The notes under the pieces: model-generated
Databases searched by the model: none
Told to the model about the DNA's origin: nothing
Seen by the model: only the letters and a program-made list of their open reading frames with translations
In this document: positions 1-64,000 of the stretch, piece by piece
Layout of the letters: every line of letters begins with the position of its first letter
How positions within the stretch are numbered: position 1 is the first letter of the stretch
Program-made: the position numbers and the translations under genes
NCBI GenBank assembly: GCA_016790075.1
Contig: JAEUPP010000039.1
Location: 124,001-188,000, forward strand
Direction: 5' to 3'
Source of the DNA: Rhodanobacteraceae bacterium
GTDB lineage: Bacteria > Pseudomonadota > Gammaproteobacteria > Xanthomonadales > Rhodanobacteraceae
DNA length: 64,000 bases

Positions 1-309
1 GATCAGGACATCGAAAACCGTCGGCTCAAGCCGACCACACGCCACGGGGCCCAGACTTCGCACCAGCGGATGCCTAGCTTCGCCGGCTGCATGACGCGCA
101 AACTCCTCCCGCCACCATTGCAATTTGCTCGCGGCGACCGTTGCATCAGGCAGATGGAAGGTTGCCTGCGTAAGTTCATGGGCTATGCCCTCAAAAGCGA
201 GCAGCGAAACCGCACGGCGGCGTAGCAGCGGAGCCACAATGCGAAATTCAGGATAGGCCTGCTCCAGTTTCGCGACGAAACTCGCAGCCTCAGCGTCCAG
301 GCCGCTCAT
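1..309 (-). CDS. Squalene/phytoene synthase family protein (3' part missing)
   Basis: The first 103 codons of a leftward gene that runs off the window edge. The N-terminal part has the helical pattern of the trans-isoprenyl-diphosphate synthase fold in the squalene/phytoene synthase family, with the segment KLQWWREEF and surrounding residues typical of the small bacterial members that sit near ubiG. The start ATG overlaps the stop of gph as ATGA, so the two are probably translationally coupled. The aspartate-rich substrate motifs would lie beyond the window, so catalytic competence cannot be judged. It could be a carotenoid or squalene enzyme or a non-catalytic relative such as the NDUFAF6 type. 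Confidence 0.7.
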   Translation of the reverse strand, partial: MSGLDAEAASFVAKLEQAYPEFRIVAPLLRRRAVSLLAFEGIAHELTQATFHLPDATVAASKLQWWREEFARHAAGEARHPLVRSLGPVACGRLEPTVFDVLI

Positions 310-980
310 GCCGCTTCGAGTAACAAAATACGGTGCAGTTCCATAGCCGATGCGGCGACACAATCGGCTTGCCATAGCCGCGGATCTTCACCATCGAGAT
401 AACCCCAGGCCGCAGCGACGGTTAGCAAGCCGGCTGCGCGGCCCGCTTCTATGTCGCGCCTGTCGTCACCGACATAGACACAATGCTGCGGTAACACACC
501 CGCAAGCTCGCAGGCCCGCAGTATCGGCGCGGGATCGGGCTTGCGCACGGCCAGACAATCGCCGCTGACCAGTGCAGCGCTGCGCTGCGTCCAGCCAAGC
601 CGTGCCAGCAATGGCCGCGCCAACCAGCCCGGTTTGTTCGTGACCACGCCCCAGCCCGCACCACGCGCCTCAATGGCGGTGATCAGGGCTTCGATCCCCT
701 CGAAGGGCCGCGATAGCTCAGCAATATCGGCCGCATAGAGTTCGAGAAATCGTGGCAACAGTTCTTCGTAACGCTTGTCGTCGAATCCCGGCAGCCCACG
801 CCGCAGCATCGCGCGACCGCCCTTGGACACTACGTTGCGTACAGCGTCGACGTCCGGCTCGGCCTCTCCGAGTTCGCGGCACAGGCGCTGCATGGCGGCA
901 ACGAGGTCAGGCGCCGAATCCACCAATGTGCCATCGAGGTCAAACAGCACGGCGTCGATGGGGCGTTGCAGCAGTCTCAT
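306..980 (-). CDS. gph: Phosphoglycolate phosphatase, HAD superfamily
   Basis: A 224-residue HAD-IA hydrolase predicted to dephosphorylate 2-phosphoglycolate in the cytoplasm, a repair reaction for products of DNA damage and side reactions. Motif I is [10 protein letters not shown], with nucleophile Asp14 and Asp16. A TNKPG motif II and a [15 protein letters not shown] motif IV follow in the right order. Length and motifs fit Gph. It overlaps ubiG upstream and the synthase-like gene downstream by 4 bp each, so ubiG-gph-synthase form one leftward operon, a gene order familiar from Xanthomonadales. Another small-molecule phosphatase of the same family cannot be excluded. Confidence 0.85.
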
Positions 981-1684
981 GCCGGCTTGTGCGCACAGAC
1001 CAAATAATTCACAGCCACGGACGGTGTGAGTCTGGCCTGCCGCGTCAGCGGGTTGTAGGCCAGACCCTGCAGGTCATCGAGCGCCATTCCGCTGGCGCGC
1101 AGTGCTGCCGCCATCTCACTGGGCCGGATGAACTGGCGATAATGGTGCGTACCGCGCGGCAGCAGCCGCAGCAGGTACTCCGCACCGACAATGCCGAGCG
1201 CAAACGCCTGCGGCGTACGATTCAGGGTCGAAGCAAACCAGCGACCGCCTGGCTTCAGCAGCCGCGCACAGGCTTCAATGACGCTGCCGGGATCCGGAAC
1301 GTGTTCGAGCATTTCCATACAGGTGATAGCGTCGAAACTCGCGGGCTGCTCCGCAGCGAGCGCCTCGGCGCTGATCTCGCGATAGTCGACCTTGGCGCCA
1401 CTCTCAAAAAGGTGCAGACGCGCAACATCAAGCACGCCAGACGCGAGATCAATCGCCATCACGTCAGCGCCAGCCGCAGCCAGCGCCTCGCTGAGCAAGC
1501 CGCCGCCGCAACCAACGTCGAGCACGCGTGCACCGCGCAGTCTGGTGCGGGCAGCAACATACGCCAGGCGTACCGGATTGAGATCATGCAGCGGGCGGGA
1601 TTCGCCGTCGGGATCCCACCAGCGACTTGCCAGACGCTCGAACTTGGCCGTCTCGCTACGATCGACATTTTCGTTAGCCATCAT
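977..1684 (-). CDS. ubiG: Ubiquinone biosynthesis O-methyltransferase UbiG
   Basis: Class I SAM-dependent methyltransferase of 235 residues performing the two O-methylations of ubiquinone synthesis at the inner face of the membrane. The N-terminal part ([15 protein letters not shown], then [10 protein letters not shown]) is the UbiG signature and is followed by the SAM motif VLDVGCGGG and a [11 protein letters not shown] motif. I chose the ATG at 1684 because GAGGGA lies about nine bases upstream; a longer reading from 1717 adds residues outside the family profile. The gene overlaps gph by 4 bp. The 132-bp gap to mtaD upstream probably holds the operon promoter. Confidence 0.92.
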
Positions 1685-1816
1685 TGCTGTACTTCCCTCG
1701 GCAAGGCCTGAACGCACATCGGCAGCCGGATTGATTCAAGTAGCCACGGACATTCGATAGCCGGTCGAAAATTGTCCAAGGTTCCATTTGTCGCTTGCCT
1801 TCGCTCGCCAGAACGC

Positions 1817-3145
1817 TTACGGCCGTAGCCGCTCGCCCCACTCGCGCGCCTTGGCGCGCAGCGCAGCTGTGTCCATGTCGACAAGCACCCCGCCGACGAG
1901 CTTGGCTATGCCGGCAATCCAGACATCACTGACCTGCTGTCGGCCACAGCTATAGACCAGCTGCGACACCACGTTGAACACCGGCAGTGTTTCGACCGCA
2001 TCCAGGCGCACTGCCGCCAGATCGGCCGCCTTGCCAGGTTCGATCGACCCTATGCGATCGCTCCAACCCAGCGCCCTGGCCGCGTTCAGCGTGGCTGCGC
2101 GCAACGTAAATGCTGCGTCGAACGCGCGCGCATCGCCCGATACCCCTTTGGCCAGCAGCGCCGCCGTGCGCATTTCACCGAACATGTCGAGATCGTTGTT
2201 GCTGGCACAACCGTCAGTGCCGAGCGCGACATTGACACCCGCAAGCCGTAGCGCCTCAGCCGGACAGAAGCCGCTGGCGAGCTTGAGGTTGGACTCGGGG
2301 CAATGCACGACCGATACGCCGGCATCAGCGCAAAGGCGAATTTCCGCCTCGTCAAGTTGAGTCATGTGCACGGCGATCAGATGGTCGTTGACCAAGCCAA
2401 GCCCCTGCAGCCGCGCCAGTGGCCTTACCCCGTGCTCACGCCGCGAGTCCTCCACCTCCTGCGCAGTTTCCTGTACGTGCACATGCACCGGAAGATCGAG
2501 CTGGTCCGACAACATGCGCACACGCTCGAAGCTCTCGTTGCTGACCGTATACGGGGCATGCGGCGCAAACGCCGTACCGATCAGCGCGTCGCCGCGGTAT
2601 TCGTCGTGAACCGCCAGCGCCTTGTCGAAGTAGTCTTCGCGAGTGCGCGCCCAGGCGCTAGGAAATTCGATCAGCGGCAACCCGACCAGCGCGCGGAAGC
2701 CATAGCGCCGGTAGGTAGCTGCCTGCGCATCCGGGAAGAAATAGTTCTCGTTGCAGCAGGTCGTTCCGCCGCGCAGCATTTCCGCAATGGCAAGCGTCAC
2801 ACCGTCATGCACGAATTCGGCACTCATGGCGCGCGCTTCGGCCGGCCAAATATGCTCCCGCAACCAGGTCATCAGCGGCAGATCGTCGGCGATACCGCGC
2901 ATCAACGTCATCGGATTGTGCGTGTGAGCGTTGACCAGCCCCGGGATCAGCACGTGCTCGGCCAGCACCCGCGTTTCCCGCGCGGCGTAGCGGCTGTGTG
3001 CCTGCGCAATCGGCAACAGATCACGGATACGGCCGCCGTCTACGGCGACTGCATGCTGTTCCAGCACGAGGCCATGCGGTTCGACCGGAACTACCCAGCG
3101 GGCTTCGATCAATAAATCGACAACGGTAGGCTCGGGTGAACTCAC
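1817..3145 (-). CDS. mtaD: 5-methylthioadenosine/S-adenosylhomocysteine deaminase (TRZ/ATZ amidohydrolase)
   Basis: A 442-residue cytoplasmic amidohydrolase of the TRZ/ATZ/MtaD family. The first metal-ligand motif is GLVNAHTHNPMTL with His74 and His76. Later come HVHVQET, a VHCPESNLKLASG segment and the catalytic-Asp motif LGTDGCASNNDLDMFGEMR, all diagnostic of the MTA/SAH deaminase group. The likely reaction is deamination of S-adenosylhomocysteine or methylthioadenosine to the inosyl compound. Sitting upstream of ubiG on the same strand suggests a link to removing methyltransferase by-products. Substrate choice within the family cannot be read from sequence. Confidence 0.85.
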   Translation of the reverse strand: MSSPEPTVVDLLIEARWVVPVEPHGLVLEQHAVAVDGGRIRDLLPIAQAHSRYAARETRVLAEHVLIPGLVNAHTHNPMTLMRGIADDLPLMTWLREHIWPAEARAMSAEFVHDGVTLAIAEMLRGGTTCCNENYFFPDAQAATYRRYGFRALVGLPLIEFPSAWARTREDYFDKALAVHDEYRGDALIGTAFAPHAPYTVSNESFERVRMLSDQLDLPVHVHVQETAQEVEDSRREHGVRPLARLQGLGLVNDHLIAVHMTQLDEAEIRLCADAGVSVVHCPESNLKLASGFCPAEALRLAGVNVALGTDGCASNNDLDMFGEMRTAALLAKGVSGDARAFDAAFTLRAATLNAARALGWSDRIGSIEPGKAADLAAVRLDAVETLPVFNVVSQLVYSCGRQQVSDVWIAGIAKLVGGVLVDMDTAALRAKAREWGERLRP

Positions 3146-3193
3146 ACGCAGCTCCTGTGTTCATGCAACTCGCACATCATGGAGCCGGAAACG

Positions 3194-3224
3194 AAAAAGG
3201 GAAACCCGCTCCGGCGGGTTTCCC
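3194..3224 (-). terminator. Rho-independent terminator of efp
   Basis: Perfect 11-bp stem (3199-3209 paired with 3214-3224) with a TCCG loop. Read leftward it is followed by a run of five T (3194-3198). It lies about 160 bases after the efp stop and before mtaD. Confidence 0.85.
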
Positions 3225-3381
3225 TCTGAAAGACCCGGGCCTTCGCAGCACAGCATCCAGGCCCAGCGGATGAGTGGCTCAGCCCGAACAAGCACCTGCG
3301 CAACAAGCGCTTGGCCATCGTGCCGGATCAAGCACTCTGCAACAGCCAAAGCTAAATTCCGACCCTCTGTTCGGGATTTGC

Positions 3382-3948
3382 TTACTTGACGCGCGAAACG
3401 TATTCGCCGGTACGTGTATCGACGCGGATTTTCTCCCCCTGCGCCACGAACAGCGGTACACGAACGACAGCTCCGGTTTCGAGCTTGGCCGGCTTGCCGC
3501 CGCCACCTGAGGTATCACCGCGCACACCCGGATCCGTTTCGACGATTTCGAGTTCGACGAAGTTCGGTGCGGCAACCGTCAGCGGCGCACCGTTCCACAA
3601 CGTGACGACGCAGGTCTCGTTGCCCTTGAGCCACTTGGCCGCATCCGCCATCGCCGGTCCCTCGGCGCCGACCTGCTCGTGGGTTTCTGGGTGCATGAAA
3701 TGCCAGAACTCGCCGTCGGAATAGAGGTATTCCATGTCCGTGTCCATTACGTCGGCCGGCTCCAGCGAGTCAGTCGCCTTCATGGTCAGCTCCACGACGC
3801 GACCCGACTTGATGTTGCGATAGCGCACGCGAGTGAACGCCTGGCCCTTGCCTGGCTTGACGTATTCAGTATCGGTAATGACGCACGGCTCGTTGTTGAC
3901 GATGATTTTCATGCCGTTCTTGACGTCATTCATGCCATAGCTGGCCAT
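3382..3948 (-). CDS. efp: Translation elongation factor P
   Basis: A 188-residue EF-P with the three-domain length of the family. It relieves ribosomes stalled at polyproline stretches. The domain I loop carries Lys34 in KPGKGQAF, the site that the EpmA/EpmB/EpmC pathway beta-lysylates. The C-terminal domain ends in the conserved [18 protein letters not shown] lies about ten bases upstream of the ATG. The gene is divergent from epmB, whose product prepares the lysine used for the modification, so substrate and modifier share an 81-bp control region. A strong terminator follows. Confidence 0.97.
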
Positions 3949-4029
3949 GGGTCACTCCTGCAGGGGAATCGCCGCCGATCTGCGGCTACAATGGTCGATT
4001 GGCCGTAAAGCCGGAAACACAAGCCCACG

Positions 4030-5040
4030 ATGATAACCGTTAACCGCCGGCTCGCGCAGCCTCCACTGCCCCGCTGGCAGCAACTCTGGCGCGAAGCCGT
4101 CACCGATCCGCTGGAATTGTTGCGCCTGGTTGGGCTGGAGCAGCATGCGCGGCGGCTTCTGCCGGCAGGTGACACCGGATTTCCTCTGCGTGTACCTCGC
4201 GGGTTCATTGCCCGCATGCAGACAGGCAACCCGGACGATCCCTTGCTGCTGCAGGTACTGCCGCAGGTGGCAGAAAATTTGCCGCAGCCCGGTTTCGTCC
4301 ATGACGCCGTCGGCGACGCTGCGGCACGCTCTGCCCACGGTGTATTGCAGAAATACGCCGGACGCGCCCTGCTCATCACTACGGGTTCCTGCGCCGTCAA
4401 CTGCCGCTATTGTTTTCGACGCCATTTCCCCTATGCCGACGAAACCGCGGCTGCAAACGGCTGGCGCGCCGCCCTGGCGGCGATTGCAACTGACACCACG
4501 GTCACAGAAGTCATCCTTTCGGGCGGAGACCCGCTGTCGCTGTCCGACGCCAAGCTTGCCGAGCTCGGCAGCGCGCTAGTTGCCATACCGCATGTGCGAC
4601 GACTGCGCATCCATACTCGCCTCCCAGTAGTAATGCCGGAACGCGTAGACGCGGCCTTCGCAGCCTGGTTGGCGGCCCTGCCGCTACAGAAAGTCGTCGT
4701 TCTACACGCCAACCACGCCAACGAGCTCGATGCTAGCGTCGATGTTGCCTGCGCCCGCCTGCGCGACGCCGGCTGTACCCTGCTGAACCAGGCGGTGTTG
4801 CTGCGTGGTATCAACCATAGCGCCACGGCGTTGACAGCCTTGTCCGAGCGCTTGTTTGCGGCCGGCGTACTCCCGTACTACCTGCATCAGCTCGACCGCG
4901 TGCTTGGTGCAGCGCATTTCGAGGTCACCGATGCCGAGGCCCTTGCGCTCATCGCGGCCCTGCGTCATAGCCTGCCGGGCTATCTCGTGCCGCGCCTGGT
5001 CCGCGAGGTCGCCGGAGAGCCGGCGAAAACGCCGCTGTGA
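4030..5040 (+). CDS. epmB: EF-P beta-lysylation protein EpmB (radical-SAM lysine 2,3-aminomutase)
   Basis: A 336-residue radical-SAM enzyme that converts L-alpha-lysine to beta-lysine, which EpmA then attaches to Lys34 of EF-P. The iron-sulfur motif CAVNCRYC supplies Cys121, Cys125 and Cys128, followed by FRRHFPY and the SGGDPLSL SAM-binding segment. It is shorter than clostridial lysine aminomutase and lacks its C-terminal extension, as EpmB proteins do. It is divergent from efp with only 81 bp between them. No epmA is visible in this window. Confidence 0.92.
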   Translation: MITVNRRLAQPPLPRWQQLWREAVTDPLELLRLVGLEQHARRLLPAGDTGFPLRVPRGFIARMQTGNPDDPLLLQVLPQVAENLPQPGFVHDAVGDAAARSAHGVLQKYAGRALLITTGSCAVNCRYCFRRHFPYADETAAANGWRAALAAIATDTTVTEVILSGGDPLSLSDAKLAELGSALVAIPHVRRLRIHTRLPVVMPERVDAAFAAWLAALPLQKVVVLHANHANELDASVDVACARLRDAGCTLLNQAVLLRGINHSATALTALSERLFAAGVLPYYLHQLDRVLGAAHFEVTDAEALALIAALRHSLPGYLVPRLVREVAGEPAKTPL

Positions 5041-5223
5041 CAGCAGCCACAAGCCGCACGGCTCCGTGTGGAAATAATCGGACGAATCCGGTAAAAACAA
5101 CGACAAGCGGTCGCTTGCATCTTCTCGCTTGCCCACTTTCAAGATTGAACCCGCCAGTTGTGGACCGGAACCGCAGGCCTTGACGTCCTGCCGGTGCCGC
5201 ACTTGCCCGCGTTTCGAGGGGAC

Positions 5224-7296
5224 ATGAGTAAACAGGACAGTGTCATCAAGTTGCTGCTGATCGAGGATTCAGTCGAAGATGCCGAGCAGCAAATCAGCAT
5301 CCTGCGCAACGGCGGTATTGCGGTGCGCCCGGCACGAGCCACGAATGAAGCCGAGCTCGAAGACCAGATAAGTCAGCAAACCCCCGATCTTGTCCTTGTT
5401 AACCTCGCAGCAAAGTCGCTGCGGCTTGAGCAGATCGTCGATGCCGTAAATCGCGCCGGCAAAGATATCGCCATCGTCGGCAGCACCTTGAGCCCGAACG
5501 AGGATCTGATCGTCGAGGCGTTCCGCAGCGGCGCACGCGCGATTGCCCTACGCGTTCGCCCCGACCATACGCAGATGGTCATCAAACGCGAATTTGAAAG
5601 CCTGCTGATGCGCCGCAGCGTGCGGCGCCTCGAATCGGCGCTGCGCGAAACCGAACGCCGCTGCGATTCACTGCTGGATTCCTCGCGCGACCCTATCGCC
5701 TACGTGCACGAGGGCATGCATGTGCGCGCGAACAAGGCCTACCTCGAGATGTTCGGCTTCGACGAGTTCGAGGACATTGAGAGCATGTCGATTCTCGACA
5801 TGATTGCTCCTGACGACGCCGACGACTTCAAGGCGCTACTCAAGAAGCTATCCAAGGGCGAGAAGCCGCCACAGAAACTGAACCTCAAGGCGCAGCGTTC
5901 GGACGGATCGACCTTCGACTCGGTCATGGAGTTCGCCGAAGCCAGTTACGAAGGCGAGCCCTGCCAGCAAATCATCTTGCGTCAGCAGACCAACAATCCC
6001 GAACTGGAAAAAGAACTCGACGCACTGCGTTCCAAGGATCTCGTCACCGACCTGTTCAATCGCCAGCACTTGCTGCTGGAACTCGACCGCACGGTCGCAG
6101 CCGCCGCAACCGGCAGCAACAACCGCTGCCTGCTGTTACTGGAGCCCGATAATTTCAAGACCACGCTCGATACTATCGGTATCGGCAACGCCGACCTGTT
6201 GCTGGGCGACCTGGCCAATCTGATGCGGCGTCACCTGGGCGAGACCGATGTAGCAGCGCGCTTCGCCGATCATACGTTCGCCGTTTTGCTGATCGGCCGC
6301 GATCCGGAAAACTCCAAGAGAACTGCTGAAGTGCTGCTCAAGGCGTTCAATGAACGCATCTTTGAAATCGGCAAGCAGTCGATCAATGTGACGATGAGCG
6401 TCGGCGGCTGCCTTATCGGCGAGAAGAACGCAAACGCTCAAGCCATTCTGGCCAATGCGAATACGACCTTGCGTGCCGCACAGACCGAAGGCGGTAACCG
6501 CGTCAATCTGTTCGACCCGGCAGCGCAGGACAAAGCTGCGGAAGAAAAACAGCGCCACTGGCTCAAGCTCATACATGATGCGCTCAACAACAACGGTTTC
6601 GTGCTGTTCAATCAGCCCATAATCAGTCTGCACGGCGCCGACGGTGATTTCTTCGAGATCCTGCTACGCATGCAGGGGCCCAAGGGCGAAATCACGCCGA
6701 ACTTCTTCCTTCCCATCGCTGAACAGCACGGCCTGATGCCGCAGATCGACCGCTGGGTCATCTCCCATGCGATCAGGGCGCTGGTCGAGCGTGAGAAGAC
6801 TGGCATCAAAACCACCTATTTCATCAAGCTGACGCCGCAGTCGCTGGAAGACCAGACCTTACTGCCGTGGATCGCCCAGCAACTGAAGAACTCTCGCCTG
6901 CGTGGCGATGCGCTCGTATTTGAGATGCCGGAGAGCAAGGTTGTCACCAACCTCAAACCAGCACGGGCCTTCGTTACCGGCCTGAAGCAGATCCACTGTG
7001 GCTTCGCGCTGGAGCAGTTCGGCTCAGGCCTCAACTCCATGCAGCTCCTCAAGCACATCGACGCCGGCTATCTCAAGCTCGACCGCAGCTTTATGGCCGA
7101 GCTACCCAAGCACAAGGAAAACCAGGAAAAATTGAAGGAGCTCTGCGACCAGGCGCACCACGCGGGCAAGCTGACCGTGGCCGAATTCGTTGAAGATGCC
7201 GCAAGCATGTCTATCCTGTTTAGCTGCGGTGTCAACTTCGTGCAGGGCAACTTCCTGCAGGAACCCGAAAAGGTCATGACCTACGACATCGCCTGA
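5224..7296 (+). CDS. fimX: FimX-like receptor: degenerate receiver-PAS-GGDEF-EAL protein
   Basis: A 690-residue protein with the order receiver (1-120), PAS (about 145-260), GGDEF-like (about 265-420) and EAL-like (about 430-690), matching FimX in length and layout. FimX binds c-di-GMP through its EAL-like domain and promotes type IV pilus assembly at the cell pole. The catalytic signatures are broken: the GGDEF site reads ADHTF, the EAL site reads EIL, and the receiver phosphoacceptor position reads LVNLAAK, with Asn in place of Asp. The protein is therefore predicted to sense rather than make or cleave c-di-GMP. I chose the ATG at 5224, with GAGGGG just upstream, over a start at 5158. A perfect hairpin terminator follows. 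Confidence 0.82.
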   Translation: MSKQDSVIKLLLIEDSVEDAEQQISILRNGGIAVRPARATNEAELEDQISQQTPDLVLVNLAAKSLRLEQIVDAVNRAGKDIAIVGSTLSPNEDLIVEAFRSGARAIALRVRPDHTQMVIKREFESLLMRRSVRRLESALRETERRCDSLLDSSRDPIAYVHEGMHVRANKAYLEMFGFDEFEDIESMSILDMIAPDDADDFKALLKKLSKGEKPPQKLNLKAQRSDGSTFDSVMEFAEASYEGEPCQQIILRQQTNNPELEKELDALRSKDLVTDLFNRQHLLLELDRTVAAAATGSNNRCLLLLEPDNFKTTLDTIGIGNADLLLGDLANLMRRHLGETDVAARFADHTFAVLLIGRDPENSKRTAEVLLKAFNERIFEIGKQSINVTMSVGGCLIGEKNANAQAILANANTTLRAAQTEGGNRVNLFDPAAQDKAAEEKQRHWLKLIHDALNNNGFVLFNQPIISLHGADGDFFEILLRMQGPKGEITPNFFLPIAEQHGLMPQIDRWVISHAIRALVEREKTGIKTTYFIKLTPQSLEDQTLLPWIAQQLKNSRLRGDALVFEMPESKVVTNLKPARAFVTGLKQIHCGFALEQFGSGLNSMQLLKHIDAGYLKLDRSFMAELPKHKENQEKLKELCDQAHHAGKLTVAEFVEDAASMSILFSCGVNFVQGNFLQEPEKVMTYDIA

Positions 7297-7330
7297 GGCA
7301 CTCGGCGGCAGATAGGACTCGCTCCCTGAA

Positions 7331-7360
7331 CGAACAACGGCCCGCATGGGCCGTTGTTCG
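7331..7360. terminator. Bidirectional hairpin terminator between fimX and htpX
   Basis: Perfect 13-bp stem (7331-7343 with 7348-7360) and a GCAT loop between the convergent stops of the FimX-like gene and htpX. Stem strength and position support termination in both directions, although the T-tracts are weak. Confidence 0.75.
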
Positions 7361-7397
7361 TTCCAATAGGGGAGATTGCCCCTGAGACGGCGGCCGC

Positions 7398-8249
7398 CTA
7401 TAGCCGCTGCAGCGCGGCTATGCGCTCCTCAACCGGTGGATGGCTTGAGAACAACTTGCCGAATGGACCAGCAATACCGAACGCCGCGACCTCCCTGGGC
7501 AGCGTGGTATCCCCGTGACCGGCGGTGAGGCGCTGCAGCGCCGAGATCATCGCCCCTTTGCCTTCAAGTCGCGCCGCCCCGGCATCGGCACGGAATTCGC
7601 GCCAGCGCGAAAACGCCATGACAATCATCGACGCCAATACACCAAACACAAGCTGAGCAACCATGACGGTGATGAAATAGCCTACACCGCCGCCATCGCG
7701 ATCGCTGCGCAGGAACGAATCGACGATGGATCCGACGATACGTGCAAGAAAAATCACGAAGGTATTGAGCACACCCTGGATCAAGCCCATGGTCACCATG
7801 TCGCCGTTCGCAACATGGCTGATCTCATGAGCCAGAACCGCCTCGACCTGGCGCCGGTCCATGTTCTGCAACAGGCCCATGCTGACCGCGACCAGGGCGT
7901 GGTCTCGGCTCATGCCGGTCGCGAATGCATTCATTTCCTGGCCGCCGTAGATGGCGACCTCTGGCATACCGATACCAGCGGCCTCAGCCTGGCGCTTGAC
8001 CGTGCTATATAGCCATTGCTCGACTTCGCTCTGCGGCTGTGTGATGACGTGTGCGCCGGTTGCGCGCTTGGCCATCCACTTGGATAGCGCAAGCGAAACG
8101 AACGCCCCGCCCATGCCGATCACAGCTGCCATCAGCAGCAGAGAGCTCAGATTGCGTGTACTGCCTGCGTCCAGACCCAGCAACTTGATGACAATGGTGA
8201 GCAAGAACAGGATGGCCAGGTTGGTGGCCAGAAACAAAACAATGCGCAT
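7398..8249 (-). CDS. htpX: Membrane zinc protease HtpX
   Basis: A 283-residue M48 family metalloprotease of inner-membrane quality control. Two hydrophobic segments lie near the N-terminus (about 4-24 and 35-57), then the zinc motif AHEISH with a downstream RADAGAA segment supplying the third ligand, and two more membrane segments around residues 150-205. Length and C-terminus match HtpX closely. It degrades damaged membrane proteins alongside FtsH. It is convergent with the FimX-like gene and divergent from gluQ. Confidence 0.95.
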   Translation of the reverse strand: MRIVLFLATNLAILFLLTIVIKLLGLDAGSTRNLSSLLLMAAVIGMGGAFVSLALSKWMAKRATGAHVITQPQSEVEQWLYSTVKRQAEAAGIGMPEVAIYGGQEMNAFATGMSRDHALVAVSMGLLQNMDRRQVEAVLAHEISHVANGDMVTMGLIQGVLNTFVIFLARIVGSIVDSFLRSDRDGGGVGYFITVMVAQLVFGVLASMIVMAFSRWREFRADAGAARLEGKGAMISALQRLTAGHGDTTLPREVAAFGIAGPFGKLFSSHPPVEERIAALQRL

Positions 8250-8402
8250 GGCGACACACTCCTCCTACGGAAGCGACAGCCCCACTGCAGGTCGAAATTG
8301 GTGCGGTGCTGCGAAGTTCAAGCGAAATGTGGTCCATCGCTATTGCATTGACCAGAACCGCCAGATTGAGCGGGGAGACTAGCTGGGCCTCGCCACCTTT
8401 CG

Positions 8403-9302
8403 ATGAATACAGACAGCCTGCCCTATCGTGGTCGGTTTGCGCCATCACCGACCGGCGCCTTGCATTTCGGTTCGCTCGTTGCTGCACTCGGCAGTTGGTT
8501 GCGTGCTCGCCATTGCGGCGGGAGCTGGATTGTCCGCATTGAAGATCTCGATCCGCCGCGCGAGGTGCCCGGTGCTGCCCAGCAGCAGATTGCGACACTG
8601 GCTGCATTCGGCCTGGTCTCTGACGAGCCCGTGCTGTGGCAGCACGAACGCCACGCTGCCTATGCAGCGGCATTAGCTCAACTCGTTGAGCAAAATCAGG
8701 CGTTTGCCTGCTGGTGCAGCCGCAGCGATCTGGAGCGCAACCAGGGGCTGCATCGTGGCTCCTGCATCGCGACCGCAGATGCTCAGCGCACACCAGCCTG
8801 GCGCCTGCGCGTTCCGGACACGATAGTCGGTTTCGACGATCTGGTGCTCGGCCGATACGAACAGCGGCTCGCGACTGAGGTCGGCGACTTCGTGATTCGC
8901 CGCGTCGAAGGTTACTTCGCCTATCAGCTCGCAGTCGTTGTCGACGACGCCGCCCAGGCGATCACCGAAGTCGTACGCGGCGCTGACCTGCTTGATTCAA
9001 CGCCGCGCCAAATCCTGCTGCAGCGCTATCTAGGCCTACCCACGCCGCGTTACCTGCACTTGCCGCTTGCACTGGATTGCGCCGGCCGCAAGCTCAGCAA
9101 ACAAGACAGCGCGCTACCGGTACGAGGTGATGATCCGCTGCCCGCATTGCGTAGCGCGCTTGCGTTTCTTGGCCTGCCGACAGAACGCTGGCGCCACATC
9201 GGCGCAGTAGCCCCCCTGCTCCACGCGGCCGCAGCAGCTTTTGAACTCCGCGCGATCCCGCGCTCAAGTTCGATTGTGCAGACGCATCATCGCTTGTCAT
9301 GA
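8403..9302 (+). CDS. gluQ: Glutamyl-Q tRNA(Asp) synthetase
   Basis: A 299-residue truncated relative of GluRS lacking the anticodon-binding domain. It activates glutamate and attaches it to the queuosine base at position 34 of tRNA(Asp). The N-terminus RFAPSPTGALHFGSL contains the HIGH-equivalent, and GRKLSKQ is the KMSKS-equivalent. A zinc-site CWC pair occurs about residue 102, with further Cys at HRGSC. In many proteobacteria gluQ follows dksA; here it follows a divergent htpX and precedes phaB, an unusual neighbourhood. Confidence 0.93.
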   Translation: MNTDSLPYRGRFAPSPTGALHFGSLVAALGSWLRARHCGGSWIVRIEDLDPPREVPGAAQQQIATLAAFGLVSDEPVLWQHERHAAYAAALAQLVEQNQAFACWCSRSDLERNQGLHRGSCIATADAQRTPAWRLRVPDTIVGFDDLVLGRYEQRLATEVGDFVIRRVEGYFAYQLAVVVDDAAQAITEVVRGADLLDSTPRQILLQRYLGLPTPRYLHLPLALDCAGRKLSKQDSALPVRGDDPLPALRSALAFLGLPTERWRHIGAVAPLLHAAAAAFELRAIPRSSSIVQTHHRLS

Positions 9303-9385
9303 CGCTTGTGTAGAATCGCACGAAGTCCGCGTCACGCGGCTTACCCGCGTTGCGACGGATCACAACGACAAACTGGGAGTGGAGC

Positions 9386-10126
9386 ATGACCTCACGCGTA
9401 GCCTTGGTGACGGGTGGAACGGGCGGTATCGGCACAGCGATCGTGCGCAAATTGGCAGGGATGGGACACAAGGTCGCAACGAACTATCGTGACAAGGCCC
9501 GCGCTACCGCGTGGCAGGAAGCGCTTAAGCGGGACGGCATCGACGTGGCATTGGCCGCCGGCGACGTAGCTGACCCCGCCACTGCTGAAGCCATGGTGCG
9601 CGAAGTCGTCGACCAGCTAGGCCCCGTCGATATCCTCGTGAATAACGCTGGCATTACACGCGACGGCACCTTTCACAAGATGTCGGCCATGCAATGGCAG
9701 GAAGTCATCAACACCAACCTGAACTCCTGCTTCAATGTAACCCGCCCTGTCATCGACGGCATGCGTGAGCGCAAGTGGGGCCGCATCATCCAGATCAGCT
9801 CCATCAACGGCCAGAAAGGGCAATACGGCCAAGCCAACTACGCCGCGTCCAAGGCCGGCATGCACGGCTTCACGATCTCGCTCGCGCAGGAGAACGCGAA
9901 ATTCGGCATCACCGTCAACACGGTATCGCCAGGTTATGTTGCGACCGAAATGGTCATGGCCGTACCCGAGGAAGTCCGTGCAAAGATTGCAGCACAGATT
10001 CCGGTAGGTCGCCTGGGGAACCCGGACGAAATCGCCTACGCAGTCGGCTTCTTCATTCCTGACGAGGCCGCCTGGGTTACCGGCGCAAACCTGTCGATCA
10101 ATGGCGGTCATTACATGGGCTGGTAA
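9386..10126 (+). CDS. phaB: Acetoacetyl-CoA reductase (NADPH), first copy
   Basis: A 246-residue short-chain dehydrogenase that reduces acetoacetyl-CoA to (R)-3-hydroxybutyryl-CoA, the monomer step of polyhydroxybutyrate synthesis. The Rossmann motif is TGGTGGIG near residues 9-16 and the catalytic set is Ser139, Tyr152, Lys156. The segments AGITRDGTFHKM and NGQKGQYGQANYAASKAG are typical of PhaB and separate it from FabG. The ATG at 9386 has a GGGAGTGGAG ribosome site; an upstream in-frame ATG at 9350 is less likely. A phaR regulator and a second reductase follow, but no PHA synthase is present in the window. Confidence 0.88.
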   Translation: MTSRVALVTGGTGGIGTAIVRKLAGMGHKVATNYRDKARATAWQEALKRDGIDVALAAGDVADPATAEAMVREVVDQLGPVDILVNNAGITRDGTFHKMSAMQWQEVINTNLNSCFNVTRPVIDGMRERKWGRIIQISSINGQKGQYGQANYAASKAGMHGFTISLAQENAKFGITVNTVSPGYVATEMVMAVPEEVRAKIAAQIPVGRLGNPDEIAYAVGFFIPDEAAWVTGANLSINGGHYMGW

Positions 10127-10136
10127 TCGCCACCAG

Positions 10137-10179
10137 GCCGACGACGCGGCGGAGCTGCTGGACTCGCTACGTCGTCGGC
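10137..10179. repeat. Inverted repeat after phaB
   Basis: Perfect 10-bp arms (10137-10146 and 10170-10179, GCCGACGACG and its complement) separated by 23 bases, just after the phaB stop and before phaR. There is no T-tract, so this is not a standard terminator. It may be an mRNA structure or a regulator site. Confidence 0.5.
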
Positions 10180-10259
10180 GCTCGCGTCAAGACCGTAGTG
10201 CCATGCTGCGCAGCAATAGCCGGCTGGTGCGCCGCCGCAAGCCGTGCTAGCTTCGCTGC

Positions 10260-10748
10260 ATGGCACAAGTCCGAGTCATCAAGAAGTACCCGAACCGCCG
10301 GCTCTACGACACCGAGATTTCGAGCTACATCACGCTGGAAGAGGTACGCCAGCTTGTGGTGGACGGCGAGGAATTCGAGGTGCGCGATGCAAAGACCGGA
10401 GAGGAACTGACCCGTTCAGTCCTGCTGCAGATCATTGCCGAGCACGAAGAACGCGGCCAACCGATGTTTACTACCCAGCTGCTGTCGCAGGTGATCCGCT
10501 TTTACGGCGATTCGCTGCAAGGCTTCATGGGCGGCTATCTCGAACGCAGCCTGCAGGTGTTTCTTGACCAGCAGCAGCAGTTTCGCAGTCAGCTCAACAC
10601 GATGATGGGCCAGACGCCCTGGTCCATGCTCAACGACCTTACCGAGCGCAATATGGACATGTGGAAATCCCTGCAACAGGGCTTTCTCAACGCCGCGACT
10701 AGCTCAATGAAGGCCGGCAGCGGCAACAAGGACAAGGACAAGCCCTGA
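10260..10748 (+). CDS. phaR: Polyhydroxyalkanoate synthesis repressor PhaR
   Basis: A 162-residue regulator opening with the conserved PhaR DNA-binding block (IKKYPNRRLYDTEISSYITL) followed by the PHB-accumulation regulatory region (FTTQLLSQVIRFYGDSLQ) and a glutamine-rich helix. PhaR proteins bind both DNA and nascent PHA granules and repress phasin genes until polymer forms. The C-terminus is polar and lysine-rich (GSGNKDKDKP). The gene lies between two phaB paralogues on the same strand, consistent with a PHA control cluster even though synthase and phasin are not present here. Confidence 0.9.
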   Translation: MAQVRVIKKYPNRRLYDTEISSYITLEEVRQLVVDGEEFEVRDAKTGEELTRSVLLQIIAEHEERGQPMFTTQLLSQVIRFYGDSLQGFMGGYLERSLQVFLDQQQQFRSQLNTMMGQTPWSMLNDLTERNMDMWKSLQQGFLNAATSSMKAGSGNKDKDKP

Positions 10749-10754
10749 ACCATC

Positions 10755-10810
10755 GGCGCGGCGACAGCCGCGCCAGTCCAACAAGCGCAGGGGCGCCGCT
10801 GTTGCGGCGC
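10755..10810. other. Two successive GC hairpins between phaR and the second phaB
   Basis: The first hairpin has an 8-bp perfect stem (10755-10762 with 10767-10774, loop GACA). The second has a 7-bp stem (10793-10799 with 10804-10810). Neither has a T-tract. The second lies shortly before the GGGGGG ribosome site of the next gene and could attenuate or protect the message. Confidence 0.45.
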
Positions 10811-10844
10811 AATAGCTGCGCGCATGCAGCATCCGGGGGGATAC

Positions 10845-11591
10845 ATGAAGCAGCGAGTCGCATTGGTCAGCGGTGGTATTGGCGGCCTAGGCACTGAGAT
10901 TTGCCAGCATCTGGCCATGTCGGGACATCGCGTCATCGCGGCTGATCTGGGCACGCGTACTGAGCGCATCGCCGCATTCCGCGACGAAGTCGCCGGCTTC
11001 GGTGACGCGATCAGGTTCGAGCCACTGGATATCAGCGACTTCGCCGCGTGCGTGGGCGTGATCCAGCAGGTCGAAACCGAATACGGCGGTATTGACGTGC
11101 TCGTCAACGCCGCCGGCATCACCCGCGACACCACGTTGCGCAAGATGAGCCAGGAGCAATGGCATAGCGTGCTGACCGTCAATCTCGACGGCGTGTTCAA
11201 TCTGTGCCGCAACGTGATCGACGGCATGTGCACACGCGGCTACGGTCGCATCGTCAACATTTCGTCAGTGAACGGCCAGACCGGACAGTTCGGCCAGACC
11301 AACTACGCCGCCGCCAAGGCCGGTATGCACGGTTTCACCATGGCGCTGGCACGGGAGGTGGCGCGCAAGGGTGTTACCGTCAACAGCGTATCGCCGGGCT
11401 ACTGCGAGACCGCAATGGTCATGCAAATCGCAGCGGAGATCCGCGAACAGATCATTGCCGATGTTCCTGTCGGCCGGCTCGGCAAACCGGCGGAAATCGC
11501 CCGCGTCGTCGCCTTCCTGGTTGCGGAAGATTCCGGCTTTATTACCGGTGCGAACATACCGGTCAATGGCGGCTACTTCATGGATTTCTGA
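10845..11591 (+). CDS. Acetoacetyl-CoA reductase-like SDR, second copy
   Basis: A 248-residue SDR paralogous to the reductase encoded at 9386. It shares AGITRDTTLRKM, NGQTGQFGQTNYAAAKAG and the SINGGHYM/PVNGGYFM-type C-terminus, with catalytic Ser141, Tyr154 and Lys158. I placed the start at 10845, where a run of six G precedes the ATG by about six bases; an ATG at 10824 is possible. The glycine motif reads SGGIGGLG rather than TGGTGGIG. It likely also reduces acetoacetyl-CoA or another 3-ketoacyl-CoA; cofactor and chain-length preference may differ between the copies. Confidence 0.8.
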   Translation: MKQRVALVSGGIGGLGTEICQHLAMSGHRVIAADLGTRTERIAAFRDEVAGFGDAIRFEPLDISDFAACVGVIQQVETEYGGIDVLVNAAGITRDTTLRKMSQEQWHSVLTVNLDGVFNLCRNVIDGMCTRGYGRIVNISSVNGQTGQFGQTNYAAAKAGMHGFTMALAREVARKGVTVNSVSPGYCETAMVMQIAAEIREQIIADVPVGRLGKPAEIARVVAFLVAEDSGFITGANIPVNGGYFMDF

Positions 11592-11860
11592 TCACACCTG
11601 GGCGCTCGGCAACGGTCGCGTAGCGATCGTGCCACCACGGGCGGGTAGCGCAGCGATCTGCATGGGTGTCGGCTGCTTCTTCGCGCTGATCCGGGAGCAG
11701 CATTACAGGGCAGGGTTCTGTGTGGCGATAGCGCCGCGGTTAACACGATCGCCCACGCCAGACGGTGCAGATTCCGGCCGGCATCTCGCACCGGTACGGC
11801 GGACTCATCGGTGCCGATGTAGCAGTCGACGGCCGATGTAGCAATGGATTCCCACTAGCG

Positions 11861-11880
11861 GATCACCTAGGGTGGTGATC
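11861..11880. other. Small hairpin at the pilP-like stop codon
   Basis: Seven-bp arms GATCACC (11861-11867) and GGTGATC (11874-11880) enclose the stop codon of the PilP-like gene. No T-tract follows in either direction. Confidence 0.35.
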
Positions 11881-12139
11881 CGACAGGTAACGGCTCGAAC
11901 GGGTCTCGCACCAGCTCCGCCGGATAGTGCTCGACGACGTTCAGCAGCGGCAGCGGTTCGAGCGGCGGCGGCGGGCGCGCCTTTACTTCCGCAACCCAGT
12001 CCTCGGCGACAGGTCTCCGCTCAGACGCTACGCGCCCAGAAAATACCAGCAGAGCCGTGGTGTAACCGAGCACGAGTATGCCAAAGCCGAACCATCTCCA
12101 TCGTTTACCCGCGCTGCGACGCCACAGAACCGACAGCAC
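11867..12139 (-). CDS. Truncated PilP-like protein
   Basis: A 90-residue protein with a basic N-terminus, one membrane segment (about 15-34), a proline-rich linker and then the motif RDPFEPLP, which in PilP lipoproteins marks the end of the disordered region before the beta domain. Translation stops five residues later, so the PilQ-binding beta domain (about 80 residues) is absent. There is no lipobox cysteine either. It follows PilO-like and PilN-like genes in canonical order and is separated from the PilO-like stop by one base. It may be a reduced alignment-complex subunit or the remnant of a decaying operon. Confidence 0.5.
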   Translation of the reverse strand: MLSVLWRRSAGKRWRWFGFGILVLGYTTALLVFSGRVASERRPVAEDWVAEVKARPPPPLEPLPLLNVVEHYPAELVRDPFEPLPVGSPP

Positions 12140-12140
12140 G

Positions 12141-12680
12141 CTAGGGCTCCTCGGGGTAGTGGTAGTACACGAATGTCACTTCGGTACGCAGATCGTCGGC
12201 GCCGGGCGGCAACATCATTGCAAGCGAGCGCAGCGTCTGCACACGGACATCGGTGGCCGTGTCACCGAGAAACGCGGCAACGCCTGTCGCGCGTCCTCGC
12301 AGCACCAGATCGAAGGCCTGCTCCACGTAGAACTCCTTGGGCACTTCTGATGACCGGCGCACGACATCGAGCCTCAGGCCGTTGCGCGCGGCGCGCGTTT
12401 CGAGAGCTCGCTGTATTTCCCCTTCGTCGAGAGAGGACGGCAGGCGTTGCTGCAATACTCGCAGCACGTCCCTCAGCTCTCCGAGTTGTTGTTTCAGGGG
12501 TTCCAGATTGCCGACGCGCCCCTGCTTCTCCTGGAAGATCATCCGACGTTCCACTACCCCGCGTTCCGCCGCCTCGAAGTCATGCCACGCTTCTTGTAAC
12601 AGCTGTGAACCCGCGAAGGTTCCAAGGATGGCAGCAGTCGCACAGGCCGCACGCCACAGCAGACGACCGAGTGTACTCAT
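12141..12680 (-). CDS. PilO-like type IV pilus alignment-complex protein
   Basis: A 179-residue bitopic membrane protein with a short cytoplasmic start, one membrane segment (about 10-27), a coiled-coil stretch (about 30-75) and a ferredoxin-like periplasmic part. The layout and the segment LPSSLDEGEIQRALETRAARNGL resemble PilO, which dimerises with PilN under the outer-membrane secretin. It overlaps the PilN-like gene by 4 bp. No pilM or pilQ flanks it, so this looks like a second, divergent set rather than the housekeeping pilMNOPQ operon. Identification rests on topology and gene order. Confidence 0.55.
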   Translation of the reverse strand: MSTLGRLLWRAACATAAILGTFAGSQLLQEAWHDFEAAERGVVERRMIFQEKQGRVGNLEPLKQQLGELRDVLRVLQQRLPSSLDEGEIQRALETRAARNGLRLDVVRRSSEVPKEFYVEQAFDLVLRGRATGVAAFLGDTATDVRVQTLRSLAMMLPPGADDLRTEVTFVYYHYPEEP

Positions 12681-13276
12681 GGCTGCTGGACCACCGTCTG
12701 CCGCGCGATCATTGGGTATCCAGGCAACAGGCCGGCGTTGTTGTCGTCGAGATCAGACTCGGTGCGTGAAGGTGGGCGGGCATCGATTGTGACGCGTATC
12801 CGGTTGCCATTCCCGTCGGGTTCGCGGGAGATAACCCGCGCATTGCTGAGTCCGATCTCGGCGAGCTCGGCAAGGATCGGCGGCAGCAGGGCCGGGTCTC
12901 TGCATAGTGCCTCCAGATCGAGTTTTCTGCCGTCATAGCGCAACTTCAGCACTTGCACCCCCACTGGAAGGTGCCCGAGCGCGACCAGCGGCCGAGCAGT
13001 AGCCGCCTGAATTTCGCTGAGATACTCGACGATCTGCTTCCGTACCAGTAGCTCGGCTCTCGACTTGTCAATGCCTGCGATTTCGACGATCTGACTGTCG
13101 ACGGACCGGATTTCGCGGTCGAGCACGGTGCTTTCCGCACGCGCCTGAGTCAAGCCGTAGCGGATGAGCAGCAACGGGGGTATGCACAGCAGCAGGGGAG
13201 CACCAAACCAGACCAGCAACCAAAGAACGTTGGGCCAGGACCAAGGGCTCGCATTCGATGTGGCGTTCACGCTCAT
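12677..13276 (-). CDS. PilN-like membrane protein
   Basis: A 199-residue protein with one strong membrane segment (about 18-42) followed by a coiled coil (EIRSVDSQIVEIAGIDKSRAELL) and a small periplasmic domain, as in PilN and the GspL C-terminus. The N-terminus lacks the usual PilM-contacting motif of PilN (a conserved NLLPWR-type sequence), agreeing with the absence of pilM beside it. It starts a three-gene leftward operon with the PilO-like and truncated PilP-like genes. The 235 bp upstream hold no gene that I can support and probably carry the promoter. Confidence 0.55.
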   Translation of the reverse strand: MSVNATSNASPWSWPNVLWLLVWFGAPLLLCIPPLLLIRYGLTQARAESTVLDREIRSVDSQIVEIAGIDKSRAELLVRKQIVEYLSEIQAATARPLVALGHLPVGVQVLKLRYDGRKLDLEALCRDPALLPPILAELAEIGLSNARVISREPDGNGNRIRVTIDARPPSRTESDLDDNNAGLLPGYPMIARQTVVQQP

Positions 13277-13511
13277 CGGACCGAAGTATTCCTTCGAAAC
13301 CGCAAACCCAGGTTGCGCCCATCACCGCTGCGCATCTTCTTTTCAGCCCCGTCCGAGACGGCAGCCGAATGGCGTTCGTCCTTGCTCTAATAACGCGCCT
13401 GCACATCGAGTTCAAGCGTCACTCGATGTCGGCGACGTTCTCCGGGAGTTCGCGTCGCTGCGTGTAGCCGAGCCATTTCAGGGCCAGAGCCCGGCAACGA
13501 TCAGGCAATAC

Positions 13512-14120
13512 CTACCAGATCAGATCGGCTGGTACATCGTCATCGACCGGGGCGCTGGGATCGACGAGCAGCACCAGGGCTTCGGCCCAGAGCGCTTTCA
13601 CCTCACGCCCCAGATCTGCAGCAACGAGCAGGTAGCGGCCGTTCTGCTGAACGATCGCTATTTCGCCACGATTGACGGCGGCCAGTTGATCCTGCGTGCA
13701 GTAGACCCGGCGGATCTTGCCGCCATGTTCGAAATGGCGAGCATGCTCCGCATCGGCGGCGTTCAGCGCCTTGCCATTGAGCAGTCTGGCGATCTTTTCC
13801 TTGCGCTCGCGCTTCTCGCGCGCTTTTTGCTCAGCTTCACGCTGGGCGCGTTCGCGATCTTCGCGTTCACTGCGTGCGCGCAGGGCATAGGCCTGCGCGA
13901 GATCAGGCTCGCCGCTGGGTTTCTGTCGCGGTTTCGGAACTGAGCCGCCTGGTTGAGCAGCAGGCGCCTGCGGTCTGCCCTGGACCGGGCGCGCACCGGT
14001 ACGTGAGTCGGGTCGGTTCACCGGTTTGCTGCCCGCAGGGCGTTGTTCCGGTTTCGTTTCGGGCTTCAGTTTTTGTACCAGTCCACTCTTCAACAACTGG
14101 TCACGCAGGGAATCGGCCAT
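13512..14120 (-). CDS. DUF2058 protein (YaiL-like)
   Basis: A 202-residue DUF2058 protein. It starts MADSLRDQLLKSGLV, continues with a proline/lysine-rich low-complexity linker (20-75), a charged coiled coil of Arg/Glu repeats (about 80-110) and a compact C-terminal domain containing RLLNGKALN, HFEHGGKIRRVYC and GEIAIVQQNGRYLLV. Family members are described as nucleoprotein or polynucleotide-associated proteins of unclear role. It follows slyX on the same strand after 44 bp and may share its transcript. Confidence 0.85.
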   Translation of the reverse strand: MADSLRDQLLKSGLVQKLKPETKPEQRPAGSKPVNRPDSRTGARPVQGRPQAPAAQPGGSVPKPRQKPSGEPDLAQAYALRARSEREDRERAQREAEQKAREKRERKEKIARLLNGKALNAADAEHARHFEHGGKIRRVYCTQDQLAAVNRGEIAIVQQNGRYLLVAADLGREVKALWAEALVLLVDPSAPVDDDVPADLIW

Positions 14121-14164
14121 GGTAGATTTTCAAATGCGACGGGCAATGACGTAAGCAATAGTGA

Positions 14165-14386
14165 TCAGTAGTGTGGCGGCGGCGGTTCCGTCGCCGGATC
14201 ATGGCTCAAGCTCGATCGCACTACTCCGAGCTCGCTGCGCAAACGACGGAACTCCTCACGCAGATGACCGAGCACACGATCGTGCTCGGCGACCGTGCGA
14301 TTGAGCACGACCACGGTTTCTTCAAGGAAGGCGAAACGCACTTCGAGCTCGGTCAGGCGTTCTTCCAATGTGGTGGAAATCGACAT
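14165..14386 (-). CDS. slyX: SlyX family protein
   Basis: A 73-residue, almost entirely coiled-coil protein (EERLTELEVRFAFLEETVVVLN) ending in the conserved proline-rich tail PPPPHY that defines SlyX. Its molecular function is unknown; some family members lie beside FKBP-type isomerase genes. Here an exported FKBP gene lies further upstream on the same strand. SlyX starts one base before the end of gmd, so it is very likely co-transcribed with it. Confidence 0.92.
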   Translation of the reverse strand: MSISTTLEERLTELEVRFAFLEETVVVLNRTVAEHDRVLGHLREEFRRLRSELGVVRSSLSHDPATEPPPPHY

Positions 14387-14387
14387 G

Positions 14388-15512
14388 TCAGACCAACTTC
14401 TCGATCAAGTGGCGGCCGTGACGCGATCCTACCAGCCCGCGCGTCTCACGTTCTGCGAGCCGTCGGTCGGCCTCGGCCATCTCCGCTACGAGTGTAGGGA
14501 AATTGGTCCGGGGCTCCCAGCCGAGTTCACGCCGCGCCAGCCCCGCGTCGCCGACCAGGGTGTCAACCTCAGCCGGCCGAAAGTAGCGCGGATGAACACG
14601 TACTATGACCTGGCCAGGGCTCAGGCAGCAGTCCGCAAGACCGCAGCGCACCACACGCCCGACTTCGTCAATGCCGCTACCCTCAAATTCGAGTTCAAGA
14701 TCAAGCGCTCGTGCCGCCAACACGACGAATTCGCGCACCGTGCGCTGCTGTCCGGTGGCGATGACGTAGTCACGCGGCTCAGTCTGCTGCAGCATCAGCC
14801 ACTGCGCCTGCACGTAGTCCCGCGCATGCCCCCAGTCGCGGCGCGCATCCAGATTGCCTAGGTAGACGCCTTGCTGCAGACCGTACACGACGCGCGCTAG
14901 ACCACGGGTGATCTTGCGTGTGACGAAGGTCTCGCCGCGCAATGGCGACTCGTGGTTGAACAGAATGCCGCTGCAGGCGAACAGACCATAAGCCTCGCGA
15001 TAGTTCTGCGTAATCCAGTGGGCGTAAAGCTTGGCAACACCGTAGGGCGAACGCGGATGGAACGGCGTCGTTTCGTTCTGCGGCATTTCCCGCGCTTGGC
15101 CGAACAGTTCCGAAGTCGAAGCCTGATAGAAACGCGCCTTCTGCTCCAGCCCTAGAATACGAATTGCCTCGAGCAGGCGCAGTGCGCCCAAGGCATCTGC
15201 ATTCGCGGTGAATTCGGGCTCCTCGAACGAAACGGCGACATGGCTCTGGGCGCCCAGGTTGTAGATCTCGTCCGGCCGGACAAGCTGCAGCACGCGCAAT
15301 AGGCTCAGCGAGTCAGTCAGGTCTGCGTAGTGCAGGTGCACCTTCGGCACGGCCTCATCGAGCTCGTGATACAGGTGATCGATGCGTTCGGAGTTGAACG
15401 AGGATGTACGCCGCTTGATGCCGTGTACTTCGTAGCCTTTGCCCAGCAGCAGCTCAGCCAGATACGCGCCATCCTGGCCCGTGATGCCGGTTATCAAAGC
15501 GCGCTTGCTCAC
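14388..15512 (-). CDS. gmd: GDP-mannose 4,6-dehydratase
   Basis: A 374-residue extended SDR that converts GDP-D-mannose to GDP-4-keto-6-deoxymannose, precursor of GDP-fucose, GDP-rhamnose or perosamine for surface polysaccharide. The N-terminal [19 protein letters not shown] binds NADP, the active site includes the STSELFG threonine/serine segment and the [12 protein letters not shown] Tyr-x3-Lys pair, and [17 protein letters not shown] is characteristic of GMD. It follows ugd after 36 bp. No fucose synthase or glycosyltransferase is next to it, so the final sugar is unknown. Confidence 0.95.
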
Positions 15513-15548
15513 TCGGCCTCCGTTGAAGTCGGCACAGAAACGCCCCTT

Positions 15549-16889
15549 CTAGTGCGCGACAACACTGCGACCACGCCCGATGCCGTAATAAGCCAAGCCG
15601 GCTGACTCTACACTCGCCGGATCGTAAATATTGCGGCCATCAAAAATCGCTGCATGTGTCAGCTGCGCTTTGAGCAGGCGAAAATCCGGGCTGCGAAATG
15701 CCTTCCACTCGGTCACTATGACCAGTGCATCGGCCCCGCTTAACGCCTGTTGTGCGTGCTCGCAAAGCACCAAGTCGGTGCGTTCGCCGAAGAGCCGTCG
15801 CGCTTCTTCACGCGCCTCCGGATCGTAGGCGCGCACCATGGCGCCAGCACGCCAGAGCTGTTCCAGCAGCCGGCGGCTCGGGGCTTCGCGCATATCGTCG
15901 GTGTTGGGTTTGAACGCCAGTCCCCAGACCGCGAATGTACGTCCGCGCAGCTCACCACCGAAGTGCCCGCGTATGAGCTCAAACAGTCTGTCCTTCTGCG
16001 CATCATTGACCTGTTCCACCGACTGCAGCAGCTTGGCTTCGTAGCCACGCGCACGCGCAATGCGGTCCAACGCCTGCACATCCTTTGGAAAACACGAGCC
16101 GCCGTAACCAGCTCCGGGGTAGATAAAGTGATAGCCGATGCGCGGGTCCGAACCTATGCCCTGGCGCACGAGCTCGATATCAGCGCCGACGCGCTCGGCA
16201 ATGTTTGCCATCTCGTTCATGAAGCTGATCTTGGTCGCGAGCATTGCGTTGGCCGCGTACTTGGTCAGCTCGGCTGAACGCAGGTCCATGAGCACGATAC
16301 GGTCATGATTGCGATTGAACGGCGCGTAGAGGCGGCGCAGTAGCGCAATTGCCGTTGCGCTATCGCTGCCGATGACGATACGGTCTGGGCGCATACAGTC
16401 GTTGACAGCATCGCCCTCCTTGAGGAACTCGGGGTTGGAGACGACGTCAAAGCCGATCGACACCCCTCGTTCGGCAAGCGCGGCAGCAATGCAGTCGCGC
16501 ACGCGATCAGCGGTTCCTACAGGCACGGTGGACTTGTTGACGATCACGCTGGCGCCGCCGAGATGCCGGCCTATCGTATGTGCGACCGCAAGCACGTGGG
16601 TCAGATCTGCGCTGCCGTCCTCTCCAGGAGGCGTGCCGACTGCGATGAAGATGATGTCACCATGTGCAATGGCCGACGCTGGATCTGTCGTGAACGCAAG
16701 ACGGCCTGCGGCGTGATTTGCTGCGACCAGTTCTTCGAGGCCCGGTTCGTAGATCGGAATCTGCCCGCGGTTGAGCCGCGCGATCTTGTCCGCGTCGACG
16801 TCGACGCAGACAACCGTATTGCCCATCTCCGCCAGACAGGTGCCGGTCACTAGGCCGACATAACCGGTGCCGAAAACGGTGACGTTCAT
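15549..16889 (-). CDS. ugd: UDP-glucose 6-dehydrogenase
   Basis: A 446-residue dehydrogenase oxidising UDP-glucose to UDP-glucuronate for capsule, exopolysaccharide or lipid A decoration. The N-terminus [20 protein letters not shown] is the NAD-binding motif, and the catalytic cysteine lies in [10 protein letters not shown]. The substrate domain contains [18 protein letters not shown] chose the ATG at 16889, where the family begins; reading from 16997 would add 36 unconserved residues. It heads the ugd-gmd-slyX leftward run, directly after the terminator of the FKBP gene. Confidence 0.95.
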
Positions 16890-16953
16890 ACGCAACAAAC
16901 CCCGGTGAAAGCAAACGATTCTAGCACCGGCAGGCAAGCGCACGGTGGCAACG

Positions 16954-16985
16954 AAAAAGGGCGCGGCGATGTAATCGCCGCGCCC
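16954..16985 (-). terminator. Rho-independent terminator of the FKBP gene
   Basis: Perfect 12-bp stem (16959-16970 with 16974-16985), a 3-base loop and, read leftward, a run of five T (16954-16958). It separates the FKBP gene from ugd. Confidence 0.88.
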
Positions 16986-17012
16986 CGATGACTGCAATGC
17001 GCGAAGGCGCGA

Positions 17013-17756
17013 TTATTTCTTGGCCGGTTCAGCCGGTGCAGGAGCTGCGGTTTCGGTCGGCGGCACGATCTTGATCAGTTCGACCTCGAACGTCAGCATC
17101 GCATTCGGACCGATCGGACCCGGGCCGTTCTCGCCATAGGCCAGGTTGGACGGAATGTAGAACTTGTACTTCGATCCAACCGGCATCAGCTGCAGACCTT
17201 CGGTCCAGCCCGGGATGACGCCCTTGAGCGGGAACGTGGCCGGTTCGCCGCGATCGACCGAGCTGTCGAACTTGGTCCCGTCAAGCAGCGTACCCGTGTA
17301 GTGCACCTGTACCGTGTCAGTGTCCTTCGGCTTAGGGCCGGTAGCGGACTTGACGACTTCATACTGCAGGCCCGAAGCCGTAGTCGTCACGCCCTTCTTG
17401 CTCTTGTTCTTGGCGAGGAACTCGTCGCCGGCCTTCTTGTTGGTTTCGGCCTTGACCTTTTCTTCCGCGGCGCGCTTGGCCTGCAGCTTGGTCATGAAGT
17501 CCTGACGGACCTTCAGCGCATCTTCCTGGCTCAGCGCCGTCTTGTCGCCCTTGACCGTCGCCTGCAGAGCCTGGATTACCACGGCCATGTCAATCTCATC
17601 CTTGATCGAGGACAGGCCCTTGCCCACGTCCATGCCGACCATATAGCTGACCTTGTCCTTGTCGGTCTTGAGCTCCTGGGCGAACGCGGCGCCGGCGGTG
17701 CCCAGGGCCGCGACAACGGCGGCAGCCGTCAGGCTCTTCTGCAGAAACTTGCTCAT
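17013..17756 (-). CDS. Exported FKBP-type peptidyl-prolyl isomerase (Mip/FkpA type)
   Basis: A 247-residue periplasmic foldase. A signal peptide (residues 1-26, ending AAFAQ) precedes an alpha-helical dimerisation domain (about 30-130) and a C-terminal FKBP domain with VQVHYTGTLLDGTKFDSSVDRGEPATF and GWTEGLQLMPVGSKYKFYIPSNLAYGE, the conserved drug- and proline-binding residues. The layout matches Mip/FkpA. The C-terminal tail is alanine/proline-rich and disordered (TAAPAPAEPAKK). It has its own terminator, so it is probably monocistronic. Confidence 0.92.
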   Translation of the reverse strand: MSKFLQKSLTAAAVVAALGTAGAAFAQELKTDKDKVSYMVGMDVGKGLSSIKDEIDMAVVIQALQATVKGDKTALSQEDALKVRQDFMTKLQAKRAAEEKVKAETNKKAGDEFLAKNKSKKGVTTTASGLQYEVVKSATGPKPKDTDTVQVHYTGTLLDGTKFDSSVDRGEPATFPLKGVIPGWTEGLQLMPVGSKYKFYIPSNLAYGENGPGPIGPNAMLTFEVELIKIVPPTETAAPAPAEPAKK

Positions 17757-17984
17757 TTATTGCTCCTGAAATGGATTTGATAGAGCGGCCCGACGGCCGC
17801 TTAGGCGCTACGGGGCGGCGTATTGTGGAGACGTGGCGGGTCTAAGGCAAACGTCCGGCGGGCTGCGACCACGCCCCTGCAAGGAAGTTCCCGGCAATTT
17901 GCTGGCGACTTGCCAGGTCAGCTGCAGCACAACCGGGGGTAACGAAAAACACGCTTGCGGCATACCCGCTGCTAGACTAGAACC

Positions 17985-19874
17985 ATGCTCAGATTCGATT
18001 CGGTCGCGCTGCGGCGCGGCAGCAAGCTGCTTTTTTCCGATGCCAGCGTTCAGCTTCATGCCGGGTGGCGTATCGGTGTAACCGGGCGCAACGGGGCTGG
18101 CAAGTCCAGTCTGTTCGCTCTCGTCGCCGGCGAACTGCAGCCCGACTCGGGTGATTTTTCGCGGCCGCGCGACTGGGTACTCGCCCACGTGCGGCAGGAA
18201 ACGCCAGCGTTGGCGCAAAGCGCCATCAACTACGTGCTCGACGGCGACCACGAATTTCGTGAAATTGAACGCCTGCTCGCCGCCGCCGAAACCGCCCACG
18301 ACGCGCTGTCCCAGGCTCAGTTGCATGAGCGCCTGCACGCAATTGGCGGCTACGCCGCACCTTCGCGGGCCAGCGCACTGCTGCACGGTCTAGGTTTCAA
18401 GTCCGGTGACGACGCGCGCAGCGTGGCCGAATTCTCCGGCGGCTGGCGCATGCGCCTGAATCTTGCGCAAGCGCTGATGTGCCGCTCCGACCTCTTGTTG
18501 CTTGACGAGCCGACCAACCACCTCGATCTCGACGCCGTGTTCTGGCTCGAAGACTGGCTGCGGCGCTACGCCGGCACGCTGCTGCTGATTTCGCACGACC
18601 GCGAGTTCCTCGACAACGTTGTAAGTCATGTACTCGAGATCGCCGATGAAAAGGTGGAACTTTTCGCGGGCACGCTATCGGGCTTCGAGCGCAAACGTGC
18701 GGAGCGACTGGTACAACAGCAACTGCAGTACGAACGGCAGCAGCGCGAGCGGGCGCATCTGCAGAGTTTTGTCGACCGTTTCAAGGCCAAGGCAAGCAAG
18801 GCGCGCCAGGCGCAGAGTCGCGTCAAGGCGCTGGAGCGCATGGTCGAAATAGCCCCGATCCGCGCGACGTCGACGATCCGCTTCGAGTTCCGCGAACCCG
18901 AAGCGCTGCCCTACCCGCTAGCGCGGCTCGACGATGCGTCCGCCGGCTACGGCGACCGCTGCGTACTGACCAACGTGAAGTTCAGCCTGGTTCCCGGCGA
19001 TCGCATTGCCTTGCTAGGCGCTAACGGTGCAGGCAAGTCCACCCTGATCAAGCTGCTGTCGGGAACTATCGAGAACCGTAGCGGCGAGCGCTTTGAAGCC
19101 AAGGGGCTGCGCATAGGCTATTTCGCGCAGCACCAGCTCGAAACCCTGGATGCCAGCGCCAGTGCCGTGGACCATCTCAAGCGCCTCGACGACAAGCTCG
19201 GTGAACAGGCGGCGCGTGATTTCCTTGGCGGCTTCGGTTTTCTCGGCGACCGCGCGCTGGAACCCGTTGCGCCGTTTTCCGGCGGCGAGAAAGCGCGGCT
19301 CTGCCTCGCGCTTGTAGTCTGGCAGCGCCCTAACCTGTTGCTGCTTGACGAGCCGACCAATCACCTCGATCTCGACATGCGTGAGGCGTTGACCGAAGCC
19401 TTGAACGGCTTTGACGGCGCAGTCGTGCTCGTTGCCCATGATCGGGCGCTGATCCGCACCTGTTGCGAAACCTTGTTGTTCGTCGGCGGTGGTCGCGTGC
19501 AACCCTACGAAGGCGACCTCGAAGATTACGCCCGTATCGTATTGCGCCAGAACGCAGAAACCCTGGCGCCGGCGGGGGCGGCAAACAACACGGCGGCCGC
19601 CGCTCGCAAACCAGACCGGCGAGAACGCGCCGACCAGCGCGCACGCGAAGCGCCGTTGCGGAAAGAAATCCAGCGGCTGGAAAAACGCATGGACGAACTC
19701 GGCGGACGCAAGCGCATGCTGGAAGCAGCCCTGGCAGACCCTGAGGTCTACGCCACCGCGACCAAGGCGGGTGAACTCACGCGCGAAATCGGCGCAGTCT
19801 GCAGTGAGTTAGGCCAGGTTGAAGACGAGTGGCTACAGATACAGGAAGCCCTGGAACAGGCCGCTGCCAACTGA
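17985..19874 (+). CDS. ABC-F family ATPase (YheS-like)
   Basis: A 629-residue soluble protein with two ABC ATPase domains and no membrane segments. Walker A motifs are GRNGAGKS (about 35-42) and GANGAGKST (about 345-353), the signatures FSGGWRMRL and FSGGEKARL, and both Walker B regions read LLLLDEPTNHLDL. An arginine/lysine-rich linker between the domains carries the P-site tRNA-interaction motif region, and the C-terminus is a coiled coil. ABC-F proteins act on the ribosome E-site. Length and domain borders are closest to YheS; Uup is the alternative. Confidence 0.85.
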   Translation: MLRFDSVALRRGSKLLFSDASVQLHAGWRIGVTGRNGAGKSSLFALVAGELQPDSGDFSRPRDWVLAHVRQETPALAQSAINYVLDGDHEFREIERLLAAAETAHDALSQAQLHERLHAIGGYAAPSRASALLHGLGFKSGDDARSVAEFSGGWRMRLNLAQALMCRSDLLLLDEPTNHLDLDAVFWLEDWLRRYAGTLLLISHDREFLDNVVSHVLEIADEKVELFAGTLSGFERKRAERLVQQQLQYERQQRERAHLQSFVDRFKAKASKARQAQSRVKALERMVEIAPIRATSTIRFEFREPEALPYPLARLDDASAGYGDRCVLTNVKFSLVPGDRIALLGANGAGKSTLIKLLSGTIENRSGERFEAKGLRIGYFAQHQLETLDASASAVDHLKRLDDKLGEQAARDFLGGFGFLGDRALEPVAPFSGGEKARLCLALVVWQRPNLLLLDEPTNHLDLDMREALTEALNGFDGAVVLVAHDRALIRTCCETLLFVGGGRVQPYEGDLEDYARIVLRQNAETLAPAGAANNTAAAARKPDRRERADQRAREAPLRKEIQRLEKRMDELGGRKRMLEAALADPEVYATATKAGELTREIGAVCSELGQVEDEWLQIQEALEQAAAN

Positions 19875-19905
19875 ACACGACATACTGCTTCGCATTGCAC
19901 GTACT

Positions 19906-19926
19906 GACTGCTGATTCAAAGCAGTC
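19906..19926. other. Hairpin after the ABC-F gene
   Basis: Perfect 7-bp stem GACTGCT/AGCAGTC (19906-19912 with 19920-19926) with a 7-base loop, 32 bases after the ABC-F stop. There is no T-tract, so it is at best a weak terminator. Confidence 0.35.
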
Positions 19927-20067
19927 AAGGCTATCCATACGCTTGTTGGCGACTAGGTCGCTCGCGCCCTGCTGCCTTCCACAACTGCGCTAGGTACCGG
20001 TACCGTTTCCTTATTGACTAGAGACTGGCGTTACAAACCGAATTCTGACCCATTCTAAGGTTCTCCT

Positions 20068-21789
20068 ATGAGTCAACTGATTGCACCGCATGGCGGCCGG
20101 CTAGTCGATCTTCTCGCCGCCGAAGCAGAACGCGACACGCTCAAGCACGAAGCGGCTACGCTACCTGGCTGGGATCTCAATGCACGCCAGCTCTGCGACG
20201 TGGAGCTGTTGATGAGCGGCGCGTTCTCGCCGCTGACCGGCTTCCTGTGCCGCGCCGACTATGAATCGGTCTGTCGCGACATGCGCCTGTCCGACGGCAC
20301 GCTGTGGCCGATACCGGTCACCCTCGACGTGAGCCGCAGTTTTGCTGATCAGCTCGGCGGGCACCGCCGTATTGCACTGCGTGACCCAGAAGGCGTCGCA
20401 CTCGCGGTGCTGGAAATTGAGGACAGCTGGGAACCCGATCGTGACGCTGAGGCACAGGCAGTATTCGGCACTACCGACCGCCTGCATGCAGGCGTGTCCT
20501 GGTTGCTCGAACGAGCCGGAGCGGTTTATCTCGGTGGCCGCCTACATGGCATCACCTTGCCGCAGCACTACGACTTCCGTCATCTTCGCCTTAGCCCGCG
20601 TGAAGTGCGGGCTCGCTTCGACAAGCTCGGCTGGCGCCGCATCGTTGCGTTTCAGACGCGCAACCCCATGCATCGCGCGCACCTGGAGCTGACTTTCCGC
20701 GCCGCCCAGATCGCTGAAGCCAATCTGCTGATTCAACCCAGCGTCGGAATGACCAAGCCCGGCGATATCGACCATTACACTCGCGTGCGCTGCTACGAAA
20801 AGCTGATCACACACTACCCCGAGCAGACGACGATGCTCTCGCTGCTACACCTGGCGATGCGCATGGGCGGTCCGCGCGAGGCACTGTGGCACGCGATCAT
20901 CCGCAAGAACCACGGCTGCTCGCACTTCATCGTCGGCCGCGATCATGCAGGCCCAGGCAACGGTGCCGACGGCAAACCGTTCTACGGTCCCTACGAGGCG
21001 CAGGAACTCGTCGCACGACACCAGGCCGAACTCGGTATCGTCATGGTGCCATTCCAGGAAATGCTCTACGTGCAGGAGCGCGCCCAGTATGCACCGGCCG
21101 ACGAGATCCGGCCGGGTGAAACGGTATTGAACATCTCGGGCACCGAACTGCGCCGACGCCTGCATGAAGGCCTCGACATCCCCGAGTGGTTTACGTATCC
21201 GGAAGTCGTTGCCGAGTTGCGTCGCACGCACCCGGCGCGCCACAAGCAGGGTTTTACCGTGTTCTTCACCGGCCTGTCCGGTGCCGGCAAGTCAACCCTG
21301 GCCAATGCGCTGATGGTGCGGCTGCTGGAACTGGGTACCCGACCCGTCACGCTGCTGGACGGCGACGTCGTGCGCAAGCACCTGTCGTCGGAACTCGGGT
21401 TCTCACGCGAGCACCGCAACCTCAACGTGCAGCGCATAGGCTTCGTCGCCAGCGAAATCACCAAGAACGGCGGCATCGCCATCTGCGCGCCTATCGCACC
21501 CTACGCCGCGGCGCGTACCGAAGTCCGTAGCATGGTTTCGCACTACGGCCAATTCGTCGAAATCCATGTCGCAACGCCGCTGGATGTTTGCGAGCAGCGC
21601 GACCGCAAGGGTCTTTACGCACTCGCACGCGCAGGGAAAATCAAGGAATTCACCGGCATCAGCGACCCCTACGAAGCGCCCGACGCGCCGGAGCTGCGCA
21701 TCGACACCAGCGAGATGCAACCCGATGAGGCGGTGCAATGCATCGTACTCAAGCTCGAAAGCCTGGGCCTGATACGACCGCGGGACTGA
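20068..21789 (+). CDS. Bifunctional sulfate adenylyltransferase/APS kinase
   Basis: A 573-residue fusion that activates sulfate in two steps, ATP plus sulfate to APS and APS to PAPS, for assimilation or sulfation. Residues 1-390 form a Sat-type ATP sulfurylase with QTRNPMHRAH (196-205) and GRDHAGPG (290-297). Residues 395-573 form an APS kinase with P-loop GLSGAGKST (402-410) and FSREHRNLN. This is the homo-oligomeric Sat type, not the CysDN type. The 190-bp upstream gap contains a TTGACT that may be a -35 box, but no convincing partner. Confidence 0.93.
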   Translation: MSQLIAPHGGRLVDLLAAEAERDTLKHEAATLPGWDLNARQLCDVELLMSGAFSPLTGFLCRADYESVCRDMRLSDGTLWPIPVTLDVSRSFADQLGGHRRIALRDPEGVALAVLEIEDSWEPDRDAEAQAVFGTTDRLHAGVSWLLERAGAVYLGGRLHGITLPQHYDFRHLRLSPREVRARFDKLGWRRIVAFQTRNPMHRAHLELTFRAAQIAEANLLIQPSVGMTKPGDIDHYTRVRCYEKLITHYPEQTTMLSLLHLAMRMGGPREALWHAIIRKNHGCSHFIVGRDHAGPGNGADGKPFYGPYEAQELVARHQAELGIVMVPFQEMLYVQERAQYAPADEIRPGETVLNISGTELRRRLHEGLDIPEWFTYPEVVAELRRTHPARHKQGFTVFFTGLSGAGKSTLANALMVRLLELGTRPVTLLDGDVVRKHLSSELGFSREHRNLNVQRIGFVASEITKNGGIAICAPIAPYAAARTEVRSMVSHYGQFVEIHVATPLDVCEQRDRKGLYALARAGKIKEFTGISDPYEAPDAPELRIDTSEMQPDEAVQCIVLKLESLGLIRPRD

Positions 21790-21796
21790 ACCGCGA

Positions 21797-21821
21797 AGCG
21801 CGGCGGCCGGGCCGCCGCGCT
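21797..21821. terminator. GC hairpin between convergent genes
   Basis: Perfect 11-bp stem (21797-21807 with 21811-21821), 3-base loop, between the convergent stops of the sulfate-activation gene (21789) and glutathione peroxidase gene (21827). No T-tract, so the terminator role is inferred from position. Confidence 0.45.
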
Positions 21822-21826
21822 CTGCG

Positions 21827-22387
21827 CTACTGCAGCACAGGCTTCACCGCAATCGCTTTTTCGATCGCCGCGACAAGTTCCGCCGAGTCGGGTTTCGTCA
21901 TGCTCGAAAAGTCGGCAATGACTTTGCCGTCACGCCCGACCAGATACTTGTAGAAATTCCAGCTCGGATAGCGCCCGCCGCTCGCGGCGGCAAGGCGTGC
22001 ATACAGCGGCGTCGCATCGTCCTTCGTCACGCGAACCTTCTCGAACATTGGGAATTTTACACCGTATGTCAAAGTGCAAAATTCCTGAATCTCCTTTTCA
22101 GTTCCCGGCTCCTGTTGCCGAAAATCGTTAGACGGAAAACCCAGGACCGCAAAGCCCTGGTCCGAGTACTTTGCATGCAGCTTTTCCAGGCCTTCGTACT
22201 GCGGCGTAAAACCACATTTGCTGGCGGTGTTCACAATCAGTAACACCTTGCCCTCGTACTGACGGCAAAGCGAAACCTTTTCCTTGCCGGCTAGTGGCCG
22301 ATATTCACTGTCAAGCAGATCACTGCAGGCCACGGCCGGCGTAGTAGCAGCGGATACGAGCAGAAGCAGAACGAGCAGTACACGCAT
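21827..22387 (-). CDS. Exported glutathione peroxidase family protein
   Basis: A 186-residue thiol peroxidase with a signal peptide (MRVLLVLLLLVSAATTPAVA), hence predicted periplasmic. The peroxidatic cysteine is Cys58 in NTASKCGFTPQ; GFPSNDFRQQEPG supplies the conserved Gln/Asn region, and WNFYKYLV carries the tryptophan of the catalytic tetrad. It has cysteine instead of selenocysteine, as is normal in bacteria. In that compartment thioredoxin-like partners are more likely reductants than glutathione. It is convergent with the sulfate-activation gene and divergent from the YtrA-like operon. Confidence 0.9.
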   Translation of the reverse strand: MRVLLVLLLLVSAATTPAVACSDLLDSEYRPLAGKEKVSLCRQYEGKVLLIVNTASKCGFTPQYEGLEKLHAKYSDQGFAVLGFPSNDFRQQEPGTEKEIQEFCTLTYGVKFPMFEKVRVTKDDATPLYARLAAASGGRYPSWNFYKYLVGRDGKVIADFSSMTKPDSAELVAAIEKAIAVKPVLQ

Positions 22388-22508
22388 GACTGTCCTCCAG
22401 AGCGGTAAGAACCCCCCTCAGCATACCCGGCCCCGTGGGCTAAGTTGCGGTTTTCCGTAACTTTTCAGAGGAAAGCGAAAAGACTTGACATCGACTCACA
22501 GAAATCGC

Positions 22509-22549
22509 TTGACGATTTTCGACATGGTGTTATAGTTCACTACAACACC
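22509..22549 (+). promoter_or_regulatory. Promoter with overlapping YtrA-type operator
   Basis: -35 TTGACG (22509-22514), 16-bp spacer, -10 TATAGT (22531-22536). An inverted repeat GGTGTTATAGT (22526-22536) and ACTACAACACC (22539-22549), matching at 10 of 11 positions, covers the -10 box. Its outer ends form GGTG-N16-CACC, the form I recall for the Xanthomonas YtrA repressor. The placement predicts repression by the GntR-family protein encoded two genes downstream. Confidence 0.75.
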
Positions 22550-22579
22550 ACCCAAGCCAAGCACCACCGAGGAATCGCC

Positions 22580-22936
22580 ATGAAAGCCAGCGCCGTCGTC
22601 ATCGTCCTGATCGCTTCCCTGACCTTTGTGGCAGGCGCCACCCTCGAAAGCGCCAGCCGCGAGACGTCAGTTCCCGCGGCAGCCAGCACACCCATCGCTG
22701 CGCCAAAAGTTGCCCCCGAGCGCGTGGCTACACTGGTTACCCTGCCAGAAGTCACTGTACGCCCGAGCGCCGAAGACCTGGCGCTGGCTTTCGCAGAACC
22801 TGTCAGCAGTGCAGCGGAAGGTTCCAACAGCGTGCCTGACTCGCCAATTCCTGCACGCTCCGGCGCTACCAGAAGCACGTTCGACATGCCCTACTATTCG
22901 TTTGGCAAAGTGCTGCCGCAGGTTAGCCAGGACTGA
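22580..22936 (+). CDS. Small exported hypothetical protein, first gene of YtrA-like operon
   Basis: A 118-residue protein that I do not recognise. Residues 1-24 form a signal peptide or membrane anchor (ASAVVIVLIASLTFVAGAT), and the rest is Ala/Pro/Ser-rich and likely disordered, ending with DMPYYSFGKVLPQVSQD. The ATG at 22580 has GAGG 8 bases upstream; a longer reading from 22445 would start before the promoter. It is followed after 5 bp by the GntR-type regulator gene and is probably under its control. A role in the envelope with the downstream ABC transporter is an inference from the operon only. Confidence 0.65.
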   Translation: MKASAVVIVLIASLTFVAGATLESASRETSVPAAASTPIAAPKVAPERVATLVTLPEVTVRPSAEDLALAFAEPVSSAAEGSNSVPDSPIPARSGATRSTFDMPYYSFGKVLPQVSQD

Positions 22937-22941
22937 CCCCC

Positions 22942-23316
22942 ATGACTATTACATGGAATGACAACACCCCGATCTACCGCCAACTACGCGACCGCGTAGT
23001 GGCGATGATTCTCGACGGGGTACTGAACGAAGGGGACGCCCTCCCTTCGGTGCGTCAGGTCGCCGCGGACTTCCAGCTAAATCCGATCACGGTGTCCAAG
23101 GCGTACCAGGAGCTGGTGGATGAACAGCTAGTAGAAAAGCGACGGGGAATCGGCATGTACGTCAACGAAGGTGCACGCGAAATGTTGCTCAAGAACGAAA
23201 GGGAGCGTTTCCTGCGCGAGGAATGGCCGGCGCTTTACGCCCGCCTGAAACGCCTAGGACTGGATGTGGAAAGGCTGGTGCAGGACAGCCGCAATCTGGA
23301 AGGAGCCACGTCATGA
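22942..23316 (+). CDS. GntR family repressor, YtrA subfamily
   Basis: A 124-residue regulator made of a GntR winged helix-turn-helix (residues 5-75: TPIYRQLRDRVVAMILDGVL, then LPSVRQVAADFQLNPITVSKAYQEL) and only a short C-terminal helical dimerisation tail. The lack of an effector domain is the mark of the YtrA subfamily, whose members sit in operons with ABC transporters, as here. It overlaps the ATPase gene by 4 bp. Autoregulation through the GGTG-N16-CACC palindrome upstream is likely. Confidence 0.88.
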   Translation: MTITWNDNTPIYRQLRDRVVAMILDGVLNEGDALPSVRQVAADFQLNPITVSKAYQELVDEQLVEKRRGIGMYVNEGAREMLLKNERERFLREEWPALYARLKRLGLDVERLVQDSRNLEGATS

Positions 23317-24170
23317 GTGCGGTGATTCAGGCACGCAACCTGAGCAAGCGATTCGGTTCTACCGCTGCGCTGGACGAAGTTTCTTTTTCAATCGAGGCCG
23401 GCCGCATAGTTGGCCTGATCGGACCGAACGGCGCAGGAAAGACCACGGCACTCAAGGCCGTTCTGGGCCTGACCGATTTCCAGGGCGAGCTCGCCGTGCT
23501 TGGACTCGATCCGCGCAAGCAGCGCCATCAGCTCATGCAGCAGGTCTGTTTCATTGCCGACGTTGCGGTATTGCCGCGCTGGCTGCGCGTCAGCGAAGCG
23601 ATCGACTTTGTCGCCGGCGTGCACCCGCGATTTTCACGCGAAAAATGCGAGCACTTCCTTGCCCGCACCAAGCTCAAGCCACGCATGCGTGTCCGCGAAA
23701 TGTCCAAGGGCATGATCGTGCAGCTACATCTGGCCCTGGTCATGGCGATCGACGCTCGCCTGCTCATCCTGGACGAGCCGACGCTAGGCCTGGACATCCT
23801 GTACCGCAAGGAGTTCTACCAGAGCCTGCTCAATGACTACTTCGACGAGCAGAAGACCATCGTCATCACCACCCATCAGGTCGAGGAAATCGAGCACATC
23901 CTGACCGACCTCATGTTCATCCGCGACGGCAAGATCGTGCTGGACGCGAGCATGGACGCAGTCGCCGACCGCTTCACCGAAGTCATGGTCAACCCGGACA
24001 AGGCCGCCGCCGCCCGCGCGCTGCAGCCCTTGGGCGAGCGCCAGATCTTCGGCAAGTCCATCTTCCTGTTTGACGGCACCGAAAAACTGCGCCTGGCTGA
24101 ACTCGGCGAAACCCGCCAGCCCAGCATCGCCGATCTGTTCGTGGCCACCATGAAAGGAACCTACGCATGA
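23313..24170 (+). CDS. ABC transporter ATP-binding protein of the YtrA-linked exporter
   Basis: A 285-residue single ABC ATPase. Walker A is GPNGAGKTT (about 36-44), the signature is degenerate (MSKGMIVQLHLA), Walker B is LLILDEPTLGLD, and the switch histidine follows in ITTHQVEE. The poorly conserved signature and the extended C-terminal part resemble the YtrB/YhcH type. I chose the ATG at 23313, which overlaps the regulator stop as ATGA; a reading from 23223 would run inside the regulator gene. It pairs with the permease gene that overlaps its 3' end. Confidence 0.88.
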   Translation: MSAVIQARNLSKRFGSTAALDEVSFSIEAGRIVGLIGPNGAGKTTALKAVLGLTDFQGELAVLGLDPRKQRHQLMQQVCFIADVAVLPRWLRVSEAIDFVAGVHPRFSREKCEHFLARTKLKPRMRVREMSKGMIVQLHLALVMAIDARLLILDEPTLGLDILYRKEFYQSLLNDYFDEQKTIVITTHQVEEIEHILTDLMFIRDGKIVLDASMDAVADRFTEVMVNPDKAAAARALQPLGERQIFGKSIFLFDGTEKLRLAELGETRQPSIADLFVATMKGTYA

Positions 24171-25135
24171 ACACCTTCACCTGGCTGCTCAAACGCGAAT
24201 ACTGGGAACACCGCGGCGGATTCCAGTGGGCGCCGCTGATTGCTGCCGGCGTCGTACTGCTGGTCTTTACGATTGCCGTCATCACGGGCCTGTCGAACCT
24301 TCGCCACGAAGGCGCACGATTGAACGGCGTACGGCTGGGCGACTTCGCTGCAGCGATGACGCCGGAACAGCAGCAGCAGGTCGGCGAAGGCATCAATGTG
24401 GGGCTGTTCTTTTCCGCCTCGCCGGTCGCGATCACGCTGGCCATCGTGACGTTCTTCTACCTGCTGGGCTCGCTCTACGATGATCGCCGCGACCGTAGCA
24501 TTCTGTTCTGGAAGTCACTGCCGGTGTCGGATCTGGAAACCGTGCTGTCGAAAGTCGTTGCAGCGACCGTGATAGCACCGGTGCTCGCCCTGGGGGCAGC
24601 CCTGGTCCTTATGCTCGGCATGCTGATCCTGCTCAGCATCGTCGTTTCCGTATACGGCGCGAATCCGTTTACGACCATCTGGGCCAATGCCTCGCCGCTG
24701 AGTGTGGTCGCCAAGATAGCGCTGCTGATCCCGCTGAACGCTATCTGGGCGCTGCCGACCATAGGCTGGCTGATGCTGTGTTCCGCATTCGCCAAGCGCG
24801 TGCCCTTCCTCTGGGCAACCTTGCTGCCAGTCGCCGTCGGTGTCTGTATTTCGATCTTCGACGCCGTGTCGAATCTGCGCATACCGAACGACTGGTTCTG
24901 GGAGCATATTGTCGGCCGGATCCTGTTCAGCATCCTCCCGGGCAGCTGGATGGACTTCAGCGACTTGGACCGCAAGATGGATGGAGCCAGCGGTCCGGAG
25001 GCACTGCTTGGCGCAATCAATCTCGATACGATTCTCGCGCCGCTGTCGGGTGCCAACATCTGGATCGGTGCCGCCGCCGGCATAGCCATGATCGCCACCG
25101 CCGTTTGGCTGCGCCGCTGGCGCGACGACAGCTGA
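24167..25135 (+). CDS. ABC transporter permease of the YtrA-linked exporter
   Basis: A 322-residue integral membrane protein with about six hydrophobic segments (near 20-45, 88-105, 125-160, 180-215 and 225-245, and 293-315). The segment FFYLLGSLYDDRRDRSILFWKSLPVSD is typical of ABC-2-type permeases. With the upstream ATPase it forms a presumed exporter whose substrate is unknown; relatives are induced by cell-wall stress. It ends the operon just before a strong terminator. Confidence 0.85.
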   Translation: MNTFTWLLKREYWEHRGGFQWAPLIAAGVVLLVFTIAVITGLSNLRHEGARLNGVRLGDFAAAMTPEQQQQVGEGINVGLFFSASPVAITLAIVTFFYLLGSLYDDRRDRSILFWKSLPVSDLETVLSKVVAATVIAPVLALGAALVLMLGMLILLSIVVSVYGANPFTTIWANASPLSVVAKIALLIPLNAIWALPTIGWLMLCSAFAKRVPFLWATLLPVAVGVCISIFDAVSNLRIPNDWFWEHIVGRILFSILPGSWMDFSDLDRKMDGASGPEALLGAINLDTILAPLSGANIWIGAAAGIAMIATAVWLRRWRDDS

Positions 25136-25160
25136 CCTTCTGCCGCTGTAGAACCTTAGG

Positions 25161-25188
25161 AAAGGGGCCGCTATTGCGGCCCCTTTTT
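25161..25188 (+). terminator. Rho-independent terminator of the YtrA-like operon
   Basis: Perfect 11-bp stem (25161-25171 with 25176-25186), loop TATT, running into five T (25184-25188). It isolates the operon from arsR. Confidence 0.9.
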
Positions 25189-25210
25189 GTTGTCTTCAGC
25201 CTGTCACTAA

Positions 25211-25241
25211 GTTCGATTATTCTAGATATATGGAATCGAAC
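25211..25241 (+). promoter_or_regulatory. Candidate ArsR operator overlapping the arsR start
   Basis: Perfect 8-bp arms GTTCGATT (25211-25218) and AATCGAAC (25234-25241) separated by 15 bases. The repeat contains the AT-rich TATTCTAGATATAT that probably includes the -10 region and extends over the arsR start codon at 25230. Binding of ArsR here would block initiation. The close spacing suggests a leaderless or nearly leaderless transcript. Confidence 0.55.
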
Positions 25242-25574
25242 ATCGCCGTTCAGGCTCTAGCCGCCTTAGCCCAGACGAGCCGCCTTGCTGTTTACCGTCT
25301 GCTGGTCGAGGTCGGACCGAAAGGCCTGGCCGCGACCGAAATTGCCGAACGTCTGCTGGTAACGGCCAATACCCTGTCGTTCCACCTCAAGACCCTCAGC
25401 CGGGCTGATCTCATTCTCGCCCGACCCGAGGGGCGCTTCATCTATTACTCGGCGAATTTCCCACGTATGGCGGAGCTCGTCGCATTCCTTACTGAAAATT
25501 GCTGTGGCGGCCAGCCTTGTGCGCCTTTGCACCAACCGCCACAGCGCATAACTGCCGGAGCCTCCGATGACTGA
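25230..25574 (+). CDS. arsR: ArsR family metalloid-responsive repressor
   Basis: A 114-residue winged-helix repressor (MESNIAVQALAALAQTSRLAVYRLL opening, recognition region TANTLSFHLKTLSRADL). The classic alpha-3 ELCVCDL arsenite site is missing. Instead the C-terminus carries CCGGQPC, a cysteine cluster that probably binds arsenite, as in ArsR variants with C-terminal cysteine pairs. It is the first gene of arsR-arsC-aquaporin and overlaps arsC by 8 bp. It likely represses its own operon through the palindrome at the start codon. Confidence 0.88.
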   Translation: MESNIAVQALAALAQTSRLAVYRLLVEVGPKGLAATEIAERLLVTANTLSFHLKTLSRADLILARPEGRFIYYSANFPRMAELVAFLTENCCGGQPCAPLHQPPQRITAGASDD

Positions 25575-26061
25575 TCGTGTCTACAACGTCTTGTTTCTCT
25601 GCACTGGCAACTCAGCGCGCAGCATCCTCGCCGAGGCGACGCTGAATCATCTGGGCGCGGGCCGTTTCCGCGCATTCAGCGCCGGAAGCCGCCCGAACGG
25701 AACGGTCAACCCATTCGCCCTCGCGCTGCTGCAGCGCGTGGGCATCGCCACTGAAGGTTTGCGCAGCAAGAGCTGGGATGAGTTTGAACAACCCGGCGCT
25801 CCGGTACTCGACTTCATCTTTACCGTCTGCGGCAACGCCGCCGGCGAGGTCTGCCCCGTATGGCCAGGGCATCCGATTACCGCCCACTGGGGCGTAGACG
25901 ATCCCGCTGCGGTGGAAGGCTCCGATGCGGACAAGACGAACGCGTTTCGCGACGCCTACACGATACTGCAGCGGCGCATCAGCCTGTTTATCAGCTTGCC
26001 GATCGCATCATTGGATCGCCTCGCGATCCAGAGCGAGCTGTGTGCGATTGGCGAGGCCTGA
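25567..26061 (+). CDS. arsC: Arsenate reductase, low-molecular-weight phosphatase family
   Basis: A 164-residue cytoplasmic reductase converting arsenate to arsenite. The P-loop is LFLCTGNSARS, with the nucleophilic cysteine near residue 12, and the FTVCGNAAGEVCPVWPG segment supplies the further redox cysteines of the thioredoxin-type family. It is longer than E. coli plasmid ArsC and unrelated to it. It sits between arsR and an aquaporin gene, so arsenite produced here could leave through that channel. Confidence 0.9.
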   Translation: MTDRVYNVLFLCTGNSARSILAEATLNHLGAGRFRAFSAGSRPNGTVNPFALALLQRVGIATEGLRSKSWDEFEQPGAPVLDFIFTVCGNAAGEVCPVWPGHPITAHWGVDDPAAVEGSDADKTNAFRDAYTILQRRISLFISLPIASLDRLAIQSELCAIGEA

Positions 26062-26065
26062 TTCC

Positions 26066-26755
26066 ATGCCGTCGTCTTCACTCGCCCGCCGCGCTACCGC
26101 CGAAGCACTCGGTTCCCTGTTGCTGACGGCCACCGTCGTCGGATCGGGCATCATGGCCGAACGGCTGGCAAGCGGAAACGTTGCGCTTGCCCTGCTCGCC
26201 AATACCGCCGCAACTGTCGCGGTACTCGCCACGCTGATAGGTCTGCTAGGGCCTATCAGCGGTGCTCATTTCAATCCTGCTGTATCGCTGATTGAAGCAC
26301 TGCGCCGGCGGCTCGCACCTCGCGATGCGGCCGCTTACATGGCTCTGCAAGTCGCTGGCTGCTGCGCTGGCACTGTGCTTGCGCACGCCATGTTCGAGCT
26401 GCCGCTGATTCAGGCTTCAACACATGTACGCAGTGGCGCAGCCCAGTGGCTCGCGGAAACGGTGGCGACGTTCGGGCTGCTGCTGGTTGTCATTGGACAT
26501 CGCCGCGCCAGCGACGCTCCCTGGATGGTTGCTGCCTGGATCGGCGCGGCGTATTGGTTTACCGCATCCACGTCGTTCGCCAATCCTGCCATCAGCATTG
26601 CACGCTGCCTGACCGATACCTTTGCGGGCATACGTCCCATCGACGTGCCAGGTTTTGTACTCGCACAATGCCTGGGTGCAGTGCTTTGCTTTTTCGCCGC
26701 ACGCTGGCTGTTTGCGGCTCAAGCGCAGGACGCATCATCAACGCCACATACCTAG
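26066..26755 (+). CDS. Aquaglyceroporin (MIP family), probable arsenite channel
   Basis: A 229-residue six-helix channel with both half-helix signatures: HFNPAVS after the second segment and FANPAIS after the fifth. Preceded by arsR and arsC, it resembles AqpS-type arrangements in which an aquaglyceroporin replaces ArsB/Acr3 and lets arsenite flow out down its gradient. I chose the ATG at 26066, five bases after the arsC stop; longer readings run into arsC. No ArsB or Acr3 gene is in the window, though an MFS exporter gene lies nearby. Its stop shares the bases CTAG with the convergent gene. Confidence 0.85.
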   Translation: MPSSSLARRATAEALGSLLLTATVVGSGIMAERLASGNVALALLANTAATVAVLATLIGLLGPISGAHFNPAVSLIEALRRRLAPRDAAAYMALQVAGCCAGTVLAHAMFELPLIQASTHVRSGAAQWLAETVATFGLLLVVIGHRRASDAPWMVAAWIGAAYWFTASTSFANPAISIARCLTDTFAGIRPIDVPGFVLAQCLGAVLCFFAARWLFAAQAQDASSTPHT

Positions 26756-27687
26756 CTGGTGCAGCAGCAGCTGCAGTAGCGCTGCGCGGCCGTGCGCAGC
26801 GCAAGCCGCCAGCGCGAGGCCATGCCGGCAAACGGATACAGCCATTGGTCGATCCAACGAGGCGGCAGTTCGGAGCCCTGCCATAGGCCGACGCCATCGG
26901 CGGCAACCTGGCGCCCAGGCTGCCGCCTCGTGCGGAACAGCCAGTCCCAGAGCAAGACCGTTGCGCCATAGTTACCGCTGGCCTGTTGTGCGTCATGCGC
27001 GTGATGCCAACGATGCAACTCCGCCATGCTGAAGATCGCGTTGAGCCAACCGAGACGGAAGTCCACGTTGGAATGGCTCAACACGCCATGTACGTTGTGC
27101 AGTACCCCAGCAACAAACAGCACCAGCGGCGGTGCGCCGAGTAGAGCGAGTGGCAACAGGGTCAGCGCTGCGGTCAGTGCCGCATTGAGCGGATGAAAGC
27201 GGGCAAAATTGAGTGCATATAGCCGCGCCGGCGCGTGGTGCACCGCATGCACACGCCACAACCAGCCGGACGACCTGTGGCTGGCGCGATGATATACATA
27301 GGGCAAGAAGTCACCGATCACGAGCGCCAGGAATACTTGCGCCATGATCGGCCAGCTATCCGGCCAGATAGCCGCAGCACGCACATCCAGCGGTCCGAGC
27401 GACGTAACGATCAGTGCCCAGATCGCCGCCTCAGCCAGCGCAACAACGCTGGCTGTCACGCCGATGTAGTACACGTCCTCGCCAGCACCCTCCACCGAGT
27501 TCCATGCATCCGCGAAAGGGACCAGGCGTTCCAGCCCCAGCGTCAGCGTGACGACGACAGTGACGATAAGAGGCATCAGCCAGGTGACTATGTCCGGTGT
27601 GTAGTAAGCCCAGGCAGCTATCCCCGCTCCGCCGAACAGCAGCGGAAACGCAACGATACGCAGCAATGTTGCAAGCAATGAGGTCAT
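26752..27687 (-). CDS. Sterol desaturase/fatty acid hydroxylase family membrane protein
   Basis: A 311-residue integral membrane di-iron protein. It has several hydrophobic segments and the three histidine boxes HRASH, HAVHH and HRWHH, which bind the metal centre. The family hydroxylates or desaturates lipid chains. The protein ends in YCSCCCTS, four cysteines in the last seven residues, which is not a family feature. It is the last gene of a leftward operon with an MFS exporter and a flavoprotein (30-bp gap upstream) and converges on the ars operon. Its part in metalloid resistance, if any, is unknown. Confidence 0.78.
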   Translation of the reverse strand: MTSLLATLLRIVAFPLLFGGAGIAAWAYYTPDIVTWLMPLIVTVVVTLTLGLERLVPFADAWNSVEGAGEDVYYIGVTASVVALAEAAIWALIVTSLGPLDVRAAAIWPDSWPIMAQVFLALVIGDFLPYVYHRASHRSSGWLWRVHAVHHAPARLYALNFARFHPLNAALTAALTLLPLALLGAPPLVLFVAGVLHNVHGVLSHSNVDFRLGWLNAIFSMAELHRWHHAHDAQQASGNYGATVLLWDWLFRTRRQPGRQVAADGVGLWQGSELPPRWIDQWLYPFAGMASRWRLALRTAAQRYCSCCCTS

Positions 27688-27717
27688 GCGACTGTCTCCA
27701 ACAAAGTGAAATAGTGA

Positions 27718-28923
27718 TCAGCACTCAGGGCCCGCGCGCAGACGCGGATGCGCAGACAGAGCCTGCGCCAGCGAGGCGCAGGCGAGCAGCAGCAGGCAAA
27801 GCACGAGGAACACGGCGCTGCTACCCATCCATCCTGCCGCCGTGGCTGCCGCAAATGGCCCGGCCGCCCGGGCTGCGCCCTGCGCCCGTGCAATAGATCC
27901 GCCGGCCCGCGCCGCCATGCCGACGCCGAACAAGATAGGTACAACTACCGGGCGGACCAGTGTGTGCAGACCAGCACCCGCGCCGAACAGCGCCACAGCC
28001 AATACCGCGGCAGGCAGCGATCCCACGGCATATAACAGGGCCAGACCCAATGCCTGCAGCACCAGCGGAGCGACGATCAAGCCACGCAACGGCAGCGCAC
28101 GACCGTTTCCGCGCAGCAGCCAGATGCGGCCGGGCAACTGCATGACACCGAGTGCTGCAAGCACGTAGGCCGCGTATTCAATGGGATGACCGCGAGCGAC
28201 GAGATGCGGAATCGCCAGCGTCGTGAGGCCCAGCGTGGCAAAGGTTGCAACCACGAAAGGAGTGCCAGTGAGCCAGAGCAGGCGGCGGTCGATGACGCTG
28301 CTCCCGCCAGCCGCACCAACACCGCCACTCGCGCTGCGCATTCCATCCGACGTGTGCAACCAGGGCAGTGCCGATTTGTGAATCAACCAGGCGGTCAGCA
28401 GCCACACGACGACCAGCACACGCAGGGTGATGCGCCAGCCCCAATACCCCACACCCATGCCAACCAGCGGCAGGAACAACGTGCTCGCAAGCCCGCCCAT
28501 CACCGTAACACCTGCCAGCGCACGAACCCGCGCCGCAGTGTCGTCAAAAGCCCGCGTCACCAGCGCAAACGCGGTCTCATACAGCACCAGTGCCATGCAC
28601 GCGCCGAGCCCGGCCCACACCAGATAGAGCGCGGCAATGCCCGCCACGTAGGACCAAGCGAGCAATAGACCCGCCGCGGCGAGTGCACCAACCCGCATGA
28701 GCAGCACGCCACGGCCGCCGTCGAGCCAACGCCCCACCGGTGCCGCGCATAAAGCACTCACTGCCAGTCCCACGGAAAACGCACCCGCTATCGTAGCGTC
28801 CGAACCACCCAGCTCACTGCGCATCGGCACCATGAGCACCGAAAACGCATAATATAAAATGCCCCAATATACGCACTGCCCTGCGCCGAGAATCCAGACC
28901 GCTGGCCAGTGCTGTGCGTTCAT
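27718..28923 (-). CDS. MFS transporter in the arsenic-type island
   Basis: A 401-residue major-facilitator protein with about twelve hydrophobic segments. A conserved loop reads GRWLDGGRGVLL between segments 2 and 3. I placed the start at the ATG at 28923, which overlaps the flavoprotein stop as ATGA. It is probably co-expressed with the flavoprotein and the hydroxylase under the MarR-type regulator. MFS exporters such as ArsJ, ArsK and ArsP-like neighbours are known from arsenic islands, but I cannot assign this one to a subfamily. Confidence 0.75.
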   Translation of the reverse strand: MNAQHWPAVWILGAGQCVYWGILYYAFSVLMVPMRSELGGSDATIAGAFSVGLAVSALCAAPVGRWLDGGRGVLLMRVGALAAAGLLLAWSYVAGIAALYLVWAGLGACMALVLYETAFALVTRAFDDTAARVRALAGVTVMGGLASTLFLPLVGMGVGYWGWRITLRVLVVVWLLTAWLIHKSALPWLHTSDGMRSASGGVGAAGGSSVIDRRLLWLTGTPFVVATFATLGLTTLAIPHLVARGHPIEYAAYVLAALGVMQLPGRIWLLRGNGRALPLRGLIVAPLVLQALGLALLYAVGSLPAAVLAVALFGAGAGLHTLVRPVVVPILFGVGMAARAGGSIARAQGAARAAGPFAAATAAGWMGSSAVFLVLCLLLLACASLAQALSAHPRLRAGPEC

Positions 28924-30344
28924 GCGCGCGCACCACAGCAAGCTGAAGCTCGCGGCAGCGCTGTGGCGGCAATCACCGGGTTGCAACCGCAACCGGTTTC
29001 ACCACGAGCCTTGGCCGCCGCATCCGCCACGCAGCATGCACTGGCGTCCGACACAGCCGGACCACCGCAACAACCGCCCGATACCACTGCATCATCGTCT
29101 TCAGCAAATTGCGTAGCGCAGACGCCCGTTTCCGGCAGCACAAGCTCGACTCGTCGCGCCGCTTCCCAGTCACCAGCAATCGCTGCCGCAACGGAGCGCA
29201 CCTGCTCGTAGCCGGTACGCAGCAGAAAGGTCGGCGCGCGGCCATAGCTCTTCATACCGACCACATACAGATTCGCCTCCGGATGGGCGAGCTCGGCGGC
29301 ACCGTGTGGGCGCACCGTGCCACAACTGTGCTGATTCGGATCAATCAGCGGCGCCAACGCCAGTGGCGCCTGTGTGGTTGCATCCAGCCCCAACCTTACC
29401 TCGTCAAGGATGGACAGATCTGGCCGGAAACCGGTTGCACCGATCAGTTCATCGACCGGCGGCAGTGCCCGTTCGCCGCTCCAGACCACCCAGCCCGCCG
29501 GGCTTTGCTCGATGCGATCGATATGCGTGTCGGTGTGAAGCCTTATTTTTCCCTGTTCGAGCCATTGCGCGATGCGTTTCCCCAGGCGGCCCCGCTCCTT
29601 GAGCTGGTCGTTTTCGCCGCCGCCTAGCACGCGCTTCGCGGTCGGCTGCCGTATGGCCCAGTGCAGCTCTCCGCCGGGTTCGTACTGCGCCAGGCGTACC
29701 AGATCAAGAAGTGCGTTGAACGCAGAATGGCCACTGCCCACGACCAGCACCCGTTTGCCGGCGTAGCGGCTACGTGCAGCACCCAGCACGTCGGGTATGC
29801 CATAAACCACGTTTGCGGCCACCGCCTGTTCACCCAGCGCCGGCAAGCCCGCAGCACCCAGTGGATTCGGACGGCCTGTGGTGCCGGATGCGTCAATCAC
29901 CGCCCGCGCCCCAACTTCGTATTCCACACCCGCCTGCCGATAGCGAACGATAAACGGCGCGGCCTCACGGCCGGCATCTTTCATGCGGTCATGCCGGTGT
30001 TTGGCCACAGCGATGACACGTGCGTTCAGACGAATCTGTGCCGCCAATTCCGGTATTGCGGCCAGCGGTTCCAGATAGTGCTCCAGAACTTCGCCCCCCG
30101 TCGGATACCGGGCCGGATCAGGCGCAGTCCAGCCCTGCGCCGCAAGCAGTTCCGCGGCGCGCGCATCAACGTTGTACTCCCAGGGCGAAAACATGCGCAC
30201 ATGTGCCCACTGCCGGATGCCAGCACCTACCTGGGCAGACGCTTCGAGCACCAGAGGAGTCAAACCGTGCGTGCGCAACTGCACGGCAGCCGCCAGCCCC
30301 ACCGGGCCGGCGCCGATAACGACGACAGGTAGCACTTCAGACAT
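28920..30344 (-). CDS. Flavin-dependent monooxygenase-like oxidoreductase with cysteine-rich tail (ArsO-like)
   Basis: A 474-residue flavoprotein. The FAD motif is VIGAGPVGLAAAVQL at the N-terminus and the NAD(P)H motif is VVGSGHSAFNALLDL near residue 200, with the ATGF segment near 315; the order fits class B flavin monooxygenases and thioredoxin-reductase-like enzymes. Such genes occur in arsenic islands as ArsO. The last 70 residues contain nine cysteines in pairs (GGCCGG, ACC, GCGC, ACCG), a probable metalloid- or metal-binding tail. GGAG precedes the ATG. A MarR-type operator lies 155-173 bp upstream. Confidence 0.75.
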   Translation of the reverse strand: MSEVLPVVVIGAGPVGLAAAVQLRTHGLTPLVLEASAQVGAGIRQWAHVRMFSPWEYNVDARAAELLAAQGWTAPDPARYPTGGEVLEHYLEPLAAIPELAAQIRLNARVIAVAKHRHDRMKDAGREAAPFIVRYRQAGVEYEVGARAVIDASGTTGRPNPLGAAGLPALGEQAVAANVVYGIPDVLGAARSRYAGKRVLVVGSGHSAFNALLDLVRLAQYEPGGELHWAIRQPTAKRVLGGGENDQLKERGRLGKRIAQWLEQGKIRLHTDTHIDRIEQSPAGWVVWSGERALPPVDELIGATGFRPDLSILDEVRLGLDATTQAPLALAPLIDPNQHSCGTVRPHGAAELAHPEANLYVVGMKSYGRAPTFLLRTGYEQVRSVAAAIAGDWEAARRVELVLPETGVCATQFAEDDDAVVSGGCCGGPAVSDASACCVADAAAKARGETGCGCNPVIAATALPRASACCGARA

Positions 30345-30498
30345 AACGATTCTCCAGCTCGACGATAGTGCCGCACTCGGCGGCGAGGTTCTCTGCCATC
30401 AGGCAGTCCCTGAACACTCCCGATGCGTTTCGCACAGCCCGTTGTGGTTGCCGTTGCATCGACGAGAGCTCTGGTTCTGAAATCCGGACCACGAATAC

Positions 30499-30517
30499 AA
30501 TTGTCAGTAACAACTAT
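30499..30517. promoter_or_regulatory. Candidate MarR operator upstream of the flavoprotein operon
   Basis: Sequence of the form AATTGNNAGTANCAACTAT, containing the perfect inverted repeat TTGT-N5-ACAA (30501-30513). The same 19-bp pattern recurs 592 bp away in front of the MarR-type gene. Confidence 0.65.
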
Positions 30518-30530
30518 TAGCGCAAAAAAA

Positions 30531-31064
30531 TTACGTGCAATCCGGTACCGAACAAGACGGCGCGCAAGTCCCGACGCTCACGCCTGAGACAAAACGCGCT
30601 TGCGCCGCCTGGGCCAGCCGCCGGATCACATCGATGACGCTGGCGCGGGTTTGCGGATCGAGATCCGCCAGCATTTCTGCCTGCTGCGTGACCAGGCCAC
30701 GATTGATGGTGTCGTACAGGGCACGCCCCGAGGCGGTAATGCACAGCGACACGGCACGGGCATCGGCCTCGTCGGCACGTCGCACGACATAGCCCTTGCG
30801 CTCCAGCGCATCGACCACACGCGTAGTCGTGCTCTTGTCGAGCAGTAACAACGCCGCCAGTGTCTGGCTGCGCATAGGCCCCTGGCCAGCCAGCGCCTCC
30901 AGCGCATAACACTGCGTGACGGAAATGTCATAACAACAGATGCGGTCACGATCGCGGAACTGATAGACACGGACCAGATCGGCCAGCGCAGCCGTCAACG
31001 CTTCTGCATCCGCTGCGAGACGGGAATCAGTGGATTGCATGCGCTGGCGTTGTTTGGACGGCAT
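30531..31064 (-). CDS. MarR family regulator with cysteine-rich C-terminus
   Basis: A 177-residue winged-helix regulator of the MarR family. The DNA-binding part includes MRSQTLAALLLLDKSTTTRVVDALERKGYVVRRADEADARAVSL. Cysteines occur before helix 3 (ICCYDISVTQC) and in the C-terminal CAPSCSVPDC, suggesting a thiol- or metalloid-based switch. The promoter overlaps the first candidate operator, and a second copy precedes the flavoprotein operon, so it probably controls both. A -10 box six bases before the ATG implies a leaderless message. Confidence 0.82.
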   Translation of the reverse strand: MPSKQRQRMQSTDSRLAADAEALTAALADLVRVYQFRDRDRICCYDISVTQCYALEALAGQGPMRSQTLAALLLLDKSTTTRVVDALERKGYVVRRADEADARAVSLCITASGRALYDTINRGLVTQQAEMLADLDPQTRASVIDVIRRLAQAAQARFVSGVSVGTCAPSCSVPDCT

Positions 31065-31070
31065 GGGTCA

Positions 31071-31109
31071 ACTATAGCGGCCACCTCTTTAATTGCAAGT
31101 AGCAACTAT
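31071..31109 (-). promoter_or_regulatory. marR-type promoter with embedded operator
   Basis: Read leftward: -35 TTGCAA (31098-31093), 16-bp spacer, -10 TATAGT (31076-31071), then the ATG at 31064. The operator (31091-31109) follows the pattern AATTGNNAGTANCAACTAT with perfect TTGC-N5-GCAA arms and contains the -35 box, a layout for autorepression. Confidence 0.65.
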
Positions 31110-31203
31110 ATCCGCGCTCACAGCGAGCGCAACGGATCGGCAGCCCTGCTTTCGGGGCTTCTCGCGTTGCGCAAAGCTCGGTGTGGGCTCAGCACGATTT
31201 GTG

Positions 31204-32604
31204 TCAGGAGCTCGCCGCAAAGCGCGTGAGCAGATCCACCAGCCGATCCAGATCAGATGCATTGCTGGCCAGACCCAGCGAGGCACGGATCGCGCCGACC
31301 GCCCGACCGCTGCAGTCGGCGAGCCGCTGCGGCGTAAACCCATCCGCCAGCCGCCCCAGGCACTGCGCAAGGCGCGCCGGCTCCTGACCGAACGCGGCCT
31401 CGGCCGCGCCGGGATTGCAGAAGCAACCGCCGCGGACGGAAATACCAGCATCACGCGCAGCGACCTCGACGGTGGCATAAGGCACAACCGCTCCTTGCTG
31501 ATCGAGCAGATTGAACGTGACAACACCACCGCGCACGGTGCGATCATGTGGCCCATAGACGAGAACCAGCGGTGCGCCATTCGCGTGCCGCAACGACTGC
31601 AGCGAGTCGAGCAACCGTACACTCAGACTGGCTACGTGTGCTGCAAGGCGCTCCATGCCGACCTCGCGCAGCAGGCCGAAACCCGCAGCCAATGCCGCGA
31701 TGCCGAGAAAATTCGGCGTGCCGTCCTCGAACCCCTCGGCACCGTCCTGCAGCCGGTGCAGATCCGCTTGCACCGAGGCATAACGCACGCTGCCGCCGGC
31801 AAACCAGGGACGCCGCAGCAACGGAACCACATCACGCCGCATTACCAGCGCGCCGAGCCCAGTCGGGTAGCCAAACAGCTTATAGAACGACAGTGCAACG
31901 AAATCTGCCGGACAGACGCGCAGGTCCACTGCGTGCGATGGGGCGAACGCAGCAATATCGAGCATGACCTGCAGGCCGCGCTCGCGCGCATACCGCACCA
32001 GCGACAGCGGATGCAGCGCGCCGGAGAAATTTGACTGAGCGGGGAATGCGAGCAATCCGGCACCGGCCGTGGCGACAGCATCGATTACGCTCTCAGGATC
32101 ATCGAGTTCAAGCTCAGCGTTGAGCGGCAGCACGCGAATCGCCGCACCGGCGCGGCGCGCGTACTCGCGCACTCCGTTGATGGAGTTGTGATTGTCCGCC
32201 GACAGCAGCAGCGGACGGTCGGCCCCAAACGGATAACTTTCGGCGACGAGCTTGAGCGCAGCACTGCTGTTTGCGGTGAAGCACACGAGGTGACTGGTCT
32301 CGTCAACACCGAGAAAGCGCAGCACTTCGGCGCGCGCCTGTTCGATGATCGCTGTGCTTGCCCGCGCCGTGCTGGATTCCGAATGCGGGTTGCCGAACAA
32401 GCCGGCTGCAAGCAATTGCGCCTGGGCATTAACCTGCGAAACGCCGTAAAGGGCGCTGCCGGTATAGTCGAGGTAGCAGTGCCCCAATTCATCCAGCCGC
32501 GCAAACTCGCGCCGGCGCAACGCCGCAAAATCGAAATTCCCTCCGGCGGAAATGGCGGGCACCGTCGACGGCAACGCGCCGGAGCGGGATGGGATACTCA
32601 ACAT
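31204..32604 (-). CDS. MOCOS-like class V aminotransferase (cysteine desulfurase type)
   Basis: A 466-residue PLP enzyme. The PLP lysine is Lys242 in SFYKLFGYPTG, and the sulfur-accepting region is RGGCFCNPGA with Cys394 and Cys396, both much closer to the N-terminal domain of eukaryotic molybdenum-cofactor sulfurase (MOCOS) than to IscS or SufS. The C-terminal MOSC domain of MOCOS is absent. The likely reaction is removal of sulfur from cysteine onto the enzyme. Its start overlaps the rhodanese-like gene by 7 bp, making it the last gene of a five-gene sulfur operon. The acceptor of the sulfur is unknown. Confidence 0.75.
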   Translation of the reverse strand: MLSIPSRSGALPSTVPAISAGGNFDFAALRRREFARLDELGHCYLDYTGSALYGVSQVNAQAQLLAAGLFGNPHSESSTARASTAIIEQARAEVLRFLGVDETSHLVCFTANSSAALKLVAESYPFGADRPLLLSADNHNSINGVREYARRAGAAIRVLPLNAELELDDPESVIDAVATAGAGLLAFPAQSNFSGALHPLSLVRYARERGLQVMLDIAAFAPSHAVDLRVCPADFVALSFYKLFGYPTGLGALVMRRDVVPLLRRPWFAGGSVRYASVQADLHRLQDGAEGFEDGTPNFLGIAALAAGFGLLREVGMERLAAHVASLSVRLLDSLQSLRHANGAPLVLVYGPHDRTVRGGVVTFNLLDQQGAVVPYATVEVAARDAGISVRGGCFCNPGAAEAAFGQEPARLAQCLGRLADGFTPQRLADCSGRAVGAIRASLGLASNASDLDRLVDLLTRFAASS

Positions 32605-33119
32605 CCGCGGCGACTCCGTTGATGCAGGGTGCGTACATCGGGAACGCCACGCTGCGGCGCCCCGCCGAAATAGCGACTCAGATCGGCACGTGGTGCAAAA
32701 GCGCGCTGTACGTGCATCGGCGCATCATCCCTGAGCACCGGAAACAGCACCTCGCTGTTCCAGGCCTCGATGCCTCCACGCAAACGCCGTAGCGGCAGGC
32801 CCGGATAGCGCTGGCGCAGTGCGGCAAACGCCGCGTCACCGATCTGTGCGTCCGCGTAGACCACGACCAGATCCGCTGGCGGCAGACCGCCGTCAAGCAG
32901 CGCCAGGGACTGCGAACCCGCGATGCGCTCCTCGGCGGCAGCGACTGCGCGTGTATCGAGTACCAGCAATCCTGCACGCTGGTCGCGTATCCAGATCGCC
33001 AGGTCAATGGCCGCCACTTCGTCGTCGCGCAGTGGCGGCTGTGGATTTTCCACAGCGGCCGCCAGCACCCCCGCGGCAAGGGCCAGCGCCGCAAGCATCA
33101 GGTGAACAGGGCGATTCAT
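32598..33119 (-). CDS. Exported rhodanese-fold protein without catalytic cysteine
   Basis: A 173-residue protein with a signal peptide or N-terminal membrane helix (MNRPVHLMLAALALAAGVLAAA) and one rhodanese fold (LVLDTR, then GGIEAWNSEVLFPVL). At the loop where active rhodaneses have cysteine it reads VVVYADAQIGD, with Ala in that place. It is therefore predicted to bind or present rather than transfer sulfur. I chose the ATG at 33119, which overlaps the upstream transporter stop by 4 bp. It is the fourth gene of the sulfur operon. Confidence 0.7.
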   Translation of the reverse strand: MNRPVHLMLAALALAAGVLAAAVENPQPPLRDDEVAAIDLAIWIRDQRAGLLVLDTRAVAAAEERIAGSQSLALLDGGLPPADLVVVYADAQIGDAAFAALRQRYPGLPLRRLRGGIEAWNSEVLFPVLRDDAPMHVQRAFAPRADLSRYFGGAPQRGVPDVRTLHQRSRRGC

Positions 33120-33694
33120 CGAGCCCCCCGCTCTACGCGCTGGAGCAGGCCGAAGGCGGCCAGCGCGATCAGCACGATCACGCATACGACGACACCGTAG
33201 GACAGACCCAGCAGCTCCGGCAGGGTCCAGGCGCCCCGCGCCGAATTTATATAAAAATCCGGCCAGTAGCGCACCAGCCAACCGCTGCCCAGCATGCCCG
33301 TGAACAGACCGAACAGCACAAACACGCCGTCGATGCGGCCGGTTGCCGCCGCAACACAGGCAGTGCCCGGACAAAGCCCCGCGACGAGCAACCCGGCTCC
33401 GAACACCACGCCGCCCACCAGTTGCGGGCCAAGATAGGTCGGCGGCAGGTAGAGCGCCGACAGTTCCAGCAGACCCAGACGACTCAGCCAGAATACGCCC
33501 AGCATGGCCACGAGCAATGCGCTGAACATGACCTTGAACACACGCAGGTCACGGCCATAGAACTGGCCGACCAGCAGCCCTGCGCGTCCGAGTCCGGCGC
33601 GTTCAAGCGCCGCGCCGAATCCCATGCCGAGCACCAGCGCAATGGCGAGGGAGGCGCCCAGCGACGAACCCTCCGGCAGCAGCGGCGCGCTCAT
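33116..33694 (-). CDS. YeeE/YedE half-transporter B
   Basis: A 192-residue membrane protein of the YeeE/YedE (DUF395) family, whose best known member TsuA imports thiosulfate. About four to five hydrophobic segments are present, and the family motif GLCPGTACVAAATG gives Cys108 and Cys113. It is half the length of YeeE and probably pairs with the adjacent half A. The ATG at 33694 overlaps the stop of half A as ATGA; a GTG two codons earlier is possible. Confidence 0.82.
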   Translation of the reverse strand: MSAPLLPEGSSLGASLAIALVLGMGFGAALERAGLGRAGLLVGQFYGRDLRVFKVMFSALLVAMLGVFWLSRLGLLELSALYLPPTYLGPQLVGGVVFGAGLLVAGLCPGTACVAAATGRIDGVFVLFGLFTGMLGSGWLVRYWPDFYINSARGAWTLPELLGLSYGVVVCVIVLIALAAFGLLQRVERGAR

Positions 33695-34212
33695 GACCAC
33701 ACCTTGCGCAGCAGCGGCGCCAGTGCATAGGCGCTGGCAAAGGCCAGCACGAGAAACAGCCAGCCGCCCACACCCAGCAACGCCCCACCGGTCAGGGCCT
33801 GCCCGCTGGTGCAGCCACGTGCGAACACCGCACCGGCAGCCATCAGCACACCACCGCCGAACGCCAGCGCCAGGCGCTGCCTGCGTGTGATCGCGGCGGC
33901 GTGTTCGACGGTCACCAGCAGCCGGCCTGCCAACGCCGCCGACAGCCAGGCGCCAAGCATCACACCCAGCAATTCAACCGTAAGCCATTCCAGCCAGGGC
34001 CCCGGTGCAGAAAGGTAATGCGCGAACAAGGGACTTGCGGCCGCCTGCTCGGGCGCGACCAGCGCGACGGCACCGGCCGCTGTACTCGCGAAGGCACCCG
34101 AAGCACCGAGGCCACGGCCGACCAGCACGAACGCGGCGAGCAGAACCAAACCCAGCGCGGCACCAGCGAGATAGGGATCGGCATAGGCGCGCGCCGGCTG
34201 TGGCGTGTTCAT
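33691..34212 (-). CDS. YeeE/YedE half-transporter A
   Basis: A 173-residue membrane protein with about four hydrophobic segments and the second family motif ARGCTSGQALTGGALLG with Cys134. In TsuA conserved cysteines pass thiosulfate along the channel; here the essential cysteines are distributed over two polypeptides, halves A and B. It overlaps the sulfurtransferase stop and the half B start by 4 bp each. Sulfur compound import into the cytoplasm is the probable function. Confidence 0.82.
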   Translation of the reverse strand: MNTPQPARAYADPYLAGAALGLVLLAAFVLVGRGLGASGAFASTAAGAVALVAPEQAAASPLFAHYLSAPGPWLEWLTVELLGVMLGAWLSAALAGRLLVTVEHAAAITRRQRLALAFGGGVLMAAGAVFARGCTSGQALTGGALLGVGGWLFLVLAFASAYALAPLLRKVWS

Positions 34213-35144
34213 GGCTGCCCCCGCTTGGTCGATGTCTCGACAGGGTTGTCCTTGCGCCGCGACCAGTCCTGGAACGCACCGTCATAGAGCCGTACGGGAT
34301 GGCCCAGCAGGCGCGCGGCAAACAGTGTCGCCGTTGCCTGCTGACCGATGTGGCAATAGCCAACGACCGTGTCGCCGGGCTGGATACCGGCTGCCTCGAA
34401 CAAGGCCTTCAATTCTGCCGTGGAGCGCACGCGCAGCTGGTCATCGGTGATGGTGGTAAACGGAACGCTGCGCGCGCCGCGGATATGGCCTTTGTGATGA
34501 ACCTGCCCGTGTGCGCCGCCGACTTCCACACCGTCGTAGTAGACCGCCGCGCGTCCATCAACCACGGCCACACCCGGCGTGTCGAGATGCGTGCGCACAT
34601 AGTCCGCATCAACGATCAGCGGCTGGACCTTGAGCGCTGCAAGTTTGCCCGGCTGCACCGGCGGCGTGTCCTTGCTGGTAGCACCGCCCTGCGCTGTCCA
34701 CGCGCGCATGCCGCCGTCGAGCAGACGCGTGCGCTCGCCGAGGCCCGCATACTGCAAGGTGAACACCACACGTGTACTCGGGCTGACCCAGTCTTTTCCG
34801 TAATAAACCACAATGCGAGAATTGTCTGATATGCCGAGTTTTTCCAGGCGCGCACGCAAGTCTTCGTCCGGAAGCATTTCCAGCATCAGGCCATCGCGCG
34901 TATGTTCAGACCAGGACAACTCGTCCTGCGAAACCCAGCGCGCGCCGGGAATATGGGCCTTGCGGTATTCCGTCTCGTCGCCGACGTGCAGGAGCACGAG
35001 GTCGGGATCGTGCAGGTGGGCGTCCAGCCAATTCGCGTCGACAAGCAGGTTGCTGCGCGGATCGGTGCTACTGGCCGCCGCCTGCGCGATGCCCCCAGCA
35101 AACAGGACGGCCAGACAAAGGTGAAGCCAAAAACTCGATTTCAT
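34209..35144 (-). CDS. Exported two-domain sulfurtransferase
   Basis: A 311-residue thiosulfate/3-mercaptopyruvate sulfurtransferase with a signal peptide (1-23). The N-terminal rhodanese domain (about 30-160) has Tyr at the active position (VVYYGKDWV), and the C-terminal domain (about 170-300) keeps the catalytic Cys264 in GYCHIGQQAT. Substrate recognition motif HIPGA and the GHIRGARSVPF segment are in place. It probably transfers sulfane sulfur in the periplasm to the YeeE-type channel encoded next. It is the first gene of the sulfur operon, preceded by the 12-bp direct repeats. Confidence 0.85.
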   Translation of the reverse strand: MKSSFWLHLCLAVLFAGGIAQAAASSTDPRSNLLVDANWLDAHLHDPDLVLLHVGDETEYRKAHIPGARWVSQDELSWSEHTRDGLMLEMLPDEDLRARLEKLGISDNSRIVVYYGKDWVSPSTRVVFTLQYAGLGERTRLLDGGMRAWTAQGGATSKDTPPVQPGKLAALKVQPLIVDADYVRTHLDTPGVAVVDGRAAVYYDGVEVGGAHGQVHHKGHIRGARSVPFTTITDDQLRVRSTAELKALFEAAGIQPGDTVVGYCHIGQQATATLFAARLLGHPVRLYDGAFQDWSRRKDNPVETSTKRGQP

Positions 35145-35205
35145 GACGAGCTCCCGAGGTGAGGTCGTCAGACTGCCCCCGGGGGGAACAAGTCGACAGC
35201 ACTTG

Positions 35206-35238
35206 GCAGCGAACCGGAACCGCGCTGCAGCGAACCGG
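35206..35238 (-). promoter_or_regulatory. Direct repeats with LytTR-site spacing upstream of the sulfur operon
   Basis: Two exact copies of GCAGCGAACCGG (35206-35217 and 35227-35238), start to start 21 bp, two helical turns. LytTR regulators bind paired direct repeats with this spacing. They lie 62-94 bp upstream of the sulfurtransferase ATG and just downstream of the LytTR-type regulator gene itself. Confidence 0.6.
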
Positions 35239-35259
35239 CGTGCTGCGTGATCAATCGCG

Positions 35260-36042
35260 TCAGCGGCGCTGACCCATCTGGGCGAAACGCGCCTCGAACT
35301 CGTGCCGCCGGCTGCGGCTCAGGCGCACCGTTGCCCCGTCCGCAAGCTTGAGCTCGCAGTCGCCGCGAAACAGTGGATGGATCTCACGCACACGCGCCAG
35401 ATTGACGATGGCCGAACGATGCACCCGGACGAACTGTTGCGGATCAAGCTGACGCTCGACCTCGTCCATGGTGTCACGCAGCAGATGGCGGGCGCCGCCA
35501 CAATGCAGACAGATGTAATAGTCAGCGGCTTCGATCCAGTCGATCTGGCTTGCATCAACGACCACGGTACGGTCACGCGCCGGGACCAGAAAACGGGGTA
35601 GCGGCGACCGCCGTGCACTCAGCAGTTCAGCAATACGGGTATCAAGCTCGCCGCGGCGCCGGCTGCGCGCCTGTGCCTTGGCCCGCGCCAGCGCCGCCGC
35701 GAAACGCGCGTCGGTGAATGGCTTGAGCAGATAGTCGAGCGCATGAACCTCGAACGCGCGTAACGCGTAGCGGTCGTACGCCGTGGCGAAAACAACGGCC
35801 GGCACCGCATCCGCACCGATCAAATCAAGCAGCGCGAAGCCATCCAGTTCAGGCATCTGTATATCGAGAAACAGAATGTCGGGCCGCAACCGTGCGATCA
35901 GCGCCACGGCATCAACACCGCTGCCCTGCCCCACGACCTCGACCTCCGCATCCTGCTCCAGCAGGGCCTCGACACTGGCACGCGCCAGCGGTTCGTCATC
36001 GATAACAAGTACCTTGAGCGGAGCCTCCGCCGGAAGATTCAT
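35260..36042 (-). CDS. LytTR family response regulator
   Basis: A 260-residue regulator of the AlgR/LytR type: receiver domain (8-125) with acidic pocket IDDEP, phosphoacceptor Asp60 in LFLDIQMPELDG and Lys in YLLKPF, then a LytTR DNA-binding domain (about 155-255) with VRVHRSAIVNLARV. The ATG at 36042 overlaps the kinase stop as ATGA, so it is coupled to its kinase. The sulfur operon starts 115 bp beyond its stop and has a candidate LytTR site in between. Confidence 0.9.
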   Translation of the reverse strand: MNLPAEAPLKVLVIDDEPLARASVEALLEQDAEVEVVGQGSGVDAVALIARLRPDILFLDIQMPELDGFALLDLIGADAVPAVVFATAYDRYALRAFEVHALDYLLKPFTDARFAAALARAKAQARSRRRGELDTRIAELLSARRSPLPRFLVPARDRTVVVDASQIDWIEAADYYICLHCGGARHLLRDTMDEVERQLDPQQFVRVHRSAIVNLARVREIHPLFRGDCELKLADGATVRLSRSRRHEFEARFAQMGQRR

Positions 36043-37115
36043 GCAGCGGCCTGCCACGGCAGTTCGATGGTCGCGAGCACCCCACCATCGACCGCCGTCA
36101 GGCTGAAATGCGCCGCATCGCCGTACAGGCTACGCAACCGCTCGCGCGTATTGCGCAGGCCTATGCCTTCGACCGGATCAGCAGACAGCACGCCGCTGTT
36201 GTAAATGCACAGCTGCAGGCGCTCGCCGCTGCGCTGCGCCTGCAGCCTGACGGTTCCCGGCGCTGCCAGGTTCGCAATGCCGTGACGCACCGCGTTCTCC
36301 ACCAGCGGCTGCAGGATAAGGCCGGGCACCAGCCCGCGCGCTGCTTCAGCATCGATCGCGATATGGAACGACAGTCGGTCCGGAAAACGCGCGAGCTCAA
36401 TCTCGAGGTAGCGCTCCAGCATCACCGTTTCCTGCGCCAGTGCCACGCGCTGTCGTTCCGCCTGCTCCAGCGAATAGCGCAGCAGATCGGCCAGGCCGGC
36501 GATCATGGTCACCGCCTGTGCGTTATTCCGGCTGCGCACCAGCCCGGCCACGGCGTTGAGTGTGTTGAACAGAAAATGCGGCCGCAACTGCAGCTCCAGC
36601 ATATGCAACCGCGCATCCGCCAGCGAACGCTCCAGCTGCGCCGCCCGCAAGGCCCGTTCCAGATAGCGCTGGTAGTACTCGAACGCAAGCACACAGCCCA
36701 GTACCAGGCTGTACAGCATCCACTCCATCGGCATGCGCGAAAGCAGCACAGTGCTCAGATCGATTTCGGACAAGCTCGCCGTCATACGATCGTAGGGCTG
36801 CATCCACAGCATCAGCGCGACCTCATACAGCGCATGCACGATCGCGATGCCGGCAGCGGCCAGTGCATGCAGCGTGATAGCCGAGGCACGCAGCGGCAAC
36901 AGCGGAAATCGCCGCGCCATGCCGAGTATGCAATAGGTTGGCACCACCCAAGCCAGCCACACCGCAATGAAATAAGACAGCAGCAACGGCACGGAATGGC
37001 CGTGCTCAAGCATGCTGATCCAGACCTGGATACCGGTCAGTGTGCCGAATACCAGCCAGAAGGCTGTGGCGGCGAGCAGGAAATGGCGCGTCTTCACGCG
37101 CGGAGTGTGCCGCAA
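36039..37115 (-). CDS. LytS/YesM-type sensor histidine kinase
   Basis: A 358-residue membrane kinase with about four N-terminal hydrophobic segments (near 12-34, 43-64, 78-104 and 133-147), a helical linker, the His_kinase H-box LRPHFLFNTLNAV with His180, and a HATPase domain containing QPLVENAVRHGI and GIGLRNTRERL. There is no large extracellular sensor loop, so the signal is probably sensed in the membrane. It is coupled to the LytTR regulator. Like AlgZ it is a short membrane-bound type. Confidence 0.9.
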   Translation of the reverse strand: MRHTPRVKTRHFLLAATAFWLVFGTLTGIQVWISMLEHGHSVPLLLSYFIAVWLAWVVPTYCILGMARRFPLLPLRASAITLHALAAAGIAIVHALYEVALMLWMQPYDRMTASLSEIDLSTVLLSRMPMEWMLYSLVLGCVLAFEYYQRYLERALRAAQLERSLADARLHMLELQLRPHFLFNTLNAVAGLVRSRNNAQAVTMIAGLADLLRYSLEQAERQRVALAQETVMLERYLEIELARFPDRLSFHIAIDAEAARGLVPGLILQPLVENAVRHGIANLAAPGTVRLQAQRSGERLQLCIYNSGVLSADPVEGIGLRNTRERLRSLYGDAAHFSLTAVDGGVLATIELPWQAAA

Positions 37116-37304
37116 TCCGCCGCACTGGGGATCGGGTATGCAGCCAATGGTGTCGTGGCTGCAGCCAACCGGCGATGCCCGGGCTTGCCGCTCGGCGCTA
37201 CGCCCGGCGTTGACCGCTCAGCGTCGGCGACCAGCAGCGCGTACCCACTGCGGCCTTAGCCGCCGCCTCGACGATGCGCCGGGTTTCTGGTGGCCCGCAC
37301 CGGT

Positions 37305-37757
37305 TCAGGCGCCGAGCACCCGCCGCGTCCACGCCACGATATCGGCGCTGCTCATCACACCACTCTGGCGTGCAAGCTCCTTACCGCTACGGATCAGCAG
37401 CAAGGTCGGAATGCTGCGGATCGCATAACGCTCCGACAACGCGGGTTCTGCGTCGGAGTCCACTTTGGCCAACCTGACCTGTGGCTCCAGTTTTCTGGCT
37501 GCAGCCTCGAACTGCGGCGCCATGGTGCGGCACGGCCCACACCAAGCAGCCCAGAAGTCGACCAGCAGCGGCAGTTCCGCGCGCATCGCATGCGCATCAA
37601 AACTGGCCGCCGTCAGCACGAGGGGATGTGCGGTAAACAGTGCCGCATGACAACGGCCACAGACCGGCCCCTGGGCAAGACGTACGGTCGGCACGCGATT
37701 GAGCCGGTGGCAGTGCGCACAGGCAACGAGCGTGTTGTCATTCAAGTTGTCATTCAT
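37305..37757 (-). CDS. trxC: Thioredoxin 2 with zinc-binding N-terminus
   Basis: A 150-residue TrxC. The N-terminal part has two CxxC pairs (ACAHCHRLN and VCGRCH) that bind zinc, followed by a thioredoxin fold with active site WCGPC and the cis-proline loop IRSIPTLLL. TrxC responds to oxidative stress in several bacteria. It lies 76 bp after prpF on the same strand. No OxyR site was recognised. Confidence 0.93.
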   Translation of the reverse strand: MNDNLNDNTLVACAHCHRLNRVPTVRLAQGPVCGRCHAALFTAHPLVLTAASFDAHAMRAELPLLVDFWAAWCGPCRTMAPQFEAAARKLEPQVRLAKVDSDAEPALSERYAIRSIPTLLLIRSGKELARQSGVMSSADIVAWTRRVLGA

Positions 37758-37833
37758 CGCCTACTCCGCCTGTGGGTATGCCGCCGATGTGGCGGCGCTG
37801 CGTGCGGAGTACAACGGCTGCAGCCAGCGCAGG

Positions 37834-39027
37834 TCAGCCACCGACCGCGTCAGCCGGAACCCGCACTGTGCCTTCCATCAGCACGCGCGCGCTACGGCTC
37901 ATGATTGCGCGCGTAACGGTCCACACGCCGTCGCGCAACTGTGCCTCTGCGCCGACACGCAAGGTGCCGGACGGATGCCCAAAACGCACCGCGTTGCGAA
38001 TGCCGCCGCCTGCCGCCGTGTTCACCAGCGTGCCAGGAATCGCCGCGGCGGTGCCTATCGCCACTGCCGCCGTACCCATCATCGCGTGGTGCAGCTTACC
38101 CATCGACAGTGCGCGTACGTTGAGGTCTATGTCGCTCGCCGCAACGGCCTTGCCGCTGGACGCTATATACGTAGCAGGTTTTGCCACAAAGGCGACTTTT
38201 GGCGTGTGCTGCCGCTGTGCAGCTTCGGTGATGTCCCGGATCAGCCCCATGCGCAGCGCGCCGTGGGCACGGATCGCCTCGAATCGGGCGAGCGCCTTTG
38301 CGTCCAGGTTGATTGCGTCCTGCAGCTCCGTGCCGGCATACCCGAGGTCAGCGGCATTGACGAAGATGGTCGGAATGCCGGCATTGATCAGCGTGGCCTG
38401 CAGGCGACCGACACCGGGCACGTCGAGTTCGTCGATCAGGTTCCCGGTAGGAAACATGGCGCCGCCGTCTTCGCCCTCATCGGCAGGATCGAGAAATTCA
38501 ATCTGCACTTCGGCCGCCGGAAACGTGACACCGTCGAGTTCGAAGTCGCCGGTTTCCTGCACTGCTCCGTTGCTCATCGGCACGTGCGCGACGATGGTCT
38601 TGCCGATCTGCGCCTGCCAGATGCGCACGGTACACAGGCCGTCACGCGGCACACGCGCCGCATCGACAAGACCATTCGCGATGGCAAAGGAACCAACTGC
38701 CGCAGTCAGATTGCCGCAGTTGCCACTCCAGTCCACAAAGGGCTGATCGATGGAAACCTGGCCGAACTGATAGTCGACATCATGCTCCGCCCGCGTACTG
38801 CGTGACAGGATCACGACCTTGCTTGTGCTCGAGGTCGCCCCCCCCATGCCATCGGTATGTTTGCCATAAGGATCGGGGCTGCCAATCACACGCAGCAGCA
38901 GACGATCACGTGCGGAACCGGGCACACGTGCCGCCTCCGGCAGATCATCGAGGCGGAAGAACACGCCCTTGCTGGTCCCGCCACGCATATAGGTAGCGGG
39001 GATGCGGATCTGTGGTGCGTGGTTCAT
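37834..39027 (-). CDS. prpF: 2-methylaconitate cis-trans isomerase
   Basis: A 397-residue PrpF isomerase of the methylcitrate cycle, which detoxifies and uses propionyl-CoA. It works with AcnD to convert 2-methylcitrate to 2-methyl-cis-aconitate. The start PATYMRGGTSKGVFFRLDDLP and the segments GGATSSTSKVVI and DWSGNCGNLTAAVGSFAI are characteristic. It normally follows acnD directly; here an SRPBCC gene lies between. prpB and prpC are not in the window. Confidence 0.95.
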   Translation of the reverse strand: MNHAPQIRIPATYMRGGTSKGVFFRLDDLPEAARVPGSARDRLLLRVIGSPDPYGKHTDGMGGATSSTSKVVILSRSTRAEHDVDYQFGQVSIDQPFVDWSGNCGNLTAAVGSFAIANGLVDAARVPRDGLCTVRIWQAQIGKTIVAHVPMSNGAVQETGDFELDGVTFPAAEVQIEFLDPADEGEDGGAMFPTGNLIDELDVPGVGRLQATLINAGIPTIFVNAADLGYAGTELQDAINLDAKALARFEAIRAHGALRMGLIRDITEAAQRQHTPKVAFVAKPATYIASSGKAVAASDIDLNVRALSMGKLHHAMMGTAAVAIGTAAAIPGTLVNTAAGGGIRNAVRFGHPSGTLRVGAEAQLRDGVWTVTRAIMSRSARVLMEGTVRVPADAVGG

Positions 39028-39061
39028 GCGTATTCCATCAGACAGAAAGAAGTGGACGACA

Positions 39062-39511
39062 TCAGGCGCCGTCGGGAATTTCGGCTTCGACCAGCTTGCC
39101 GAGCAGGATCAGTGATTCCTGCCAGCCGGCGTAGCAGGACTCCACCGGAATCGCATCGGGAATGCCTTGCTGCACGATACGCAGGTCGGTACCCACGAGG
39201 CAGGGCCTCAAGGTCACCGTGACTTCCATCTGCCCAGGCAAATCCGGATTGTCGAACTGATCGTTGTAGCGCAGCTTCTGACCGGGAACGAGTTCGAGGT
39301 AGGTGCCGCCGAACGAGTGGCTGCTGCCAGTACCGAAATTGGTGAATGACATCTGATAGCTGCCGCCAACCCGCGCATCCATGGAATGCACGGTCGCGGT
39401 GAAACCATTCGGTGGCAGCCACTTCACCATCGCCGCCGGATCGATAAATGCGCGGTAGATGCGCTCGGCCGGCGCGCGCAGAACGCGGTGCAGTGTGACA
39501 GTACCGGGCAC
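39062..39511 (-). CDS. SRPBCC (AHSA1-like) domain protein
   Basis: A 149-residue START/SRPBCC protein of the activator-of-Hsp90-ATPase-like group, with VLRAPAERIYRAFIDPAAMVKWLPPNGF at the N-terminus and GWQESLILLGKLVEAEIP at the C-terminal helix. Such folds form a pocket for a hydrophobic ligand; its ligand is unknown. It sits between acnD (42 bp upstream) and prpF (34 bp downstream) on the same strand, so it is probably transcribed with the methylcitrate genes although it is not a standard member. Confidence 0.8.
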   Translation of the reverse strand: MPGTVTLHRVLRAPAERIYRAFIDPAAMVKWLPPNGFTATVHSMDARVGGSYQMSFTNFGTGSSHSFGGTYLELVPGQKLRYNDQFDNPDLPGQMEVTVTLRPCLVGTDLRIVQQGIPDAIPVESCYAGWQESLILLGKLVEAEIPDGA

Positions 39512-39553
39512 GATCGGATCTCCTTTCAGGGTCTATGACGAACACCAGGCGAG

Positions 39554-42166
39554 TCAGGCAGCCTGCGCTGACGAGGCGAGAAAGTCCTGGGCGAAACGCT
39601 GCAGGACACCACCGGCTTCGTAGATCGAGACTTCTTCGGCGGTATCAAGACGGCAGGTGACGGTGGTCTCGACAACTTCACCATGGCTGCGCCGGATCAC
39701 CAGCATAAGGTCTGCCCGTGGGCGGCGCTCACCGATCACGTCGAATGTCTCCGTGCCAGTCAGTGCCAGCGTCTTGCGGTCCGTGCCGGGTTTGAATTCC
39801 AGGGGCAGCACACCCATGCCAATCAGATTGGTGCGATGGATACGCTCGAAACCTTCCGCCACGATGGCTTCAACACCGGCCAGGCGCACGCCCTTCGCGG
39901 CCCAGTCGCGGGATGAACCCTGGCCATAGTCCGCGCCCGCGACAATGATCAGCGGCTGCTTGCGCTCCAGGTAGGTTTCTATCGTCTCCCACATGCGCAT
40001 TACCCGGCCTTCCGGTTCCAGCCGCGCCAGCGAGCCTTTCTTGACCTGGCCGTCGACAACAGCCATTTCATTGATGAGCTGCGGATTGGCGAAGGTCGCG
40101 CGCTGCGCTGTCAGATGGTCGCCACGGTGCGTGGCATAGGAATTGAAATCCTCCTCGGGCAGTCCCATGCGCGCAAGGTATTCGCCGGCGGCGCTATCCG
40201 GCAGGATGGCATTGGACGGCGACAGATGATCGGTCGTGATGTTGTCGCCCAGCAGCGCCAGCGGACGCAGGCCGCGCAGACTGCGCTCGCCGGCCAATGC
40301 ACCTTCCCAATACGGCGGACGGCGGATATAGGTGCTTTGCGCTCGCCAGGCATAGAGCGGGCTCACTGCCTCGCTCTGCACCGCGTGGATACGGAACATG
40401 GGTTCATAGACCGCGCGGAACTGCTCGGGCTTGACGCTGCTCGCCACGATCGCGTCGATCTCGGCATCGCTGGGCCAGATATCCTTGAGCGTAATCGGTC
40501 TGCCATCGGCCGTATGACCCAGCGCATCTTTCTCGATATCGAAGCGGATGGTGCCGGCGATCGCATAGGCGATGACCAGCGGCGGCGAGGCGAGGAACGC
40601 CTGCTTGGCATAGGGATGTATACGCCCATCGAAGTTGCGATTGCCCGAGAGCACTGCGGTGGCATACAGATCGCGCGCCACGATTTCCTGCTGTATCGCC
40701 GGATCAAGCGCACCACTCATGCCGTTACAGGTGGTGCAGGCAAACGCAACGATGCCAAAGCCCAGCTGTTCGAGTTCGCGCAGCAGGCCGGCCTGTTCGA
40801 GGTATAGCTGTACCGCGCGCGACCCGGGCGCGAGCGAGGTCTTGACCCAGGGCTTGCGTACCAGGCCACAGGCATTCGCATTGCGCGCCAGCAGAGCAGC
40901 GGCGATGACGTTGCGCGGGTTGGAGGTATTCGTGCAGCTCGTGATCGCCGCGATGATGACCGCGCCATCGGGCATCAGCCCCTGTGCCTCCTGGGCTCGT
41001 GCCTGGTCCAGCCCAACCGCGATACCACGCTCGGCCAGCGCCGAAGTCGGCAAGCGCTTGTGCGGATTCGAGGGACCGGCCATGTTGCGCACGACCGTCG
41101 ACAGATCAAACTGCAGGCTGCGTTCGTATTCCGCACCGGCCAGTGCATCGGCCCAGAGCCCGGCCGTCTTTGCGTAGATCTCGACCAGGCGCACCTGCTC
41201 GTCACTGCGGCCGGTCAGGCGCAGATAGTCCAGGGTCTTGTCATCGATAAAGAACATGGCCGCGGTCGCGCCGTATTCCGGCGCCATGTTCGAGATCGTC
41301 GCGCGGTCGCCGACACTGAGCGCAGCTGCGCCCGCCCCGCGGAATTCGAGATAAGCGCCAACCACCTTTGACTGGCGCAGAAACTCAGTCAGCGCAAGTA
41401 CCATATCCGTCGCCGTAATCCCCGGCTGAGGCTTGCCACTGAGCTCGACGCCGATGATATCCGGCAGGCGCATCCAGGACGCGCGGCCCAGCATCACGTT
41501 CTCAGCTTCCAGACCACCGACACCAACCGCGATCACGCCCAGCGCATCGACATGTGGCGTGTGGCTGTCGGTGCCCACGCAGGTATCCGGATACGCAACG
41601 CCCTGGTCCGCATGGATCACCGGCGACATCTTCTCCAGATTGATCTGGTGCATGATGCCATTGCCCGGCGGAATCACATCGACGTTCTTGAACGCACGCT
41701 TGGTCCAGTCGATAAAGTGGAAGCGGTCTTCATTGCGCCGGTCTTCAATCGCGCGATTCTTGGCAAAGGCATCGGGATCGTAGCCGCCGCATTCCACCGC
41801 CAGCGAATGATCAACGATCAACTGCACCGGCACGACCGGATTCACCTGGGCCGGGTCACCGCCCTGGTCGGCGATCGCGTCGCGCAGGCCAGCCAGATCA
41901 ACCAGCGCGGTCTGGCCCAAGATGTCGTGGCAGACCACGCGCGCCGGAAACCAGGGGAAATCGCGATCGCGGCGACGCTCCACCAGTTGGATCAGCGATT
42001 CACTCAGAATCGCCGGATCGGCGCGGCGCAGGAGGTTTTCCGCGTGCACGCGTGCCGTATATGGCAACCCGGCATAGGCGCCAGGACGAATCGCATCGAC
42101 GGCTTCGCGCGCGTCGAAATAGTCAAGGGACGTGCCGGCAAGCGGCTTGCGGTAGGCGGTATTCAT
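39554..42166 (-). CDS. acnD: 2-methylisocitrate dehydratase, Fe-S dependent
   Basis: An 870-residue aconitase-family enzyme of the methylcitrate cycle requiring PrpF. The iron-sulfur ligands lie in the AAITSCTNTSNP segment and in FACTTCNGMSG. The substrate loops DSHTPHVDALG and GADYGQGSSRDWAAKG are present. I chose the ATG at 42166 because MNTAYRKPLAGTSLDYFDAR matches the AcnD N-terminus; an extension back to 42634 would overlap a divergent gene. It is divergent from a DUF4010 protein gene. Confidence 0.95.
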   Translation of the reverse strand: MNTAYRKPLAGTSLDYFDAREAVDAIRPGAYAGLPYTARVHAENLLRRADPAILSESLIQLVERRRDRDFPWFPARVVCHDILGQTALVDLAGLRDAIADQGGDPAQVNPVVPVQLIVDHSLAVECGGYDPDAFAKNRAIEDRRNEDRFHFIDWTKRAFKNVDVIPPGNGIMHQINLEKMSPVIHADQGVAYPDTCVGTDSHTPHVDALGVIAVGVGGLEAENVMLGRASWMRLPDIIGVELSGKPQPGITATDMVLALTEFLRQSKVVGAYLEFRGAGAAALSVGDRATISNMAPEYGATAAMFFIDDKTLDYLRLTGRSDEQVRLVEIYAKTAGLWADALAGAEYERSLQFDLSTVVRNMAGPSNPHKRLPTSALAERGIAVGLDQARAQEAQGLMPDGAVIIAAITSCTNTSNPRNVIAAALLARNANACGLVRKPWVKTSLAPGSRAVQLYLEQAGLLRELEQLGFGIVAFACTTCNGMSGALDPAIQQEIVARDLYATAVLSGNRNFDGRIHPYAKQAFLASPPLVIAYAIAGTIRFDIEKDALGHTADGRPITLKDIWPSDAEIDAIVASSVKPEQFRAVYEPMFRIHAVQSEAVSPLYAWRAQSTYIRRPPYWEGALAGERSLRGLRPLALLGDNITTDHLSPSNAILPDSAAGEYLARMGLPEEDFNSYATHRGDHLTAQRATFANPQLINEMAVVDGQVKKGSLARLEPEGRVMRMWETIETYLERKQPLIIVAGADYGQGSSRDWAAKGVRLAGVEAIVAEGFERIHRTNLIGMGVLPLEFKPGTDRKTLALTGTETFDVIGERRPRADLMLVIRRSHGEVVETTVTCRLDTAEEVSIYEAGGVLQRFAQDFLASSAQAA

Positions 42167-42388
42167 GGCGAGCGGTTCATCTGCAAGTAGTAGCGGGCGG
42201 CACGGCCTGGGCGCATGGCTCGCCTGGACGGCGGCGGCCGGCGTGCGGGCTGCGTAGGTTGCCGGTGCGCGCAGCGAACCGCAACACCGGGAAAGGAAAT
42301 CCCGCACGGCGTCCTGCAACTGCCCTGTGCCGTTGCGATACGCGGCCTGCAGCGGCAACCTAAGCGCCACGCACGCACGGAGCAGCCA

Positions 42389-43630
42389 ATGCCGCCGACA
42401 ACCGCCGAGCAACTGTTCGCTCTTGTCGCCGCACTCGGCGGCGGACTGCTGGTCGGCATAGGCCGCGAGCGCGACAAGACGCCACCGGACCGCGAAGCGG
42501 CCGGCGTGCGCAGTTTCACCATCGTCGCACTGGGCGGCGCAATCGCAATGCTGCTGGGTCCAGTTGCGCTGGCGGTGGTCGGCGCGGCGATCGCGGCCAT
42601 GACGGTTGCTTCGTACTGGCACAGCGCCGAACACGACCCCGGCGTCGTGACCGAACTCGCGCTACTCGTGACCTTCCTGCTCGGCGCGCTGGCGCAGTCA
42701 CGGACACAGCTTGCGGCGGCGCTGTTCGTCGTGCTCGCGGTCGTGCTCGAAAGCAAAACCCGCCTGCACCGCTTCACGCGCCAGGTTCTCAGCGAACAGG
42801 AGCTCAGCGACGCGCTGCTGCTCGCCGCCGCAGCCCTGATCGTGTTGCCGCTGCTGCCCGACCGTGCCGTGGACCCGTGGCAAGTACTGAATCCACGCAA
42901 ACTCTGGCTGTTCGCCGTACTGGTCATGGCCATCAATGCGCTGGGCTATATCGCACTACGCGTGTTCGGCGCGGGGCGCGGTCTGGCACTCGCCGGGCTG
43001 CTCGGCGGGTTCGTCTCCAGCGCCGCCACGATCGCCGCCATGGGGCAGCGCGCGTCCAGCGACCCGCAGGCGCTGCCCGGCTGCATCGCCGCCGCCCTGC
43101 TGTCCTGTGTCGCAACCGTGGTACAGCTGGCGCTGATCCTGTTCGCCATCGCACCTGGCCTGCTCGTCGAAACTGCCCTGCCCTTACTCGCCGCCGGCCT
43201 CACCGCAGCGGCAGTCGCCGTGTGGTTCGTCTGGCGCGGTCGCGACACACCCAACACCGATGCCGCGGCCCAGCCAGGCCGGCCATTCGCGCTTGGCCAG
43301 GCCTTGCTGTTCGTTGCCATCGTCGCCGCCGCGCTGCTGTTGTCAGCGGCATTGCGCCGCTATTTTGGCGACGGCGGTGTGCTGGCCGCTGCCGCCGCCG
43401 CCGGATTCGCCGACGTGCACGCTGCTGCCGTTTCATTGGGTCAGCTCGCCGGCAGCAGCGATCTGCCCCATGTCCAAGCCACCTGGGCGCTGGCCGCTGC
43501 ATTTACGACCAATTCACTGGTCAAGTGTTTCGCCGCAGCGACCGGTGGCGCAGCCTACGCGCGCCCTGTTGTTATCGGCGTGCTGGCGATCACAGCGGCT
43601 CTGGTCGGTGCGGTAACAATGACCCGTTAG
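42389..43630 (+). CDS. MgtC/DUF4010 family membrane protein
   Basis: A 413-residue integral membrane protein with about ten hydrophobic segments. The N-terminal half resembles the MgtC/SapB domain (GGGLLVGIGRERDK), and the C-terminal half is the DUF4010 domain (GLLGGFVSSAATIAAM and FADVHAAAVSLGQLA). The function is unknown; a transport role is likely. The ATG at 42389 has GGAG seven bases upstream. It is divergent from acnD and has no co-oriented partner within 150 bp. Confidence 0.82.
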   Translation: MPPTTAEQLFALVAALGGGLLVGIGRERDKTPPDREAAGVRSFTIVALGGAIAMLLGPVALAVVGAAIAAMTVASYWHSAEHDPGVVTELALLVTFLLGALAQSRTQLAAALFVVLAVVLESKTRLHRFTRQVLSEQELSDALLLAAAALIVLPLLPDRAVDPWQVLNPRKLWLFAVLVMAINALGYIALRVFGAGRGLALAGLLGGFVSSAATIAAMGQRASSDPQALPGCIAAALLSCVATVVQLALILFAIAPGLLVETALPLLAAGLTAAAVAVWFVWRGRDTPNTDAAAQPGRPFALGQALLFVAIVAAALLLSAALRRYFGDGGVLAAAAAAGFADVHAAAVSLGQLAGSSDLPHVQATWALAAAFTTNSLVKCFAAATGGAAYARPVVIGVLAITAALVGAVTMTR

Positions 43631-43792
43631 CGTAATGACGCTGTCGGAACAACAAAAATAGCGTTTCCTGTTTCACTACCCGCCGCGCCGCCCGCTATCG
43701 CCGGTACGGTGCGGTGATCCAGGCGCCGACGGCAGCGGCTTGGACGCTGTCGAAGCCAGTCAACCGTCCGCCAAACTATCCGGAGCCGCTGC

Positions 43793-45022
<1,230 letters not shown>

Positions 45023-45304
45023 CACAGGGCTCGCCATCAAGCCGACAGCGACAACGCACCGGAAAAACGCGTTTCGTACAATAACGGCCTGCCCACCCAA
45101 CCCGCTTCATCAGCATGTCGCCCACTCCGCCCATTGACTGGGTTGGATTGAAGCGCCGACCTACGCCGCGATCTATCAGATCCATGCGCAGTAGCAAGCC
45201 TCCCTTCACACACCGTCCACACGCTGGCATACGATAAGCAGCAGGCGGCCTTACCGCATCGCGACACCATAACGGGGAATCCATTGCACATTGCATCAGC
45301 CGGC

Positions 45305-46033
45305 ATGGCTGCGGGTAGGCGCGGCTGCCCATTGCGTAACACAAGTACTACACGCCTGATTTTCACGGTGCTGCTGCTCGCTGCCAGCGCAGCGCCAGTG
45401 GCAGCGCAACCGTGCAACTTCAACGCAACCGTTCCGGCCAATTGGCAGCGTATCGACGCGAGCATGGCGTCCCTGCGGTTACCGCGCGAAGCCTATGTCA
45501 AAGGCAACGGATCGCACGATGCAGACAGCCTGCGTTATCTGGCTGACGGCCTCGATGTACTTGTCGACTATGGCATCGCCGGGCACCAGCCGGAAGCGGA
45601 AAGCGGCACGGTCAGCCGGCTGCTCGGCGGCGCACCGGCCCTTATCAGCAGCGAAACGCAAGCCGGCGGCGCAGGGCGCATCGCCGTCACCTGGGTCGAA
45701 CTCGGGCAGGCACGGCTAGAAGCCACTGTCACAATCCGCTATGGCGATGCCTCGCGCCAACTGGACGCCTGCCGCATCGCGTCCAGCCTGCAGCTGCACA
45801 GCAGCAGCACGGCACTGACCCTGGTGCGCACCGGACGCGCTGCCGGGCAGCCTTACGCCGTCGTGCGCGATGCCGAAGGTCGCCAGCGGCGCGTTGTCGA
45901 AGGCGACTACATCGCCCTGAACTGGGGCAAGGTCACGCGCATCGACCAGCACGGCCTGCAAATTACTGAGCGCATACCACTGCCCCAGGGGCACTGGGAA
46001 GAACGCAAGACGCTGTTACACAAGACGGATTAA
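45305..46033 (+). CDS. Exported protein with C-terminal PilP-like domain
   Basis: A 242-residue exported protein (signal segment LIFTVLLLAASAAPVAAQ) of unknown function. Residues about 165-240 read like the beta domain of the pilus protein PilP: LVRTGRAAGQPYAVVRDAEG, then VEGDYIALNWGKVTRI and the ending GHWEERKTLLHK. The preceding part contains cysteines and no match that I recognise. The ATG at 45305 is the first good one; a TTG at 45284 with GGGGA in front is an alternative. A degenerate ankyrin gene begins three bases after its stop. It may be an outer-membrane secretin partner, but no secretin gene is near. Confidence 0.6.
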   Translation: MAAGRRGCPLRNTSTTRLIFTVLLLAASAAPVAAQPCNFNATVPANWQRIDASMASLRLPREAYVKGNGSHDADSLRYLADGLDVLVDYGIAGHQPEAESGTVSRLLGGAPALISSETQAGGAGRIAVTWVELGQARLEATVTIRYGDASRQLDACRIASSLQLHSSSTALTLVRTGRAAGQPYAVVRDAEGRQRRVVEGDYIALNWGKVTRIDQHGLQITERIPLPQGHWEERKTLLHKTD

Positions 46034-46035
46034 CC

Positions 46036-46647
46036 GTGCCCGGGTATCAGGAGATTTGCCAGTGGCTGGACCTGGTCTACACGGGCAACGTGACCGGTAC
46101 GGCCTGTGCCGCCTGGCCTGTGCTTGCCCAGCAGATGCTTGCCGCCCAGCCGGATCTTCCCGCTGACGACGTCTACTTGGCTTGCACGGCCGGTGATCTG
46201 GCTACGATCCAGCGCGCGCTTGGCGCAGATGCCCGCTGACGGAGTCGCCTTGGCGGCCTATTGCAATTTCCGCCGCTGATCGCCGTCCCCCATTCGTCGC
46301 TGGCGCAACGGCCCAGCAACGCGCCGCGACGTCGCGACTGGGCACGTGAACTGCTCACAGCCAGCGCCGACCCGCAGGCATGCGATGCCGATGGCCTGAG
46401 TGCTTCGTGCTACGCCCGCCCAGGCCTGATCGAGGTCGCCGCGCTGCTTGGACACGCAGGTACCGCCGAAGTACTGGGCGACGACGAGGCACTCGTCGCC
46501 GCCTGCAGGCACGGGAACGAGCCGCTTGTCGAATGTGAACAAATGGAATTTTCCGAATCGGGCACGGCATTGCTGCTGCCAGGGTCCGGTCTACACCCCG
46601 ACAGCTGGCGGTCCTGTTCGAGCGACTCCCGTTGTGCCGGATACTGA
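46036..46647 (+). pseudogene. Ankyrin-repeat protein, interrupted by an in-frame stop
   Basis: One reading frame from a GTG at 46036 carries ankyrin-like sequence (VYLACTAGDLATIQRALGADA) to a TGA at 46237-46239, then continues in the same frame with GGLLQFPPLIAVPHSSLAQ and GLIEVAALLGHAGTAEVLG, which also look like ankyrin repeats. From about 46535 the frame loses similarity, indicating a frameshift or deletion before the TAC/TGA end at 46647. The first part alone would give a 67-residue protein. A nonsense mutation in a decaying gene is the simplest reading. Confidence 0.6.
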
Positions 46648-46798
46648 CCTAGGGCCGGACGCAAACCGTAGCCTTGCGTTCATGCGCGAACAGCCATAAA
46701 GCCGGGAATCACTGCACTCTCCCGCACGACCGGGCGCGGCAGTTGGCAGCACCGGTGCACGCCGCTTTCTTGAAACTTGGCTACGCAGGCTGCAACCT

Positions 46799-47185
46799 AT
46801 GCACTGGTTTCCATGCCTCGGGTTTCTCGTGCTGCGTTTCGCCGTACGCCCGCTGCTTGCGCTGCTGGTCTGCCTCAACGGGCTGCCGCAGGCTGTGGCC
46901 ATGACTGCACCAGCCGATGCAGCCGCCATGGCGCCGGAAGCAGCGCCTTGCCACGGCGACAGCAGTGCTGCCGATACCGCTACGCCAGATCACCCGGAGC
47001 ACGACGGACTGTCCACCTGTTGCAAGCCCGGCCATTGCACCTGCGCCTGTGCATTCTCACTGAGCCTGCCACTTGGCAACGCAAGCGGTCCGGCCGCCAG
47101 CCAGAGTGAGCAAGTGCCACTACCTCGTGCCATGGGACTGCCGTCGATCCGCATCAGCGTTCCGCTACGCCCTCCTATCGCCTGA
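46799..47185 (+). CDS. copL: CopL family metal-binding regulatory protein
   Basis: A 128-residue protein of the CopL family, which in Xanthomonas precedes copA and is needed for copper-induced expression. An N-terminal hydrophobic segment (FLVLRFAVRPLLALLVCLNGLP) is followed by an Ala/His/Asp-rich part and the cysteine-rich STCCKPGHCTCACAFSLSLPL, a clear metal-binding site. Sequence and location upstream of a copper oxidase gene fit well. The mechanism by which CopL acts is not established. Confidence 0.85.
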   Translation: MHWFPCLGFLVLRFAVRPLLALLVCLNGLPQAVAMTAPADAAAMAPEAAPCHGDSSAADTATPDHPEHDGLSTCCKPGHCTCACAFSLSLPLGNASGPAASQSEQVPLPRAMGLPSIRISVPLRPPIA

Positions 47186-47283
47186 GCGCCTACGCGCAAT
47201 CCCGCAGTCGTCTTTTCCGTCGCGCCTAGGGCGCGCCTGCTGCCGCCCGTGTGCGGCGCTCCATCGTCTATTCGAGTACAACC

Positions 47284-48810
47284 ATGATCATCCGATTGCG
47301 GCGGCCCTCACTGCTGGCCGCTGTGGCACTGCTGGCGGGCTGTGTCAGCGTATCGCGCCGCGAAGGCGCCGAACAGGTAGCGCAACTGGCCCGGCCGCGG
47401 CTAGCTGCGGCTTTCGCCTGGGACCAGGCCGGTGACACGGCAGCACTGCAGGCGCGCAGCGCCGAACTGCTGGCCGCACCGCTGACTCCGGACAGCGCAT
47501 TCCGCATCGCGCAGCTGCACAGTCCCGAGATCACCACCCGTTATGCGGAACTGGGCATTGCACAAGCCGACGTCGTTGCAGCCAGCCGCATCGGCAATCC
47601 GGGCCTGTCGGCGTCTGCGCTGGCCGACGGCGGCGGCAGCAAGATCAGCCTGAGCCTGGACCTGCCCCTTGCCGATCTACTGCTCCTGCCCGCACGCAAG
47701 CGGCTGGCCGAAAGTGAATACCAGCGCGCGCAACTGAGCATCGCCGCAGCGCTGGTGAACCTGGCCGCGGACACAGCCGATGCCTGGTATGCCGCTGCCG
47801 GTGCCGAGCAGATCGCCTCGATGCACGAAGCCATAGCCGGCGCTGCGGCGGCAGCGGCCGAACTCGCCACACGCTTTCACGCCGCCGGGAATATCAGCGC
47901 ACTGCAGCTCAACCACGAGCAGGCAGCCGCCACCCAGGCACGCATCCGCGCCCTGGCCGCGAGGGCCGAAGCCTCGCGTACACGGCTGGCACTGAATACA
48001 CACCTGGGCCTGAGCAGCGCACAGGCTGCCCAGTGGACACTTGCGCTGCCGCTTGCTGCGCCGCTGGACAGCGACGATGCACTCGGCGATCTGCAGACGC
48101 TGGCCCAAACACAGCGGCTGGATCCGCTGGCCGCGCAACAGGAGGTCGCCGGACTGCAGCAGGCACTGACACTGGCCCGGCGCTGGCGCCTGCTCGGCCA
48201 GATGGAAGTCGGCGCCGAGCGGGAACGCGAAGCGGACGGCAAGCGCCTTTCTGGCCCTGCGCTATCACTGGCACTGCCGCTGTTTGATCAGGGTCAGGCC
48301 GCGATCGCACGTGCGCAGGCTCGGCTGGAACAAGGCCAGGCGGCACTGACGCGGCTGCGGCTCGATATCGACAACGAGGTACGAGCCGGAGTGGAACGTG
48401 TCGCGGCCCAGCGCGAGATCGCCCAAACCTACCGCACCGCGCTGATCCCGCAGCGCGAGGCCATCGTGGCCGGCGAGGGTGAACGCTACAACTACATGCT
48501 GATCGGCGCGTTTGAACTGCTGCAGGCCAAGCAGCAGGAATTCGACGCCTACCAGGCCTATCTCGAAGCCGTGCGCGACTACTGGCAGGCGCGGGTTGCA
48601 CTCACCCGCGCTGTCGGCACCCTGCTGCCCAGTGATGCACAGCCACAGCAACCAGCGCTGGATATGGAGCGCGTGCTGCGCCCCGCAGCCTCCGGGCATG
48701 ACAGCCACAAGCACCACAGTCCCAAGACCGATGCCAGCCATGGCGGCCATGGCAATCACGAAGATGGCAATCACGACGCCCAGACGCTACAGCAGGAGGA
48801 TTCCCCATGA
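47284..48810 (+). CDS. TolC family outer-membrane lipoprotein with His-rich tail
   Basis: A 508-residue TolC/CusC-type efflux channel. The lipobox LLAGC (residues 15-19 from the ATG at 47284) marks a lipoprotein, and the rest shows the alternating helices of an outer membrane efflux protein, with RAQLSIAAALVNLAADTADAWY and the second repeat near 380-440. The C-terminal 45 residues are rich in histidine (SGHDSHKHHSPKTDASHGGHGNHEDGNHD), probably a copper-binding extension. It overlaps the multicopper oxidase gene by 4 bp. No matching RND pump genes are in the window. Confidence 0.85.
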   Translation: MIIRLRRPSLLAAVALLAGCVSVSRREGAEQVAQLARPRLAAAFAWDQAGDTAALQARSAELLAAPLTPDSAFRIAQLHSPEITTRYAELGIAQADVVAASRIGNPGLSASALADGGGSKISLSLDLPLADLLLLPARKRLAESEYQRAQLSIAAALVNLAADTADAWYAAAGAEQIASMHEAIAGAAAAAAELATRFHAAGNISALQLNHEQAAATQARIRALAARAEASRTRLALNTHLGLSSAQAAQWTLALPLAAPLDSDDALGDLQTLAQTQRLDPLAAQQEVAGLQQALTLARRWRLLGQMEVGAEREREADGKRLSGPALSLALPLFDQGQAAIARAQARLEQGQAALTRLRLDIDNEVRAGVERVAAQREIAQTYRTALIPQREAIVAGEGERYNYMLIGAFELLQAKQQEFDAYQAYLEAVRDYWQARVALTRAVGTLLPSDAQPQQPALDMERVLRPAASGHDSHKHHSPKTDASHGGHGNHEDGNHDAQTLQQEDSP

Positions 48811-50201
48811 CCACGCGACGTGAACTGCTGCAATGGATGGGCGCCAGCAGCGCCGGACTGCTGGCTGCGTCAACCGCCGCAGGCGCCCCGACAAGCCCCG
48901 CAGCAACCGGCGCGGCACCGGCCGCAACCCAGCCACGCCCGGCCCAGGGCTATCAGCCGGTGCAGACCTTGAACGGATGGACCCTGCCCTATCAGCTGCG
49001 CGACGGCGTCAAGGAGTTCCATCTGGTCGCCGAAGAAATCGAGCACGAATTTACTCCCGGCTGCCGCGCACGCTGCTGGGGCTACAACGGCACAACACCC
49101 GGCCCCACCATCGAGGCCGTGGAAGGCGACCGTGTGCGCCTGTACGTGACCAACCGCCTCCCCGAATCGACCACCGTGCACTGGCATGGCATTGATCTGC
49201 CCAACGGCATGGACGGCATAGCCGGGCTGAACCAGCCGCGCATACAGCCGGGCGAGACTTATGTATACGAATACACACTAAAGCAGCACGGCACGCATAT
49301 GTACCACCCGCATGCGGATGAGCTGACCCAGCTCGCATTCGGCATGATGGGGTTATTCATCATCCATCCGCGGGACGGCGAAGAAGTTCCCGTCGATCGC
49401 GACTACGCCTTCCTGCTGCACAACTACGCCCTGCACCCGGGCACCTACCGGCCTGATCCCGCGATCATGCAGGACTTCGACCTGTGGACTTTCAATTCCA
49501 AGGTCTTTCCCGCCATCGATCCGCTGGTCATGCGCACCGGCGAACGCCTGCGTATACGTATAGGTAATTTATCCATGTGGAATCATCCCATCCACATGCA
49601 CAGCAATCCGTTCTGGGTCACGGGCTCGGATGCCGGGCGCTGGCCCCGCGCCCAGTGGCGGCGCGAAGTCACCGAGATCATCGGCGTAGGCCAGATGCGC
49701 GACCTCGAATTCGTCGCGACCGAACCCGGCGACTGGGCGCTGCACTGCCATATGGCCCACCACACCATGGGGCCCATGGGCCACGAGATTCCCAACCCCG
49801 TCGGCGTGGACCAGAGCGGCGTCGAGGAGACAATCCGCACTCTGCTGCCGGGTTTCATGGCCATGGGCAAGGGCGGCATGTCCGAACATGCCGACCATGT
49901 GGCCATGGGCATGCGCGGACCGGAGAACACCTTGCCCATGATGACCGGCCAAGGCCAGTTCGGTCCCATCGAGATGGGCGGCATGTTCACCGTGGTCAAG
50001 GTGCGTGACGATCAGGCGGCCGGCGACTACCGCGACCCGGGCTGGTACCGCTATCCCGAGGGCAGCGTTGCACGCCGCGTCAGCCGCGACCCGCAGTTTG
50101 GCCGGCCGCACCGGCGCACGCCTTATGGCGCGGCAAGCCCCGCGAAACCCAAGGCAGCCGAAGCGGTGGATCATTCCCGGCACACGGAACACAAGGATTA
50201 G
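48807..50201 (+). CDS. Multicopper oxidase, CopA-like
   Basis: A 464-residue Tat-exported oxidase (TTRRELLQWMGASSAGLL). It has the copper ligands HWHG (His125, His127), HMYHPHA (164-169), HPIHMH (260-265) and HCHMAHH (313-319). It probably oxidises Cu(I) in the periplasm. A methionine-rich segment (GFMAMGKGGMSEHADHVAMGM) after the last domain may bind Cu(I). It is shorter than the usual CopA of about 600 residues. With copL and the TolC-type gene it forms a copper-tolerance operon. Confidence 0.88.
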   Translation: MTTRRELLQWMGASSAGLLAASTAAGAPTSPAATGAAPAATQPRPAQGYQPVQTLNGWTLPYQLRDGVKEFHLVAEEIEHEFTPGCRARCWGYNGTTPGPTIEAVEGDRVRLYVTNRLPESTTVHWHGIDLPNGMDGIAGLNQPRIQPGETYVYEYTLKQHGTHMYHPHADELTQLAFGMMGLFIIHPRDGEEVPVDRDYAFLLHNYALHPGTYRPDPAIMQDFDLWTFNSKVFPAIDPLVMRTGERLRIRIGNLSMWNHPIHMHSNPFWVTGSDAGRWPRAQWRREVTEIIGVGQMRDLEFVATEPGDWALHCHMAHHTMGPMGHEIPNPVGVDQSGVEETIRTLLPGFMAMGKGGMSEHADHVAMGMRGPENTLPMMTGQGQFGPIEMGGMFTVVKVRDDQAAGDYRDPGWYRYPEGSVARRVSRDPQFGRPHRRTPYGAASPAKPKAAEAVDHSRHTEHKD

Positions 50202-50242
50202 GTGCAGGGGCGATGCGCGTTGGTGAGTTCATTCCGCTCTCG

Positions 50243-50264
50243 ACGCAAAGTTTGTGTTTTGCGT
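50243..50264. other. Hairpin between the copper operon and glmS
   Basis: Perfect 7-bp arms ACGCAAA/TTTGCGT (50243-50249 with 50258-50264), loop of 8 bases. It lies 42 bases after the oxidase stop; without a T-tract it is only a possible terminator. Confidence 0.35.
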
Positions 50265-50442
50265 GGATGCCAGACTGGCGGCCGCAGCGCCAACTGAAGC
50301 ATAGTTCGCGATTCACCGCCGCCCGTACTGCTGACATCGCCCGCGTTTTGCCCCGAACGCGCCCGCTGCCGGCCCGGGTTTGCGCCGATTGCCGCCCGCC
50401 GGCGCCGCTGCAATGCATCGGGTTCATCTCCGGGAGTTCGCT

Positions 50443-52278
50443 ATGTGTGGAATCGTAGGTGCCGTCGCCGACCGGGAAGTCGGTCCCATCCTGATCGCCG
50501 GCCTGCAGGCGCTGGAATACCGCGGTTACGACTCGGCCGGACTGGCCGTGCTCCAGGGGGACCAGCTGGCACGCCGCCGCACCAAGGGCAAGGTGCGCGA
50601 GCTGGAAGAACTGCTCCGTGCCGATCCGGCGCCGGCACATATCGGTATCGCGCATACACGCTGGGCGACGCACGGCGTGCCGAGTACGCATAACGCGCAT
50701 CCGCATGTGTCCTCACAGCAGATCTCGGTGGTACACAACGGCATCATCGAGAATCACGAGGAACTGCGCCGGGAACTGCAGGAAAAGGGCTATGCCTTCA
50801 GTTCCGAGACCGATACGGAAGTCATCGCCCACCTTGTCGATGCGCTGCAGCGGGAAGGACTGGATCTGGTCGCTGCTGTCGTCTCCGCCACCCAGCGGCT
50901 GCACGGCGCCTACGCCATTGCCGTGTTGTCGGCCCGCGAACCCGACCGGGTCGTCGGCGCCCGCCGCGGCAGCCCACTCGTGGTCGGCGTCGGCCTGGGC
51001 GAGCACTTCATTGGCTCGGACGTGCAGGCCCTGTTGCGCGTGACCAACCGGTTCATTTACCTGGACGAGGGCGATATCGTCGAGATCCGCCGCGAAAGCT
51101 ACCGCATCTTTGACAGCAATGGCGGCAAGGTAACGCGCGAAGTGCGCGAGACCGACCTGACCGCCGATGCGGTAGAGCGTGGTGAATACCGGCACTACAT
51201 GCTCAAGGAAATCCACGAACAGCCCGAGGCGGTCGCGCGTACGCTGGAAGGACGCATCAACGGTTCGCGCATACTGCCCAATGTGTTCGGCGTCGACGCG
51301 GAAAAACTGCTCGCCCGCGTCACGCAGGTGCATATCGTCGCCTGCGGCACCAGCTATCACGCCGGCATGGTTGCGCGTTACTGGATAGAGGCATTGGCTG
51401 GCCTGCCCTGCTCGGTCGAAGTCGCCAGCGAATACCGCTACCGGGAAACCGTCGTTCCGGGCAATACCTTGTTCGTCGCCGTGTCGCAGTCAGGCGAGAC
51501 CGCCGACACCCTGGCTGCGCTACGCAGCGGCAAGAGCAGCGGCCGCTATCTCGCCGCGCTGGCGGTCTGCAACGTGCCGGAATCCTCGCTGGTGCGCGAA
51601 TCGGATCTGGTGCTGATGACCCGCGCCGGCCCGGAAATCGGTGTCGCCTCGACCAAGGCGTTCACCACCCAGCTCGCCGCACTGGGCCTGCTTTGCCTGG
51701 AACTCGCACGCCTCAACGGCATCGCCGAATCCCGCTACGAACGGCTGGTTGCCGAACTCGCCGCACTGCCGCGTCTGGTCGCCGAAGCACTGCAGCTGGA
51801 AGGGCAGATCGCAAACCTGGCCCAACGTTTCGTGGACAAGCAGCACGCCCTGTTCCTGGGCCGCGGAGCGAGTTATCCGATTGCGATCGAAGCGGCGCTC
51901 AAGCTCAAGGAAATTTCCTACATTCATGCCGAAGCCTATCCCGCCGGTGAACTCAAACATGGTCCACTCGCGCTGGTCGACGAGCACATGCCAGTCATCG
52001 CTGTGGCGCCGAACAATCAGCTGCTGGAAAAACTCAAGTCCAATCTCGAAGAAGTGCGCGCCCGCGGCGGCGAGCTGTTCGTGATTGCCGATGCGGCCGT
52101 TGATGTGAAGCTCGACGCAAACCGCGGCGCCTTGCTGCGGCTGGCCGTCGGCGAAAGCCTGGTTGCGCCGGCCGTGTTCAATATCCCGCTGCAATTGCTG
52201 GCCTACCACGTCGCCGTGCTCAAGGGCACCGATGTGGATCAGCCGCGCAATCTCGCGAAATCGGTAACCGTGGAATAA
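50443..52278 (+). CDS. glmS: Glucosamine-6-phosphate synthase (isomerizing)
   Basis: A 611-residue amidotransferase that makes glucosamine-6-phosphate from fructose-6-phosphate and glutamine for peptidoglycan and LPS. The N-terminal nucleophile is Cys2 in MCGIVG, exposed after removal of Met; GQ-type glutaminase segments such as THGVPSTHNAHPH follow, then two SIS isomerase domains (CGTSYHAGMVARYW and SQSGETADT; GRGASYPIA and EALKLKEISYIHAEAYPAGELKHGP) and the C-terminus ending NLAKSVTVE. CGGGAG precedes the ATG. No glmU is beside it. Confidence 0.97.
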   Translation: MCGIVGAVADREVGPILIAGLQALEYRGYDSAGLAVLQGDQLARRRTKGKVRELEELLRADPAPAHIGIAHTRWATHGVPSTHNAHPHVSSQQISVVHNGIIENHEELRRELQEKGYAFSSETDTEVIAHLVDALQREGLDLVAAVVSATQRLHGAYAIAVLSAREPDRVVGARRGSPLVVGVGLGEHFIGSDVQALLRVTNRFIYLDEGDIVEIRRESYRIFDSNGGKVTREVRETDLTADAVERGEYRHYMLKEIHEQPEAVARTLEGRINGSRILPNVFGVDAEKLLARVTQVHIVACGTSYHAGMVARYWIEALAGLPCSVEVASEYRYRETVVPGNTLFVAVSQSGETADTLAALRSGKSSGRYLAALAVCNVPESSLVRESDLVLMTRAGPEIGVASTKAFTTQLAALGLLCLELARLNGIAESRYERLVAELAALPRLVAEALQLEGQIANLAQRFVDKQHALFLGRGASYPIAIEAALKLKEISYIHAEAYPAGELKHGPLALVDEHMPVIAVAPNNQLLEKLKSNLEEVRARGGELFVIADAAVDVKLDANRGALLRLAVGESLVAPAVFNIPLQLLAYHVAVLKGTDVDQPRNLAKSVTVE

Positions 52279-52436
52279 CACTGCGCGACAAGCCGTCGCC
52301 GCGTACCGCAGGAACGCCGCGGCGGCAGCCGAAGTACGTCGAGTCTGCTGGGCATCGGCAGCGGGCTAGCGTGTTGACGTAAAGCAGAGCCGGGGCAAGG
52401 TTGTCGAACAATCGATACCGTCGTTGCAGGCGCAGA

Positions 52437-53333
52437 TCAATTCTGGCCATCGCCGGGATCTCTCGGCGTGAGAGCCGCAAAATCCTCGCTTGTGCAGCGT
52501 GTGCGCTGCAGGCGTTCACGGGCGATATTCCGCAATATCCGCCGCTGCGGCGGAGAAAACGGCGAATGCCGACCGCAGTGGCGCAGCAGCAGCGAATCGT
52601 CCTGCGACTCGCCCAGCGCGCTCGCCTTGTGCTCCAGGTCGTTGATAGGCGGCCGCAAGTCGGGCTGCAGTTCGGCGAGTATCGAATCCTGCTGGCGCAG
52701 TCGACGCAGACGGCGCCGGAAAACGTGCCAGGCGTGGTCGTCATCACGGTGTCGGCTTAGCCGCCGTCGGGCTTTGTCGGCCCGCCGCATACTTCGCAAT
52801 ACGGCTTTTTCTACATCGGCAAAGCCGACTGCCTGCCATTCCAGGCGCAGCAGACGCCGTTGCGCAGCCTGCAGCCGTTGCAGGCGGGAGCGGAGCTGCC
52901 GATCACGTTGCAGCGCGCCTTCGAGCACCTGCTCACGGCGTTTTCGCGCAGCGGCTTCGGCCTGCAGCAGGACCGCGCGCACCTCGGGCGACTCCGAATT
53001 TTCCAGCCGCCGCAACACTTCGATCAGGGCCTGCGCGTCCCGCAGGCGCGACAGTCCGCGACAAAGCCGCCCCAGCTCGTCGTACAGACTGCGGGCACGC
53101 GGATCAACTGCACTTACCCCAAGCGCGAGCGCAGCCCGGGTGCGGCGAATGCACTTGCGGGCTTCATGAACGCCGATATGCCTGGCCTCGCCTTCACGCG
53201 CCAGCTGCTCCTGCGCGAACTGCAACTGCCCGGATGCGAACGCCATCAGACGCTGGCCCAGCGGCAGCGTTTCAGCCTTCGTTGCCTGGGGTCCGGCAGG
53301 AGGAGCAGCGCCAGTAGTGGAAAGCATGCGCAT
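52437..53333 (-). CDS. CHAD domain protein
   Basis: A 298-residue, mostly alpha-helical protein with conserved histidines, arginines and lysines of the CHAD fold (HIGVHEARKCIRRTRAALAL, LGRLCRGLSRLRDAQALIEVL, HAWHVFRRRLRRLR). CHAD domains bind inorganic polyphosphate and are often beside polyphosphate genes or CYTH domains; neither occurs here. The initiation codon may be ATG at 53333 or 53327. It is highly basic, in line with polyanion binding. Confidence 0.85.
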   Translation of the reverse strand: MRMLSTTGAAPPAGPQATKAETLPLGQRLMAFASGQLQFAQEQLAREGEARHIGVHEARKCIRRTRAALALGVSAVDPRARSLYDELGRLCRGLSRLRDAQALIEVLRRLENSESPEVRAVLLQAEAAARKRREQVLEGALQRDRQLRSRLQRLQAAQRRLLRLEWQAVGFADVEKAVLRSMRRADKARRRLSRHRDDDHAWHVFRRRLRRLRQQDSILAELQPDLRPPINDLEHKASALGESQDDSLLLRHCGRHSPFSPPQRRILRNIARERLQRTRCTSEDFAALTPRDPGDGQN

Positions 53334-53707
53334 GACTCGGTAACAGGTCAGCTCAGCCTACGCCGTGTGAACCAGGCGCGGATTGACTGAAATCAAGCGA
53401 CTCCCTGCGAATGCCATTGGCCGTAAGACAAGCCATTGCATGGCTGCCTGGCAACGCCTCGCCAAACCCCGCAGGACCCGTGCACGGCAGGCCGGGCCAT
53501 CTACCCGACGCGGGCTAACGCAGAAATCAACGCAAGCAGCCCCTACACACCGGAATTGCTGCGCCGGAATTTCCGCACCCGCCGGCCAGCCCTGCTTCTA
53601 ACCGAACGGCTTTGGTCCAATCGCTGTTCGCGGCGATCGGTGTATTGCCATACCAGGCTGAAGCCCGCTTTACTCTACCAGTCGAGCACATGCACCGAGG
53701 GTATGAA
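53334..53707 (+). other. Divergent intergenic region, no gene seen
   Basis: About 370 bases between the CHAD gene (leftward) and the membrane protein gene (rightward). I see no convincing coding sequence or RNA. A possible promoter for the rightward gene is TTGCCA (53645-53650), 18-bp spacer and TTTACT (53669-53674). Confidence 0.4.
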
Positions 53708-55156
53708 GTGAATCGAAATACGGTCGCCTCCCGCAGTTGGCGGTGGATCTCCTGGGCCATTCTGCTGCTGGGTCTTGTGCGTGCCGCTGCCCTGCTCGTG
53801 CACACCCCTATGCTCGGGGTGGCCAACAACTACGACATGATCCGCGTGCAGGGATGCATAGACGTCTTCCCGATTCGGGATGCTGCCATTCCCCATTCGG
53901 CCAATAGCTGGCAGGCCCCGATCGAGCGCTACCAGTTTCGCAGCGACGTCGAGGCCAACTGTTTCCTTTCCTCGGAGGCGTTGTTCGCGTTCCTGGCCGC
54001 GCCACTGATGCACTGGGAATCGGCCCTTTCGGCGGATGGAGGCTTTTCCTTACGCATCGCCGGTTGGCTTAAATTTACTTCTTTTTCCATTTTTTCTTTT
54101 TTTATTTTAACTTTCCTCCTGCGTCAAAACGCCGTAACTGCGGCACTGGTTCATTCACTGCTGGTCGCCGTCGTGCTGACGGACCCGGGCGTCACGGTTT
54201 ACCTCAACACCTTCTATGCCGAATTCAGTGCGTTCTTTTTTGCCTACGCGGCACTGGCGCTGGTCGCAGCGGCACCCGACCGGCGCCCTTCGACTCTTTA
54301 CCTGATCAGTGTTGCCCTCGCTGTCGCACTGGCCTGTGCCAGCAAGATCCAGCACATCGTGTTCGGCCTGTTCCTGCTCGCCGCACTGGTCGCAGCGCTG
54401 CGTTTTGGCCGAGATGCCGCCTCACGGCCGTTGCTGGCCGCGGTCGCGGCCGGCGCCCTGGCCGGGCTCGCCCTTCAGGCCATGCACCTGCGCTCGGCAG
54501 AAACTCACAGCATACGCGGCGCGAACCTGACCAATACGGTGCTGGGAACCGTGCTGAAAACTTCGCCAAATCCTCAACGCACAGCGAGCCACCTCGGGCT
54601 GCCGGCGGACTGCGGCAACTATGCCGGCCAGAACTGGTTCACGCCGGGACTGCAGGAAAACCATCCCTGCCCTGCCTTGCTGGACATGTCGCGCGCACGG
54701 TTTGCCTATCTGGCATTGCGTGAACCGGGCCTCATGCTCGACGTATATGGCGGAGCGCTGCAGCGCGCCCAGTCCTGGATAACCCCGGACCTGGGACTGG
54801 TCGCCGGGCAGGTGCAGGGCAAGCTTCCCGCCTCGATGCCGACCCTGGACACCTTGGTCCGCAAACTGCCACTTCCGCTCTACGGCTTGCTGTTACTCGG
54901 CCCGGCCTTGCTGATGACAGTTGCTGCCATCACCAGGCTCCCCCTGGGCCGACGGCTGGGCAGCGTACTGGCGGTCTGTGCGCTGTATCCGCCTTGCGCA
55001 CTGGTCGTCGTGGTGCTCGGGGATGGATTCGCCGACGTGGTCAAGCAGTTCCATCTTGGCACTACGGCCGCACTGTGTTTCTGGGTCACAGGCCTGGCCC
55101 TGCTGCCCGGCCTGCGTTCCTGGCGGCGAGCAGGAACGCAAGGCCCGCGGCCGTAA
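53708..55156 (+). CDS. Multi-pass membrane protein, possible GT-C type glycosyltransferase
   Basis: A 482-residue protein with about ten hydrophobic segments and a large hydrophilic loop after the first (NNYDMIRVQGCIDVFP). The layout of a long loop with acidic residues after segment 1 is like GT-C-fold glycosyltransferases, but I see no definite motif. I chose a GTG start at 53708, six bases after GAGGG; an ATG at 53690 lacks a site. A stretch at 54069-54120, coding for the membrane segment FTSFSIFSFFILTFLL, is almost all T and uses codons rare elsewhere here. Confidence 0.6.
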   Translation: MNRNTVASRSWRWISWAILLLGLVRAAALLVHTPMLGVANNYDMIRVQGCIDVFPIRDAAIPHSANSWQAPIERYQFRSDVEANCFLSSEALFAFLAAPLMHWESALSADGGFSLRIAGWLKFTSFSIFSFFILTFLLRQNAVTAALVHSLLVAVVLTDPGVTVYLNTFYAEFSAFFFAYAALALVAAAPDRRPSTLYLISVALAVALACASKIQHIVFGLFLLAALVAALRFGRDAASRPLLAAVAAGALAGLALQAMHLRSAETHSIRGANLTNTVLGTVLKTSPNPQRTASHLGLPADCGNYAGQNWFTPGLQENHPCPALLDMSRARFAYLALREPGLMLDVYGGALQRAQSWITPDLGLVAGQVQGKLPASMPTLDTLVRKLPLPLYGLLLLGPALLMTVAAITRLPLGRRLGSVLAVCALYPPCALVVVVLGDGFADVVKQFHLGTTAALCFWVTGLALLPGLRSWRRAGTQGPRP

Positions 55157-55161
55157 ACGGC

Positions 55162-55752
55162 TCAGGCGCGAGTCCAGGCCATTTCCCAGTTGAGCTCCCA
55201 GGTCTTGCCACCATCGCGCGAACTTTCCTGATACCAGCGGCAGGAGCGCGGCGTAATGCGATCCCAGACGCCACGAACCTTGAGCGGCTTGCCGCCGTCC
55301 AGTTCATCGGACTCGAAGATGCCGGCACCGTTGATGAAATGACCGGTGACGCCGGGCGCTGCAATCACGCCCGTACGCGCATTGACCCAGAAATCGGACC
55401 AGACTTTTTTCTCCACATCGAGCACGCGTAATCCCATGCCGCTGAAATTGCGCGCCGGTATACGCAGTTCTTCGATGCTGACAGCACCGCCGAGTATGCT
55501 CCAGCAGGTCGCTTCGCCGTCGAATTCGTCCCAGTCCTGCGTGTCCGGTGTTTTCAGGCGGCGATGGTGAATCTTCCACTCACCGCTGAGGAAATCGAAA
55601 TCGCCCGGTTTGCCGGGTGGAGGTACCGCTACTGCGCTCGCCGCCTTGGCGCCTTCGTCCGCGGTCGCCGCACTGGCCAACAGGGCAGCACCTGCACCGG
55701 CCGCTGCCGTTTTCAACAAAGCGCGCCGCCGCGCATCGATGGTGTCGTTCAT
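55162..55752 (-). CDS. Tat-exported DUF1579-like protein
   Basis: A 196-residue protein with a twin-arginine signal (RRRALLKTAAAGAGAALLASAATA). The mature part begins with FDFLSGEWKIHHRRL, typical of the DUF1579 beta-barrel-like family, with no known catalytic motif. Tryptophans and a histidine pair suggest a ligand pocket. It is convergent with the membrane protein gene (5-bp gap) and has no partner on its own strand nearby. Start at 55752 is set by the Tat motif. Confidence 0.7.
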   Translation of the reverse strand: MNDTIDARRRALLKTAAAGAGAALLASAATADEGAKAASAVAVPPPGKPGDFDFLSGEWKIHHRRLKTPDTQDWDEFDGEATCWSILGGAVSIEELRIPARNFSGMGLRVLDVEKKVWSDFWVNARTGVIAAPGVTGHFINGAGIFESDELDGGKPLKVRGVWDRITPRSCRWYQESSRDGGKTWELNWEMAWTRA

Positions 55753-56010
55753 AACGTGCTCCTGTCCGCCCCAGTCGGGCGGCAAGCACGCTAACGTCCA
55801 ATGCGGACAGAATTCGTCCGCATACCTGTTGCCCTGATCGCGCGCAGCGATCGCGTCAGTCGCGCCCTGCCCTGTCGATCACGGCCTCGATACAGCAGCT
55901 GCCCGGGGCGCTGGCGCGAGATACGATGCAGCATGAGCAGCTGCACCAATCGGGGTAATGGCGTGATGCTAGCGCGCCACTACTCTGACCTGTCCGGATT
56001 CGCTTGCCTG

Positions 56011-58026
56011 TTATCGCTGCCATTCCAGGCCGAAATAGACCGATCGGCCATCGCCGGGCAGGAACTGACGGCTGTCCTGGCCTCGCGCGTTGGCGATCAC
56101 GCCCGTGGTCGCGGCATAGCGCCGATCACCGAGGTTGCGCGCATCGACGAACCAGCGCCAGCGCTGCTGCCAGTCGCCGCCAATACGCAGGCCGGCGATT
56201 GCATAGGCAGGCGCTGTCAGCGTATTTGCATGATCGACAACACTGCGCTGCGGCGACCACTCCAGGCTGGGTGCGAGATAGACAGAACCCAGGCGCCAGC
56301 GCAGTTCTGCACGCAGCAGCTGCGGTGCGATACCAGCCAGCCGGTTGTCGCCATAGACCGGGTCGCCGTCGAAGCGGAAATCGTTCCAGAGATACGCCGT
56401 GCGTATTTCGATCGCATCACCAAGACGCCAGGCGGCGCCGAACTCCAGGCCCTGATGCCGCGTACGTGCCGCATTGACCGTGCCACGTGGATTGCCGTCG
56501 GCATCGGTCAGCGACAGCAGCTCGTCCCTCAGCCCGGCCCGGTACAGCACCGCGTCCAGCGACAGGTGTTCGCGCTCGATACGAATACCAGCCTCGGCGC
56601 TGATCGCCGACTGCGCGTCGACCAGCGTGACCTGAGGCCCACCAGCCAGTTCGCCGAAACTTGGCGGCTCGTAGCTGCGGCTTAGATTGGCGAAAACGCT
56701 GATGCCCGCATCCGGCTCGTGGCGCAGGCCGAGCTTGGGGCTGATTCCTGTGTACGTGCGGGCATAACTTTCGTTGCGCGCGTTTGTGATGACGCGATCT
56801 TCCGCTTCGCGCCGGTTGTGCGAGGCCTGTAGGCCCAGCACCAGCGCCGTGCGTTCCGTCAGGGAGTACTGCTGCTCGGCGAACACGCTGTAACGCGTCG
56901 CTTCGTTGTTGAATCCGTTCGTCACCGCACCACGTTCGCCACCTAGGTTGACATAGCGGCTGTCGTCCACCTGGCCCGCGATCAGGGCCAGGCCAGCACT
57001 AAAGACGTGGCCCTGCTCGGCGTTCTCGCGCCGCCAGTGCAGATTGGCGCCGAAATCGCGCGAATCCTGCACGATGACCTGGAAAATCGGATGGTTCAAA
57101 TGCTTGGCCGCGTAGAACAGGCCGATATCCAGCCTGTTGTCCGCACCGAGTTCAAATGTGCTGCGATTGGCGATACGCGTAAGTTCGAAATCGCGGCGCT
57201 GGTCACCGCTCAGATTAGCCGGCGCGGCACGGCGCGGATCTGCCTGCAGTTCGGACCAGGTCAGGCTACCGGGCAAGGCAGAATTCGTAGTGACGCGTGC
57301 GAGATAGAAACGCGTCTCGCCCGGATCGAGCGCAATGCCATAGTTGGCAAACAGGCGATACGTTTCCTGTTTCGCGTGATCGCGAAAGCCGTCTTGCTTG
57401 AATGCACTGAGGCTAGCGTAATAATCCTGCCCATCACCGACCCCGGCCAGCGCGGCCTGCCCACGCAAGTAGCCGTAGCTGCCGCTTTCGAGCCGCAAAT
57501 CCAGTGGCGGCACGCTGTGGCCGGTAGGGCTTACAAAATTGATCGCACCACCCAGCGTGGCGGCACCGTAGTGCAGCGCGTTCGCACCGCGATAAATTTC
57601 CACATAACGCGCCGCCAGCGGTTCTATCGCCTGGAAATCGCCGCCGCCGTCGGCCTGGTTCAGATACACGCCGTCCTGCAATAACTCCAGTCCACGCAGG
57701 TGAAAGGTGCGTTGCAAACCTGAGCCACGCACCGAAAGGCGCGACTCTTCGGCGCCAAAACGCGGCTGCACGAACACCCCGGCGGCATAACCCAATGCGT
57801 CAGCCAGCGTGCTCGCACGCTGCTCGCGATAACGTTCGGCATCAACGACATTCGCTGCACCGGCGATCTCGCCAAGACGCTGCCTGGCAACCTCGACCGG
57901 CGCCGTGTACGTAGCGGCGGCCACGTCGACGCGCGGCAACCGCGACCAGTCAGCAGCATCTGGCGTTGCAGGGGGTGTAGCGCTCAGTGCGAGCGCTGCG
58001 GCAGCCGACAGCGGCAACAATGGCAT
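56011..58026 (-). CDS. TonB-dependent receptor
   Basis: A 671-residue outer-membrane transporter: signal peptide (1-20), plug domain with STLADALGYAAGVFVQPRFGAEESRLSVRGSGL and the LDGVYLNQADGG region, then a 22-strand barrel ending VYFGLEWQR. The plug sequence resembles FecA-type receptors for ferric siderophores or citrate, but no ligand can be named. GGAG lies eight bases before the ATG at 58026. Two palindromes of the RegA-box type lie upstream, suggesting redox control; no Fur box was recognised. Confidence 0.9.
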   Translation of the reverse strand: MPLLPLSAAAALALSATPPATPDAADWSRLPRVDVAAATYTAPVEVARQRLGEIAGAANVVDAERYREQRASTLADALGYAAGVFVQPRFGAEESRLSVRGSGLQRTFHLRGLELLQDGVYLNQADGGGDFQAIEPLAARYVEIYRGANALHYGAATLGGAINFVSPTGHSVPPLDLRLESGSYGYLRGQAALAGVGDGQDYYASLSAFKQDGFRDHAKQETYRLFANYGIALDPGETRFYLARVTTNSALPGSLTWSELQADPRRAAPANLSGDQRRDFELTRIANRSTFELGADNRLDIGLFYAAKHLNHPIFQVIVQDSRDFGANLHWRRENAEQGHVFSAGLALIAGQVDDSRYVNLGGERGAVTNGFNNEATRYSVFAEQQYSLTERTALVLGLQASHNRREAEDRVITNARNESYARTYTGISPKLGLRHEPDAGISVFANLSRSYEPPSFGELAGGPQVTLVDAQSAISAEAGIRIEREHLSLDAVLYRAGLRDELLSLTDADGNPRGTVNAARTRHQGLEFGAAWRLGDAIEIRTAYLWNDFRFDGDPVYGDNRLAGIAPQLLRAELRWRLGSVYLAPSLEWSPQRSVVDHANTLTAPAYAIAGLRIGGDWQQRWRWFVDARNLGDRRYAATTGVIANARGQDSRQFLPGDGRSVYFGLEWQR

Positions 58027-58081
58027 GCAGATACTCCAATGGAAAAAGTACAAGTACGCCACGGTTACGCGCCGCGCAGAA

Positions 58082-58098
58082 TGCGACCGACTGTCGCA
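58082..58098. promoter_or_regulatory. RegA/PrrA-type box 1
   Basis: Perfect palindrome TGCGAC-N5-GTCGCA, centre at 58090, 56-72 bp upstream of the TonB receptor start. It is the same as boxes at 58172 and 60104. Confidence 0.65.
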
Positions 58099-58162
58099 AC
58101 CTGAGCCCGAAAGCGTTTTTCCTGAGTGCAGCTCTGCTGCCAGCACGGTTGCGCGTCACGCC

Positions 58163-58197
58163 ACCGCCCCCTGCGACCGGTTGTCGCAGGGGGCGGT
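58163..58197. promoter_or_regulatory. RegA/PrrA-type box 2 inside a 15-bp hairpin
   Basis: TGCGAC-N5-GTCGCA at 58172-58188, exactly 90 bp from box 1. The palindrome extends to perfect 15-bp arms (58163-58177 with 58183-58197). There is no T-tract. It may serve both as a regulator site for the TonB receptor and as a terminator for the RegA-type gene that ends 98 bp away. Confidence 0.6.
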
Positions 58198-58204
58198 CCG
58201 GCGC

Positions 58205-58246
58205 GTACGAAATATTCAGTATTTTCTATACAAATTACTAATGCAT
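58205..58246 (-). promoter_or_regulatory. AT-rich promoter region upstream of the TonB receptor
   Basis: About 40 bases of very AT-rich sequence between the RegA-type gene and the TonB receptor, standing out from the GC-rich surroundings. It offers several -10-like hexamers on the leftward strand, but I could not fix one -35/-10 pair. Confidence 0.3.
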
Positions 58247-58294
58247 ACCACTCGCAACCGGCGACTCCGTCGCCGGACTACGTCCGCCTGCTAC

Positions 58295-58825
58295 CTAGTT
58301 ACGCTCGTTGCGTTCGGGCCCGGGGCGCTTGGCGAGCTTGCGCTGCAGACTGCGCCTATGCATGCCGAGCAGGCGGGCGGCAGCCGAAACGTTGCCGGCG
58401 CACTCGTGCAGCGCCTGCTGGATATGCTCCCATTCCAGGCGGCTCAACGGGGTCATCGTGTCGACTTCTTCGACCGCGGGTTCGTCCTGCAGCGCCCGCA
58501 ACAGTGCTTCGGCGGTCACGGGTTTGGGCAGGTAGTTGTCGGCACCGCGCTTGATCGCCTCGACCGCCGTCGCGACGCTGGCATAACCCGTCACCAGTAC
58601 GATTTGCATGTCGGCGCGCGCCGCGCGTAACGGCGCGATCAGATCAAGTCCCGAACTCGCACCGATTTTCAGATCGACCAGCGCAAAGTCCGGCGCCTCG
58701 GCCGCCACCAGGGCGAGTGCCGCCGCCGCATCGTGGGCGATGCGCAGCGCCAATCCACGCCGTTGCAGCGAGCGTTGCAGCACCTGCGCGTAGACAGCAT
58801 CGTCGTCAACCAGCAATCCCTTCAT
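58295..58825 (-). CDS. RegA/PrrA/ActR family redox response regulator
   Basis: A 176-residue regulator: receiver (1-120) with LLVDDDA, phosphoacceptor Asp51 in ALVDLKIG and Lys101 in NYLPKPV, then a Fis-type helix-turn-helix (LEWEHIQQALHECAGNVSAAARLLGMHRRSLQRKL). Size, the short linker and this HTH define the RegA/PrrA/ActR/RegR family, which lacks a sigma-54 domain. The ATG overlaps the kinase gene by 4 bp. Three matching boxes in this locus imply that it controls the kinase/btaA and TonB receptor promoters. Confidence 0.9.
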   Translation of the reverse strand: MKGLLVDDDAVYAQVLQRSLQRRGLALRIAHDAAAALALVAAEAPDFALVDLKIGASSGLDLIAPLRAARADMQIVLVTGYASVATAVEAIKRGADNYLPKPVTAEALLRALQDEPAVEEVDTMTPLSRLEWEHIQQALHECAGNVSAAARLLGMHRRSLQRKLAKRPGPERNERN

Positions 58826-60069
58826 GCGACCAGGCCCAGAGGTAGTTCAAAGCTGACGCGCGTGCCGCCGCCCTCGGCTTCGCCCAGCGAAAGCGTACCG
58901 CCCAGCCGTTCCACCGTCGCATGGGACAGGGCGAGACCGAGGCCAAGGCCGCCGGGCTTACTGGTCTGGAACAGGCGCCCGGGCAATGCGGTCGCAGCCG
59001 TATCAAGACCGGTTCCGAAGTCGCGCACGCTACCCTGCAAACACCCTTGCTCCCAGCGCAGGGCCAGTTGTACTTGCACCGATCCGGCGTCCTGGCTCGC
59101 ATCCGCCGCATTGTTTAGCAGCGCCTGCAACAGATGTCCGATGCCGGCGTCCCAGCTCACGCTCACATCACCCGGCAATTCGTCGCTACGTTCCAGCGTG
59201 ACTGCCGGCCGCAGCAATTGCCAGCGCTCGATCAACTGCTCCAGGGCCTCGTGCAGCAAGCGTGGCTGGGCCATGCGCCAGCTGTCGGCCGGCTGTGCGA
59301 GCTGACGCACGCGGTCGCGGCATTCGTCGACGAGTGCGGTCATAAGGTCGAGGTCTGCACGTCGCTCGCTGCCGGTGGGCGTGTCGACGACGGCGTCTTC
59401 CAGCATCAGCGTGAGCGTGCCTAGCGGCGTGTTGAGCTCATGCGCGACTGCGGCGGCGTGCGTGGCCAGCGCGACGATGCCTTCATGGCGCGCGAACTGC
59501 TCGCGCAGCCGGGCAAGCTCGTGTTCTCGCCGCCGCAGAGCTTCTGCCAGGCGTGTCAGGAACCAGGCGACAACCAGGCCCGATATCGCCACATTCGCGC
59601 TCATGCCCCAGAGGTGCAGGTCCAAGGTATCGCCAAACACCCCGTGCAGATGCGGCAAAGGCCGGCCGAGCACGGTCGACAGCGTGTAGCCAGTGCCACA
59701 GGCTGCCATCACCAGCATGACTGCACGCCAGGGCAGCGCGACCGCGGCCAGTGCCAGCGGCAACAGGAACAGCGAGGCAAACGGATTCATCGCGCCGCCA
59801 CTCCAGGCAATCATCCAGGTCAGGTTCGCGATATCGACGCCCAGGTGCAGCGCCGTCTCGCGCAGGCTGGTTTCAGTCAAGCGGCGAGCCCGCGGCGCGG
59901 CCCAGGCGTTGAACAGCGCGAGCGTCACAACACCTGCCCAAAGCGGCAGCGGCGCGAACGGCAGACCTAGCACATGTACCGCCAGCACCACCGCAGCAAC
60001 TTGGCCAGCGACGGCAAACCAGCGCAAGGTCGCGAGACTGTGCAACAGGCCCGAAGAAAGCATAGACAT
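58822..60069 (-). CDS. RegB/PrrB-type redox sensor histidine kinase
   Basis: A 415-residue membrane kinase with six N-terminal hydrophobic segments. The quinone-binding heptapeptide GGAMNPF (91-97) matches the RegB GGXXNPF motif, the H-box AHELNTPLGTL has His210, and Cys250 in DECRDRV stands at the place of the redox-active cysteine of RegB. HATPase motifs follow. It is expected to sense the respiratory chain's redox state and pass phosphate to the adjacent regulator. Starts at 60069 or 60063 are both possible. Confidence 0.9.
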   Translation of the reverse strand: MSMLSSGLLHSLATLRWFAVAGQVAAVVLAVHVLGLPFAPLPLWAGVVTLALFNAWAAPRARRLTETSLRETALHLGVDIANLTWMIAWSGGAMNPFASLFLLPLALAAVALPWRAVMLVMAACGTGYTLSTVLGRPLPHLHGVFGDTLDLHLWGMSANVAISGLVVAWFLTRLAEALRRREHELARLREQFARHEGIVALATHAAAVAHELNTPLGTLTLMLEDAVVDTPTGSERRADLDLMTALVDECRDRVRQLAQPADSWRMAQPRLLHEALEQLIERWQLLRPAVTLERSDELPGDVSVSWDAGIGHLLQALLNNAADASQDAGSVQVQLALRWEQGCLQGSVRDFGTGLDTAATALPGRLFQTSKPGGLGLGLALSHATVERLGGTLSLGEAEGGGTRVSFELPLGLVA

Positions 60070-60102
60070 GCGCGAACTTTACGCGCTGGCGCAGACAACT
60101 GA

Positions 60103-60121
60103 CTGCGACGTTCGGTCGCAG
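60103..60121. promoter_or_regulatory. RegA/PrrA-type box 3 in the regB/btaA intergenic region
   Basis: CTGCGAC-N5-GTCGCAG, perfect 7-bp arms, placed between the divergent kinase gene (60069) and btaA (60180). It also fits the RegR box of Bradyrhizobium as I recall it (GNGRCRTTNNGNCGC). Confidence 0.7.
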
Positions 60122-60179
60122 TAACGGCGCTGTCATCGCTGTGTACTAGCGTGCGCACCAGCCACCGCAGCGAACCACC

Positions 60180-61373
60180 ATGGACACGCCCAGCTTCCGC
60201 GACCGCATCGACCAACGACTGTTCGACGCCATCTATACGCGCAATCTGGTCTACAACACCTGCTGGGAAGATCCCGCCGTCGATCGCCAGGCGCTGCAGC
60301 TCGGCCCCGACGACAGCGTGCTCGTGATTACCAGCGCAGGCTGCAACGCACTGGACTATGCCATCGCAGGCCCGCGCCGCGTGCATGCAGTCGACGCCAA
60401 CCCACGTCAGACCGCGCTGCTCGAACTGAAGATCGCCGGCATACGCCAGCTTGAGTTCGACGATTTCTTTGCCGTGTTCGGCGAGGGCTATCACGCCGAC
60501 TTCCGCCGGCTCTATCAAAGCCGGCTCCGCACCGAACTGAGCCCGTTCGCACAGCAGTGGTGGGACAAGCATTGGGACTGGTTTACCAACCCGCACAGCA
60601 GTTTCTATTTCCACGGGCTGTCAGGCATCGTCGCACGAGCCTGCCGCGCCTATTTTCGCCTGCGCCCACGCCTCAATCGTGCCCTGACCGCGCTGTTCCA
60701 GGCCCGCGACCTGTCCGAGCAACGCGTGATTTACGACGATCGCGTCGCGCCGCTGATGTGGACCCGCTCAATGAACTGGCTGCTGTCACAGCAGTTCGTC
60801 ATGAGTCTGCTCGGCGTGCCCTATCCACAGCGCAAGCTCGTCGAAGCACAACACGCCGGCGGCATCGCCGGCTTCGTACGCGAGGCTGTGCAGTACGTAT
60901 TCCGTCAACTCCCAGTCCACGACAACTATTTCTGGCATGTCTATGTAGCAGGCCGCTACCGCCACGACTGTTGCCCGGAATACCTGAAGCCCGACAACTT
61001 CGCGGCACTCAAGGCCGGACGGGTCGATGCGATCGTGCCGCATACGACAACGGTGACCGAATTCCTGCGCAGGCACGACGAGCCCATCACACGTTTTGTG
61101 CTGCTCGATCACATGGACTGGATGAGCAGCTATCAGCCACAGGCGCTTGCCGAGGAATGGGACGCGATTCTGCAACGCGCCGCACCCGGTGCACGCATCC
61201 TGCTGCGCAGCGCTCACGAGCGTCCGGCCTATCTCGACAACCTGCGCGTCGGCAGCGAACGGCGCCCGCTGCGAGAAGTGCTCGCATTCCGCGACGAACT
61301 CGCACAATCGCTGGCGCGCAACGACCGCGTCTATACCTACGCTGGCTTTGTGATCGCCGATGCGCCAGCTTGA
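60180..61373 (+). CDS. btaA: BtaA-like S-adenosylmethionine:diacylglycerol 3-amino-3-carboxypropyl transferase
   Basis: A 397-residue DUF3419 protein. BtaA moves the 3-amino-3-carboxypropyl group of SAM to diacylglycerol, the first step of betaine lipid (DGTS) synthesis. The family features NTCWEDP near residue 27, a SAM-binding VLVITSAGCNALDYAIAGPRRVHAVDANP and the late LDHMDWMSS segment are present. It overlaps btaB by 14 bp. A redox-regulator box, and not a Pho box, is visible upstream. Betaine lipids are best known in alphaproteobacteria and algae. Confidence 0.85.
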   Translation: MDTPSFRDRIDQRLFDAIYTRNLVYNTCWEDPAVDRQALQLGPDDSVLVITSAGCNALDYAIAGPRRVHAVDANPRQTALLELKIAGIRQLEFDDFFAVFGEGYHADFRRLYQSRLRTELSPFAQQWWDKHWDWFTNPHSSFYFHGLSGIVARACRAYFRLRPRLNRALTALFQARDLSEQRVIYDDRVAPLMWTRSMNWLLSQQFVMSLLGVPYPQRKLVEAQHAGGIAGFVREAVQYVFRQLPVHDNYFWHVYVAGRYRHDCCPEYLKPDNFAALKAGRVDAIVPHTTTVTEFLRRHDEPITRFVLLDHMDWMSSYQPQALAEEWDAILQRAAPGARILLRSAHERPAYLDNLRVGSERRPLREVLAFRDELAQSLARNDRVYTYAGFVIADAPA

Positions 61374-62103
61374 CGCGCTGCGCGCCGATGCCGGCGTGTT
61401 ACTGAGCCTGTTGCGCGGAATGCCGCGGAACGCGACACACGAACAGGCCCTGCAGGCGTTTTATGCCCCGCAAGCGGCGCACTACGACGCGTTCCGCGAG
61501 CGCCTGCTGCAGGGGCGGCGCGAGCTGTTGCAGAGCCTTGATCTGCCACACGGCGCCCGCGTCGTTGAACTCGGCGGCGGCACCGGGCGCAATCTCGATT
61601 TCCTCAGCGATGCCCAATGGGAGCGCATAGCGCGCATACAGCTCGTCGACCTCTGCCCGGCGCTGATCGAACGCGCACAGATACGCAGCAAGACGAGGCC
61701 GCAACTGGAGGTCATACAAGCCGATGCAACCTGCTGGCGCCCGCAAGGCCTCGTTGATTGCGTCTATTTTTCCTATGCGCTGACGATGATTCCCAACTGG
61801 CTCGCTGCGCTCGACAATGCGCTTGCGATGCTCAAACCCGGCGGGCTGCTGGGCAGCGTCGATTTCTACGTCAGCGAAGCAGCTCCAGCGCCGGGACTGC
61901 GGCGCCATGGCGCAGTGACGCGCTGGTTCTGGCCTAGATGGTTCGGCCACGATGGCGTGCATCCCCACCCGTCCCACCTGCCCCTGTTGCGCACGCGCAT
62001 GCCGCAGCATGTGCTGGTCGAAGCCGATGCCGCTGTCCCGTACCTGCCCGGGATGCGGGTGCCGTACTACCGTTTCCTAGGGCGCAAGCCGATACGGGAC
62101 TGA
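61360..62103 (+). CDS. btaB: BtaB-like methyltransferase
   Basis: A 247-residue class I SAM methyltransferase (VVELGGGTGRNLDF motif near residue 68, then VDFYVSEAA). Its place after btaA, overlapping by 14 bp, and its similarity in layout to BtaB suggest that it adds three methyl groups to form the betaine head group. The C-terminal VPYLPGMRVPYYRFLGRK is a family-like ending. It may alternatively be an unrelated lipid methyltransferase. Confidence 0.8.
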   Translation: MRQLDALRADAGVLLSLLRGMPRNATHEQALQAFYAPQAAHYDAFRERLLQGRRELLQSLDLPHGARVVELGGGTGRNLDFLSDAQWERIARIQLVDLCPALIERAQIRSKTRPQLEVIQADATCWRPQGLVDCVYFSYALTMIPNWLAALDNALAMLKPGGLLGSVDFYVSEAAPAPGLRRHGAVTRWFWPRWFGHDGVHPHPSHLPLLRTRMPQHVLVEADAAVPYLPGMRVPYYRFLGRKPIRD

Positions 62104-62165
62104 GATTTTCAGCAAGCAGAGCCACATTGGCCGGGCGCGGGCGAACCGCGTGAATGCGAAGGGCT

Positions 62166-62194
62166 GCCGGACGCCAGCTAGGCGGGCGTCCGGC
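62166..62194. other. Hairpin after btaB
   Basis: Perfect 10-bp stem (62166-62175 with 62185-62194), 9-base loop, between the convergent btaB and fur genes; no T-tract. A terminator role is possible. Confidence 0.45.
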
Positions 62195-62286
62195 GAGGTG
62201 GCACCAAGGAACTGACGACACAGGAGCCCGCTCGCGAAAACGCATGCGGGCCATTCCAGCAAGGCCGCAGGCGCGCCAGCCAGACG

Positions 62287-62694
62287 TCAACGTTTGCGCT
62301 TGGGCCGGACATAGAGCACTAGGCTGTGCTCTTCGATGACATAGCCGTATTTCTCGGCAATTTCCTTTTGCAGCCGTTCGATTTCTTCGCTAGTGAACTC
62401 GATGACCTTGCCCGTTTCCAGGTCGACCATGTGATCGTGATGCTTGCCACGATCCAGCTCATACACGGCCTGCCCACCCTCAAAATTGTGCTTGAGCACC
62501 AGACCCGCCGCTTCAAACTGGGTCAGCACACGGTAGACCGTGGCCAGACCGATGTCATCGTCGTGCGCCAACAGCTCGCGATAGATGTCTTCGGCCGTCA
62601 AGTGCCGACCATCCGACTCTTCAAGTATGCCGAGTATGCGGACACGCGGATGCGTGACCTTGAGTCCTACTTTGCGCAGATCCTGCGACTCCAT
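62287..62694 (-). CDS. fur: Ferric uptake regulator Fur
   Basis: A 135-residue Fur repressor: winged helix (VGLKVTHPRVRILGIL, LATVYRVLTQFEAAGLV), then the metal-binding HHDHMVDLETG region and C-terminal LVLYVRPKRKR. The CxxC zinc pair found after HHDH in E. coli Fur is absent, as it is in Pseudomonas-type Fur. It is convergent with btaB and divergent from bamE, with 237 bp between them. No Fur box was recognised in this window. Confidence 0.95.
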   Translation of the reverse strand: MESQDLRKVGLKVTHPRVRILGILEESDGRHLTAEDIYRELLAHDDDIGLATVYRVLTQFEAAGLVLKHNFEGGQAVYELDRGKHHDHMVDLETGKVIEFTSEEIERLQKEIAEKYGYVIEEHSLVLYVRPKRKR

Positions 62695-62931
62695 CTGTGT
62701 CTCCTTGTGTGGCGCTGGCGGCGGCGGCGCGATATTTCGGCCCCGTTTCGGGGCGATTCACGTTGCGGGCTGCCCGAGTCGCGGTGGCCGGACGCGGAAT
62801 CCTTGCAAATCAACGACCGGAGTCGTTGCCCTACGGTGGGGCGTATCACTGTGGGGTGAATCTCAGTGGGCCGGCCGTTTGGCGGCGCTAGTGTATCATC
62901 CGGCCCCTTGCTGACTGACCGGATCGTCGCG

Positions 62932-63348
62932 ATGACGCGTTACACCCGCTCCCTTGCCGTACTTGGCCTCGCATTCACCCTAGCCGGGTGCGGCATCGTC
63001 TACAGGCCGGACGTACAACAGGGCAGCCTGCTTTCCAAACCCATCGTTGACCAGCTCAAGCCAGGCATGACCAAGCGTCAGGTCACCCTGCTGCTGGGAA
63101 CCCCTTCGCTGACCAGCCCGTTTGAAAGTGACCGCTGGGACTATGTCTCTTCCATCCAGCGCCGCGGCGGCAAGATCACCACCAAGAACCTGAGTCTGAC
63201 CTTCGAGAACGACGCGCTCGCGCGTATTGAAGGCGACTATTTCCCCGAAGACCCGCAGCAGCTCATCAAGGATGCCAAGAAGTACCGCATCGAATTTCCG
63301 GATGAGAAGCGCCCCGACGAACGCAAGGGGCGCGGCGGCCGCGGCTGA
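62932..63348 (+). CDS. bamE: Outer-membrane assembly lipoprotein BamE (SmpA/OmlA)
   Basis: A 138-residue lipoprotein of the BAM complex, which inserts outer-membrane beta-barrels. The signal ends in the lipobox LAGC, followed by GIVYRPDVQQGSLL, the BamE signature, and by QLKPGMTKRQVTLLLGTPSLTSPF. The C-terminus is charged (DERKGRGGRG). I chose the ATG at 62932 by the signal peptide. It is next to fur, as in other Xanthomonadales, and convergent with rnfH (12-bp gap). Confidence 0.95.
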   Translation: MTRYTRSLAVLGLAFTLAGCGIVYRPDVQQGSLLSKPIVDQLKPGMTKRQVTLLLGTPSLTSPFESDRWDYVSSIQRRGGKITTKNLSLTFENDALARIEGDYFPEDPQQLIKDAKKYRIEFPDEKRPDERKGRGGRG

Positions 63349-63360
63349 TTCCACCGAGGC

Positions 63361-63651
63361 TCAGGTCCTAGCCGTCTTGACAGCGCGCTGTCGCCGCACT
63401 TCCTTGGGGTTGACGATCAGCGCGCGATAGATTTCCACGCGGTCCCCCTCGCGCAACAGCGTTGCATGCGTCGCCGGCCGGCTGAATATGCCGGTACGTG
63501 CGGCTGCCAGATCAAGTCCGGGGAAGTTCTGCTGCAGATCCGATGCCGCTATCGCATCGGCAACTGTCCCGCCCAGCGGCAGCCACAGCGCCTGCAGAAA
63601 CTGACGCCCCGGCTCCACGTAGGCGACTTCGACGCGGATGCGATCAGCCAT
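63361..63651 (-). CDS. rnfH: RnfH/RatB family protein
   Basis: A 96-residue ubiquitin-fold protein of the RnfH (UPF0125, RatB) family, with VEVAYVEPGRQFLQALWLPLGGTVADAI and FSRPATHATLLREGDRVEIYRAL. Its role is unknown; it accompanies ratA. Start at the ATG at 63651, eight bases into the end of ratA; a longer reading from 63675 is less likely. Beta-grasp fold like ThiS. Confidence 0.9.
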   Translation of the reverse strand: MADRIRVEVAYVEPGRQFLQALWLPLGGTVADAIAASDLQQNFPGLDLAAARTGIFSRPATHATLLREGDRVEIYRALIVNPKEVRRQRAVKTART

Positions 63652-64000
63652 AGACACGCAACGCCACACGCACAAACTCGTCGACCATGCGATCAGCCAG
63701 TCCCTGGAAGCCCAGGCGCAGCGCCGGGCCTATCAGCGCCCCTGAGTATTCAAAATCCAGGCCCAGCGCGATCTTGCACCCCTGATCGCCGAGCGCGGCG
63801 AACGTCCAGCCGCCGCTCAACGCACGGAACGGACCATCCACCAGCGCCATGCCGATGCTGTCTGGCCGGAGCAGGGTATTGCATGTCGTGAAGCGCTGGG
63901 TCATGCCGGCGATCCGGACTTCCAGCCGCGCAGTCAACCCGGTCTCATCACGCGCCAGTATTTCTGCGGCGGCGCACCAGGAGAAACGTCTGGGGTATGC
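63644..64000 (-). CDS. ratA: RatA family ribosome-association toxin/Coq10-like protein (5' end missing)
   Basis: The last 118 codons of a leftward gene that begins beyond the right edge. The sequence YPRRFSWCAAAEILARDETG and later MTQRFTTCNTLLRPDSI match RatA, a START-fold protein related to Coq10; E. coli RatA was described as blocking ribosomal subunit association. It overlaps rnfH by 8 bp, the usual ratA-rnfH pair. smpB would be expected further right, but it is outside the window. Confidence 0.88.
   Translation of the reverse strand, partial: AYPRRFSWCAAAEILARDETGLTARLEVRIAGMTQRFTTCNTLLRPDSIGMALVDGPFRALSGGWTFAALGDQGCKIALGLDFEYSGALIGPALRLGFQGLADRMVDEFVRVALRVYG

Follow-up and report, generated by a model that had tools for sequence, protein, structure and literature searches.

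What is achieved by an operon that combines an exported sulfurtransferase, two halves of a YeeE/YedE pore, a rhodanese-like protein and a MOCOS-like PLP enzyme is the question raised by positions 31204-35144 (minus strand) of the window, by which is meant the whole 64,000-nucleotide stretch analysed from contig JAEUPP010000039.1 of a Rhodanobacteraceae bacterium. The original prediction treated the five genes (Table 1) as one unit joined by overlaps of 4 or 7 bp. The coordinates of all five bear out these junctions, with successive overlaps of 4, 4, 4 and 7 bp (the second becomes 10 bp if YeeE_b uses its GTG start at 33700), and the overlaps, together with the conserved gene order described below, support a single unit. 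An Rfam search of the window gave no matches.

Table 1. Positions in the window of the five operon genes, the C-terminal tail of gene 4 and the upstream two-component pair.
Feature	Position	Strand	Characteristics
Exported sulfurtransferase (ST, gene 1)	34209..35144	-	N-terminal hydrophobic segment, two rhodanese domains
YeeE_a (gene 2), pore half similar to C-terminal half of YeeE/YedE	33691..34212	-	PF04143
YeeE_b (gene 3), pore half similar to N-terminal half of YeeE/YedE	33116..33694	-	PF04143; alternative GTG start 33700
Rhd-tail protein (gene 4)	32598..33119	-	N-terminal hydrophobic helix, rhodanese fold, flexible tail ending RRGC
C-terminal tail of Rhd-tail protein, residues 156-173	32601..32654	-	Terminal Cys codon 32603-32601; overlaps gene 5 start
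MOCOS-like PLP enzyme (gene 5), class V, cysteine-desulfurase fold	31204..32604	-	PF00266
LytTR response regulator, upstream of operon	35260..36057	-	PF04397 + PF00072
LytS-type histidine kinase, partner of LytTR regulator	36039..37115	-	PF06580

It is proposed, with about an even chance of being right, that the operon encodes a relay of sulfane sulfur across the cytoplasmic membrane, running most likely inward from ST to the tail Cys of the Rhd-tail protein and through the split pore to the MOCOS-like desulfurase. Thiosulfate or a comparable compound would supply the sulfur, which the exported ST would bind at its active-site Cys and hand to the C-terminal Cys of the Rhd-tail protein, which, held at the membrane by its N-terminal helix, would act as a swinging arm and offer the sulfur to the pore, first to the Cys of YeeE_a and then to that of YeeE_b. 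The inner partner would be the cytosolic MOCOS-like desulfurase, which has an intact PLP site and persulfide-type Cys and would receive or forward the sulfur. The anatomy of this predicted relay is well supported at the level of sequence by gene order, protein families, kept and lost cysteines, the conserved tail, gene fusions and independent pairings. The tail Cys would carry the sulfur as a persulfide, and the use that the PLP enzyme may make of it is, of all parts of the proposal, the most conjectural.

The exported sulfur donor of the original prediction is well matched by ST, which has a hydrophobic segment at residues 5-23 and two stretches matching PF00581 (Pfam, E 1.3e-30), and whose export and place on the outer side of the relay are predicted accordingly. 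By sequence it has the organization of a double-domain thiosulfate/mercaptopyruvate sulfurtransferase, with the active-site Cys in the second rhodanese domain, within GYCHIGQQAT, and the CH(I/V)G motif is present in 23/23 aligned rows (22 loci once the L010/L015 duplicate is dropped). The channel in two halves holds as well, since the C-terminal and N-terminal halves of PF04143 are matched by separate genes: YeeE_a (173 aa, four hydrophobic segments) covers profile positions 177-308 of 310 with 63.3 bits and YeeE_b (192 aa, five hydrophobic segments, C-terminus predicted to be inside by charge bias) covers positions 5-148 of 310 with 61.1 bits, each against a cut-off of 27. These scores, and a conserved pore Cys in each half, in ARGCTSG of YeeE_a (GCTS kept in 34/34 rows) and GLCPGTAC of YeeE_b (CPGT kept in 35/35 rows), place both in the YeeE/YedE (Sulf_transp) family. 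A PDB sequence search with YeeE_b as the query gave no matches.

The split channel alone is not new, as PmpA/PmpB and YedE1E2 are already published pairs of half-length YeeE/YedE proteins, N- and C-half-like, each with one conserved pore Cys; PmpB and PmpA are described as matching the N and C halves of YeeE, the same arrangement as in the window (PMC11582611). The window pair probably functions like PmpAB, yet it is not classed as PmpAB because its halves (173 and 192 aa) are longer than the about 130 residues reported, and its operon adds the Rhd-tail protein, the exported sulfurtransferase and the MOCOS-like enzyme. TsuA-TsuB (YeeE-YeeD) is described as having in-line pore cysteines and a cytosolic cysteine partner (PMC11073785), whereas the window operon has no TusA-like partner, YeeE_b has no Cys ahead of CPGT and hence no counterpart of TsuA C22, and the TsuA equivalog cut-off of NCBIfam was not reached (35.4 vs 400 bits).

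The import of sulfane sulfur suggested by the original prediction remains the likeliest use of the operon, its direction being drawn by analogy from published work on split YedE1E2, where zero-valent sulfur is reported to be imported, not exported, with one Cys in each half required (PMC10812762). The same components might instead run outward, the MOCOS-like enzyme making persulfide from cysteine and the pore sending the sulfur to the tail Cys and ST for periplasmic use or detoxification, and a desulfurase in the cytosol whose catalytic residues are intact would be a natural source for it; such export is nevertheless unlikely given that YedE1E2 is described as accelerating import, not export (PMC10812762), and that in relatives the outer partners look like thiosulfate/polysulfide enzymes working on sulfur outside the cell, one inner partner being DsrC.

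The five genes occur in the same order and strand in 22 of 85 MOCOS-like loci (14 in Pseudomonadota, 6 in Gemmatimonadota and 2 in Acidobacteriota), a proportion that is no population frequency because selection was by resemblance to gene 5 (best 80 of at least 578). Dyella/Rhodanobacter copies that hardly differ from one another account for seven of the 22, and genes in the relatives were predicted with a simple custom gene caller. A cluster specific to this strain was therefore dropped as an explanation, the order recurring in three phyla; it is present also in L156, L159 and L151, the last a second copy in one genome. The other MOCOS-like loci comprise three that are cut by a contig edge, one (L090) with pore genes and a fused rhodanese part, and 59 with none of the other relay genes nearby, and around the solo MOCOS-like genes no recurrent partner was seen by clustering and by eye among 15 neighbour genes. 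The tree places the MOCOS-like gene of L090 at a distance from the remaining operon copies, which points to an independent pairing with the relay genes. YeeE_b is fused to the rhodanese part in L051, L058, L159, L090 and L146-L148 and to a sulfurtransferase in L171 and, by sequence match, in L185-L187; the model of the L058 fusion, which contains half a pore only, has a mean pLDDT of 82.7 and a pTM of 0.56, with low confidence between domains. At two of the related clusters the neighbours, judged from their families, handle sulfur: a molybdoenzyme, an FeS protein, NrfD and DsrC at L168, and multihaem cytochromes and a flavoprotein at L147.

A two-component pair adjoins 16 of the 22 full loci and is of two unrelated types (11 LytTR, 5 HisKA/OmpR), which leaves some room for a signalling role in which the relay would report outside sulfur to the adjoining system, much as SoxT1B is described as doing toward SoxR (PMC11582611). 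This is judged improbable, as the pair may merely switch the operon on and six of the 22 loci have none within the stretch covered. In the window, the LytTR response regulator is probably the regulator of the operon and would stand outside the relay itself. SoxT1A and SoxT1B are likewise YeeE-like importers encoded near periplasmic thiol proteins and cytosolic sulfurtransferases (PMC11582611), but they are full-length pores linked to Sox/sHdr oxidation, and their outer protein is DsbA-like or SoxS where the window has a rhodanese with a Cys tail.

The proposed inner partner is, as first described, a MOCOS-type PLP protein without a MOSC domain, because PF00266 (E 8.4e-46) is the only Pfam match of gene 5. 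Its closest solved structures are SufS/CsdB, and His139, Asp216, the PLP Lys242 and the persulfide-type Cys396, which is invariant in 27 rows and accompanied by Cys394, align with a SufS. The catalytic residues therefore appear to be of the SufS type; the SufS cut-off of NCBIfam was not reached (124.6 vs 475.1 bits). Lys242 and Cys396 would equally serve as the PLP lysine and persulfide cysteine of MOCOS/ABA3, whose C-terminal MOSC domain is absent here; we take Cys396 to be the counterpart of ABA3 Cys430, and the GCFCN loop presumably resembles the MOCOS/ABA3 motif. A desulfurase normally produces persulfide from cysteine, and such an enzyme suits the role of donor as well as acceptor. Sulfuration of the Mo hydroxylase cofactor by a MOCOS-like enzyme that the operon supplies, in keeping with the earlier suggestion that the desulfurase loads a cofactor or protein, would fit the class V fold of gene 5 and the Mo-hydroxylase domain found in 23/24 operon genomes, but this role is very unlikely and was dropped, since the domain is just as common in same-family genomes (58/59), operon genome G581 has no Mo-hydroxylase match, a close MOCOS-like gene occurs in only 6/99 relatives (the genome of the window included) and the MOSC domain is missing. 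ABA3/MOCOS with STR18 is described as another case of a class V desulfurase able to pass sulfur to a rhodanese (PMC8931425), although that pairing is cytosolic, whereas the rhodanese proteins of the window are predicted to be outside and gene 5 is without MOSC.

The outer carrier in the proposed inward relay, gene 4, was initially regarded as a plain inactive rhodanese. Taken alone it scores under the PF00581 cut-off (15.7 vs 22.2 bits, Pfam). A rhodanese fold is indicated by the PF00581 matches of 19/21 members of its family (E<=0.01) and by a predicted model (mean pLDDT 87.6) that resembles solved rhodanese domains in Foldseek, where a title naming rhodanese first appears at rank 11 (E 1.7e-3), the ten better matches (E<=0.001) being called just 'BH2092 protein'. 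The active-site loop contains no Cys of the CxxGxR type, and the sole Cys of the protein is its last residue, at the end of a tail (RRGC) with a pLDDT of about 56-61 compared with about 90 in the domain. It is this C-terminal Cys, conserved despite the loss of the active-site Cys, that led the view of a dead rhodanese to be abandoned.

The tail linker is 17-44 residues long (25 loci), and a Cys lies within the last three residues in 43/46 rhodanese-profile loci, in all 42 of those adjoining split YeeE genes and in 33/33 proteins of one set. The tail Cys is present also in L151, L171, L185-L187, L168-L170, L183 and L184, including L169, where no YeeE gene was found in the 13 kb around the locus. 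The three of the 46 loci without the tail (L172-L174, Chloroflexota) have rhodanese matches none of which adjoins YeeE, and one further rhodanese-profile match (G504, L149) was left unclassified. In 24/26 stand-alone Rhd-tail proteins the tail Cys is the only Cys; among 716 other genes, 11 end in Cys and 21 have a Cys in the last three residues, which is the only Cys in just 2. A Pseudomonadota-wide search gave a rhodanese match in 244/398 genomes, and among the matches listed that of the window alone spans the tail. It is scarcely credible that the tail arose as a side effect of the ribosome site of gene 5 and its overlapping start codon: the gene 5 start codon does overlap the Cys codon in 22/25 loci, and a Shine-Dalgarno-like motif precedes it inside the tail-coding DNA in 20/25 operon loci, so that some of the RRR stretch may be there for gene 5 translation, but the reading is contradicted by 14 clusters that have kept the terminal Cys although they lack any MOCOS-like gene of this family and no start codon overlaps the Cys codon, and by L013, L019 and L035, in which the tail Cys is not the last codon. 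The SoxY swinging arm, a periplasmic sulfur carrier described as having its Cys at the extreme C-terminus (PMC6067878), is similar by analogy only, as gene 4 has a rhodanese fold and its tail is RRGC, not the GGCGG of SoxY; in two Chloroflexota fusions the tail is GGGCG. A search of the PMC literature found no description of the Cys tail.

The operon is hence best read as a variant of YeeE/YedE sulfur uptake in which the Cys-tailed rhodanese carrier is what appears to be new. A bolder claim, offered tentatively and more doubtful than probable, is that it represents a hitherto undescribed class of trans-membrane relay. The reactive Cys of a rhodanese-fold protein would have been shifted out of the active site onto a swinging C-terminal arm able to dock on the two-part YeeE pore, and in this lineage a PLP desulfurase would be supplied straight from the pore, the enzyme then using membrane-imported sulfur and not cysteine alone. 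The discussion of SoxT (PMC11582611) and the PspE literature on the transport step treat as open the manner in which YeeE/YedE pores are offered sulfane sulfur from outside, as well as the identity of the acceptor inside. The operon provides a conserved, genetically linked set for this problem, and since the carrier has a sole, terminal Cys, the question of sulfur presentation can be tested by a single-residue change. The operon may also provide a context for a widespread family of MOCOS-like PLP enzymes, for which at least 578 encoding stretches were found in one scan.

The five overlapping genes that the original prediction read as one sulfur operon are borne out as a single minus-strand unit, in which successive junctions overlap by 4, 4, 4, and 7 bp. 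The first encodes the predicted exported sulfurtransferase (ST), whose N-terminus is hydrophobic and which carries a pair of rhodanese domains, and the YeeE/YedE profile is divided over the next two, gene 2 (YeeE_a) matching its C-terminal half and gene 3 (YeeE_b) its N-terminal half, each above the cut-off. Gene 4, which encodes the Rhd-tail protein, is a weak rhodanese match when taken singly (15.7 vs. a cut-off of 22.2 bits); its rhodanese loop has no Cys, and its C-terminus is RRGC. Gene 5 is a MOCOS-like class V PLP protein without a MOSC domain, in which the PLP/catalytic residues H139, D216, K242, and C396 (the last invariant in 27 rows) align with a SufS and C394 is additional.

Coordinates of the operon and of individual features in the window and in related loci
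Feature	Source	Positions	Strand	Remarks
Five-gene operon	window	35144-31204	minus	
TrxC-type thioredoxin	window	37305-37757		upstream of two-component pair
ArsK-like MFS transporter (under model cut-off) adjoining FAD oxidoreductase, C-terminus very cysteine-rich	window	27718-30344		gene pair possibly arsenic-related
Third Sulf_transp match	window's own genome	G000:C36:6838-7203		more distant
Methyltransferase domain fused to MOCOS-like homologue	L014	8168-10651		same taxonomic order as window
In-frame TGA at CPGT pore-Cys position of YeeE_b	L183	7224-7226	reverse strand frame	
In-frame TGA at CPGT pore-Cys position of YeeE_b	L184	4885-4887		

The likeliest path for sulfur through these proteins would run from ST to the tail Cys of gene 4, and then through YeeE_a and YeeE_b to the MOCOS-like enzyme. 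This order is favored because, according to published accounts, split YedE1E2 imports zero-valent sulfur without exporting it and requires one Cys per half (PMC10812762), the cysteines of TsuA stand in line with a cytosolic YeeD cysteine as the last stop (PMC11073785), PmpB and PmpA are the N and C halves and SoxT1A/B are import and signal pores (PMC11582611), a periplasmic rhodanese converts thiosulfate to sulfane sulfur, whose subsequent route into the cell is unknown (PMC10215317), and ABA3 transfers sulfur to a rhodanese (PMC8931425). The step from YeeE_b to the MOCOS-like enzyme is the weakest, and this enzyme, as a putative desulfurase, could equally be the sulfur donor rather than the acceptor.

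Cys lies within the last three residues of all 33 Rhd-tail family proteins compared and is the only Cys in 24 of the 26 that stand alone. The tail Cys is likewise found in ten additional loci (L151, L168-L171, L183-L187) and the tail is absent from three rhodanese-profile loci, none adjoining YeeE (L172-L174); one rhodanese match, L149, stands outside the tail counts either way. Among the 716 other called genes of these loci, Cys is C-terminal in 11 and within the last three residues in 21, where it is the sole Cys in two. The linker from FGG.P to the C-terminus is variable (17 to 44 residues, 25 loci), and the predicted structure of gene 4 combines a high-confidence rhodanese-like domain with a tail of pLDDT about 56-61. 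The tail Cys might be a mere translation signal for gene 5: in 22 of 25 operon loci its codon and the start codon of gene 5 overlap, and in 20 an SD-like motif is present within the tail-coding DNA. However, 14 clusters whose examined stretch of 3 to 14 kb contains no MOCOS-like gene of this family retain the terminal Cys, in tails including KKRSC, KKKKKEGC, EAGGC, GGGCG, KRKEGC, LKGC, and KPAGC. The tail Cys is therefore a feature of the protein, and the RRR run may be partly shaped by translation. A solo MOCOS-like gene does occur at another location in the L146-L148 genomes, and in L168 a class V protein of another kind, 28% identical, is encoded 2.6 kb downstream.

The pore motifs are uniformly present, GCTS in 34/34 YeeE_a rows and CPGT in 35/35 YeeE_b rows, and a second YeeE_b Cys, CPGT(A/S)C, occurs in 26 of 27 MOCOS-operon rows (the exception being L090) and in two of eight MOCOS-free rows. 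YeeE_b and Rhd form a single protein in L051, L058, L159, L090, and L146-L148, rhodanese domains are fused to YeeE_b in L171, and L185-L187 resemble the L171 fusion by sequence match. Since charge counts with simple hydropathy place the YeeE_b C-terminus inside, the following helix would place Rhd outside. In two Desulfobacterota relatives (L183, L184), an in-frame TGA at the pore Cys suggests a candidate selenocysteine; a YeeE/YedE selenoprotein with another motif, GUxSG, is listed in a review.

A close MOCOS-like gene is present in six of 99 relatives, the window's own genome counted, and five of these have the five-gene order; in the sixth (G094) it is a methyltransferase fusion at another location. 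The proposed search for this order elsewhere recovered all five genes, ordered, in 22 of 85 MOCOS-like loci (window included; L010 left out as a duplicate of L015). The named-genome scan contributing to this set detected at least 578 encoding loci, of which the top 80 were kept. Three more are interrupted by a contig edge, L090 has YeeE_a and the YeeE_b-Rhd fusion, and 59 have none of the other operon genes nearby. The full loci comprise 14 from Pseudomonadota, seven of them near-identical Dyella/Rhodanobacter copies, six from Gemmatimonadota, and two from Acidobacteriota. Later searches added three full sets, L151, L156, and L159, the last with two tandem sulfurtransferases, and Rhodanobacter sp. 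MP7CTX1 (G516) carries the complete operon twice (L045 and L151).

In a maximum-likelihood tree of MOCOS-like proteins (88 rows), one 35-row group (100/99) holds 27 of 28 operon rows with eight others, and a narrower 28-row group (100/92) holds 26 of those operon rows; at least five switches of operon label are required by branches with good support. L090 is placed apart, beside a solo gene (100/84), and so appears to have brought the same two kinds of part together independently. The copies from Tahibacter, the genus to which the window's genome belongs, cluster with Acidobacteriota (98/97), a grouping that suggests transfer between phyla.

A two-component pair, or one member, adjoins 16 of the 22 full loci (11 LytTR type and five HisKA/OmpR type; Pfam-checked in the window, L013, L040, L023, and L068). 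By Pfam, the tail module is adjoined in L168 by a molybdopterin oxidoreductase, FeS protein, NrfD, and DsrC, and in L147 by multihaem cytochromes and a flavoprotein; by eye only, similar neighbors were assigned in L158 and L170, as were DsrC/DsrE-like genes in L147. L169 has the tail, with no YeeE gene found within 13 kb. A Moco role is unsupported, as PF02738 is present in 23 of 24 operon genomes, yet also in 58 of 59 same-family genomes.

A search of the PMC literature on rhodanese, YeeE, and SoxY, for the most part short of full text, turned up no account of such a tail or operon. Sulfur uptake by YeeE/YedE is already known, and it is the carrier and the PLP partner that set this version apart.
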